From a virus: a stretch of 37,439 bases of DNA. The notes beneath the pieces are model-generated. The model saw only the letters and a list, made by a program, of their open reading frames with translations, did not search any database and was not told where the DNA came from. A program made the translations under genes and the position numbers. The stretch spans positions 1-37,439 of IMG/VR virus record IMGVR_UViG_3300043399_000280, one strand, 5' to 3'. Numbering within the stretch: the stretch's first letter is position 1; each line of letters starts with the position of its first letter. Of this stretch, positions 1 to 37,439 are shown piece after piece.

Positions 1-126
1 GTACTCCCACTCACCGGGCAGGTTAGTATCGCACCATTTACACATATCTTGCCATTGTACATCTACATAACTAAGCCATGAGTCATCAGCAACAATATAA
101 GGAAACGCTTCGTTATAACCAGTCAT
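1..126 (-). CDS. Partial small protein, N-terminal 42 codons
   Basis: The gene starts at the ATG at 126 and runs off the left edge, so its C-terminus is missing. The start overlaps the stop of the next gene by four bases (ATGA), the coupling used throughout this cluster. The visible part is rich in Trp and acidic residues and contains a W-x3-C-x-W-C-x2-N-L segment that resembles the central part of the small proteins at 123-392 and 2586-2750. It is therefore probably another member of the same family. Function is unknown. Confidence 0.6.
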   Translation of the reverse strand, partial: MTGYNEAFPYIVADDSWLSYVDVQWQDMCKWCDTNLPGEWEY

Positions 127-392
127 TCGCTCCACCTTAAAGAAAACATCATAGCATCTTGATCGTCTTCAAATTCAATAAAGCATTGATCACAATAACC
201 GGGACTTCTGTACCAAGCGGCCCTGCAGTTTTCTTGACACCATTCGATCGCTGCTGCATCGTGCGATGGGTAGAGTTTAAATGGAATTCCAAGGAATGGA
301 TCTGCTTCTACCACGGGCTCGCCGTAGTAAACTTTATGTATAGGCACACGAGTACTGCGATCACTAAAAGGACGTTTATAAGTAATTGTCAT
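123..392 (-). CDS. Small phage protein, LRW-tail family
   Basis: Unknown 89-residue protein. It has a central W-C-x2-N-C segment and three further cysteines, then a C-terminal segment reading F-I-E-F-E-D-D-Q-D-A-M-M-F-S-L-R-W. The same pattern of aromatic strand, acidic turn, small residue, M/I-F-x-L and R/K-W ends at least three neighbours (389-580, 1923-2108, 2586-2750). I chose the ATG at 392 because it forms an ATGA overlap with the upstream stop; an in-frame ATG two codons earlier (398) is possible. No catalytic motif is visible. The paired cysteines could bind metal, which is a guess. Confidence 0.65.
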   Translation of the reverse strand: MTITYKRPFSDRSTRVPIHKVYYGEPVVEADPFLGIPFKLYPSHDAAAIEWCQENCRAAWYRSPGYCDQCFIEFEDDQDAMMFSLRWSE

Positions 393-580
393 AACCATTT
401 CAACGCAAACATTGTAGCATCTTTGCTATCGTAGAAGTAAATGCCCCATCCACCCAAAGAATAGCCTGCACCTTCTTCTTCCTCTAGCCATTTTTGCATA
501 TCCGCAGTAATACTGTAGGCAGGTTTCAGATCGATATAAAATGTTGGCCGATCTATGGCTAGGGCAGTTTTCTGAATCAT
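389..580 (-). CDS. Small phage protein, LRW-tail family
   Basis: Unknown 63-residue protein. The second half carries a glycine-rich turn and then a tail with IYFYDSKDATMFALKW, the clearest copy of the signature shared by this cluster. The ATG at 580 overlaps the upstream stop as ATGA. A TTG two codons upstream would add residues but is less likely. The acidic stretch before the glycine turn is distinctive. Function unknown. Confidence 0.7.
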   Translation of the reverse strand: MIQKTALAIDRPTFYIDLKPAYSITADMQKWLEEEEGAGYSLGGWGIYFYDSKDATMFALKWL

Positions 581-894
581 GACCAACGCATTACCAAGGC
601 TAGATAAGTGGGCTCGTCCATGTCGACTAGTGGAATGCGGGTTTGCTCACAAATATAGTGATGCCACCGACCTTCTTGCTGTGTAAGCCAAAACCAAATT
701 TCTTTGTCGCGAATTTTAACTGTGTACCAAGGAGCATCGTCTACAGGACCCTGATCAATGAGTTCGAATTTTTGATTCATTTTGATTGTAGCCAGTTCAA
801 GTGCATCTTTAAGATATTGCTGTTGTTCAGCAGTGAACCCAAAAGATTTGCCTGCTTGGTTTGCTGCTTGCAGTATTTGTACAGTTTTGCTCAT
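577..894 (-). CDS. Hypothetical small phage protein
   Basis: Unknown 105-residue protein. The N-terminal half looks helical and Gln/Ala rich; the C-terminal half has alternating aromatic residues (WFWL, WHHYIC) suggesting beta strands, and ends in a loose version of the cluster signature (DEPTYLALVMRW). The start at 894 overlaps the upstream stop as ATGA. A GGTGG Shine-Dalgarno lies just before it, and that run also creates a GTG that could be mistaken for the start. Confidence 0.65.
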   Translation of the reverse strand: MSKTVQILQAANQAGKSFGFTAEQQQYLKDALELATIKMNQKFELIDQGPVDDAPWYTVKIRDKEIWFWLTQQEGRWHHYICEQTRIPLVDMDEPTYLALVMRWS

Positions 895-1115
895 GACCAC
901 CAAGCCTGTGGGCGATCTGGGTTTGCGATTACATCAAGCAAACTACCATATTGATAACGTGTCCAGTCGTCGTGTGTAACATAGTCCTTTTCGTAAGCAC
1001 GACGATAAATCTTACGCATCCACGCTAGTTCACCACCAAGTGTGCGCACAGGACGCCAGGCAAACCACTGCTTCCACGGAGTGAAAAATGGACCTTGTTG
1101 GGTGATAGATGACAC
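891..1115 (-). CDS. Conserved small phage protein (WFAWRPVR type)
   Basis: A basic, Trp-rich 74-residue protein with a W-F-A-W-R-P-V-R-T-L core followed by a W-x-R-x-I-Y-R-R segment. This core is familiar to me from small hypothetical proteins in many phage genomes; its function is not known. The start is a GTG at 1115 that overlaps the upstream TAG as TAGTG, with AAAGGTG upstream as the ribosome site. It is not an obvious member of the LRW-tail family. Confidence 0.7.
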   Translation of the reverse strand: MSSITQQGPFFTPWKQWFAWRPVRTLGGELAWMRKIYRRAYEKDYVTHDDWTRYQYGSLLDVIANPDRPQAWWS

Positions 1116-1627
1116 TACACACCTTTTAATTCGTTGATTTTAGCCTGAATAATTTGTTCTACAAGTTGATTAAAAGTAATATCACGCTCGTGTGCAATAC
1201 GCATAGCAGCATTGATAACGTCATCGTCGAGTTCAACTTCAATTTGTACGCGAGTATCGTAGTCTACACCTTGTACAATTGAAAGTGCTTTGTCTAAGAA
1301 GTCAGCAGCGACTTCCAAGTCAATAAACTTAGCACCATCGCAGGCTTCGTCGGGGTCGATGTCACGTGACTTGGCTTCAGCAACATGCGCATCAATGTAT
1401 GCAGGATTTTGCCAACGATAGTAACGCTCACGAGCATAATCCCATGCTTCGGCTTGATATACTTCTTGCGATTGTGTATCAAATAGTAGGCTAATAGTAT
1501 AGCCATCGGTTTCGCCATTCCAAGAATCTAGTCTGTAAGCATATGGCCCAAAGCACGACCAGCAGTATTCGCTGCCTTCGGTAATGCGATAGTTAACCGA
1601 TTCCATAAAGTCTTTAATAGTAACCAT
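1115..1627 (-). CDS. Protein with C-terminal ribbon-helix-helix-like domain
   Basis: A 170-residue protein in two parts. Residues 1-115 are an acidic, aromatic-rich region of unknown function. Residues 127-165 fit a ribbon-helix-helix pattern: a strand (VQIEVELDDD), a helix (VINAAMRIAHERD), a turn, and a second helix beginning ITFNQLVEQII. Such domains often bind DNA as dimers, but in phages similar tails also sit on non-regulatory proteins. The ATG at 1627 is preceded by AAAAGGACT and begins right after the stop of the upstream gene. A longer reading to 1699 would overlap that gene and is rejected. Confidence 0.7.
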   Translation of the reverse strand: MVTIKDFMESVNYRITEGSEYCWSCFGPYAYRLDSWNGETDGYTISLLFDTQSQEVYQAEAWDYARERYYRWQNPAYIDAHVAEAKSRDIDPDEACDGAKFIDLEVAADFLDKALSIVQGVDYDTRVQIEVELDDDVINAAMRIAHERDITFNQLVEQIIQAKINELKGV

Positions 1628-1629
1628 TT

Positions 1630-1926
1630 TTAGTCCTTTTGATGATTGATTGATAATAATACTAATGTTAGCATACTTTCCCGGCGAAAGTAAATCCAAT
1701 ACGGTGTGGTTTGTCCACTAGCACGTTTGCCAAACTCACCGGCCCAGTTTTCTCTGACCTCCAGACTAGGATAGTATTTCCAGCCCCAGGCTCGTTTGCC
1801 CAAGCAATCTGCTACAACTGCTTCAAAGTTACGTGCTTTGGTATCCCAAAGATCGAACTTTACACCTACTTCGAACCCGTGGGTCTTGTAAATGTTAAAG
1901 TTACCATTTAATTTTACGATTTTCAT
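1630..1926 (-). CDS. Hypothetical small phage protein
   Basis: Unknown 98-residue basic protein. It opens MKIVKLNGNF, similar to the MKLIKLDRR opening of 2311-2589. Both then carry Trp-rich middles and a tail of the form I-Y-F-(R/K)-x2-S-(M/I)-L-T-(L/F)-V, so the two are probably diverged paralogues. I chose the ATG at 1926, which sits five bases after GAGG-type ribosome-site bases; the GTG at 1932 is part of that site. Confidence 0.65.
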   Translation of the reverse strand: MKIVKLNGNFNIYKTHGFEVGVKFDLWDTKARNFEAVVADCLGKRAWGWKYYPSLEVRENWAGEFGKRASGQTTPYWIYFRRESMLTLVLLSINHQKD

Positions 1927-2108
1927 ATCCACCTCAGGATAAACATTACGTAATCTTCACGCCGACGAAAGTGCCAAGTTCCGTACTTATAGGTCCATGC
2001 ACTATTCTTTAACCCGGACTGCCCAAACCGTTGCTGACACCATGTAAACATGTTGTAGAAATTGTTTCGCGGATCCGACTCGGGGTCGAGCTTATAGCGG
2101 AATCTCAT
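1923..2108 (-). CDS. Small phage protein, LRW-tail family
   Basis: Unknown 61-residue protein. It has the family order: a W-C segment in the middle (FTWCQQRFG) and a C-terminal WHFRRREDYVMFILRW. The REDYVMF core is the most common version of this tail that I know from T4-like phages. The ATG at 2108 overlaps the upstream stop as ATGA. Basic overall; no enzyme motif seen. Confidence 0.7.
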   Translation of the reverse strand: MRFRYKLDPESDPRNNFYNMFTWCQQRFGQSGLKNSAWTYKYGTWHFRRREDYVMFILRWI

Positions 2109-2314
2109 GCAGTTTCCTCACATCCTTTTTCGTAGTTCCATTTAACTCGGCTGCCTAACGCAGGCAACACTTTGTCATACTTGTCCTTTTCTGATTTACA
2201 TGACCGGGGCATACCCACGCTGCCTACTACAGCCATGCAATGCTCACAACGATAACCAATTCCGCTACCCTCATCAAAGTAAGCAACACCACCACAAGGT
2301 AATTTCATAGTCAT
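2105..2314 (-). CDS. Small cysteine-containing protein
   Basis: Unknown 69-residue protein. Cysteines occur singly near residue 6, as a C-x2-C pair (CEHC) near residues 23-26, and again at CKSE and CEET. The pair and a third cysteine could make a small zinc ribbon or knuckle, but spacing does not match a named family. The ATG at 2314 overlaps the upstream stop as ATGA; a second in-frame ATG follows two codons later. Confidence 0.6.
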   Translation of the reverse strand: MTMKLPCGGVAYFDEGSGIGYRCEHCMAVVGSVGMPRSCKSEKDKYDKVLPALGSRVKWNYEKGCEETA

Positions 2315-2589
2315 GATATTTTCAACTCCACAAAGGTTAGTATGCTGGGATCTTTAAAGTAGATTCTGCGGCGATGCCGATCGTAACGCCAGTGTTCATT
2401 CCATTTAAGAGACTCACGCCAATTTGCAGCATGATCGTACCAGTGTTCGTCACCGTATATTTCACTAAAGGCTTGTACATACGGAGCAAATTTGCGGTGA
2501 CGAACATGGCATTCTTGCTGAGTAAATTGCAAGGCATGAGTCCAAGTGCGGTGGCCGTGATGTCTGCGGTCTAGTTTAATTAATTTCAT
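2311..2589 (-). CDS. Hypothetical small phage protein
   Basis: Unknown 92-residue protein rich in His, Trp and Arg (RRHHGHRTWTH near the N-terminus). It resembles 1630-1926 at both ends and ends IYFKDPSILTFVELK, a weak form of the cluster tail. The ATG at 2589 lies after a GAGGTGG ribosome site and overlaps the stop of the newly recognised gene at 2586-2750. The GTG at 2595 belongs to the ribosome site. Confidence 0.65.
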   Translation of the reverse strand: MKLIKLDRRHHGHRTWTHALQFTQQECHVRHRKFAPYVQAFSEIYGDEHWYDHAANWRESLKWNEHWRYDRHRRRIYFKDPSILTFVELKIS

Positions 2590-2750
2590 GCCCACCTCAA
2601 CAAAAATATAACGTAGTCCTCATCACAGCAAAAGTAAAAAGTGTCGCGGCAGTTGGTATGCCAGCGAGGCGACAAGTTAGCACCACACCATTCAATCAGT
2701 TCTGTCCAAGTGGCTACACCGTTGTATTGCCAAGCGTGTGCTGTTTTCAC
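2586..2750 (-). CDS. 54-residue LRW-tail protein
   Basis: A short gene read from a GTG at 2750. The product has W-x6-EWCGANLSPRW in the middle and ends FYFCCDEDYVIFLLRWA, a clear copy of the tail shared by this cluster. Its TGA overlaps the ATG of 2311-2589 as ATGA, which supports that the frame is real. No strong ribosome site precedes the GTG, but the upstream gene stops only eight bases before it, so translation may be coupled. The middle also resembles the partial gene at 1-126. Confidence 0.6.
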   Translation of the reverse strand: MKTAHAWQYNGVATWTELIEWCGANLSPRWHTNCRDTFYFCCDEDYVIFLLRWA

Positions 2751-2757
2751 TGGTTTG

Positions 2758-2943
2758 TTAGTGTATAGTAGGGTTAGTGGTTCCGCTGAATGTTTGTGCG
2801 GGGTTATGTTGGTATGCTGTTTCTATAGCAGCATCAAATACAATTTTGTCGCAGCGACGAACAAGTTCGTCGAGTTCAGCATCAGTAAGCAATCTAGGAC
2901 TTGCTGTGCCTTGCAATACTGCTTCCATTAGATCTTCACGCAT
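2758..2943 (-). CDS. Hypothetical helical small protein
   Basis: Unknown 61-residue protein predicted mostly helical: MREDLMEAVLQG, then TDAELDELVRRCDKIVFDAA. Two ATGs lie in tandem (2946 and 2943); the second is better spaced from the AAGGAG ribosome site and is used here. Small proteins with this LLTDAELDEL pattern occur in other phages without known function. Confidence 0.6.
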   Translation of the reverse strand: MREDLMEAVLQGTASPRLLTDAELDELVRRCDKIVFDAAIETAYQHNPAQTFSGTTNPTIH

Positions 2944-2953
2944 CATACTCTCC

Positions 2954-3103
2954 TTAGGGGCCTACGCGATCTACCCAATCAAATGCAACTTCTCCTTGAG
3001 GATCAAGTATAGTCCATTCAACCACAAGGTTTTTACTAGCCAGCAAAGCCTCGTCCAATGTTTTAAACGGAAATACCATGCCATCAAAGAGAAGTTTGTA
3101 CAT
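2954..3103 (-). CDS. 49-residue hypothetical protein
   Basis: A short gene starting at the ATG at 3103 behind an AAGGAA ribosome site. The sequence opens MYKLLFDGMVFPFKTLDEAL and continues with VVEWTILDPQGEVAFDW, a plausible compact alpha-beta protein. It fills the gap between 2758-2943 and 3113-3283 exactly as expected for this packed cluster. Function unknown. Confidence 0.6.
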   Translation of the reverse strand: MYKLLFDGMVFPFKTLDEALLASKNLVVEWTILDPQGEVAFDWVDRVGP

Positions 3104-3112
3104 TTGAATTCC

Positions 3113-3283
3113 TTAGATACGCTTGCCAGGTTGAACTTTGATACTAGTAACGTTGTCGTGTGTTTCCAAATGCTCTTTTACACTTTCTAACGCACCGGTG
3201 GTCATTGTGTCTAGAGGAATGCTCTTAGGATCAAGTCCTTGCTCGGTCATTAGTGTTGCTACTTCTGCTTTAATATCAGCCAT
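3113..3283 (-). CDS. Hypothetical small protein
   Basis: A 56-residue protein beginning MADIKAEVATLMTEQG, with two likely helices and a short basic C-terminus. The ATG at 3283 has AAGGAA upstream; a longer reading to 3319 would run into the preceding gene and lacks a ribosome site. No recognisable domain. Confidence 0.6.
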   Translation of the reverse strand: MADIKAEVATLMTEQGLDPKSIPLDTMTTGALESVKEHLETHDNVTSIKVQPGKRI

Positions 3284-3293
3284 TTTATTTTCC

Positions 3294-3749
3294 TTAAAAG
3301 TTAAGTTGTAAGCGACCATCGTGGATGTCTAGCAAAACATCATACATGGTTAACTCTAGGCGAGCAGTATAACCACGGCGTTGCGCCCAGGTGCCCCAGT
3401 CACGCCAGGCAGTATGATGGGTAATGCGCTTACCAGTTTGGCGGCTGGTGATTTGCCATTCGCGATGATATCGCATTTCAAATGCATACCAACGACCTTG
3501 ATATTCGATTTTAAAACGGCGGCACAAGTTAGTGCGGCTTTCGGCGTCACCACGAATATGCTGTGGTTTGTAACCCAAGGCAATATCACGCATGTGTTCT
3601 GCTTGTTCCTTTTTCTTTGAGCGTTCGATATATCCACCAATGCTGATCAAATCCTTGCCTGAAACACCCAGTAGGCTGATATAGCCCATGAGTTGGCAGA
3701 TTTGTTCCTGCTTTGATTTAGGGAAACGCTTTAAGAATTGCATGTCCAT
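3294..3749 (-). CDS. Hypothetical basic protein, first gene of the left cluster
   Basis: A basic 151-residue protein. The first half is helical and Lys-rich (ERSKKKEQAEHM). The second half has many Arg and Trp residues (RWYAFEMRYHREWQI, then WRDWGTWAQRRGY) and ends in a likely strand. The Arg/Trp content is compatible with nucleic-acid binding, but no family is recognised. It is the first gene behind the promoter at 3802-3830, so it should be among the earliest transcribed of this cluster. Start is the ATG at 3749; a second in-frame ATG follows two codons later. Confidence 0.65.
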   Translation of the reverse strand: MDMQFLKRFPKSKQEQICQLMGYISLLGVSGKDLISIGGYIERSKKKEQAEHMRDIALGYKPQHIRGDAESRTNLCRRFKIEYQGRWYAFEMRYHREWQITSRQTGKRITHHTAWRDWGTWAQRRGYTARLELTMYDVLLDIHDGRLQLNF

Positions 3750-3801
3750 TTTGGTCTCTTAGACTATTATTTAAGGTTAGATTCCTATTTAGAATACATA
3801 C

Positions 3802-3830
3802 ATTATACAAAAAACACAATTTCTAGTCAA
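3802..3830 (-). promoter_or_regulatory. Sigma70-like promoter for the left cluster
   Basis: On the minus strand there is a -35 TTGACT at 3825-3830 and a perfect -10 TATAAT at 3802-3807, separated by exactly 17 bases with a run of six T. It points left into 3294-3749 and the small genes beyond. Early T4-type promoters are sigma70-like, so early expression of this cluster is likely. Confidence 0.75.
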
Positions 3831-3834
3831 CCTA

Positions 3835-4809
3835 ATGTCAACCCATGTAGTTACTAACTTTAACAAAACCCTGCACTATATGTTAAAAGGCGCAGGTTTA
3901 GATTGCTTTATTATGCCCTGTGCATTACAGCGTCCTATAATAGAAAGTCGTTGGACAATAACATTACCGGATAATATCGATCAATTGCCCTGGAATAAAC
4001 CTAATTTTAGATTGGTTGTTCATGCACAAGATTTTGTTCATTTTCACGGTGATTTATGTGTTGAATTATATTGGTTAGAAGAAAATTTAAAACCAGAATA
4101 TTTGCCTAAGGTTATATTCGTACATTGGGACCATGATTTAAATTCAATATATTCGGGACCAATTAAATGTGTAGAATTTGCCAGTCATAGTTTTGAAATA
4201 GCACACGGATTAAAAGAACAATACAGCAATTGGCAGCATGTTATTAATAAGAATTATTTTTATAATTGGCTATGTTTAAATGGACGACCTCGCGAGCATC
4301 GCAATCAAGTCTACGATTTATTAAAAGACACACCCAAAGGATTACTTACGCATAACATACACAGTCCTTTACCTTGGCATCCCTACGATAATTATAACTT
4401 CGATAACATAGATAACTTTGTTAGATTGCTGCCTGCTTATCAAAATTGTCGTGTAAGCGTAGTAACTGAAAGTTTATATCAAGATGTCGGCGGGATTATC
4501 ACAGAAAAAACACTATTTGCCATTGCAGCACAACATCCGTTTATGTGTATAGGGCACCGCGGAATCCATCAACAAATTCGTGACCGTGGATTTCGCACGT
4601 TTGAAAACTTATTTGACTTGAGCTACGACTCGGAATCCAATGGCACACGATTGAATTCGGCCATTGAACGTAATTTAAGTGTGTTAACCGGTAACATTGA
4701 CGTTGATGCTGTACATGAGCAAACTCAACATAACTTTGATTGGTTAATGACTGGCTATGCAGACAGCCTACGTGAACGTGCGCAGCAACAACTATTGGCC
4801 ACGCTCTAA
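3835..4809 (+). CDS. TEKT-motif glycosyltransferase-like protein
   Basis: A 324-residue protein and the only plus-strand gene in the window. Near residue 222 it has the block GGIITEKTLFAIAAQHPF, followed by G-H-R-G and L/I-R-x-RGFRTF, then F-D-x-SYD. Such a TEK motif followed by a small-residue helix and a new loop is typical of GT-B fold enzymes such as fucosyltransferase-like and exostosin-like proteins. The same block occurs in 34896-35996. The nucleotide-sugar donor is unknown. No good ribosome site precedes the ATG. The stop overlaps the convergent gene at 4792-5166 by 18 bases. The reading looks AT-rich compared with core genes. Confidence 0.65.
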   Translation: MSTHVVTNFNKTLHYMLKGAGLDCFIMPCALQRPIIESRWTITLPDNIDQLPWNKPNFRLVVHAQDFVHFHGDLCVELYWLEENLKPEYLPKVIFVHWDHDLNSIYSGPIKCVEFASHSFEIAHGLKEQYSNWQHVINKNYFYNWLCLNGRPREHRNQVYDLLKDTPKGLLTHNIHSPLPWHPYDNYNFDNIDNFVRLLPAYQNCRVSVVTESLYQDVGGIITEKTLFAIAAQHPFMCIGHRGIHQQIRDRGFRTFENLFDLSYDSESNGTRLNSAIERNLSVLTGNIDVDAVHEQTQHNFDWLMTGYADSLRERAQQQLLATL

Positions 4810-5166
4810 CCAACTGCGAATATCGCCATATAAACTAGCCATCATTGCTTCGCGACTCGAAAAGAACACCACTTTGGGTGCGCCAGCCTTTTTAACAGAA
4901 ATGTAGTAAGGTGCCGACAATTGACGATCCAATTGTAATATAGTTCGTTTGGTTATGTGTGCGGGATTAATATCAACTTCGTACCCGGTCATTTTTAATA
5001 TTTTAGTTAATATATTATAACCGTTTAGAGTTAAACGCAGGCCGCCGTCGTTGCGTATATTCATCCAGAAATACATTATAGCATCGTCGAGATCTTTAAA
5101 TCCTAGACGAATTTCCTCGGGCAGTTGCTCGAGTATGGCTTCGGTAATTTCTGTTTTATTTCGCAT
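4792..5166 (-). CDS. Conserved phage protein
   Basis: A 124-residue protein of unknown function. It has an acidic helical N-terminus, a central R-N-D-G-G-L-R-L-T segment, and a C-terminal VVFFSSREAMMASLYGD-x2-SWL block. I recognise this layout as a conserved hypothetical in T4-like marine phages. Its 3' end overlaps the plus-strand gene; its 5' end overlaps 5156-5452 by 11 bases. Confidence 0.7.
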   Translation of the reverse strand: MRNKTEITEAILEQLPEEIRLGFKDLDDAIMYFWMNIRNDGGLRLTLNGYNILTKILKMTGYEVDINPAHITKRTILQLDRQLSAPYYISVKKAGAPKVVFFSSREAMMASLYGDIRSWLERGQ

Positions 5167-5452
5167 CGGGGTATATCTTTTCCCCGGCTTTTAATAGTAC
5201 AACCGAGAATTTGTCGGTTTTAAATTGGACGTTAAGTTTTCTACATAGGTTAATTGCGTGACCCTTGTTGCTAAACGATACTTTTTTATACTTAGGACCA
5301 GGATACTGCACTAGATAATTACTGGTCTTTAGGTTAATAGGTTGGTCATCAAAGTACACAGCCCAAATGCCTTCGGACTGTAGCACTTGCTCAGTTTTGT
5401 AAGTAGTCTTGTTAGTTAGTTCAACTAACACTTGTGGTTTAGGTCGGCTCAT
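5156..5452 (-). CDS. Hypothetical phage protein
   Basis: A basic 98-residue protein with alternating strand-like segments (VLVELTNKTTYKTEQVL, WAVYFDD, YLVQYPGPKYKKVSF) and one helix near AINLCRKLN. No domain recognised. The start codon follows a perfect hairpin at 5453-5472 with no spacer, so its translation may be structure controlled. Confidence 0.65.
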   Translation of the reverse strand: MSRPKPQVLVELTNKTTYKTEQVLQSEGIWAVYFDDQPINLKTSNYLVQYPGPKYKKVSFSNKGHAINLCRKLNVQFKTDKFSVVLLKAGEKIYPDAK

Positions 5453-5472
5453 AATAATCTCTCAAGATTATT
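5453..5472 (-). promoter_or_regulatory. Hairpin abutting a start codon
   Basis: On the minus strand AATAATCT is followed by the loop TGAG and then AGATTATT, an 8-bp perfect stem. The next three bases are the ATG of 5156-5452. The only purine-rich ribosome-site candidate (TGAGAG) lies in the loop and stem. Confidence 0.45.
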
Positions 5473-5492
5473 TATGCCATAATATACCTAGA

Positions 5493-5696
5493 TTAAAATG
5501 AGCTGCCAGCGATATCGACATGAATAATCTCGTTGAGCGGTGCTGTACGACGCAGTTCTTCGAGATCTAACAACAACGTGGTTAATTCTGAGCGCAGTCG
5601 GCGAGCGTCTTGAATAGAACAATTAAAGTCTTTTTGACCACGTGCTTCTAAGTGTTCAAGACGCTCGATGAACTTACGAATGTATAAATTACTCAT
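5493..5696 (-). CDS. Conserved helical phage protein
   Basis: A 67-residue helical protein with N-terminal YIRKFIERLEHLEARG, then DARRLRSELTTLLLDLEELR, which looks like a short coiled coil. I know similar proteins as conserved unknowns in T4-like phages. The ATG at 5696 sits in the final codons of 5689-6135; a longer reading to 5738 would overlap that gene more and lacks a ribosome site. Confidence 0.65.
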   Translation of the reverse strand: MSNLYIRKFIERLEHLEARGQKDFNCSIQDARRLRSELTTLLLDLEELRRTAPLNEIIHVDIAGSSF

Positions 5697-6135
5697 ACTT
5701 AAAGCCTTCTGCAGAGTGTGCAGGGCCGCGATATTCATAACGTTGTAGTAAAATTAACTTAGGGCAGTTCATGGTAACCCATTGCCCGTCTAGGCAAATT
5801 TGATACCAACCAGCGCAGTACCATGACTTAGACTTGCGCTTGGTAGTGTACATTGGTAGTCTACGTTGTACATCGTAAACTGCATTAAATGGCTGCGAAT
5901 CCGTGGCAAAACCATTGACTTGCCAAGTAGCGTCGACTTTCTTTTTCTCTGGTGCTTCTTCAAAACGAATATTGGTCTTATTAGCCAGTGTTTTAATTGT
6001 TTTAAATTCAGCACTATCGTTTTTAATTGTTACGCGAAATCCATTGGCACTGGACTCTACTGTACCAACCTTTTGGTCGCCGTCTTTGAGAATCCAATAC
6101 TTGTTTGCTACCACTGGTTTTGCTAGAATTGTCAT
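5689..6135 (-). CDS. Conserved phage protein
   Basis: A 148-residue protein in two parts. Residues 1-60 contain YWILKDGDQKVGTVE and a GFRVTIKND strand pair. Residues 85-145 contain LPMYTTKRKSKSWYCAGWY and CPKLILLQRYEYRGP, a block I recognise from many marine T4-like phages. It is unnamed. GGAG upstream of the ATG supports the start at 6135. Confidence 0.75.
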   Translation of the reverse strand: MTILAKPVVANKYWILKDGDQKVGTVESSANGFRVTIKNDSAEFKTIKTLANKTNIRFEEAPEKKKVDATWQVNGFATDSQPFNAVYDVQRRLPMYTTKRKSKSWYCAGWYQICLDGQWVTMNCPKLILLQRYEYRGPAHSAEGFKYE

Positions 6136-7134
6136 TTATCTTACTCCTTCTGGTACAGTTACCATGCGATCAAATATATCAATATTATGTATATTTTTAA
6201 GTTCATCTTTGACCCAATCGGGCAACAACTCAATATCTTCTTTGGATACTGGGACTTGCTCGGGCCATGCTTGTCCTCGTATGTCGTTGTATATTGTAGT
6301 TAGTCTATAACCACTGTGAATATTATACTGCATCATAGTACCGGGGGTACTTTGTTTTGGATACGGCAGTTTTAAATAATTGCTATTTGACCAGCTTAGA
6401 AGCTTATCAAAATAATCTTGCTCGTCTATGTTGTAATCAGTGATTATGCTTTTGTTATATGCAGATTGCAACAGCAAATACTCGGGATATTTGTTTAGAT
6501 GTGTTGAGCTAGCAACATTACATAGTGCACTGAGCAGTAAAAATTCATAATCGTTTTTTAGTAAATTCATCCAATAATCGTAGTACTCAGGGCAAGTAAT
6601 CCAAATACTAGAATCTCCAACTAAAACAAACTTTATTTTGTCGTTGTATTCAAGTTCTTTTACTGCGTCGGTTACTGTGGGCCATTTGTTGTTGCCATAG
6701 TCGTCTTGACATATAATGCCATTGACTGCTAAATGATTTAAGCAAAACTCCAAATCGGACTTTGTAATTTCGTAGTCTTTGCCCCCATCAATATGACAAT
6801 ATGCTAGTGCACTGATATTAGTGCGTTGGTGCAAATTTCTACTGTCGTCAAGGATTGTTGTTAATTTAGAATTGGGCCAATGTTCGTTGGCTGTGTAAAT
6901 GGCAGAACGCTCAATTGATTGATCTACTATATAAAATGTTTTTTGTGTTAGCTCGGACAGTTCTGTTAGTGCATAAGTGCTGCCGCCAACACCTATTTCC
7001 AATAGATCTCCTGCTTGCTGTGCAGCTAGATAACCTAGGTAATAGAATAAAAGGGTGTCAGAGTATGACTTTGTTGAGCAAGAAATTTTTTCTTGGCAAA
7101 CTAAATTTAGAAATTTAGCACGATCAACTATCAT
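6136..7134 (-). CDS. Class I SAM methyltransferase-like protein
   Basis: A 332-residue protein. Residues 43-55 (DLLEIGVGGSTYA) form the glycine-rich SAM loop; residues 111-119 (AYCHIDGGK) and 140-146 (ICQDDYG) match the motifs of Methyltransf_24-type small-molecule and sugar methyltransferases, in which HIDG and DDY help bind metal and SAM. The rest, from about residue 170, is an aromatic-rich extension of unknown role. It sits between the RNase H-type nuclease and small conserved genes and looks AT-rich. The substrate is unknown; sugar modification is a guess from the many glycan genes nearby. Confidence 0.75.
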   Translation of the reverse strand: MIVDRAKFLNLVCQEKISCSTKSYSDTLLFYYLGYLAAQQAGDLLEIGVGGSTYALTELSELTQKTFYIVDQSIERSAIYTANEHWPNSKLTTILDDSRNLHQRTNISALAYCHIDGGKDYEITKSDLEFCLNHLAVNGIICQDDYGNNKWPTVTDAVKELEYNDKIKFVLVGDSSIWITCPEYYDYWMNLLKNDYEFLLLSALCNVASSTHLNKYPEYLLLQSAYNKSIITDYNIDEQDYFDKLLSWSNSNYLKLPYPKQSTPGTMMQYNIHSGYRLTTIYNDIRGQAWPEQVPVSKEDIELLPDWVKDELKNIHNIDIFDRMVTVPEGVR

Positions 7135-8128
7135 TTAACACGCCTTTGTATGTTTCATTTAACCACTGTGAGTATTGACTAGCGTTTTCACTAGCGCGGT
7201 TCAACTCATATTTACCACAAAATTTCATGAAGTATGCACCAACTTGACCACAGTCTTTGTGACTAACTTGTGCTTTTATTGCTGCATCCACACGATTCTT
7301 TACTTCTTCGGGCTGCGCAGTTAGGTCAATAATGCTTACGTTGCGATTGTAGTCATCTAACACACGATGTTCTTCACCGTTGTGATCAGTCCAGCGTTGT
7401 AGCATTAAGTTATTCCACGCATAACCCTTATGTTCTCGATCAGCAAATGCCTCAGTGAGTCCAGTTTTATTCTTAGTGCCTTTAACTCTGACACCAGGAT
7501 AAGCCGAAAATACATTATCCGACGCATCGCCGCGCATACATTTTTCAAAAAGAATCCACTTCGGGTCCGGAAGTTTCTTAAACTCATTGGTCTTTTTATC
7601 TGTAATGGCTCGACCTTTATCATCGAAATATCCTTTTAAATTAATTAATTCGCCCGAAATACCATTATAGCGTTCGACATTTTCAGCAATTAATTGATCA
7701 AAGTCTGTGTCTGAGCTAACAATAATATGATGATCATTGGGATGTAAATGAATCCAACGTGCAATAATGTCATCAGCTTCGGCATTGGGTTCGCGAATAA
7801 CACTACAGTTAGTCTTGTCAGCAAGGTATGTTACCAGCGCATCGTAGGTTTCCCAAAACATCTTGTCTTCTTCTTGCTGTGCTTCTGTAAGTGCAGCACG
7901 AGCCTCGGCGCGATTAGCTTTGTAAGGTTTGTAAACATCTTTGCGCCACGAACGCCCTTCTAAGCAAAATACCACGTGATCTGCTTTAAAGTCACGATGC
8001 ACTTTGTTAATTGAACTCAGTGTGATGTGTAGTGCATAGCCGACCTTTTCCCAAGGGTCGGTTGCACGATAAGCCACGTGACGTGCGCGGAAAAACATGT
8101 TAGCAGTATCGATTAGTAGATATTTCAT
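7124..8128 (-). CDS. rnh: T4 RNase H-type 5'-3' exonuclease
   Basis: A 334-residue FEN/PIN-superfamily nuclease, slightly longer than T4 RNase H (305). It would remove RNA primers from lagging-strand fragments at the replication fork. Acidic metal-binding residues are visible in the expected order: D7 (LLIDTANMFFR), E117/D119/D120 (AEADDIIA), D140/D142 (SSDTDFDQL) and D201/D204 (RGDASDN followed by PGVR, the helix-hairpin-helix region). A basic helical arch precedes residue 75 (RKDVYKPYKANR). The start overlaps the upstream gene as ATGA. Confidence 0.9.
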   Translation of the reverse strand: MKYLLIDTANMFFRARHVAYRATDPWEKVGYALHITLSSINKVHRDFKADHVVFCLEGRSWRKDVYKPYKANRAEARAALTEAQQEEDKMFWETYDALVTYLADKTNCSVIREPNAEADDIIARWIHLHPNDHHIIVSSDTDFDQLIAENVERYNGISGELINLKGYFDDKGRAITDKKTNEFKKLPDPKWILFEKCMRGDASDNVFSAYPGVRVKGTKNKTGLTEAFADREHKGYAWNNLMLQRWTDHNGEEHRVLDDYNRNVSIIDLTAQPEEVKNRVDAAIKAQVSHKDCGQVGAYFMKFCGKYELNRASENASQYSQWLNETYKGVLNDS

Positions 8129-8820
8129 TGTTTTACTAGTTCGTTATCAATACAGTATTGTAACAGATATTCGCCCCAAAAGCAATGGGCATCTGGACCA
8201 AAATGCCAGGAATTTGGGTTTACTGTTTTAAACCCTTGATTTTTAAGGATAAAATCAAATGTTAATGTACTATCGTACGGTCCAATATAACTTGCACCCC
8301 AATCTTTACGGTCTAAAATACTCTCAAAATGATTATTGCCATTAAAAAACACATGTGGAATATCCTTAATTTCATTATGGAATTCCCAAATGTCTTGATG
8401 TGCTTGTTGAGTTTTAGCAGCCCAATTGACATTTACAACAAATTCTTTATATTGTTCATTATGACTATCGGGTATATCATCTACACCTGATGCATTTATT
8501 TGATACATTGTGCCATCAATATCCCATTCTTCACGTTCCCATGTGGACCATTGTACGACAATTAAATCAGGCTGGTTACCACGGGCCAAGTACTCGCGTG
8601 TGGTACGCATAATACGAGCATTTGAACTGGCACTCTCTGCATCACAGTCTAGCAGCGCATATAAGTGATTGGCTAATTCGCAGCCAAAGCTCGCACGTAA
8701 ATTATCAGGATGCGGTCGACGACCTAGCCCCCATAAAAATTCATCATCTTCGGCAAATGCATGTGGGTTTACACATTCTGCAGCCGCAGCATGGCTGTCA
8801 CCATTTACATATACAATCAT
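8125..8820 (-). CDS. SGNH-hydrolase-like protein 1
   Basis: A 231-residue protein starting MIVYVNGDSHAAAAE, the block I GDS serine of SGNH/GDSL esterases. The SSNARIMRTT stretch fits the following Gly/Asn blocks. DLIVVQWSTWEREEW is the third strand. The C-terminal NSWHFGPDAHCFWGEYLL carries the block V histidine in the form S-W-H, with N in place of the usual D. SGNH enzymes add or remove acyl groups on sugars or lipids. Substrate unknown. It is one of six such proteins in this window and is coupled to the RNase H gene by ATGA. Confidence 0.7.
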   Translation of the reverse strand: MIVYVNGDSHAAAAECVNPHAFAEDDEFLWGLGRRPHPDNLRASFGCELANHLYALLDCDAESASSNARIMRTTREYLARGNQPDLIVVQWSTWEREEWDIDGTMYQINASGVDDIPDSHNEQYKEFVVNVNWAAKTQQAHQDIWEFHNEIKDIPHVFFNGNNHFESILDRKDWGASYIGPYDSTLTFDFILKNQGFKTVNPNSWHFGPDAHCFWGEYLLQYCIDNELVKQ

Positions 8821-9293
8821 TGTTTTAGTGCTTTTAGGGTTTCTGCTTCGGCCACACGTTTACGTAGGCTACTAGAACTAAAACTGTGATCGCGGCTATT
8901 AAATATCAACTCGATGTTACGTTGATAACACTCGTCGAGCCCTGAAAAATGCTTGTCGGCATATTCTACACCCAAGATGCGCACATCCACAGGTAATATT
9001 AACAGCAAGTCGCGTAGATCTTGTTCGGTTTGATATACCACAATTTCGTCAACATAGCGACATGCTGCTAGTTGTATTTGACGTTCTACAATACTTTGAA
9101 CAGGTTTGTTTTTAGTTTCTGGACGATCAATTGTGGGATCTGTTTGTAAGCCACAGATAAGATAATCGCAGTGGTTCTTTGCTTCGCTGAGCATGGCAAT
9201 ATGTCCAGCGTGAAACATATCAAACGCCGAAAATACGATGCCAATTTTCTTGCCTTCGACTTTAAGATCTTTAACTTTACTAAAAATATTCAT
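8817..9293 (-). CDS. Cytidylyltransferase-like nucleotidyltransferase
   Basis: A 158-residue protein of the HxGH nucleotidyltransferase superfamily, of normal length for the small TagD or RfaE-C group. Residues 18-31 (GIVFSAFDMFHAGH) hold the HxGH phosphate-binding motif with H28 and H31. The C-terminal RDHSFSSSSLRKRV matches the RTxGISTT-type motif that closes over CTP or ATP. Likely it activates a polyol phosphate or sugar phosphate as a CDP- or ADP-derivative. That fits the sugar genes elsewhere. The ATG overlaps the stop of the homing endonuclease. Confidence 0.8.
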   Translation of the reverse strand: MNIFSKVKDLKVEGKKIGIVFSAFDMFHAGHIAMLSEAKNHCDYLICGLQTDPTIDRPETKNKPVQSIVERQIQLAACRYVDEIVVYQTEQDLRDLLLILPVDVRILGVEYADKHFSGLDECYQRNIELIFNSRDHSFSSSSLRKRVAEAETLKALKQ

Positions 9294-9964
9294 TTGTATT
9301 CCAGTGTTATAATTCCTTTTTTTACACGATTGTAAAAAGTTGCCCTGTGCAGAATTCCTAATGCTTCCATAGCATGTTTAACTGACGGATATTCGATTTC
9401 GTTTATTATAACAGGTTTATACTTCTGTGTAAATGGCTTCCCTCTTCGTTTAGCCATTGCTCTAGCATGAGATTGCCGCCATACTTCTGTTTTTTTAGGT
9501 TGATTTTTTCTTATTAACTCTTTAGTTCGGTCCGAGTGTTTAAAACCAACATGCCCGTTGCTTTTTCCTTTTTTGCTACTGCTAATTTTTTTACTTCTTC
9601 TTTCTTTTTCGTCGTCGCTCAGAGTCTGATGCCAATATGTTATGCCATGTGCACGTTTACTAATAATGCTACTTTTATCGGGGTGGTGTGTAGTAGTGTC
9701 TCCGCCGGTGCCACCAGATGCAATGTTGTATCCAATTTTGCGATTGGTCGAGTCGAGTCTCGAAATCCAGTATATTTCTCTCTCATCGACATTATGATCG
9801 TTACATTCTTCTAGTACTTCTTTTTTAAAAGATTGCTGACCATATTTTTTTATTGCTTGAGCAAGAATAATGCCAGATCCTAAGTACATTGGATCGTTTA
9901 TTTTTGCCTTGCCAACATAAATTTTGCCATTACTGGTGTTTGTTGTTTTGTAAATTATACTCAT
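9290..9964 (-). CDS. GIY-YIG homing endonuclease
   Basis: A 224-residue free-standing GIY-YIG nuclease. The domain opens SIIYKTTNTSNGKIYVGKA, with the GIY and YIG positions as IIY and YVG; catalytic Glu is probably in the EREIYWI stretch. Residues after about 100 hold SSKKGKSNGHVGFKHSDRT, a NUMOD3-like DNA-binding repeat, and the tail IEYPSVKHAMEALGILHRATFYNRV resembles a NUMOD1-type helix-turn-helix. I start it at the ATG at 9964 because the fold begins there; an ATG at 9997 would add 11 residues, and neither has a good ribosome site. It lies between two conserved genes, as expected for a mobile intergenic element. Confidence 0.85.
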   Translation of the reverse strand: MSIIYKTTNTSNGKIYVGKAKINDPMYLGSGIILAQAIKKYGQQSFKKEVLEECNDHNVDEREIYWISRLDSTNRKIGYNIASGGTGGDTTTHHPDKSSIISKRAHGITYWHQTLSDDEKERRSKKISSSKKGKSNGHVGFKHSDRTKELIRKNQPKKTEVWRQSHARAMAKRRGKPFTQKYKPVIINEIEYPSVKHAMEALGILHRATFYNRVKKGIITLEYK

Positions 9965-10016
9965 ACAAGTATTTATTACATTCTCAACGTTTGACATAAT
10001 TTATGTTGGGCTCGAA

Positions 10017-10253
10017 TCATTTTAAAATTGGATTGGGAATTTCTAATTCAAACAAGTAATACTCGTCGGCTGTTTTTGACTTTAAAACTTCTAAGGTGCG
10101 CTGGTGCTCGGCTTCTTCACGTGTGAGATAAAAGCCCCCGCCGATGCTGTTGTTTACGGGCATTGTTCCTGCGGCTGTAAAGTACAGTTGATCAGCATTA
10201 CGTCTGATTAACTGGTATATTTTAATTGTTTTGGGTGGAAATTCGGGTTTCAT
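10017..10253 (-). CDS. Conserved small phage protein
   Basis: A 78-residue protein with FPPKTIKIYQLIRR, a Gly-rich turn (NNSIGGGFYLTREEAEHQR) and a C-terminal DEYYLFELEIPNP strand. The FYLTREEAE segment is common in small conserved phage proteins. Function unknown. It overlaps the end of the SGNH gene upstream by 32 bases and is followed by the homing endonuclease. Confidence 0.65.
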   Translation of the reverse strand: MKPEFPPKTIKIYQLIRRNADQLYFTAAGTMPVNNSIGGGFYLTREEAEHQRTLEVLKSKTADEYYLFELEIPNPILK

Positions 10254-10818
10254 TGATTAGATCCTTGAGTTTATTATACACTAATTCGTTGCCCGTTGCA
10301 CTTAAATGGTTAACTACGCCGGGATGTTGCTTCCAAATATCGTGAAAATTTAATTCATTTCGAATAACAAATTCATTGTCAAGTATAGGAAAAAAACTTA
10401 AATGAATTACTAGGTTGTCAATGGTATAGTACATTATGCGCTCTTTGATTAGATTATGCACGTCTACTGCATAGTCTAAATCAAATATCGATTCGAAATA
10501 ATATTCTAAATGCCGATGATCCGGGTGATCCTGGCGTGCCATAACATCACTGTAGATTAAATCAGCGTTTTTATGTAGCCCTTGTTTGTGAAAAGGATGC
10601 TCGGGTACATATACACGATATGCACTAGTGTGACACACAATGGTTAAATCGTAGTTGTTTAAGTTTTCTTGTGCTAATTGCAACCAAACCTTGTATTCAC
10701 CTACTCCTGCTTGTGCACGATTTGTTACTTGATAGTCATTACTGAGTAACGTGCTCCACCCAAGATATTCACCGGGCCACTGAGCAGCAAAACTGTCGCC
10801 AGCAACCAATATGCGCAT
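10222..10818 (-). CDS. SGNH-hydrolase-like protein 2
   Basis: A 198-residue protein. MRILVAGDSFAAQW is block I with the nucleophilic Ser; NRAQAGVGEYKV fits block II; DLTIVCHTSAYRV is the strand leading to block III. Near the C-terminus HPGVVNHLSATGNELVY has a histidine in the block V position but with N, not D, before it. It is closest in length to the 20553-21200 protein. The start overlaps the upstream stop as TAATG. Acyl hydrolase or acyltransferase activity on glycans is inferred from the fold only. Confidence 0.7.
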   Translation of the reverse strand: MRILVAGDSFAAQWPGEYLGWSTLLSNDYQVTNRAQAGVGEYKVWLQLAQENLNNYDLTIVCHTSAYRVYVPEHPFHKQGLHKNADLIYSDVMARQDHPDHRHLEYYFESIFDLDYAVDVHNLIKERIMYYTIDNLVIHLSFFPILDNEFVIRNELNFHDIWKQHPGVVNHLSATGNELVYNKLKDLINETRISTQNN

Positions 10819-11213
10819 TAACTTACTTCTCTGCGTCCGTTGCCTAGATCACGTGATTGTGTATAACGTGGGCTATTTGGGTCAGGATTTATTGCTTGCT
10901 CTTGTTCCCAAGTTTCTAAGACTACATTACGGCACACGTTTTGAAACCAACGATCTACAATGTCAGAATCTTTATCATCGGGACTGCCTTGATAACCTGC
11001 ACGAATTAAATTCATTACGAATTTATCGTTCCAATCTAATTCAAATGCACCAGCATTTAAATTATCAGGGTCAACATCCAAACTTAGTATAGCCACGTAG
11101 GGTTCGCCCTTTTCGGTGGCAATTTCTTTGGCAGTCTTTTTTGGCCGGCGTTCTTCTTTAGGCTGCTCTACTTTTACAGGCTCGGGCTGTTTCTTTTTAA
11201 ACCAATCAAACAT
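10818..11213 (-). CDS. Conserved T4-like phage protein
   Basis: A 131-residue protein. It begins MFDWFKKK, followed by a Lys/Pro/Glu linker to about residue 30, then a folded part: AKEIATEKGEPYVAILSLDVD, GAFELDWNDKFVMNLIRAGYQG and VDRWFQNVCRNVVLE. I recognise this as a conserved protein of cyanophage-type T4-like myoviruses, with no known function. The hydrophobic N-terminus and charged linker could anchor it to a partner. Confidence 0.75.
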   Translation of the reverse strand: MFDWFKKKQPEPVKVEQPKEERRPKKTAKEIATEKGEPYVAILSLDVDPDNLNAGAFELDWNDKFVMNLIRAGYQGSPDDKDSDIVDRWFQNVCRNVVLETWEQEQAINPDPNSPRYTQSRDLGNGRREVS

Positions 11214-11222
11214 AATTCTTCC

Positions 11223-12329
11223 TTAGAATAAATCTACCTTTTCCCATGGTAAATCGGGTTTACCAAAGTGTCCGTAATTAGTAGTTAATGAATAAATTGG
11301 GCGGAAAAGATTAAAACGATCAATGATGCCCTTGGGTGTCAGATCTACATGCTGTGCAACCCAATTGGTTAACTCACGCGATAAATCACTATCTTCGGTT
11401 TCAACGTAAAAACTCATAGGATCTGCGACGCCAATGGCATAACTGACCTGGCAAGTAGCCCATGGCGCCCGACCTGACGCCACAATGTTTTTAGCAATAT
11501 AACGCATCATGTATGCTGCGGAACGATCAACCTTTGTGGGATCCTTGCCAGAGAACGCACCACCACCGTGTGGAGCATATCCACCATATGTATCAACAAT
11601 GATTTTGCGTCCTGTAAGTCCGCAGTCACCGTCTGGTCCGCCAATGACAAAGCGTCCAGTTGGGTTAATGTAAAACTCAGTCAATCCCGGAATAATATAT
11701 TCTGCGGGCAGTAATTCTGTGATAATATCTTCTACTACTGCACGTACAATATTAATGGGCACATGGTCGCGATGTTGTGTTGAACATACAATTTTGCGAA
11801 TACTCACTGGGCGATTTGCTTCATCATATTCAAATGTTACTTGTGCTTTGGCATCTGGGCCTAACCAAGCAAAATCTACTGTGTGGCGTAGTTCTGCGAG
11901 TTTTTGTAGTATTCTATGGCTCCAGTATAATGCTGCGGGCATGTAGTGTTCTGTTTCGTTGGTAGCATAACCAAACATAAGTCCTTGATCACCTGCACCA
12001 AAGTTGTCTGTACCTAGCGCAATATCTGCGGATTGACTGTGCAACAAGTTAGTAACTCTAAGCGTATGCCAGTTAAACCCATCTTGCTCGTAGCCGATGT
12101 GTTTGACTGTTTTGCGCACAGCCGACTCAATTTCTTCTGGGTGCAGCACTAAGCCCTTGTATTCGCCGGCAACAATTACGTTGTCTGTGGTAACCATGGT
12201 TTCGCATGCGCAGCGCATAGCAGGATCTTGGTGCGCCATTACCAAGTCTAATACTGCGTCCGAAATAGCGTCGGCTACTTTATCTGGGTGTCCTTCTGAC
12301 ACGCTTTCTGATGTAAACAAATAACTCAT
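11223..12329 (-). CDS. metK: S-adenosylmethionine synthetase
   Basis: A full-length 368-residue methionine adenosyltransferase (E. coli MetK is 384). It joins methionine and ATP to make SAM, releasing phosphate and pyrophosphate. Motifs are intact: E8, H14 and D16 in TSESVSEGHPDK, residues 111-126 (GAGDQGLMFGYATNET), the P-loop-like 231-250 (GPDGDCGLTG and IIVDTYGG), 255-268 (GGGAFSGKDPTKVD) and YGHFG near the end. It should be active. Cellular phage hosts already have this enzyme, so its presence suggests the phage needs extra SAM. An AGGAAC ribosome site precedes the ATG. Confidence 0.95.
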   Translation of the reverse strand: MSYLFTSESVSEGHPDKVADAISDAVLDLVMAHQDPAMRCACETMVTTDNVIVAGEYKGLVLHPEEIESAVRKTVKHIGYEQDGFNWHTLRVTNLLHSQSADIALGTDNFGAGDQGLMFGYATNETEHYMPAALYWSHRILQKLAELRHTVDFAWLGPDAKAQVTFEYDEANRPVSIRKIVCSTQHRDHVPINIVRAVVEDIITELLPAEYIIPGLTEFYINPTGRFVIGGPDGDCGLTGRKIIVDTYGGYAPHGGGAFSGKDPTKVDRSAAYMMRYIAKNIVASGRAPWATCQVSYAIGVADPMSFYVETEDSDLSRELTNWVAQHVDLTPKGIIDRFNLFRPIYSLTTNYGHFGKPDLPWEKVDLF

Positions 12330-12337
12330 AATAGTTC

Positions 12338-12691
12338 CTACTTAATAAGGTGCTGTGATAATACCATACAACTAATCCAAACCCAAAGCGTGTTAAAACC
12401 CACAAGAGTTGGTAGTAGTTTTTTATTACTAGCCCATATTAACGACAAGCTAGTGCATAGTGTAAAAAAGTACAACCACCACAACTGTATGCCAAAAATC
12501 AGACCGGGCACAATAATAACAGCCTTGGCACCCCAGGATGCAAATTCTACAATGTTGTAGTCGGTCCAATACGCACGTGTAAACCACATTTTATAACAAT
12601 CCCGGATCTTTTTCAATCCTGAGTGATTATATGCGATTGCAATAAGTGTTGCCCATGCAGCACTAGCGAATAGTATTTGTTCAAACGTCAT
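12338..12691 (-). CDS. Multi-pass membrane protein
   Basis: A 117-residue hydrophobic protein with about four likely membrane segments: near residues 5-22, 54-70, 70-87 and 93-113. A basic loop (KKIRDCYKMWFTRAYW) lies between the first two. No catalytic motif is visible. It is followed by 12692-12928 and preceded by another membrane protein at 12928-13470, so the three may act together at the inner membrane. Confidence 0.65.
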   Translation of the reverse strand: MTFEQILFASAAWATLIAIAYNHSGLKKIRDCYKMWFTRAYWTDYNIVEFASWGAKAVIIVPGLIFGIQLWWLYFFTLCTSLSLIWASNKKLLPTLVGFNTLWVWISCMVLSQHLIK

Positions 12692-12928
12692 TTATGAATT
12701 TACCTTAATTAACTGCATTAACCCTTCGACTTGGCCGAACCAGCGATCTTCGATTACAGGCTCCCCGGGTCCAGTAATTATGCGTCTAGCGCGGTATGCC
12801 AAACAAAAGCATAACCATTTTTTGGATGCATAACAACGCCGTGGCCAAATCGACCATAAAAGTTGCATATTTGCTCGACGCATAAAGTAACCTTCGTCGG
12901 GCTCGTAGTACCAGTAATCATGCCTCAT
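12692..12928 (-). CDS. Trp/Arg-rich small phage protein
   Basis: A 78-residue protein rich in Trp, Arg and Cys: YWYYEPDEGYFMRRAN, then WPRRCYASKKWLCF and ARRIITGPGEPVIEDRWF. I have seen the RRCxxSKKWLWF and GPGEPVIEDRW pattern in other phage hypotheticals; the function is unknown. It sits between two membrane-protein genes and directly abuts both. Confidence 0.65.
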   Translation of the reverse strand: MRHDYWYYEPDEGYFMRRANMQLLWSIWPRRCYASKKWLCFCLAYRARRIITGPGEPVIEDRWFGQVEGLMQLIKVNS

Positions 12929-13470
12929 TATTTAATTCCAAGTTTTTCTAGTATAACAACACCCAAGGAAATACCAACGACATACTCAAAGTACAACATA
13001 ATGCTGTCAATGGCACCAAGCACATTACCTGTGTGCAAATGATATCCTGTCATTATACAAGCAGGTAACAAACTAGCAACACCAGCGCACATAACAATAG
13101 AATTGGTTCTAAGCAAATGATTCCAAAAATAACTTAGAGTTAAGCCTATGCCCAGGGCAATAATAAAATCAGTTATGCTTGGGCCGTAACGGGCAATTGT
13201 GCCTGGATCGATTACGCCGCCTTGCACAGAAAAATATACAAAGCCTACCAGGACCAGTCCAATGGTATAAGCAGTTACATAGAATATTTGTTTTTTGTTA
13301 TTGGAAATTGCACATAATGCCACAGGAATTGGAAACCCAATTTTGCTACCAAACACTAATAAGATTGCATTGGTAACAAATCCCCAACAACATATAATGC
13401 CGCAAAGAACCATAAGCAGCAATTTTGCTGGCAATGGGACGTCATCAAATATGTCGTATTTTCTGCTCAT
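12928..13470 (-). CDS. Multi-pass membrane protein, possibly DUF389-like
   Basis: A 180-residue membrane protein with about five hydrophobic segments near residues 14-40, 62-82, 97-115, 122-140 and 155-175. The repeated pattern of a small-residue membrane helix followed by ALCAISNNKK or GVASLLPACIMTGY recalls DUF389 proteins, which have GVAIAxALxPP in the same place. This is a weak resemblance and could be general membrane composition. Function unknown. Confidence 0.6.
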   Translation of the reverse strand: MSRKYDIFDDVPLPAKLLLMVLCGIICCWGFVTNAILLVFGSKIGFPIPVALCAISNNKKQIFYVTAYTIGLVLVGFVYFSVQGGVIDPGTIARYGPSITDFIIALGIGLTLSYFWNHLLRTNSIVMCAGVASLLPACIMTGYHLHTGNVLGAIDSIMLYFEYVVGISLGVVILEKLGIK

Positions 13471-13695
13471 TTACTTGATATTAAAATGCTCTTTGAGAGC
13501 AACACCACACCCCTCAACAACTGCGGCAGAATAATCATCTTGATCGACACGATCCTTTGCATATTCATTGGCCAATTTTTGGCAAACTTCAACACACTCT
13601 GCTACAATTAGTTCGGCTAAAATAATCGAATCTATCTGGCGCACACCTAATACCTTGTGCGTTGCTTGTTCTACTAATTCTTGTAATCTTGTCAT
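13471..13695 (-). CDS. Conserved small phage protein
   Basis: A 74-residue protein with an N-terminal MTRLQELVEQATHKVLG helix, a middle LAELIVAECVEVCQKLANEY and a C-terminal EGCGVALKEHF. The AELIVxEC and ExxGxxLKxHF layout is common among small proteins of T4-like phages, without a known role. The ATG at 13695 follows GGGAGA and overlaps the stop of 13692-13853; a longer reading to 13734 is rejected. Confidence 0.7.
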   Translation of the reverse strand: MTRLQELVEQATHKVLGVRQIDSIILAELIVAECVEVCQKLANEYAKDRVDQDDYSAAVVEGCGVALKEHFNIK

Positions 13696-13853
13696 TGTTT
13701 TCTCCCAGTTTCTGCCAAATACTTTTCTTGCCACCCGCTGTAGTATGTAACTGATCCTGCGGTTTCGCGAATTACATAACCATTTTTATAAACCCAGGAC
13801 TTGATTGATTCTGACAGCATGTGCCAGGGTTTGTTTACGTCTTGTTCGTTCAT
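13692..13853 (-). CDS. 53-residue hypothetical protein
   Basis: A short gene starting at the ATG at 13853 and overlapping the queE stop as TAATG; its own TGA overlaps the next ATG as ATGA. Coupling at both ends strongly supports it. The product reads MNEQDVNKPWHMLSES, then a Trp/Tyr-rich stretch (SWVYKNGYVIRETAG, SVTYYSGWQEKY). No domain recognised. Confidence 0.65.
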   Translation of the reverse strand: MNEQDVNKPWHMLSESIKSWVYKNGYVIRETAGSVTYYSGWQEKYLAETGRKQ

Positions 13854-14713
13854 TATTTCCCCCATGCGTTTCCGTAAATGTCGATGTGCAACCGTGGGCT
13901 GTAATAGTAACCACGCTTGAGTGCTTCGTCACAGACATTAAACTTGTTAGCATCGTAAACGCCGCTAACACCACCTACGGGCATGATATAAACCTTGCCC
14001 TTGAACCCTGCTTTACGATATTCGGCCACGGCACGATCTACTTCGTCAATATGTGCTTGATTTTCTACTACGAATTTGAGATATGTTTCGCCTACACGCT
14101 CATAACTGCGTACAATCTTAGGACAAATAGCATCCTCCCAACGTTCTCCAGATGCCGATAGTTTAGCACTTACACTAAACGTAACCTTGCGTAGCTTATG
14201 GTTACCCCAACGTTTTAAGTAGTCTTTGAAATCTGGATGTAGTTCTTGAGTGCCATTAGTTTCAAATGTAATGTTGGTTAGATCCCACATCTTGGCGTGG
14301 CTTAGTAGCTCTTCGTAGTGTCGTTGCCAACCTAACAATGGTTCACCACCTGTGACAACCAAGTGTATGTCGTTGCCATTGGCTTGCTGCCAGTGATTGT
14401 TGGGTGTCAGGCTAGTTAGTTTATCAGCAATTTCATCAATGCCCATTGTAGGACTTAGATGCTTGAACTTAGGATGCCACGATGCGTAACTGTCGCAACC
14501 TGTGGTAACTAGCGGTAGTTCTTCATAAGTCTTGTACAGTTGAATATTAGCAGCAACTTCATCAACTTCTTTGGTCACTTCACCTGCGGGCAAACCAAAA
14601 CCCGGGCAAGTAAAGTTACAACCAAATGTGCGTAAAAACACACTGGGTACACCTACAAACTTGCCTTCGCCTTGTACGCTATAAAAAATTTCACTGACTT
14701 TAATTTTACTCAT
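13853..14713 (-). CDS. queE: 7-carboxy-7-deazaguanine synthase QueE
   Basis: A 286-residue radical SAM enzyme that converts CPH4 to 7-carboxy-7-deazaguanine (CDG), using Mg and a 4Fe-4S cluster. The N-terminal KVSEIFYSVQGEGKFVGVPS is the classic QueE opening. Cluster cysteines appear as C32-x3-C36, but the third is displaced to C73 in TGCDSYASW, giving a C-x3-C-x36-C spacing, not the usual C-x3-C-x2-C. VVTGGEPLL is the SAM-contacting GGEP motif. The ATG at 14713 overlaps the upstream stop as TAATG; a second in-frame ATG lies at 14719. It works with FolE and QueD in this window. Confidence 0.92.
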   Translation of the reverse strand: MSKIKVSEIFYSVQGEGKFVGVPSVFLRTFGCNFTCPGFGLPAGEVTKEVDEVAANIQLYKTYEELPLVTTGCDSYASWHPKFKHLSPTMGIDEIADKLTSLTPNNHWQQANGNDIHLVVTGGEPLLGWQRHYEELLSHAKMWDLTNITFETNGTQELHPDFKDYLKRWGNHKLRKVTFSVSAKLSASGERWEDAICPKIVRSYERVGETYLKFVVENQAHIDEVDRAVAEYRKAGFKGKVYIMPVGGVSGVYDANKFNVCDEALKRGYYYSPRLHIDIYGNAWGK

Positions 14714-15519
14714 TACCATCTCTCAATCTGTGTTGGTTGCCACATTATACTATAATCCTGATCGCGTCGCAACCTTGTGTCCACTTCGGCGACCCAATCG
14801 CGAGTTTCTGGATCAACATATTCTTCGGGTATTACTTCGTCCAGATACTCCAAATGCTCCGCTGGGGTTGGATGTGGGTCTTGGCGTATTTGGCTGCGTA
14901 GTTCATATGACTTTTCGGGGTTATTTAGAACATCCTCACTAACTTCGATTTTATTTTTGTACGGTCGACTCCACCAATCTTGTTTAAACACTACGTCATA
15001 CACACCGGGTTTGATACTGTGTATAGTGAGTGCATAATAAGGTAGTAGGTCCTCTACTAGTCCATAGTCATCGACCTTATCGTACTGTGCCGAATTAAGT
15101 ATGCCGTTCATTGACAAAAAGAAATAACGGCAACCTATGCTTTTTAGCAGTTGTTCTGTGCTGTAAATTGTAGCAAGGTCACGAATGTAGTAACCGCGCA
15201 CGTCGGCAAAGCGTTCTACCCATTCATGTGGGTAGTGCTTTTGTGTAAAGATATTGCCGGGAGTGATCCATTGATTTTTAACATAGCGGTCTTCGCGACA
15301 CACATTAGTCCACATTACACCTACTGTGTCTGTAGGTTTGATTTCGTTACGTAAGTGTGCTTCAACAATAGAGTTAGCAATATATTGATTGCCTGCGCCG
15401 GTACACCCCCAATTTTGAAACTCGTCAAAATTACGGGCTACAATATCCGCCCACGTAGGCCAGCGGTAGCGTGTAAAACTACAACCAAAGGCAAAGAATC
15501 TACGTTTTATCGAGCCCAC
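14713..15519 (-). CDS. SGNH-hydrolase-like protein 3
   Basis: A 268-residue protein. The N-terminal RRFFAFGCSFTRYRWPTWAD is block I with S in GCSFT; NWGCTGAGNQYIANSI gives the Gly and Asn blocks; TVGVMWTNVCREDRY follows. The C-terminal RQDPHPTPAEHLEYLDEVI holds a D-x-H-P block V. The GCSFT form is shared with 34177-34896. I use the GTG at 15519 because a GGGAGGA ribosome site sits four bases upstream; other starts at 15546 (TTG) are possible. The gene separates queE from a phosphoribosyltransferase. Confidence 0.75.
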   Translation of the reverse strand: MGSIKRRFFAFGCSFTRYRWPTWADIVARNFDEFQNWGCTGAGNQYIANSIVEAHLRNEIKPTDTVGVMWTNVCREDRYVKNQWITPGNIFTQKHYPHEWVERFADVRGYYIRDLATIYSTEQLLKSIGCRYFFLSMNGILNSAQYDKVDDYGLVEDLLPYYALTIHSIKPGVYDVVFKQDWWSRPYKNKIEVSEDVLNNPEKSYELRSQIRQDPHPTPAEHLEYLDEVIPEEYVDPETRDWVAEVDTRLRRDQDYSIMWQPTQIERW

Positions 15520-16058
15520 CAATCCTCCCAAGGAAATACAATCCAAACATCTTCGTTTGCTTTGTTTATTGTAACAGCAGAGTAATCAACAGTTAACTCT
15601 GAGTCACTAGATTCGTTATCGTATAGTGTAGCAATGCGAACATTGTTGTTCCAAATTTGATCCCAGGTGGCCTGACTGGTAGTACCTGCTGTGCTGGCTT
15701 GCCAATCTTGCTTAATCCAATTTAGTGTAGCACCTGAATCGTTGATATCGTCAACAATAAGAATCTTTGTGCGACGATGTTCTAACTGTGGAAAGCCGTT
15801 GGTTTCGATCATTTTCAGTTGTGTTGCATCTTCAGGAATCCAGCAGTTTGATTCGCAGTCAGGATTATCTCGTAAGGCAACTTTGAGTGTTGCCATTGGT
15901 ATGTTGTTTAAATATTGGCTAATTAGATTAGCAGGAGTTAATCCGCCACGAGTAATGCCCACAATGTAATCTGGCATCCATTGTGATTGATGCATTTGTC
16001 GAATAATTTCCTGCGTTTGATTCTCAACATCCTGCCAGGTTAAGTAGATTTTTTTCAT
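15507..16058 (-). CDS. Type I phosphoribosyltransferase, Gpt-like
   Basis: A 183-residue PRTase. Residues 99-111 (ILIVDDINDSGAT) are the PRPP-binding loop; residues 31-40 (YIVGITRGGL) are the strand and loop that hold pyrophosphate. The ending WIVFPWEDWW resembles the C-terminal aromatic segment of xanthine-guanine PRTases, which stacks on the purine. It would convert a free purine-like base to its nucleotide. Its place between queE and queD suggests a link to deazapurine or GTP supply, but the true substrate is unproven. Confidence 0.82.
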   Translation of the reverse strand: MKKIYLTWQDVENQTQEIIRQMHQSQWMPDYIVGITRGGLTPANLISQYLNNIPMATLKVALRDNPDCESNCWIPEDATQLKMIETNGFPQLEHRRTKILIVDDINDSGATLNWIKQDWQASTAGTTSQATWDQIWNNNVRIATLYDNESSDSELTVDYSAVTINKANEDVWIVFPWEDWWAR

Positions 16059-16834
16059 AGTTTTTTCGCTTTAACAAGTAAATGCCATCCTAGGTATTCG
16101 CGTACAGCTTGCCGCACTTCGTCGGGCATAGCAGCGAACCAAGGTTCTAGTTCGTAGTTGCCTTGTTTGTATTCTGCTACATTGTACATAAAACAATGAT
16201 CTTGGCGAATACGCTCTACATGCCAACGTGTGCCCAAAATGTCGATGATTTCGTCTTTGGTAAACGCTTGTGCATAAGGGCAACCTGCTTGCGCTTCGTA
16301 TTGATCGAGGCCCTTTTGTATCATAGCCATTTTCCACGAGTTCTTAGCATATACCATAAAGCGGAATTCACCGCCGGTGTTTAGCACATTGTAGACGTTG
16401 TCGATGATTTTCGACATGTCTGGGTAGTGATGGATAACACCATAACTATAAACTAGATCGAATTTACCTAATGCGCTAACTGCATCATGGTTGCTGGCAT
16501 CGATATTGTGAAATTCGCCTTCTAAGTCTAATAATTTAAAACGATCGCGGGCAATGCCAACGCTTTCGCTGCTAAGATCAATGCCCACATACTCTGCACC
16601 GTTTTTAGCAAACTCTTCGGCATCTGATCCAATACCCGATCCAATCTCTAACACACGACGACCTTGCCATAAATGGAATCCAGCAAATTCACGAATATGT
16701 GGTTCTACATGATAACGGCGTTCTGAAATTTCTGCAAAAAATTCAGGCGTACCCGGTTCCGACCGCCCGTGTCTAATATTACACGGTTGACGATTCCAGT
16801 ATTGTTTTATACGATCAATTAGGTGCTGGTCCAT
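16055..16834 (-). CDS. Class I SAM-dependent methyltransferase
   Basis: A 259-residue Rossmann methyltransferase. Residues 61-71 (VLEIGSGIGSD) form motif I, D86 in YVGIDLS binds the SAM ribose, D112 in HNIDAS is motif III, and FDLVYSYGVIHHYPDM (125-140) is motif IV of the UbiE/Methyltransf_11 group. The N-terminal QYWNRQPCNIRH lead is known to me from phage and O-antigen methyltransferases. Start at the ATG at 16834, with AAGG upstream; it overlaps the end of the GT2-like gene by 20 bases. Substrate is probably a sugar or a small molecule. Confidence 0.82.
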   Translation of the reverse strand: MDQHLIDRIKQYWNRQPCNIRHGRSEPGTPEFFAEISERRYHVEPHIREFAGFHLWQGRRVLEIGSGIGSDAEEFAKNGAEYVGIDLSSESVGIARDRFKLLDLEGEFHNIDASNHDAVSALGKFDLVYSYGVIHHYPDMSKIIDNVYNVLNTGGEFRFMVYAKNSWKMAMIQKGLDQYEAQAGCPYAQAFTKDEIIDILGTRWHVERIRQDHCFMYNVAEYKQGNYELEPWFAAMPDEVRQAVREYLGWHLLVKAKKL

Positions 16835-17711
16835 AGTTTGCCTTAGGTTTTGATTTTGGATCAATAAATGCTAGTTGTTGGTTAGGGTCAAATTCTGGGC
16901 TCATCATTTTTGCCCAAGGATCTTGTTTTCCTGCGCACACATCTTTGAACCAAGTTAAATCGTATCCTTGTGTTTGTAAAAACCAAGCAAGACGATTGGC
17001 GTCATCAAATCTGCGCCTACGCCAGTTTACATGATTAAAATCTCGAGGATCGGTGTGATTGTTTTCGAACATAATGCGTTCGTTGTAAGTGTCATCTTTG
17101 TTATTACCAGTTAAATCATGGCGATCGTGTAAGACTTCAACATTGATATTTTCCATGATATCTAACATATAACTCATTTGACTAATCCATGCATCGGAAA
17201 TTTGATGCGGGCTTAGGTAACCAAAAAACAAGTACCATTCTCGAGGAACAACTGGGAAAATAGCATAAGGATGTGAGTTATGTGTAGGCATGCGTAAGCA
17301 TTTAAACTTACCGTTGTGTTGAGAAATTTTTGTATCCCATCCTGATGTTTTCATAATTGCATCATCATTCCAAAAGCACAACCAATGTGCGTTGGCAAAT
17401 CCTGCTAGTTTGCTAACATACTCGTTTAAACGAGCGTAGCCTAATCGTGGAAATTCTAGAGCTTGCCAGGATATACCTGCTGCTGCTACTTTTGGACCGA
17501 TGTGCTCAACGAAATAATCTAAACTGCTGCGATCGTCATCGTCGAATCCCAATAATATTTGAACTTTTTCTGGGACGTCAACATTGTTAACTAAGCTCAT
17601 AACACTTGTTTCTAGTGCAGTAGTGCGCCCACGTGTAGGCAGTAAAACTGCCACATCAAACTTAACTGGTTCGAGTACGGGAATTGTTCCGGGAGTGATT
17701 TGATTAGACAT
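16815..17711 (-). CDS. GT2-like glycosyltransferase
   Basis: A 298-residue protein with a GT-A-like layout. FDVAVLLPTRGRTTALETS (residues 18-36) is the nucleotide-sugar strand of family 2 enzymes; LLGFDDDDRSSL (53-64) and FWNDDAIM (113-120) are DxD-like acidic clusters that would hold Mn and UDP. A late KDDTYNERIMFEN stretch may carry the catalytic base. Donor and acceptor are unknown. The TAATG overlap with queD places the ATG at 17711; an upstream in-frame start at 17756 lies within queD and is rejected. Confidence 0.72.
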   Translation of the reverse strand: MSNQITPGTIPVLEPVKFDVAVLLPTRGRTTALETSVMSLVNNVDVPEKVQILLGFDDDDRSSLDYFVEHIGPKVAAAGISWQALEFPRLGYARLNEYVSKLAGFANAHWLCFWNDDAIMKTSGWDTKISQHNGKFKCLRMPTHNSHPYAIFPVVPREWYLFFGYLSPHQISDAWISQMSYMLDIMENINVEVLHDRHDLTGNNKDDTYNERIMFENNHTDPRDFNHVNWRRRRFDDANRLAWFLQTQGYDLTWFKDVCAGKQDPWAKMMSPEFDPNQQLAFIDPKSKPKANYGPAPN

Positions 17712-18280
17712 TACCGATCCATGTAATAAACAGAGCGTGACTTGGGTGTTTCCCACCAGTCAATATGGTGCACACGCACACCTAGTTTACGCATTTTTAC
17801 TTCAACGAGTTCTGCCATCCAAGCAGATAAACGCTCACTAGTAGGCACAAAATTAACAACCATAAACCCTTCATAATATTCATATTCAGGCGTGTTCTCG
17901 GTAAGGTCTGAGAGATCCAAGTGCCAACCGGCAATATAATCAGTGTCAGGAACCATAACAGGAACCAAAGCACGTTCGCCAACGATTTGTCCATATAGTG
18001 GGTCTGCCTTGTCAATAATAAATTGGTGATCAATGTAAGTGTTGATCCATTTCTTTAGCCACTCTAAGTGGCGGAAGTCTGTGACCATGCCAGTTTTGTC
18101 AAGACTGTTAGCACCTTCACCTGCACGATTAGGTTCAAGAAATACTTGCATCTTGCCTTCGTGTCCATGTAAATGGCGACATGCACACTTTAAGTCAGCA
18201 GCATACTTACCGTTTAGTTCTTGCGTCCAGACTCTGTGCCCGTAGCAAAACTCGAAGGTCTTATCTATGATCCATGACAT
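17711..18280 (-). CDS. queD: 6-carboxytetrahydropterin synthase QueD
   Basis: A 189-residue QueD/PTPS enzyme that turns dihydroneopterin triphosphate into CPH4, the second step of 7-deazaguanine synthesis. Zinc ligands are visible: H15 (YGHRVW) and H38/H40 in CRHLHGHEG. C34, the catalytic thiol, sits four residues before H38 as in E. coli QueD. GMVTDFRHLE (64-73), DH at 84-85, PTSE and the final WWETPKS glutamate complete the set. It is longer than E. coli QueD (about 120 residues) because of an insertion between DH and PTSE. An AAAGGC ribosome site precedes the ATG. Confidence 0.92.
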   Translation of the reverse strand: MSWIIDKTFEFCYGHRVWTQELNGKYAADLKCACRHLHGHEGKMQVFLEPNRAGEGANSLDKTGMVTDFRHLEWLKKWINTYIDHQFIIDKADPLYGQIVGERALVPVMVPDTDYIAGWHLDLSDLTENTPEYEYYEGFMVVNFVPTSERLSAWMAELVEVKMRKLGVRVHHIDWWETPKSRSVYYMDR

Positions 18281-18281
18281 A

Positions 18282-18482
18282 TTATAGTGCCTTTAGTAAA
18301 TTTTCGCGGCTGTCTTTGTGACAGTATTCGTCAATGCCATTGTGCGTTCTGAGAAACACATAATCGTTGCCTAATTCATTGAGATAACTTTCGAGCCCTT
18401 CTTTTTTAATTAAAGTAAGACTCGGGCCATCGCCGCTATGTCGAAATAAACTAATATCTGTGTTTTGTGGTTGCTGATTCAT
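18282..18482 (-). CDS. Hypothetical small phage protein
   Basis: A 66-residue protein with SLTLIKKEGLESYLNELGNDY and VFLRTHNGIDEYCHKDSR stretches, suggesting one helix and a strand pair. It has no recognised domain. The start overlaps the upstream stop as ATGA. It lies directly before queD, whose ATG follows its stop by one base. Confidence 0.6.
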   Translation of the reverse strand: MNQQPQNTDISLFRHSGDGPSLTLIKKEGLESYLNELGNDYVFLRTHNGIDEYCHKDSRENLLKAL

Positions 18483-18694
18483 TGTTCTTCCTTTTTAGGT
18501 TCTTCTTTCTTGGGTTCTTCTGGACATTGTAGTGTTTCGCGTGGACAACGTACCATAGACCCATCACGTGTATCCATACGCACTATGCTTTGATCTACTG
18601 GATCAAATAGAAACATAAACCTACCGTTGTCCACAGCAGGCATTGCTACTTGGTATCCTAGCAATATCGCTACAAGTGCGTCAAGTATTATCAC
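18479..18694 (-). CDS. Small membrane-anchored or exported protein
   Basis: A 71-residue protein. Residues 1-20 (MIILDALVAILLGYQVAMPA) are hydrophobic and could be a signal anchor or signal peptide. A folded part follows (RFMFLFDPVDQSIVRMDTRDG, SMVRCPRETLQC), then a low-complexity PKKEEPKKEE tail. The start is a GTG at 18694, inside the end of the HIT-like gene. The two cysteines might form a disulfide if exported. Function unknown. Confidence 0.6.
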   Translation of the reverse strand: MIILDALVAILLGYQVAMPAVDNGRFMFLFDPVDQSIVRMDTRDGSMVRCPRETLQCPEEPKKEEPKKEEQ

Positions 18695-19058
18695 AGTGAT
18701 AATTTCCTCGACCCGGTATCACATTACGCACACCACCAGTTGGATCCTCTGTGTCTCCATTGCGTCTTGGAATTAAGTGTACGTGCGGATACATTACTGT
18801 TTGCCCAGCAGCAGGTCCGCGATTAAGTCCGACATTGTAACCATCACAAATACCTGCGGCCAACGCCTGTTCTCCACGAATAACAGCACTGGCCAGTGCA
18901 TCGCATACTCGTAGTGCACTATCGTCAGTGGGCACAAATAGCATGTGACCTGGTGTTACAGGATAACGGTCTAAGTAGATCTTAACATTGATGTCTTCGT
19001 CAACAAGATTATCCCACGGAGCAATGCCTTCGGCTTGTGCTTCTTCAAGAGTTTTCAT
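18681..19058 (-). CDS. HIT-family-like nucleotide-binding protein
   Basis: A 125-residue histidine-triad protein. TPGHMLFVPTDD (35-46) is the strand after the first helix; NVGLNRGPAAGQTVMYPHVHLIPRR (76-99) is the HIT loop. Here the motif is Y-P-H92-V-H94-L-I-P, so the first histidine of the usual H-x-H-x-H triad is a tyrosine. HIT enzymes cut nucleoside phosphoramidates and dinucleotides. H92 could still be the nucleophile, but activity is uncertain. The start is TAATG-coupled. Confidence 0.78.
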   Translation of the reverse strand: MKTLEEAQAEGIAPWDNLVDEDINVKIYLDRYPVTPGHMLFVPTDDSALRVCDALASAVIRGEQALAAGICDGYNVGLNRGPAAGQTVMYPHVHLIPRRNGDTEDPTGGVRNVIPGRGNYHCDNT

Positions 19059-19222
19059 TACTCGACTCCAATGTCTCTAAGTTGTGCAGTACCATTTAGT
19101 AGTACTACAACTCCGCCACCGGCTAACTCTACTACTGTGTTATCTCGGCTAGTGTAACCGATAAAATATCCTTCGATCCATTCTTCGGCTATTGGATCAT
19201 AATATTCAATTAGTTTTCTCAT
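19058..19222 (-). CDS. Hypothetical small protein
   Basis: A 54-residue protein: MRKLIEYYDPIAEEWIEGYF, then strands NTVVELAGGGVVVLLNG, resembling a small SH3-like barrel. The ATG at 19222 has AAAGGT upstream and overlaps the stop of 19222-19389 as TAATG. A longer reading to 19288 would overlap that gene and is rejected. Confidence 0.6.
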   Translation of the reverse strand: MRKLIEYYDPIAEEWIEGYFIGYTSRDNTVVELAGGGVVVLLNGTAQLRDIGVE

Positions 19223-19389
19223 TATTCGATTACCTTTGATCTTAGTTCTTTGATTTCTTCTATGGCAGCAAGATATAATGCTCTCCACGGGTCACCATAG
19301 TTTACCGCGTTTTCTAACACCGGAACAATATCCTGAGATCTAATATCTGCGACTCGTTGATCTAATTCTTGTTGACTTAATTTTTTCAT
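19222..19389 (-). CDS. 55-residue hypothetical protein
   Basis: A short gene between folE and 19058-19222, coupled at both ends: its ATG at 19389 overlaps the folE stop as ATGA and its TAA overlaps the next ATG. The product is helical, with SQQELDQRVADIRSQ and ALYLAAIEEIKELRSK. Function unknown. Confidence 0.65.
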   Translation of the reverse strand: MKKLSQQELDQRVADIRSQDIVPVLENAVNYGDPWRALYLAAIEEIKELRSKVIE

Positions 19390-20105
19390 CGCGGTGCAAA
19401 CTCCTGTTGTAGTTTGATATTGTCCATAAACTCTTTTTTAACACTTGGATCTGTTTTAAACGCACCGTGTAGTACAGTTGTTTGTGTTAAACTCGAATGT
19501 GCCATAATGCCACGGTTTTCGCAGCAGCCATGTGTTGCTTGAATATACACGCCTACATCTTGTGCGTCTGTGGCCTTCATGATTTCACGTGCAATGTCGT
19601 TGGCTAATTCTTCTTGAAGTGTTCCGCGACGAGCGCACCACTGAGCGATTCGTGTGTACTTAGAAAGACCGATAAGTTTACCAGCCGCGATAATTCCGAT
19701 ATAGGCAACCCCAGATACAGGTTGATGATGATGGCTACACATACTACGTAACTCGCTGCGAACTACGAGCATGCCTGAATAGCGGTCGTCAGAATCGTTT
19801 GGAAAAGCAGTTGCACTTGGTCTTGGGTCATATCTACCTGCCATGATTTCGTTAAAGTACATTTTAGCCAGTCGGCGTGCGGTGCCGTGGCTGTTAGGAT
19901 CGTTGTGGCGATCAATTAGTAGTGCATCGAGTACGCCTTCAAATGCTTCGGTGGCTTCGTTGATTAGTAGTTCTTTGTCGCCAGGTTGCAAGTAATCGCT
20001 GACATTATCGCCGGCCCAAAAGCGTTTTCCGTCGCGCTTCATTGCTGCACGGATGCTGCCAGAAATGCCAGCAACTTCGTGATCTTGATTGTTTTTATTT
20101 GTCAA
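19386..20105 (-). CDS. folE: GTP cyclohydrolase I FolE
   Basis: A 239-residue FolE that converts GTP to dihydroneopterin triphosphate, the first step of 7-deazaguanine synthesis. Zinc ligands are C123 and H126 (SMCSHHHQPVSG) and C194 (HGCCENRG); substrate residues lie in IGLSKYTRIAQW and RRGTLQEEL. The N-terminal 25 residues are variable. I chose the TTG at 20105: it is preceded by GGAGA with good spacing and a promoter 45 bases upstream, and the next ATG is inside the folded part. It feeds QueD and QueE downstream on the same transcript. Confidence 0.93.
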   Translation of the reverse strand: MTNKNNQDHEVAGISGSIRAAMKRDGKRFWAGDNVSDYLQPGDKELLINEATEAFEGVLDALLIDRHNDPNSHGTARRLAKMYFNEIMAGRYDPRPSATAFPNDSDDRYSGMLVVRSELRSMCSHHHQPVSGVAYIGIIAAGKLIGLSKYTRIAQWCARRGTLQEELANDIAREIMKATDAQDVGVYIQATHGCCENRGIMAHSSLTQTTVLHGAFKTDPSVKKEFMDNIKLQQEFAPR

Positions 20106-20148
20106 ATTATTTCTCCGAGTTAGGGTCGAGGATGACCAGTCATATTGT

Positions 20149-20177
20149 ATTGTAAGTGATATTTAGGCCGCTGTCAA
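20149..20177 (-). promoter_or_regulatory. Sigma70-like promoter for folE
   Basis: On the minus strand a perfect TTGACA at 20172-20177 is followed after exactly 17 bases by TACAAT at 20149-20154. A second TACAAT overlaps it at 20144-20149. A small TGAC-N2-GTCA inverted repeat at 20133-20142 lies near the expected start point and could be an operator. It would drive folE, the microproteins, queD and queE as one unit. Confidence 0.75.
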
Positions 20178-20190
20178 CGGTTATGTAAAT

Positions 20191-20556
20191 TCACTGGCTC
20201 AAATGATCTTTTTTGATTTCGCGCACTGGGCAATCGAGCTTCTCGGCCATGGCATTTTTGAGCTTTACACGTTGGTTATTCAAATTACGAATTGCGATTG
20301 CTCTGCGTCCGATTTCTTCTAAACTATGTTTGTGTTCAAGGCCTGATTTTAGATCCGATTCTAAATTCCAGATTTCGTTGTGTATGGCTTTTATCTGGTT
20401 AAACTCTTCGGCAACTAAACTAAGATTGAGCTTACTAGACTGTTGTACATACCAGTTGAGTTCGGTCTGGTTTGCACCTGTGCGCTCAAACTTGATTTCG
20501 GCAATAGCCAAGCGATCAAGTAGTTCAATGATTGGGAATATTGGTAAAGTAGTCAT
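20191..20556 (-). CDS. DUF6165-like protein
   Basis: A 121-residue helical protein. ELLDRLAIAEIKFER near the N-terminus, NEIWNLESDL in the middle and AIRNLNNQRVKLKNAM near the end match the layout of DUF6165 proteins, which usually have ELIDRITILEIK, an I-W-x-x-E pair and a NDxRxxxK block. DUF6165 is often found in lipopolysaccharide gene clusters, but its job is unknown. Here it heads a glycan-related gene block, which agrees with that. Its ATG overlaps the next stop as ATGA. Confidence 0.65.
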   Translation of the reverse strand: MTTLPIFPIIELLDRLAIAEIKFERTGANQTELNWYVQQSSKLNLSLVAEEFNQIKAIHNEIWNLESDLKSGLEHKHSLEEIGRRAIAIRNLNNQRVKLKNAMAEKLDCPVREIKKDHLSQ

Positions 20557-21200
20557 ATGGTTTTATAAATTAGTTCTGCCCAAAGGCTGTGCCCGTGGTC
20601 GTTAAAATGCATGTTGTTTTCGTTGATAAAAACTTTGTTGTCTATAATAAATTCTAATGCTGTTGCTACCCCAGTAACATCAAGATCCTTTATACTTAAT
20701 TTGCTGAAGAAAAACGGTATGTATTTTCCAGCACATGTTAATTTTACACTATCGTAATAACTTTGTAAATGGCATTGTTGTTCAAAGTCGCTGTAGTAGT
20801 CTCTGAACCAAACATCAAAAAAGTCTTTGCCTGTGGATTTTGGTGCAAGTGTTTTCCATTTGTGTTGGCTATCACCTGTGGGATTAAAACTTCGAAAAAG
20901 CAATTGGTTACCAACTTGATATTGCAATCCATTATCTAGCGCAGCAATGTGATTTGTATTTTCGTGATCGTAAACAAATGATTTTCTACTAGGATGCGTC
21001 CAGCCGACAATTACAATATCATCATGGTTGATTTTGTTTTTAACCGACAAATACGAACTGTAAATGTAAAAGTTGTCAGCAGCAACTTGAGCTAAATTTA
21101 TATAATCGGTATTGAGTTTTTTAGCAAGTTTGCATACCCAACCCTGTTCTTCGGATAGATCGCATGCGGTACTCAAACTGTCACCGAAAATATAAAGCAT
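20553..21200 (-). CDS. SGNH-hydrolase-like protein 4
   Basis: A 215-residue protein. MLYIFGDSLSTACD is a clear GDSL block I; NLAQVAADNFYIYSSY gives blocks II and III with Asn; DDIVIVGWTHPSRKS is the strand after. The C-terminal INENNMHFNDHGHSLWAELI has histidine in the block V place with N before it. Between these lies an insertion of about 100 residues. It is AT-rich in appearance. The start is TAATG-coupled to the radical SAM gene upstream. Confidence 0.75.
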   Translation of the reverse strand: MLYIFGDSLSTACDLSEEQGWVCKLAKKLNTDYINLAQVAADNFYIYSSYLSVKNKINHDDIVIVGWTHPSRKSFVYDHENTNHIAALDNGLQYQVGNQLLFRSFNPTGDSQHKWKTLAPKSTGKDFFDVWFRDYYSDFEQQCHLQSYYDSVKLTCAGKYIPFFFSKLSIKDLDVTGVATALEFIIDNKVFINENNMHFNDHGHSLWAELIYKTI

Positions 21201-22231
21201 TATAGATATAAAGTTTCGATACTCTTAGGATTATCTAAGATGTTTTGTATTTGAATATTATTGATATTCGGCCGACAAGGTTGGCAAAACTCTACTCTTG
21301 TTTTGTTGTAGATTTCGTGGTGTCGTTCTGACATCCATAAATCTCTAAAGTCTCCGTGATCCCAAGATCCTAGTTCAAATTGTGGATTACCTTTGCCTTC
21401 GCAACAAATATAAATTTTGCCATCAGCACAAAATACAGGAAAGTGATACATTTGGTGACATTTTTTATAGTTTCGAGGTAGCACTTTGTTTGTGTTGACC
21501 CAGTAAGGAAGTTGGTAATGTTCGCTGAGTTCTTTAAGTCGGTTCAAAGTTTCTTCCGTGATGTCGTAGGCTTGATTATTAATAATTACAGGTCTGAAGT
21601 ACAGCATACGACCACCTAATTTTTTAACCAACGCAAACAAGTCATTCATTGCTTCATGATTATCGTTTAACGGATTAATCAAGCATTTAAAATCTACATT
21701 AACCCCAACATCAATTAGATTACGAGCATTGTTGATGACTCGATTAAACAAACTTTTAGCAGTTAAACTACGGCGTATTTGTTCGTACAGGTCTTCGGTA
21801 CCTGCATCAATGTCAATTCCGATCCAGGCAATCTTTTTCAATTTCTCAACAACAATGCTGTCTAAGAGTTTATCCAGATTACTGCCGTTAGTAGTAATGC
21901 TGGTCAAAAACCCTAAGTCGATTGTATGCTCAATTACATGTTCGTAGCCAACAAGTACAGTAGGTTCGCCGCCACCAGGGTAAGTGATAGTGTGTGTAGT
22001 TCCATAGCTATTGGGCGTATGGCTACGCCACGATGCTAATTTGTCTAGTAAGCTAATGTATTCGACGTATTTTTTCTGCACAGGTTTGTTAGCACGAAAT
22101 TCTGCGCTATTACAATAAAAGCAGTCTTGATTACAAACGTTAGTCAAATCAATATCTACTTGTGCAGGCAATAATTTCATTGTGTCTTTATTTGACATCC
22201 AGTGAACTAATTCGGCATATTGATATGTCAT
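21200..22231 (-). CDS. Radical SAM/SPASM enzyme
   Basis: A 343-residue radical SAM protein. The cluster motif is C33-x3-C37-x2-C40 (CNQDCFYC). ITYPGGGEPTVL is the SAM-binding GGEP motif. The C-terminus has SPASM-type cysteines: CHQMYHFPVFCADGKIYICC and FCQPC, enough for one auxiliary cluster. SPASM proteins modify peptides or act on sugars such as in aminoglycoside and teichoic-type pathways. Here it is coupled by ATGA to a DegT-like protein, which points to sugar chemistry, but a peptide target is possible. Confidence 0.85.
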   Translation of the reverse strand: MTYQYAELVHWMSNKDTMKLLPAQVDIDLTNVCNQDCFYCNSAEFRANKPVQKKYVEYISLLDKLASWRSHTPNSYGTTHTITYPGGGEPTVLVGYEHVIEHTIDLGFLTSITTNGSNLDKLLDSIVVEKLKKIAWIGIDIDAGTEDLYEQIRRSLTAKSLFNRVINNARNLIDVGVNVDFKCLINPLNDNHEAMNDLFALVKKLGGRMLYFRPVIINNQAYDITEETLNRLKELSEHYQLPYWVNTNKVLPRNYKKCHQMYHFPVFCADGKIYICCEGKGNPQFELGSWDHGDFRDLWMSERHHEIYNKTRVEFCQPCRPNINNIQIQNILDNPKSIETLYL

Positions 22232-22809
22232 GGTATAATAGTAATCTTTCTACAGTCTGGATAACTTACGTATTTTGGCTCTTTGTCAACAGATGGTAAC
22301 AGCTCTAAACATCGTTGAGCTTCTTCTATGGTTGGGCGGTAGTGATAACCAGTTCTAAAAACTTGCTGGTCTTGCCAGGGACTAATGGTTAGATCTCGCC
22401 CGTCGTAGCGCATTGCACTTAGCGCACGATAGTCGTCTAGGTTATCCATTAGTATAGCACCCCCTCGTCCTGCATCCAAAGGTTTGCTGTAGCCAAAACT
22501 CAGGCACTGAAGTTGCCCTGGGCGGTACATGCCTCGCCGTAACAAACGAGCACTATCCCAAATTCGTGTACCTTGAAATTGGTATTCCCCAACCCACTTG
22601 GGAATGTCGAGCATGACTGCACGTACCCCAAGTCTGTGCATTAATTGAGGAATACTTAAATAGGTGTAAGCAGGGTAAGCACAAATAGTTACTTGGTCGT
22701 ATCTGAAACACAATTCAATAGCGTGGGTGCAGCAATCAGTCATAACAGCATAGCGAGCACCGGTGTGCTCGGCTAATGCACGTTCAAATTCGAAAATTTT
22801 ATCAAACAT
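22228..22809 (-). CDS. Short DegT/DnrJ/EryC1-like aminotransferase
   Basis: A 193-residue PLP-fold protein, about half the usual 370. It keeps EHTGARYAVMTDCCTHAIEL near the N-terminus (cofactor phosphate region), IWDSARLL (Asp for the PLP ring) and LSFGYSKPLDAGRGGAI, with a Lys in the catalytic position. The C-terminal half of the fold is missing, and the gene ends cleanly in an ATGA overlap, so this is a reduced form, not an obvious frameshift. It may act as a sugar aminotransferase or a sugar-binding partner of the SPASM enzyme. The ATG at 22809 has GAGG upstream; one at 22824 is less likely. Confidence 0.75.
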   Translation of the reverse strand: MFDKIFEFERALAEHTGARYAVMTDCCTHAIELCFRYDQVTICAYPAYTYLSIPQLMHRLGVRAVMLDIPKWVGEYQFQGTRIWDSARLLRRGMYRPGQLQCLSFGYSKPLDAGRGGAILMDNLDDYRALSAMRYDGRDLTISPWQDQQVFRTGYHYRPTIEEAQRCLELLPSVDKEPKYVSYPDCRKITIIP

Positions 22810-22827
22810 TGTGAGCCTCAGCATTAA

Positions 22828-23784
22828 TTATGCTGAATACCAGGCCCACGCATGTTTTATAATATCTACAAGATTGTATTTTGGTTGCCAGTTAGCTACT
22901 TGTTTAAACCTAGCAGCACTAGCAGTAAGCACAGCAGGGTCGCCAGCTCGTGGTTCTGCTTCTACGATGTCAACAGTTTGTCCAGTGACTTGTTCGGCAA
23001 TGTTAATAATTTCACGATTGCTTGCTCCTGCGTCCGAGCCCAAGTTGTAAGTACCGATCGGCACAGTATAACTAATAGCCATTATATGCGCATGAGCAAT
23101 ATCTTCTACGTGGATGTAGTCACGAATACAAGTACCATCGTCAGTTGGATAGTTAGTTCCAAACAACATAAATCTGTTGTGGTCACGAATACCTTCGAGC
23201 ACACGAGCGATAATATGTGTAGCACCTGGTGCTTGCCCATGGCGTCCTTGTGAATCTGCACCACAGGCGTTAAAGTATCTAAATGCCACGTAGTTGGTAC
23301 CGTATGCACGATGATACGCACGAAGCATTTGCTCGATCATTAACTTGCTTTCGCCGTAAGGGCTAATCGGTAGCGCAGGATCTTCTTCGGAGCAAGGAAC
23401 AAAAATTGGTTCGCCATAGGTTGCTGCCGATGAACTAAAGATAACTCTAATGCCGGTGAGATCACGGTCGACCATGTAGTCGAGCATTTGCTTGGTCTTA
23501 ACAAAATTGTTATCGTAGTACACCCGTGGACATTGTACACTAGGGCCAACAAGGCTGGTGCCAGCACAATGAATTATAGCCACAGGGTTATTTTCGTCGA
23601 TTAATCCTAGTGCTTGGTCATCAGCAAAGTCACCTTGATAAAACTCAGTGTGAGCATGTTGCAAGTGATGGGGTAACGGATCTAGATCAACGCCGATTAC
23701 ATAGTACCCTAGGTCGCGCAGCATAAGTGCTGTTTGACCGCCGATATAACCGGCACTACCTGTGACTATAACTTTTTGTGTCAT
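22828..23784 (-). CDS. galE: UDP-glucose 4-epimerase-like
   Basis: A 318-residue extended SDR enzyme. GSAGYIGG (9-16) is the NAD-binding loop; S119 in FSSSAATYG, Y143 and K147 (SPYGESK) are catalytic. FRYFNACGAD and RDYIHVEDIAHAH are typical of GalE. It is near full length for the family (E. coli GalE has 338). It would interconvert UDP-glucose and UDP-galactose or their N-acetyl forms; other SDR epimerases remain possible. A GAGGAA ribosome site precedes the ATG. Confidence 0.85.
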   Translation of the reverse strand: MTQKVIVTGSAGYIGGQTALMLRDLGYYVIGVDLDPLPHHLQHAHTEFYQGDFADDQALGLIDENNPVAIIHCAGTSLVGPSVQCPRVYYDNNFVKTKQMLDYMVDRDLTGIRVIFSSSAATYGEPIFVPCSEEDPALPISPYGESKLMIEQMLRAYHRAYGTNYVAFRYFNACGADSQGRHGQAPGATHIIARVLEGIRDHNRFMLFGTNYPTDDGTCIRDYIHVEDIAHAHIMAISYTVPIGTYNLGSDAGASNREIINIAEQVTGQTVDIVEAEPRAGDPAVLTASAARFKQVANWQPKYNLVDIIKHAWAWYSA

Positions 23785-24984
23785 TTATTCCTCGATTTTT
23801 ACAACGTGATATTTTGCTTGTGATACTGCATCGCGGTAACGATGGTCCATGCGCCGCCATTGTTCTCCTTTGCCTTCCATGATATCAATGCAACGATCAA
23901 TAGTGCCGTTGGTCCAATCACTGATTAAGCCCATGTTGTGATGTGGTTCTTGTAGCAATTGTCCTAACTTGATGTAAGCATCGTCTATGGACCAAGGAAC
24001 ATAAAGTCGGTTAGGATCATCTGCGAAAGTTTCAGGGAAACTACGGTAAGCAGGATACAGAACATTGCATCCCAAAGTGTCAGCTTCACTGACTGTATTC
24101 GAGACCCAATCTTGGAGAGCGCAATTAAACAACACCCGAGTATCATTGAGCAAAGTATAATAGTCATTTTTATTTAGGTTTTCGTAGATCTTAAGTTTGC
24201 CTTCGCGCTCAAACACACGAGCACGCTCAATAAACTCTGGGTTGTTACTGCGTAGTGGACCACCTTGGAATATAGCAAACTCCACTGGGCACGGACCTTG
24301 AGCATGCCACATGTCAATGAGATCCATAAAGAATCCTGGTTGCTTTTCTTGATCCCAACGTGCAGCAAATCCAACACGCATTGCTCGCTGCTCAAATGGC
24401 TTGATGTTTTCTCGACCGCCGATGCGCTCTAGTACTTCTTCCTTGCCAAATGCCAGTCCAGAGATGTTATAGATTGGGGCTTCCCAACCTGCAATCTTCA
24501 TGTGGGCTACCATTTCTTCGTTAGTAGCAAGTACAGTGGCAAATTCACAGACCATTTTTTCGTACAAGCCCATCCACTTTTGCATACCCCAAACATGTAC
24601 AAAGTCATCAGGGTCAATACTTTGTGCCAAACAACGTACAAATACACGCGGACGCATTTCTCGTGGAATTTGATCCATGATGTACGGCAATGATTCGATG
24701 CCTGGTTGGAACATATCTTCGAAGTAGATAACGTCTTCCGCAGTAACATCTCCGTTACGCATCATTTGCACCAAGTTCATCATTTGGCTCATGCCAAAGT
24801 AACTGCGTCCGTGTGCATCTAGCACTTGGCCCACACTAATGCTTTGGCTGTTGTCGATGGTGTTGCCTGGAACATATACAACATCGAGCCCTCGGCGTTC
24901 AAATATACGTCGATTCCACTCGGTTAATTGTAGTGTGTATCGAGACTCATATGATTCGAGTCCCATGTAAAATAACTTACGCAT
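23785..24984 (-). CDS. GT-B type glycosyltransferase
   Basis: A 399-residue protein conserved in T4-like marine phages. After MRKLFYMGLESYESRYTLQL it has a first domain with VLDAHGRSYFG and FEDMFQPGIESLPYI; then a GT-B C-terminal domain with MRVGFAARWDQEKQPGFF, NCALQDWVSNTVSEADTLGC (the usual EA-type nucleotide-sugar loop) and VLYPAYRSFPE. Donor sugar unknown. It is next to the GalE-like gene and could use its product. The TAATG overlap fixes the ATG at 24984; a longer reading to 25023 is rejected. Confidence 0.75.
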   Translation of the reverse strand: MRKLFYMGLESYESRYTLQLTEWNRRIFERRGLDVVYVPGNTIDNSQSISVGQVLDAHGRSYFGMSQMMNLVQMMRNGDVTAEDVIYFEDMFQPGIESLPYIMDQIPREMRPRVFVRCLAQSIDPDDFVHVWGMQKWMGLYEKMVCEFATVLATNEEMVAHMKIAGWEAPIYNISGLAFGKEEVLERIGGRENIKPFEQRAMRVGFAARWDQEKQPGFFMDLIDMWHAQGPCPVEFAIFQGGPLRSNNPEFIERARVFEREGKLKIYENLNKNDYYTLLNDTRVLFNCALQDWVSNTVSEADTLGCNVLYPAYRSFPETFADDPNRLYVPWSIDDAYIKLGQLLQEPHHNMGLISDWTNGTIDRCIDIMEGKGEQWRRMDHRYRDAVSQAKYHVVKIEE

Positions 24985-25205
24985 TAGATGTTGCGTCCAA
25001 ATCTGCGAGCGTCCTCGACCCACATATCCTTGGGAAACTTACCTGCTTCGAGTTTCTTAAACTGTTGGAAAGGATATGACTTGTTATTGTACAAGTCTGC
25101 TTCGTTAAACCGATAACCGTAGTCGCGGCAGAAATCTAGATAACGCTCTAGATCATTTAGGGTTTGTGTTACACGTGGGTTGGATTTAATGTTTGGCTTG
25201 GCCAT
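24984..25205 (-). CDS. Conserved T4-like phage protein
   Basis: A 73-residue protein with TLNDLERYLDFCRDYGYRFNEADLYNNKSYPFQQFKKL as its core (shown here in outline: R-V-x-Q, DFCRDYGYRFNEADLY, YPFQQF). I know this core from cyanophage and related genomes as a conserved unknown. The ATG follows a purine-rich AAGGAAATAAA spacer. Confidence 0.7.
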   Translation of the reverse strand: MAKPNIKSNPRVTQTLNDLERYLDFCRDYGYRFNEADLYNNKSYPFQQFKKLEAGKFPKDMWVEDARRFGRNI

Positions 25206-25214
25206 TTTATTTCC

Positions 25215-25670
25215 TTAGATTTTTACAGTTTGTAAAGGGCGAGAAAGATTATATTCAATCGTGCATCCGTTCTCGCCGTCTTCGGATACTTCGATTGTTA
25301 CTGCACGACCTGGATACTTTTGTGCAATTTGCATATACAAGTCATCGGCAATCATTTCGCAAGACTTATGATCTACATATAATGCTGGACGATCATTTGT
25401 CGCTACGTAAAGGTTTTCCAACCAGCGTTTAAACTGGATGAACTCAATATCACGGTCATTATGAAACACATCAATCCATACTTTAAAATGGAATATGTGG
25501 CGATGCGGGTAAGCCAAAAACGAAACGTCATATTCGTCTCCGGTTGCCAGCAGCGGATCTGTTTCTGCCGCTGGGTAACGATGAATACCTTCCTTTTGAA
25601 AGGTAACCCAAATTTGTCGTTTAGCGACATGCATTACTCGTTCCATTTGTTCTCTTTCTTCTTGAATCAT
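25215..25670 (-). CDS. QueD-like (PTPS-fold) protein, diverged
   Basis: A 151-residue protein with several features of the pterin synthase fold. Residues 56-64 (HRHIFHFKV) look like the second zinc strand; then DIEFIQFKRWLENLY, a DHKSCEMIADDLYMQI segment that resembles the usual DH...SxExLA block, and VTIEVSEDGENGCTIEY near the catalytic Glu strand. The first His and the catalytic Cys of true QueD are not clear. It may be a structural paralogue of queD at 17711-18280 with a different substrate. I recognise it as a conserved unknown in T4-like phages; the PTPS link is my inference. Confidence 0.6.
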   Translation of the reverse strand: MIQEEREQMERVMHVAKRQIWVTFQKEGIHRYPAAETDPLLATGDEYDVSFLAYPHRHIFHFKVWIDVFHNDRDIEFIQFKRWLENLYVATNDRPALYVDHKSCEMIADDLYMQIAQKYPGRAVTIEVSEDGENGCTIEYNLSRPLQTVKI

Positions 25671-25771
25671 TTTAGCACCTTATTTCCAAACCAAATCCCC
25701 ATTGCAAGTCCTACAAGGAAAACTGATAGAGTCCACACACCAAATAGTATTTGTAATTGGATTAATGTCAT
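25667..25771 (-). CDS. 34-residue single-pass membrane peptide
   Basis: A very short gene with ATGA overlaps at both ends (with 25768-26286 upstream and 25215-25670 downstream). The product begins MTLIQLQILFGVWTLSVFL and continues VGLAMGIWFGNK, one membrane segment with a basic C-terminus. Coupling at both ends is the main support. Function unknown. Confidence 0.6.
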   Translation of the reverse strand: MTLIQLQILFGVWTLSVFLVGLAMGIWFGNKVLK

Positions 25772-26286
25772 TTGATTACTTCGTCTTGTGTATATTTAGA
25801 CCAGTCAGTAAACACGTCACGTTTTTGTAGTGAGTGTATTGAGTGGCACCAAACGCCTGGGTTAGAGTGTTCAAAATTAGTGTCATCGAGTTTTAGCGTA
25901 GCGTTGTACCCTAATTGGTTTATATAAGGTAGTTTAACACTAATCATCGGGATAAAGCGATGCTTTTCGACTAACCATGTTTCCATTAGGTCGGGTACTT
26001 GACACGCATCTAGGTCCAAGGTACAGAAATAGTCTTGATCTAAAAACGGCCGCATCATTTCTAGCCAACTACGCCATTCGGCAGAGGTCATATTATGCGT
26101 TGGAAAACTTTGATTGGCACCGAAGTAAATGTGCTTAATACCATATGGATTGTTAGTTAGGTAATGTTGAATCTCATGAGGTTGTTGTACACCTACAACA
26201 AACAAAGTTGTCATTCCATGTGCAGGACTGTGCTCAACTTCTGTGCCAACAAATAGTTGAGCGGTTTGGTGTCCGGGTCTATCCAT
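25768..26286 (-). CDS. Conserved phage protein, MDRPGHQT type
   Basis: A 172-residue protein. It begins MDRPGHQTAQLFVGTEVEHS, then TLFVVGVQQPHEI, HIYFGANQSFPT and DYFCTLDLDACQVPD, ending with a VWCHSIHSLQ segment. I recognise the N-terminus as a conserved unknown of T4-like phages. The alternating strand-loop layout suggests an alpha-beta fold, perhaps an enzyme using the His and Asp residues, but no family is clear. The ATG at 26286 overlaps the upstream stop as TAATG. Confidence 0.7.
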   Translation of the reverse strand: MDRPGHQTAQLFVGTEVEHSPAHGMTTLFVVGVQQPHEIQHYLTNNPYGIKHIYFGANQSFPTHNMTSAEWRSWLEMMRPFLDQDYFCTLDLDACQVPDLMETWLVEKHRFIPMISVKLPYINQLGYNATLKLDDTNFEHSNPGVWCHSIHSLQKRDVFTDWSKYTQDEVIK

Positions 26287-26495
26287 TATCGGTCTTCGTC
26301 CCAATGTACAGTTTCGCGTTCGGCTTCAAATTGTAGTCTAGTTAGTCGACTAATTTCATCTTTAATGTCTAGTTTTTTCTTTTTGAGATGTGTGATATCT
26401 TCTGCAGGCCCTTTGCATTCCTCTAGCAGTTTAATCTGTTTGTCTAGTTTACGATGTGTTTCTTGCAAGAAACTAATACGGTTACGATAAGGCAT
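26286..26495 (-). CDS. YdcH/DUF465-like coiled-coil protein
   Basis: A 69-residue helical hairpin. FLQETHRKLDKQIKLLEE and ITHLKKKKLDIKDEISRL match the DUF465 (YdcH) pattern of H-x2-LDK-x-I followed by LKKxKLxLKDEI. These small proteins have no settled role. It ends with an acidic HWDEDR tail. An AAGGAGTTAAC ribosome site precedes the ATG. Confidence 0.7.
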   Translation of the reverse strand: MPYRNRISFLQETHRKLDKQIKLLEECKGPAEDITHLKKKKLDIKDEISRLTRLQFEAERETVHWDEDR

Positions 26496-26496
26496 G

Positions 26497-27297
26497 TTAA
26501 CTCCTTGTTAAAAGTTGTTTTGCGTTACAATGATTAATAAGTTTTTCGCTGAAAATGCGATGTGTTTCAATTCCAGGGTGCATCCCGTCGTCGGCTACAT
26601 CAATTCTAGTAGGAGTAAAACCGCCGTCGGTAATATCAATAAAGTTTGTTTGATCAATTGCATTGATTAACTTTTGTATGTGCTGAATCTTTTTAAAAAT
26701 GTAATCATCTGGCCGATTATCAAAATCTAGTAATGGCTTGAGTTGTTCGTCTAAGTTCGTGAATCCTTGCGTTTCATCGTATCCAACTGACAAGAATTCT
26801 TTAACTAGATTTGGATGGCCTTTGGCAAAGACATATTTGATGTTGTGCATTTTTAAGAAATTTTCTAGTGCGAGAATTTCAAGTAACCAATGTTTAATGT
26901 CGACATATAGGTTGTTGAAGTAAGTGTAATGTATTTTACGATATTCTTCGGCAAGTTGCAAGTGAGTTTTACTAGGAACAAACCCAGCGACCTCAATTGG
27001 AGAAATTATTGTAAAGTCGTCAACGTTGTTATCTTCAAAATAACGCCAGTTTCTACCTATCCGAGACCACATAACAACCACCAGATCATAGCAGTAATTG
27101 TTAGTAACTACAGCATCAACAACTCGATGAAAAATTTCGCTGTTACTACAACCTCCTTCGGCCACGTTATCGTGGTCGCAATTATAGTATCGAGAAACTA
27201 TGTTTGGCCAAATGTATTTTACTTCATTCTCTGGAGTAAACCCACTTTCAATAGTTGTTGAGCACCCTGCAAATAAAATTTTTGAATTTTTACTCAT
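26497..27297 (-). CDS. SGNH-hydrolase-like protein 5
   Basis: A 266-residue protein. SKILFAGCSTTIESGF is block I (GCS); DNVAEGGCSNSEIFHRV gives blocks II and III; YDLVVVMWSRIGRNWR follows. The C-terminal VADDGMHPGIETHRIF is a full D-x-x-H-P block V, so a Ser-Asp-His set is likely intact. AT-rich in appearance. Its start lies in the end of dpdA (8-base overlap). Confidence 0.78.
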   Translation of the reverse strand: MSKNSKILFAGCSTTIESGFTPENEVKYIWPNIVSRYYNCDHDNVAEGGCSNSEIFHRVVDAVVTNNYCYDLVVVMWSRIGRNWRYFEDNNVDDFTIISPIEVAGFVPSKTHLQLAEEYRKIHYTYFNNLYVDIKHWLLEILALENFLKMHNIKYVFAKGHPNLVKEFLSVGYDETQGFTNLDEQLKPLLDFDNRPDDYIFKKIQHIQKLINAIDQTNFIDITDGGFTPTRIDVADDGMHPGIETHRIFSEKLINHCNAKQLLTRS

Positions 27298-28822
27298 TGC
27301 TTTCTTCTAGTGCATCTAGCTTGGATTCATCGAATTCGTCAACTTCTGGTTCTTCGTCGTGAAAATCAAAAAGGTTGTTAAATTGTGTTTGTGAGTTAAC
27401 AGTTTTCTTGCCAGTGAATCCACGGGTTCCGATAATTTGTTGCCAAAATTTACTATTGTGATCGATAATTTCAAGGCTTTTGGCTTTGTCTGTTTGTTTA
27501 AAGATATCGTCGACTAAGTTTCTAAATAATACACGATCAAAAGTTTCTCGGACAAGCATTCCGGGCAAAATTCCTGCATCATATTGCCGATTTGCCTCTT
27601 GAACTGCTCGAATATGGTGCCAAACATTGTGCCCCATCATTAGAGCATACGAGAAACTATCCCACGATGTGCGCCCCTCTTTGCCTAATTTGTTTAGGTC
27701 ACCCGGAGCATACCAGCATACATCCGAAATTTCCATACGTGCACTAATTGGACTATCTTCGAACAATGTATGAACTTTGTCCTGTAGAACAGCATCACGG
27801 AAGCTGCGGCTGTCATTGGCATACTTCTTGTCATCGGCAGTTGGTTCCATTTGATAAGACCATTTGCCTCGGTCTTCTACACGCAAGTTAGTATAAATCT
27901 GTCCGTTGGCTGTGGCTAGGAAAGGCGAAGCACAGTCGAAACTAATAGTAAAATTAGGATTATGGTATCTACGAATAGCACGTTGAATGTCCGTGAGTAA
28001 GCAAGCATATTCTAACTTGGATGTGCCAAGAAAGTGCATCCAATCATGTACACCTTGTTGTAACAAACCATCGTGAATAAGAGTAACTAAACGCTTTAGG
28101 ATCAAATGGACGTCACACATGTTTTGACCTCCCATACCCCAACCGTTAAAGTGTTTGTCTGGATACTTGGCAGGATCACAATAGCCCTTCATTAGATCAT
28201 ACCAGTGATCTGCTTCGGCGTGATTGCCACCTTGTAATACGTTTAGGATTTTTGTTTCGCCGTAACGATTGTTAATCCAATAATCGTTGTTATACTTGGT
28301 AGCGTTTACAGCATCGTCGTATGAGTAAATACCCGAAGCAGCCGCAGCCTTAGGATCACGGAATGTCCAAGTTGGAATATCCATGGTCATGCCATAAGTT
28401 GCAATGCCCATTTGCCAATGCAAGACTTTTTCTCGTTGCTTTTCTGCGTTCTTGTCAGTGCGATCGGCCCAGCGTCCTGGCCACACACCCTTGGCAATCT
28501 GGAATCCTCCTGAGTCAGCAAGTATAATTGTGTTAGGATCACGATTACGAAGCATGTCCTCTTTGGCGTCAAACTTGTTTAAGTCTAAGTTTGCGTGACC
28601 TGCTGAATACAGACTCCATTTGTACGGAAACAACGCTTCGGTTGGGTTGAGCCAGTTCATGGCTTCCATGTTGCCAATCTTGGCAGGTAATCTGCCTGCG
28701 TCTAGTCCAGAGCCGTGTCGTTCACGCCCAATATATCCAGCATAGAAACTCGAAATTGCCGGTAAGAATACTGCATAATCTAACTGTTGTGCTGTTAAGT
28801 TGTCTTGATCTATCTTTGCCAT
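27290..28822 (-). CDS. dpdA: DpdA-family DNA 7-deazaguanine transglycosylase
   Basis: A 510-residue TGT-superfamily protein of the phage DpdA type. It would swap guanine in DNA for a 7-deazaguanine made by FolE/QueD/QueE. D103 in LADSGGFQ and D296 in FTISFDCASP match the two catalytic aspartates of tRNA-guanine transglycosylase (D102 and D280 in Zymomonas). GWGMGGQN sits in the place of the substrate-loop glycines. The zinc site is poor: only one Cys is left in SDVCWYAPGDL, but the following HN-x-W-H stretch is kept. After residue 470 there is a low-complexity acidic tail with an LFDF motif at 484-487 that resembles the clamp-binding end of the polymerase at 31131-33794. Confidence 0.88.
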   Translation of the reverse strand: MAKIDQDNLTAQQLDYAVFLPAISSFYAGYIGRERHGSGLDAGRLPAKIGNMEAMNWLNPTEALFPYKWSLYSAGHANLDLNKFDAKEDMLRNRDPNTIILADSGGFQIAKGVWPGRWADRTDKNAEKQREKVLHWQMGIATYGMTMDIPTWTFRDPKAAAASGIYSYDDAVNATKYNNDYWINNRYGETKILNVLQGGNHAEADHWYDLMKGYCDPAKYPDKHFNGWGMGGQNMCDVHLILKRLVTLIHDGLLQQGVHDWMHFLGTSKLEYACLLTDIQRAIRRYHNPNFTISFDCASPFLATANGQIYTNLRVEDRGKWSYQMEPTADDKKYANDSRSFRDAVLQDKVHTLFEDSPISARMEISDVCWYAPGDLNKLGKEGRTSWDSFSYALMMGHNVWHHIRAVQEANRQYDAGILPGMLVRETFDRVLFRNLVDDIFKQTDKAKSLEIIDHNSKFWQQIIGTRGFTGKKTVNSQTQFNNLFDFHDEEPEVDEFDESKLDALEESNE

Positions 28823-29451
28823 TTGCCGCCCATTACTGTAACTAATCTATATCCGCCATCATCAATTGGTGCCCACACGTATTCATCATCTTCAACTTGC
28901 TGCTCAGTGACAGGAGAATGATTATCGTTTTGAATCCCCCAACTTGGAAAAATATTGAATTTATACGCAGGTAAAGAGTTTAATATTCTTCCGATCCCTA
29001 GTGGTCCTGCGTGTAAACAAATATCCCAAGCACCCCCGATGATAATCCAGTCAAAAATACCAGGATGATATGATTGTATATGATAATCAAACGTTCTACT
29101 AGTATTTAGAGAAACTGTATGTTCATCGAACAAATTATCATTTAGTACTTTACTAATTGGTTGCTCTCCGGAATTTATAACAAGACTATCTCTTACTTCT
29201 AGTTTAATATCTTCGGGTATTGTTGAGTTTTGATCCCACACATATTTTCTAAGAGTATTAACCACGCTGCGATTCGAGTAGTCAAGTGTTTGACTTGTTG
29301 AACAATTGACTACCGGTCCGATATTATATTTTGATAAGTTGTCGACAATTCTATGATAAAAATCGTCATTGGTTCCGTTGTTATCCCAAACGTCAATACA
29401 TAACACACCCCATGTTGTGGGGGGTGTGTAAAGTATCACACCTTTAATCAC
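28810..29451 (-). CDS. Unknown protein, isochorismatase-like outline
   Basis: A 213-residue protein. WGVLCIDVWDNNGTND recalls the first strand and Asp of cysteine hydrolases; DWIIIGGAWDICLHAGPLGI has a cysteine where that fold places its nucleophile (G-x5-C). The usual Lys is not evident, so activity is uncertain and the match is weak. It overlaps dpdA by 13 bases and is coupled by ATGA to the clamp gene, so it is co-expressed with DNA modification and replication. AT-rich in appearance. Confidence 0.6.
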   Translation of the reverse strand: MIKGVILYTPPTTWGVLCIDVWDNNGTNDDFYHRIVDNLSKYNIGPVVNCSTSQTLDYSNRSVVNTLRKYVWDQNSTIPEDIKLEVRDSLVINSGEQPISKVLNDNLFDEHTVSLNTSRTFDYHIQSYHPGIFDWIIIGGAWDICLHAGPLGIGRILNSLPAYKFNIFPSWGIQNDNHSPVTEQQVEDDEYVWAPIDDGGYRLVTVMGGKWQR

Positions 29452-30179
29452 TTGCTTTGTGCTGGTAAAATATATTCGTAAACTGCAATGCCAGAGTCAA
29501 CTGTGATTTTAGTTGCACCATCATCGCTGATTTGCACTTTCTTGTCACCAGTTAAATTCATAATGCTAATGAATTGTACAACCGGCCATAACCATGCACG
29601 AGTTAGTTTACCTGTAACGCCAGCATGGAACACAAAGTCGCCTGCATGGGTCGAGTGGTCGCCAAAGTAAAACTTTAGATTGTCGCCTTCGGTTTTAGCA
29701 ATAAACGTTGATTCTTCAGAGTTTGCTTGTGCCTGCATCTTCAAACGTTGAATAGCAGCAACAGTTGGTTCAAATTCAACACTCCAGTTTACCGGCTTCA
29801 TCTTAACTTGCTTGAGTTTATCGGATACAACTTCTGATACCATGAAACGATAATCGTTGTGGAAATCATTGGCTTTGTTGGAAAAATGCATACCCACTGG
29901 ACTGTCGACACCATTTCGATCTTGGCGTGTAACAGTAATGTTAGCGTCTTCGCGATACTCTTGTAGGTTTAGTAAGATCTTTAGTTTGCTTAGGTTTGGC
30001 ATACCAAAGGTGCCCATAAACTCTGCAACCGGAGTCTTAAATTTAGCCTGTAACACAACAGACTTGTCTTCGGCTAAACCGTCAATGGTTGTTTCTTTGT
30101 CGGTTCCGGTGATCTTAATCAAATCGATACAGCCAAGATCAAAACTGTGTTCTACTAGGTCTAATAAAAAGTCTCTCAT
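29448..30179 (-). CDS. 45: DNA polymerase sliding clamp (gp45-like)
   Basis: A 243-residue PCNA-fold protein, near the size of T4 gp45 (228). It forms a ring that holds the polymerase on DNA and, in T4, also activates late transcription. The N-terminal DLGCIDLIKITG, AEFMGTFGMPNLSKLKILLN (the loop before the inter-domain strand), VNWSVEFEPTVAAIQRL and the final AVYEYILPAQ match the gp45 family. Basic residues on the inner helices (KLKQVKMK) agree with DNA passage. GGAG precedes the ATG. It is upstream of dpdA in the operon. Confidence 0.9.
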   Translation of the reverse strand: MRDFLLDLVEHSFDLGCIDLIKITGTDKETTIDGLAEDKSVVLQAKFKTPVAEFMGTFGMPNLSKLKILLNLQEYREDANITVTRQDRNGVDSPVGMHFSNKANDFHNDYRFMVSEVVSDKLKQVKMKPVNWSVEFEPTVAAIQRLKMQAQANSEESTFIAKTEGDNLKFYFGDHSTHAGDFVFHAGVTGKLTRAWLWPVVQFISIMNLTGDKKVQISDDGATKITVDSGIAVYEYILPAQSK

Positions 30180-30189
30180 GTTATCTCCA

Positions 30190-31134
30190 TTAAATTTTTA
30201 AAATTTGTCCTAATGCTTGAGCACCGCGGATACTTTGTCGTCTTCCAGGACGCTCGATTTCTAACCAACTTACGTTGTTTTCTAAATCAAAACTTGCTGC
30301 GATTTTGAAACCTGCTTGTTCGCAAATTTCTTTAACTTTTCTACCAGGTGTATAACAATAATATGCATTTTCAAAATTGTCAACACCAATTGGATGGTCG
30401 CAGTTGTTATATGTAAAGATCGCCGTTCCGCCTGGGCGTAACAGGTCAAACATCTCTTTTATATAACGCTGAATCATTTCCAAGGGTCTGAAGTTTAAGA
30501 AATCGACAGAGACAATTAATCCAAATTGTGCTTGCGGAAGCTGGTCAAATATCTTTGCTGCTTGTTCATTAATTATGTAATAGCGCAACCTACGTTGATA
30601 CTCTGGTGTCCATTTTGACTTAGCTACTTTAAGTAGTTCTTCTTTCGTGTCTACAAGATATAATGGGTCACAACCTACTAGAGATTCGGTAATATCACAA
30701 ATTGCCGGACGTATTTCTAGTGCAGGCCATTTCCAACTAGTATGCAGTTTTACACGACTTAAGAAAAACTCATAGGATTCTTGTTCGTAGAGCAATTTTT
30801 TAAAACTGTACCGATCAAGAATATAATCAGCACTATCGTTTAGGCCTTCTTGGTAGTACTCTCGGCTTTTTTGGTAGTATGGACCTTCGATGCTTTTAAC
30901 AAACTCATTAAGCTGTTGTTTGAATGTAGTCAAGTTGGCATTGATATTTTCTAAAGTAGAGAATATAGTTTGCCGATCCTGGTCAATACGTTCTTTGAGA
31001 TTATCAAAGTCAATGTTTTGACTATCTAGGTCAATGCTAACTTGTTGTAGCAATGATTCTAATTCATCATGAACATGGTTAACACTTAGGTTGTCAACCA
31101 TGTATTTGTAAGTGATCAGTTTGCTAAGTTTCAT
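30190..31134 (-). CDS. Coiled-coil methyltransferase-like protein
   Basis: A 314-residue protein with two parts. Residues 1-95 are a likely coiled coil (ESLLQQVSIDLDSQ, NLKERIDQDRQTIFSTLEN). Residues 140-290 look like a class I methyltransferase: AICDITESLVGCDPLYLVD stands for motif I and the ribose-binding Asp, FGLIVSVDFLNF for motif IV, LRPGGTAIFTYNN for motif V/VI, and AGFKIAASFDLEN is typical of the end of Methyltransf_11/12 proteins. The glycine loop is poor, so SAM binding needs proof. It sits between clamp and polymerase genes and is ATGA-coupled to the latter. Confidence 0.7.
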   Translation of the reverse strand: MKLSKLITYKYMVDNLSVNHVHDELESLLQQVSIDLDSQNIDFDNLKERIDQDRQTIFSTLENINANLTTFKQQLNEFVKSIEGPYYQKSREYYQEGLNDSADYILDRYSFKKLLYEQESYEFFLSRVKLHTSWKWPALEIRPAICDITESLVGCDPLYLVDTKEELLKVAKSKWTPEYQRRLRYYIINEQAAKIFDQLPQAQFGLIVSVDFLNFRPLEMIQRYIKEMFDLLRPGGTAIFTYNNCDHPIGVDNFENAYYCYTPGRKVKEICEQAGFKIAASFDLENNVSWLEIERPGRRQSIRGAQALGQILKI

Positions 31135-33794
31135 TCAAATTCAAATAGTGATTGAAAAGTATTCTTGGTATTGGTTTCATTGGCTAAATCCCAATCAAGA
31201 ACACCTAGTAAGTTGTCAACCTTTTGATCGACAACTGTGGCTTCCATGGCAGCATCGTCAAAGGGCAAGTCTTTAAACCACTGTGGTAAATGCAGTTCGT
31301 CAGTTGGATAACCAATTGAACTCCAGTTGAGTGCGTTAGGCTTTAGTTTACACACAATAGTTTTCATACCATCAACAATTTGCATTGAGTAGTTGTCACC
31401 ATTCATGCGCTTTAAAGTATTCCAGTTGAGTGCGGCGCGAACGTGCCCGGGCATGTTCGCTTTGCCTTCGCGTTCTTCTTTTTTGCCATACATAGTTAGG
31501 TTGTTTACACGCTTAGGTGAGCCTTTTTCCCAGCCCGGACGTTCAGTAAACTCATACTTGAACTCCTTGATGCTCGCAATGATTTCTTCTTTTTCGGCAC
31601 CAGCAAGTACACGTTCAAGTAGTGCGTACAAGAATTCTTGAATTACCTTCGGCGTATCACTACGCTTTAGATCCAAGCCCATGGCTTTGATTTTACCTGG
31701 TTTACCTTCGACATCTAGTCTCTTACCTTCTTTGTCAAAGATGTTTACAGCATAACGCTTTTTAGTAATAAACAAACTGCGGTCAGCAATTAGTTCTCGA
31801 CCGCCTTTGATTAAACTGCCCATATCGCGTGGGCAATGAAACGCTTGTTCCATAAAACCAGGGAAACTATCGTTGACTTGGTCAGCAAGGTTGTCGTAGA
31901 GCTGGATACAAATTTCTTTAGACCATTGCATACGACCTTCTTCGACTTCTTTCTTAAGCACAGGCCACGCACTAAAGTAACACGAGTCTGTGTCGCCGTA
32001 GATAATGCAATCACCGGTGTGGTCATATTTGCCTGTAAAGCATTCGTTTATAAACGCATCCATGTGTTTAGCAATTTGACGTCCAGTAAGCGTAGTGGAT
32101 TGACCAATACGCTTATCAAAGAATCTACAACCAGGATTAAGAATAGCACCGTATAAACTATTAAGGTTAATTTTCTTGACAAGTTGTCTTTTATCCCAGA
32201 ATTCCTGATCTTCTTTAGTAGTTGCATCTTTGAGTTTGGCCTGTAGTTCTTTGCGTTCACGATACCAACGGGCTAGTAATCCGGGGATAACGCCTTCTGT
32301 TTCATAGGTAAAGATTGTACCATTGGCACTCATAATCCAAGGTTGATTCGAATCAAAGATCATGTGCCAGATTTCAGCAGCCGAATGTACAGTTTCGTTG
32401 CCGTCTTCCCAGTCAATGGTAATTTCTGTACCGCGTTGTTGTTCCATTACTGCGTTATACTCGAGTGTGCCAAATAGGCCTTCCCATGCTGCCGCAAAAC
32501 TCATTTTGCCTGTGGTCATGCGTTCACGAATATACCTGTCAGTCATTATTGGTCTGAGTTGACCAATGATTGTTTCGGGCGCCATGTTAAGAGCGCGGAT
32601 CGCCGAGGGATAGAGTGAGTTGATGTCGACTGCGCCGACCCATTCGTGGATGCCTTTTTTGGGATAAGCAACATAGGCACCGGCTGCTTGTGTATCTTCA
32701 TCTGTAAGCCTTTCTCGACGGTTAGGAACAACAAAGCCACGCTCATGTGCTTCGATGATAATGGCTTGCTCAGTAACTGCTACTGCACCCATTGTGGTTT
32801 GCAGTAGTACAGTATTTGCATGTGCAAGTTCATTGGCTAGATCCAAGAACTTGAGTTTTTTATCCATTTGTGCCAATCCGTTAACGTCTTGGCGGTTATA
32901 TTCGATAAAGGTTTTGAAGTTTTGATTGTATAGTTGATCTAGTGTGCCTTCGTACTTGGTCTTACCTTCAAGACCTTCGTATTCAAGAATGGAATCTAAA
33001 CTATAACTATGACGTTCTTCATATGTGTACTTGCGATACAGTTGCATATAGTCCATATGAACCCGGCCGATCAAATCAAACGTAAGTTGTTCTGCACCAA
33101 AGCGTTCGAACATACGTTGCTTAGGATACTGCCCCCATAGACACATACGGCGTGTGTCATCTTTGCTTAACACACGAGTAATGCGCTGAATGGTATATGG
33201 AATATCGAAGCCTTCTGAGTTCCATCCCGACAACACATCTGCATCATCAATGATATCCAAAAATGCTTCAAGCATTTCTGTTTCTTTGGTAAAGACAAAT
33301 GTGTTAGGAAACTCTGCGGCAATTTCGTTGGCAGTTTCTAGGCTCATGTGCTTAGGCGGAACAACAAATGTTACCAGTTGATCAATCCAGTCCATGTAAA
33401 CTGAAATTGCTGTAATTGGGTTAAACGGATCATCGGGTCGACTATAACCACGTTCGGGATCAAAGTCGACCTCAATATCGAAAAAGGCTGTTTGCAGTTT
33501 TGGAGCATCAACGCCTTTGTAGTTTTCCTCAAAGCATCGGAAAACTGGATTGATATCAGACTCGTAAATCTGTTTACCTGCTTGAATACGAAGTTCCTTG
33601 CGAAACTCTTTGTTGTTGCGTGTGCTAAAACGGCTTACGCTACGTCCGTGTGTGCTAGTAAACTTACCGCGAGGATCGTCATAGTAAAAGATGTATGTTG
33701 CAGGATACTCGCGGTATTCTCTCTTACCATTCTTGCGTTCTACAACGTGAATGCGATCGTGTTCACGATCAAATAGTGCGTCAACGTAACTCAT
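31131..33794 (-). CDS. 43: Family B DNA polymerase (gp43-like)
   Basis: An 887-residue replicative polymerase with proofreading, near T4 gp43 length (898). Exo I D106/E108 (FFDIEVD), Exo II near 190-197 (SGWNSEGFD) and Exo III at 299-304 (YNRQDV) are intact. Pol motif A has D390 in VDINSLYPSAIR; motif B is LVKKINLNSLYGA (538-550); motif C is YGDTDS with D601/D603. The last residues FQSLFEFE form the hydrophobic clamp-binding tail known in RB69 gp43. A GGAG ribosome site precedes the ATG, just behind a hairpin at 33814-33856. Confidence 0.95.
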   Translation of the reverse strand: MSYVDALFDREHDRIHVVERKNGKREYREYPATYIFYYDDPRGKFTSTHGRSVSRFSTRNNKEFRKELRIQAGKQIYESDINPVFRCFEENYKGVDAPKLQTAFFDIEVDFDPERGYSRPDDPFNPITAISVYMDWIDQLVTFVVPPKHMSLETANEIAAEFPNTFVFTKETEMLEAFLDIIDDADVLSGWNSEGFDIPYTIQRITRVLSKDDTRRMCLWGQYPKQRMFERFGAEQLTFDLIGRVHMDYMQLYRKYTYEERHSYSLDSILEYEGLEGKTKYEGTLDQLYNQNFKTFIEYNRQDVNGLAQMDKKLKFLDLANELAHANTVLLQTTMGAVAVTEQAIIIEAHERGFVVPNRRERLTDEDTQAAGAYVAYPKKGIHEWVGAVDINSLYPSAIRALNMAPETIIGQLRPIMTDRYIRERMTTGKMSFAAAWEGLFGTLEYNAVMEQQRGTEITIDWEDGNETVHSAAEIWHMIFDSNQPWIMSANGTIFTYETEGVIPGLLARWYRERKELQAKLKDATTKEDQEFWDKRQLVKKINLNSLYGAILNPGCRFFDKRIGQSTTLTGRQIAKHMDAFINECFTGKYDHTGDCIIYGDTDSCYFSAWPVLKKEVEEGRMQWSKEICIQLYDNLADQVNDSFPGFMEQAFHCPRDMGSLIKGGRELIADRSLFITKKRYAVNIFDKEGKRLDVEGKPGKIKAMGLDLKRSDTPKVIQEFLYALLERVLAGAEKEEIIASIKEFKYEFTERPGWEKGSPKRVNNLTMYGKKEEREGKANMPGHVRAALNWNTLKRMNGDNYSMQIVDGMKTIVCKLKPNALNWSSIGYPTDELHLPQWFKDLPFDDAAMEATVVDQKVDNLLGVLDWDLANETNTKNTFQSLFEFE

Positions 33795-33813
33795 GTTTCT
33801 CCAAGCGACTTGT

Positions 33814-33856
33814 GGCTCGCCAATACCTTTCTACATGCCCGTAACGTGGGCGAGCC
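33814..33856 (-). promoter_or_regulatory. Hairpin in the DNA polymerase leader
   Basis: An 8-base inverted repeat, GGCTCGCC at one end and GGCGAGCC at the other, encloses a 27-base loop on both strands. Inside it a competing GCCC/GGGC pair could form. On the mRNA it lies 20 bases before the polymerase start codon, with the GGAG site just after. There is no U-tract, so a simple terminator is less likely. T4 and RB69 gp43 repress their own translation by binding a hairpin at this place. Confidence 0.5.
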
Positions 33857-33870
33857 GCTAACATAGTTAG

Positions 33871-34131
33871 TTATAGTGTTTTACCAACTGTGGTTAGAAT
33901 AGTTTCTAGTAGTTCGTGATCTTGTTGCTCTTTACCAAACTCGGCTTTGTGTGCAAGACGAATTGCTTTCTTTAGAATGTTTGGTTTGATTTCGAGTTCT
34001 TCGGCGATTGCTTTGATTGTGTCAGCAAGTCCACCATTTAGTGTTTCGACTTCCTGCATTACCTGCATGCCTTCGTTGATTAGCTGTGTTAGTTTGGCTT
34101 TTTGTTCGCCGCTGAAAGAACGAGTGTCCAT
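33871..34131 (-). CDS. DsbA-like small DNA-binding protein
   Basis: An 86-residue helical protein: SGEQKAKLTQLINEGMQVMQEV, then DTIKAIAEELEIKPNILKKAIRLAHKAEF. This layout (long helix, then an EL-x-I-x-P-x2-LKK-x-IRLA turn) resembles T4 DsbA, a dsDNA-binding protein found near late promoters. AGGAG precedes the ATG, and a promoter is found just upstream. It is directly before the polymerase leader. Confidence 0.75.
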   Translation of the reverse strand: MDTRSFSGEQKAKLTQLINEGMQVMQEVETLNGGLADTIKAIAEELEIKPNILKKAIRLAHKAEFGKEQQDHELLETILTTVGKTL

Positions 34132-34157
34132 GTAAATCTCCTGTGTAATAAATGTTA

Positions 34158-34187
34158 ATTATACATGCTCAACTTACTAAAGAGCAA
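34158..34187 (-). promoter_or_regulatory. Possible sigma70-like promoter for dsbA-polymerase
   Basis: On the minus strand a TATAAT at 34158-34163 is preceded after 18 bases by TTGCTC at 34182-34187, which keeps only part of the -35 consensus and reaches into the end of 34177-34896. It points to the DsbA-like gene and then the polymerase. Confidence 0.5.
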
Positions 34188-34896
34188 GTATTTTCGGTAA
34201 TAATAGTTGTTCGACCCAAATCCGATGCGAGTCGGTTGCTGGATGGTGGCTATCGAGAAACGGTAAATTAGTTTTTTCACAGAATTGAAAAAATCCGCAG
34301 GTCTCGCTTTGATCAATAAATTTGGTTAGATCGAGTGTGTTGTAAATTTTTTCATTAATAACAAAGTGATCGTGATGGTAATGTATAGGATTTCGCAAAG
34401 GAAAGGCCGATGCCATTACATAAGGGATGTTTTTACTAGACAGGTAAAGTTGAGCAGTAATAATGTTGATTAACCAATTATTAACGCATTGGTCTGCGCT
34501 ATAAAAATATTTAAAAAAGTAATGTTTGTATCCACGTGGGACACTTCCGTTTAAAATGAATCCCGCTTCCTGTGTGTACTTGCCGTTGTAGTCAACTAAC
34601 TTTGGGCCGCGACCGTCAGGCCAACTACTAGTATTAATGTCTCTAAGTAAGTGTGGTGTTGTTTTGTCTGCCCAGAGATCGTAACGATCTGCGCTTGGCC
34701 ACAAGATTACTACCAAGTCTCTATCTGTGATGTTCGTGGTGCACAATAATCTTTTAATTACAAAATCTGCGCCCGCACCTCGTTCAGCACAGTTAATTAA
34801 GTTAGTGCCAAGATGCTCATTTAAGATGTCGCCCCAGACTAATTGATAGTTGTCTCTGGTAAAACTACAACCAAAAGTGTAAAGATTTTGATACAT
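34177..34896 (-). CDS. SGNH-hydrolase-like protein 6
   Basis: A 239-residue protein. MYQNLYTFGCSFTRDNYQLV is block I (GCSFT), as in 14713-15519; NCAERGAGADFVIKRL gives blocks II and III; DLVVILWPSADRYDLW follows. The C-terminal LPFLDSHHPATDSHRIWVEQL has an intact D-x-H-H-P block V. An active Ser/His pair is likely. It is TAATG-coupled to the TEKT-motif gene upstream and AT-rich in appearance. Substrate unknown; a surface sugar is plausible. Confidence 0.78.
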   Translation of the reverse strand: MYQNLYTFGCSFTRDNYQLVWGDILNEHLGTNLINCAERGAGADFVIKRLLCTTNITDRDLVVILWPSADRYDLWADKTTPHLLRDINTSSWPDGRGPKLVDYNGKYTQEAGFILNGSVPRGYKHYFFKYFYSADQCVNNWLINIITAQLYLSSKNIPYVMASAFPLRNPIHYHHDHFVINEKIYNTLDLTKFIDQSETCGFFQFCEKTNLPFLDSHHPATDSHRIWVEQLLLPKILAL

Positions 34897-35996
34897 TAGA
34901 GTGTTCGATTAAAGTTTTCAATATTGCTACAGTTGGTTTTATTTACAGTTTGGAAGTACTCGCCACTAAAAATATACTCTCTATTAAACTTTCTACTTTC
35001 CAAAGTTGCATCACTTAAATCGTCGATCGACATCTGACTAATAGAATCCAAAGATTCGAGTATCAATGATATGCGGTCAATATCTCCCGGTACGTCATCG
35101 TATGACATATCCCATGGATAGTTAAATATAAAACCTTGTGATTTTAAGTGTGTATATGTTTGGTATTGGCCTACTGCAAATAAAGCAGTACCGGATAGTA
35201 AAGTCTTGTATGTTTTTTCTGTTAGATACGGCCCTGGTTGTATGTGTTTGCGCTTGCCGTGTATTTGATAACTGTTATTAATGCTCTCGTTAGAACAGTT
35301 TATTACACAATTTGTATAAGCATCCCAGTTATAGTCTAGATTACTCAACGGAGTATTAGTAAAATCTTCCGTTGGTGTTATTCTGAGATCCCAAAATGAA
35401 TTTTTAATGTATTCAATGAGGGCATTAATCTTTGCGTTCCCGGTCTTATTGAATAGGTATAGATCTTCTTGTTTTCCTAGATGTTTCCGCCAACTCATTA
35501 GATATTCTGCAGAATTCCATGTTTGGTATATATGTGCATTTACGTATGTGCGATATTGACTTATACGATTTGCCAAACTACTAATTTTATATTTTCGATT
35601 TGAGTAATTTACTTCTGGTTGTGTTGATGTTTCTAAGTAACATTTTAAATTATGTGGCCACACATCAAATGTAATTAATCTTAGGTTCGGCTCTGCAAAT
35701 AGTGTTGTTGTGTAAGGACACACAACAATGACCAAACTATCTGATACTTTTTTACAAAAACGATTTATCCAAACCCAATCTACGTACTCTGTTCCTGGAG
35801 TAATTACATAGGTTTTGTAGTTAGTTGGAATACAGTCAAGAAACTCATCGGTACCCCATTCTAAGCAAAATATCCCAAATGCCTGGCTTAAATTTAAATC
35901 ATATAACCAACTAAAAACCTGTTTAGTGTAAGGATCTGCTCGGTGCCATTGGTCCAAGGGAATTAATTCTTTAACAGAAAAAAAATTTGAGTGCAT
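34896..35996 (-). CDS. TEKT-motif glycosyltransferase-like protein 2
   Basis: A 366-residue protein. Near residues 255-310 it has PGPYLTEKTYKTLLSGTALF, then VGQYQTYTHLKSQGFIF and WDMSYDDVPGD. This is the same block as in the plus-strand gene at 3835-4809 (TEKT, small helix, L-x-x-x-GF, D-x-SYD). The N-terminal part, with GIFCLEWGTDEF and LVIVVCPYTT, would be the first Rossmann domain. The donor is unknown. Its start codon lies within a stem of the candidate RNA upstream, and there is no good Shine-Dalgarno. AT-rich in appearance. Confidence 0.65.
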   Translation of the reverse strand: MHSNFFSVKELIPLDQWHRADPYTKQVFSWLYDLNLSQAFGIFCLEWGTDEFLDCIPTNYKTYVITPGTEYVDWVWINRFCKKVSDSLVIVVCPYTTTLFAEPNLRLITFDVWPHNLKCYLETSTQPEVNYSNRKYKISSLANRISQYRTYVNAHIYQTWNSAEYLMSWRKHLGKQEDLYLFNKTGNAKINALIEYIKNSFWDLRITPTEDFTNTPLSNLDYNWDAYTNCVINCSNESINNSYQIHGKRKHIQPGPYLTEKTYKTLLSGTALFAVGQYQTYTHLKSQGFIFNYPWDMSYDDVPGDIDRISLILESLDSISQMSIDDLSDATLESRKFNREYIFSGEYFQTVNKTNCSNIENFNRTL

Positions 35997-36098
35997 GTAT
36001 TAGTTATGCACAGAGTCCCCTGTTTAGCAGTAAAAAGGTAGCGAATCTTTTACCGCAGGCTCGGGGATCAGCCACATAACCTTAACGGTCCTTAAGGT
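35991..36098 (-). promoter_or_regulatory. Candidate structured leader RNA
   Basis: The gap before 34896-35996 has unusually many self-complementary segments on the minus strand. CCTTAA/TTAAGG (36081-36098) makes a 6-bp hairpin. GGTTATG (36081-36075) can pair with CATAACT (36008-36002), enclosing hairpins GGCT/AGCC, a 9-bp GCGGTAAAA/TTTTACTGC stem (one G-U) and ACAG/CTGT. The CCCC loop of one and the GGGG of another are complementary (GGGGA with TCCCC). A competing stem GTGCAT (36011-36006) with ATGCAC (35996-35991) would bury the start codon. I do not recognise a named riboswitch or tRNA. Confidence 0.5.
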
Positions 36099-36105
36099 AT
36101 GTTCT

Positions 36106-36189
36106 TTAAACCGGTGAAAATGGGTGTTGAGGAAGATCATAGCCATCTTCCTCTGCATATACCGGATATGGGTTCTTACGTTCGGCCAT
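36106..36189 (-). CDS. 27-residue microprotein
   Basis: A short reading starting at an ATG that overlaps the upstream stop as TAATG. The product is MAERKNPYPVYAEEDGYDLP followed by QHPFSPV, acidic and Pro/Tyr-rich. A perfect 9-bp hairpin (GAGGAAGAT/ATCTTCCTC with a 7-base loop, 36129-36153) lies inside it. The overlap supports translation, but its size leaves doubt. Confidence 0.4.
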   Translation of the reverse strand: MAERKNPYPVYAEEDGYDLPQHPFSPV

Positions 36190-37439
36190 TATAGTCCAGA
36201 TAAACGACGAATATGTTGAAGTTCTTCACTAACTGGAGTGTCCAACCAGTTGTTGCCTTCGGCTACACCACCACCTAAGCGATCGAAAATAGTTTCAAGT
36301 TTTTCTGGATTTGCTTTTTTCATTTCCACATACCAATTTGGTAATGGTTTACCTTGTGCAATCCATTGCTCGGCGCCTTTTTCTGCCTTGTAGCCACCGT
36401 AGTTACTGATTAGGAACATGCGTAGGTAGTCTAGAAACTCTGGATCATCTTTGTGACGAGCAACCACTTCGCGATATTCTTCGGCACGTTGCTTGTTGGC
36501 AGCATCTAGTTCACGCTGTTGACGTTCTGCACCCCAACCTTCCGCCACACCTTTCTTCGTGTCACGTTCTTTATCAAGAGCGATAACACCTTTAGTTTTG
36601 TGCTTTAGCGCAGCCTTCTTATAAGCATCAATGCCGACTTGGCTCTTACCTTGTTGTCCGAGTTTATGTAAGTTGGTTAGTGTATCTTGCTTTGAGAATT
36701 CTTCTTTCGAGCCTTCCGCCACACCTTGTTTATTAAGTTGATGGGCAATACCTTGGCGTAATGCTTCTTTGAATCTACCCAAATCTACATAGTCTCCGCT
36801 CTTACGCATACGCTTATCTAATATATTCAATATACCTTCTATAGCAGATTCAGTCGTAGCACCTGGTTTAGAAAAATGATGTTTTATACCTTGACGAATG
36901 GCTTCTAACGCACCATAATCACTTATTTCATTTTTACGGAACAATCTTTCTACAGTATCAACAATAGCAGATTGGATGTTTGAGTCTTCCAAACCTTCCG
37001 CCACACCTTGCTCTTTCTTTTTCTTATCAGCAACAGACTTTACCCAGTCGTTATACATTTTCTTTTTTTCTTCGTCTGAATATTTTCTTTCGCTTGGGAT
37101 AGGTCTGCTTCTGTCGCCACCTGGTAGATTTACTAATCTCGAATCTGAAAAGCCTTCCTCTACATCATCCTTGATCAAACGTAATGCGCTTGCAGGTAAG
37201 TTATCTGCTTGACCACCGTTGTCTAGATCAACGTAATAAGTTTTGGCGGCACCTTTGTATGCTCCGTGTTTGACTTGTCTGATAGTGCCAGTTTCGCCTG
37301 TCTTGACCACACGCACACGCTTGGCTAAGCTCTTGGCTTCCGCCACACCTTGCTTCTTGCGCTTTGCTGCTTGTTCTTTCTTCCAGTTCTCCCAGTCTGG
37401 ATCGATATCAGCGACTGGTCTATCTCTTTGTGGTTCTTG
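36189..37439 (-). CDS. Modular GVAEG-repeat protein, N-terminus missing
   Basis: An open frame of 416 codons that runs off the right edge; a GTG at 37346 is internal, not the start. The visible part begins with a Lys-rich coil, then an SH3/KOW-like region (RVRVVKTGETGTIRQVKHG, then YYVDLDNGGQADNLP). GVAEA or GVAEG occurs five times, with Lys/Gln-rich lead-ins, and a further VEEG once. Two copies of a helical unit (SAI...Y-x2-L-x-A-x-R-Q-G-I) sit between two of these. It ends EELQHIRRLSGL. The V-x-E-G motif fits the cleavage rule of T4-type prohead protease (I/L/V-x-E before G/A), so an internal or scaffold role is possible. Confidence 0.65.
   Translation of the reverse strand, partial: QEPQRDRPVADIDPDWENWKKEQAAKRKKQGVAEAKSLAKRVRVVKTGETGTIRQVKHGAYKGAAKTYYVDLDNGGQADNLPASALRLIKDDVEEGFSDSRLVNLPGGDRSRPIPSERKYSDEEKKKMYNDWVKSVADKKKKEQGVAEGLEDSNIQSAIVDTVERLFRKNEISDYGALEAIRQGIKHHFSKPGATTESAIEGILNILDKRMRKSGDYVDLGRFKEALRQGIAHQLNKQGVAEGSKEEFSKQDTLTNLHKLGQQGKSQVGIDAYKKAALKHKTKGVIALDKERDTKKGVAEGWGAERQQRELDAANKQRAEEYREVVARHKDDPEFLDYLRMFLISNYGGYKAEKGAEQWIAQGKPLPNWYVEMKKANPEKLETIFDRLGGGVAEGNNWLDTPVSEELQHIRRLSGL
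36257..37352 (-). repeat. Dispersed 16-base in-frame repeat coding (K/Q)GVAE
   Basis: The plus-strand sequence CTTCCGCCACACCTTG occurs exactly at 36713-36728, 36995-37010 and 37337-37352, with one mismatch at 36539-36554 and as a diverged copy from 36257. Spacings are 342, 282, 174 and 282 bases, all multiples of three. The copies encode the repeated CAAGGTGTGGCGGAAG linker of the protein above. Confidence 0.8.

Follow-up and report, generated by a model that had tools for sequence, protein, structure and literature searches.

The predicted base-exchange enzyme of this giant phage, a DpdA-like protein, has a C-terminal tail containing a short hydrophobic motif (the hook) that resembles the C-terminus of the phage's own DNA polymerase, and the gene for a predicted sliding clamp lies between the two. 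The polymerase-like hook on DpdA and the placement of the clamp gene suggest a link between base modification and DNA replication. We consider it likely that the DpdA tail is a clamp-interacting peptide and that the tethered enzyme exchanges bases on newly replicated DNA. The window, by which we mean the whole stretch of DNA analysed, comes from IMG/VR and is a viral fragment 37,439 bases long, for which no close relative was found at the DNA level in the GenBank phage collection. On one strand it encodes, in this order, the polymerase, a methyltransferase-like protein, the clamp, a protein without assigned function and DpdA. Neighbouring genes in this string overlap by 4 to 13 bases, the exception being a 10-base gap before the clamp gene. 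The genes of the string, and the segments of the two tails, are as follows.

31131-33794, minus strand: family B DNA polymerase (gp43-like), 887 aa (PF00136, E 3e-35; phrog_262, E 1e-191)
31137-31157, minus strand: putative clamp-interacting peptide at the polymerase C-terminus, FQSLFEF, residues 880-886
30190-31134, minus strand: methyltransferase-like gene between polymerase and clamp (PF08241, 25.7 bits against a cut-off of 21.2)
29448-30179, minus strand: predicted PCNA/gp45-superfamily sliding clamp, 243 aa (fold match, and a Vibrio homologue in phrog_223)
28810-29451, minus strand: gene without assigned function between clamp and dpdA (no Pfam or PHROG match)
27290-28822, minus strand: dpdA-like gene, predicted base-exchange enzyme of the tRNA-guanine transglycosylase (TGT) fold, 510 aa
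27392-27430, minus strand: conserved basic segment GTRGFTGKKTVNS, DpdA residues 465-477, directly before the hook
27362-27388, minus strand: clamp-interacting-peptide-like motif TQFNNLFDF, DpdA residues 479-487, with the core FNNLFDF at 27362-27382 (residues 481-487)
27305-27337, minus strand: second conserved tail block EFDESKLDALE, DpdA residues 496-506, a weakly predicted helix

The gene at 28810-29451 is not conserved at most related loci. The polymerase, which is closest to those of Phosso and Agrobacterium phage Atu_ph07 and next to those of giant phages such as RaK2, 121Q and CBB, has a C-terminus that reads ...NTKNTFQSLFEFE, its final residues being TFQSLFEFE, and the pattern TFxxLFxF is kept among its homologues. 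In one related contig the polymerase is present as two abutting ORFs (L068:4425-7100), reflecting a frameshift, an error or an insertion scar, while the neighbouring L069 is intact.

The DpdA-like protein displayed no match in Pfam and PHROG scans, and its assignment draws on structure and genomic context. Its AlphaFold2 model, built from 50 homologues (pLDDT 88), adopts the (β/α)8 fold of TGT, and the best Foldseek match is a tRNA-guanine transglycosylase (E 2.8e-7, probability 1.00, TM by target ∼0.5). DSGGFQ (residues 103-108) and D296, located in SFDCASP, are invariant among the 50 homologues; D103 and D296, in the DSGG[FY]Q and FDC motifs, are presumably the equivalents of the TGT catalytic aspartates. 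The window also encodes three enzymes associated with 7-deazaguanine synthesis.

19386-20105, minus strand: GTP cyclohydrolase I (FolE) of the 7-deazaguanine pathway (PF01227, E 4.7e-40)
17711-18280, minus strand: QueD-like 6-pyruvoyl-tetrahydropterin synthase (PF01242, E 1.6e-24; phrog_2389)
13853-14719, minus strand: QueE-like radical SAM protein (phrog_2076, E 6e-53)

The name DpdA-like was chosen because of the TGT-fold match, the invariant aspartates and the presence of FolE, QueD and QueE in the window. From the fold and these three genes we infer that the enzyme exchanges guanines on DNA rather than RNA. QueC gave a weak match in just one of five large related contigs, so that the preQ0 pathway is only partly accounted for. 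A complete S-adenosylmethionine synthetase gene (11223-12329, minus strand) lies beside radical SAM and methyltransferase genes. Distant relatives of the enzyme occur in Pseudomonas phage PA5oct and its kin, Vibrio phage 2.275 and Sinorhizobium phage Phosso, and PA5oct was predicted earlier to have a system for deazaguanine synthesis and incorporation (PMC7824862). Searches of viral contigs with the DpdAs of Vibrio phage 2.275 and PA5oct as queries returned no relatives. In Phosso (L085:7968-12169) the dpdA-like gene is located directly before a primase and a DnaB-like helicase, away from the clamp. Three loci filed under Neomarinimicrobiota or archaeal MAGs (L238, L239 and L240) carry a dpdA of the window's clade together with a clamp and a polymerase, and are likely phage contigs binned into MAGs.

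The first-pass annotation had assumed that a gp45-type clamp was present, and such a clamp is indeed encoded at 29448-30179, though its product has no Pfam match. Modelled with AlphaFold2 (pLDDT 92.4), the window protein displays a two-domain clamp fold over its full length and matches PCNA along the whole chain (Foldseek E 4.5e-11); in the comparison with PCNA (VIA), Z was 18.5, with 224 residues aligned and an rmsd of 3.4. The Pfam gp45 models PF02916 and PF09116 gave no match on 12 related contigs because they are too narrow for the clade of this clamp. As the sequence is too distant from the Pfam gp45 families, the assignment is carried by the fold. The protein matches phrog_12062, a PHROG listed without function, while its Vibrio homologue, located between polymerase and DpdA, matches both phrog_12062 and phrog_223 (gp45 processivity factor). 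A profile of the clamp family found a PA5oct 'structural protein' (E 4.5e-60) and the annotated clamp of Phosso, and reached T4 gp45 at E 0.018 with filters off. The modelled product of 29448-30179 is thus well supported as a predicted sliding clamp of the PCNA/gp45 superfamily. The PA5oct gene product (L084:6912-7658, annotated 'structural protein, ESI-MS/MS') and the family phrog_12062 both represent this sliding clamp, so that the PHROG, whose function has been blank so far, gains one as a sliding clamp family. The clamp gene was present at all 82 loci of a first set and, located between those for polymerase and DpdA, at 119 of the 121 in an enlarged set; a clamp loader was encoded in all five large contigs.

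The proposal that DpdA carries a polymerase-like clamp-binding motif came from the first-pass annotation, and the reading of both ORFs bears it out: TQFNNLFDF occupies exactly 27362-27388, and the tails of DpdA and polymerase (FNNLFDF and FQSLFEF) have the string F-x2-LF-[DE]-F in common. Absence of the tail from close homologues would have told against the proposal, yet [FYW]xx[LMF]F occurs within the last 70 aa of 113 of the 121 distinct DpdA homologues, the other 8 being without the core pattern. Among 96 representatives F485 is kept in 93, L484 in 88 and F481 in 85, while the linker that follows (488-494) is variable. The folded body of the AlphaFold2 model ends at ∼461, and the hook lies beyond it, in a stretch modelled with low confidence that has one isolated short helix; pLDDT is below 50 at 468-482 and 485-497, as would be appropriate for a clamp-interacting peptide on a flexible tail. 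The description of the acidic tail as probably disordered is mostly right, except that residues 496-506 are conserved and weakly predicted to be helical. In 11 distinct members the protein ends no more than 8 aa past the hook, the acidic tail being lost and the hook forming the C-terminus. In two further DpdAs (L070 and L071) the usual site has drifted and the extreme C-termini read NLFDFGE and NPLFEF.

When the DpdA tail was shuffled, the strict pattern F..LF[DE]F arose in 0.04% of cases and a broader one in 0.9%; among random 75-aa stretches taken from inside proteins of related phages, 0.66% had the broader pattern. Given also its conservation and its place outside the folded body, the motif itself is well supported and is not due to chance. 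No other window ORF of at least 60 aa has the motif in a real C-terminus, the third match being a small ORF (YLFELE). Of 233 conserved protein groups from four near-complete related phage contigs (293-353 kb), the polymerase and DpdA alone show the tight pattern near the C-terminus in at least three of the four contigs. A looser motif, [LMFI]F[DESTGNK][hydrophobic], was kept by 9 groups against 6.1 expected, and the tighter pattern was adopted because these were mostly antisense ORFs. With several hundred related viral loci known, the arrangement is a common one in nature.

In divergent isolates the DpdA hook resembles that of the same phage's polymerase. The polymerase of Vibrio phage 2.275 ends NNTDLFDW and its DpdA NNNDLFGW, and the corresponding hooks of PA5oct are FDSLFGW and FNSLFDV. 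Among the 509 features of Vibrio phage 2.275, LF[DEG]W stands at the gene end of the polymerase, DpdA and a single 74-aa protein; the last, the hypothetical product of NVP2275O_204 (L252:714-938), ends LFEW and is perhaps a further clamp client. Phosso-type DpdAs display no clear hook although Phosso encodes a clamp, and nt-1, a T4-like Vibrio phage with gp45, has an unrelated DpdA2 that is without a hook and ends YPDFKS. Clamp presence alone thus fails to predict the hook, and DpdAs of phages that have a clamp do not generally carry one. The two hooks covaried strongly in 38 representatives, where the hook segment of DpdA ranked 1st of 497 and that of the polymerase 2nd of 864, but weakly in 93 (92nd of 503 and 61st of 880, respectively; Mantel p 0.03); covariation beyond relatedness is therefore weakly indicated and is not relied upon. 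An apparently perfect FF/FF agreement between the hooks was broken in the larger set by L222 (polymerase FF, DpdA LF), and clamp columns that follow the two FF lineages (222 A to I/L, and 44 to N) were set aside as they represent two lineages only.

The hook is accompanied by two other conserved tail segments. In the basic segment GTRGxxGKKxxN, which has low pLDDT, G465, R467 and G471 are invariant among 96 representatives. The conservation of residues 465-473 exceeds that of the hook, so part of it could serve DNA binding, and residues 465-477 are possibly a DNA-contacting arm. The second block has columns as invariant as those of the hook (L502 83/87, L505 81/86, E506 83/86). Its pattern, [LF]DxxxLDxLE, occurs in 85 of 121 distinct DpdA members and also in PA5oct, and was found in none of the other protein groups of the four contigs compared. 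An alternative is that the hook belongs to an extended arm (465-487) for contact with DNA or substrate, which would fold against the enzyme or the DNA once substrate is bound; the likeness to the polymerase tail would then reflect convergence between short hydrophobic sequences. Such an arm would fit the conservation of G465, R467, G471 and the KK pair directly before the hook, which equals or surpasses that of the hook. The DpdAs of PA5oct and Vibrio phage 2.275, however, are without GTRGxxGKK and still keep hooks like those of their own polymerases, and the relocation of the hook in L070 and L071 also argues against such an arm; we regard this explanation as improbable. That the protein is instead a phage tRNA-guanine transglycosylase acting on RNA, with a tail that has no DNA role, seems very unlikely. 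Although its closest solved fold is a tRNA-guanine transglycosylase, the CxCxxC zinc motif of TGT is absent from the sequence, the gene is linked to 7-deazaguanine synthesis genes and a replication operon, and jumbo-phage transglycosylases of this type, including that of PA5oct, are predicted to act on DNA (PMC7824862).

In the mechanism we favour, residues 481-487 of DpdA would hook into a hydrophobic pocket of the PCNA/gp45-type clamp that the phage itself encodes, the same pocket that the polymerase tail would use, and the flexible arm would tether the enzyme to the ring. Clamp-mounted DpdA would then exchange guanines on the DNA threaded through the clamp, that is, newly made DNA behind the fork. 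We infer both the binding of DpdA to the clamp and its coupling to the replication fork. The tail could also bind the clamp for another end, such as competition with the polymerase, clamp tethering in late transcription or repair-like patrol, with no fork-coupled modification. The T4 clamp also serves late transcription via gp55 and gp33 (PMC2988020), and the share of modification made by T4 α-glucosyltransferase has been traced mainly to expression and activity, clamp binding not being the main cause (PMC13216743). The polymerase-clamp-dpdA string, and the finding of no other conserved hook-bearing protein, point indirectly to replication instead, and we consider these other purposes unlikely, if less so than the two explanations above. 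Whether a whole giant-phage clade mounts a TGT-like enzyme on its clamp, with guanines exchanged genome-wide, strand by strand, during synthesis and not by an untethered enzyme after replication, is in our estimate an evenly balanced question. How TGT-like enzymes gain access to guanines across the genome in a fast infection becomes testable through point mutations in the hook, which also provides a sequence handle for finding further clamp-mounted modification enzymes.

The first-pass annotation knew of no earlier description of clamp tethering of a base-exchange enzyme, and the literature searched, as far as its text was available, yielded no link between DpdA or 7-deazaguanine modification and clamp tethering. 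For DNA-modifying enzymes in general the novelty is smaller, as T4 α-glucosyltransferase is a close precedent: it binds gp45, and its modification has been proposed to run with replication (Sommer 2004; PMC13216743). By analogy it offers direct precedent for clamp binding by a phage modification enzyme, as proposed for DpdA, whose own binding is predicted; it differs in transferring sugar to hmC rather than exchanging bases, and in its unrelated fold. The peptides of T4/RB69 gp43, gp55 and gp33 resemble the DpdA hook as short, hydrophobic, acidic motifs on flexible C-terminal arms that serve a PCNA-fold trimer, although they belong to a polymerase and transcription factors, and the T4 string is SLDFLF rather than FxxLF[DE]F. 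In T4 the SLDFLF tail of gp43 binds a gp45 pocket between the clamp domains (PMC12746103). Clamp epitopes can be exchanged among gp43, gp55 and gp33; gp55 and gp33 carry theirs on flexible arms, and in a gp55-gp33 fusion an epitope placed internally remains functional (PMC2988020). The DpdA tail is built like these epitopes, with a conserved hydrophobic motif that is surrounded by flexible chain and lies internally or at the terminus; clamp riding is its most likely role. Phage DpdA and DpdA2 (9g, nt-1; PMC6884629) are, as in the window, TGT-fold proteins near FolE, QueD and QueE genes, and DpdA inserts preQ0 into DNA. In contrast to the window's clade, nt-1 DpdA2 is without the hook, and BLASTP provided no link between them (best match E 0.16). 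DNMT1 is a eukaryotic methyltransferase that interacts with PCNA through a PIP box near its N-terminus; as proposed for DpdA, it modifies DNA behind the fork while attached to a clamp, and it differs in its eukaryotic origin and in the N-terminal location of its PIP box.
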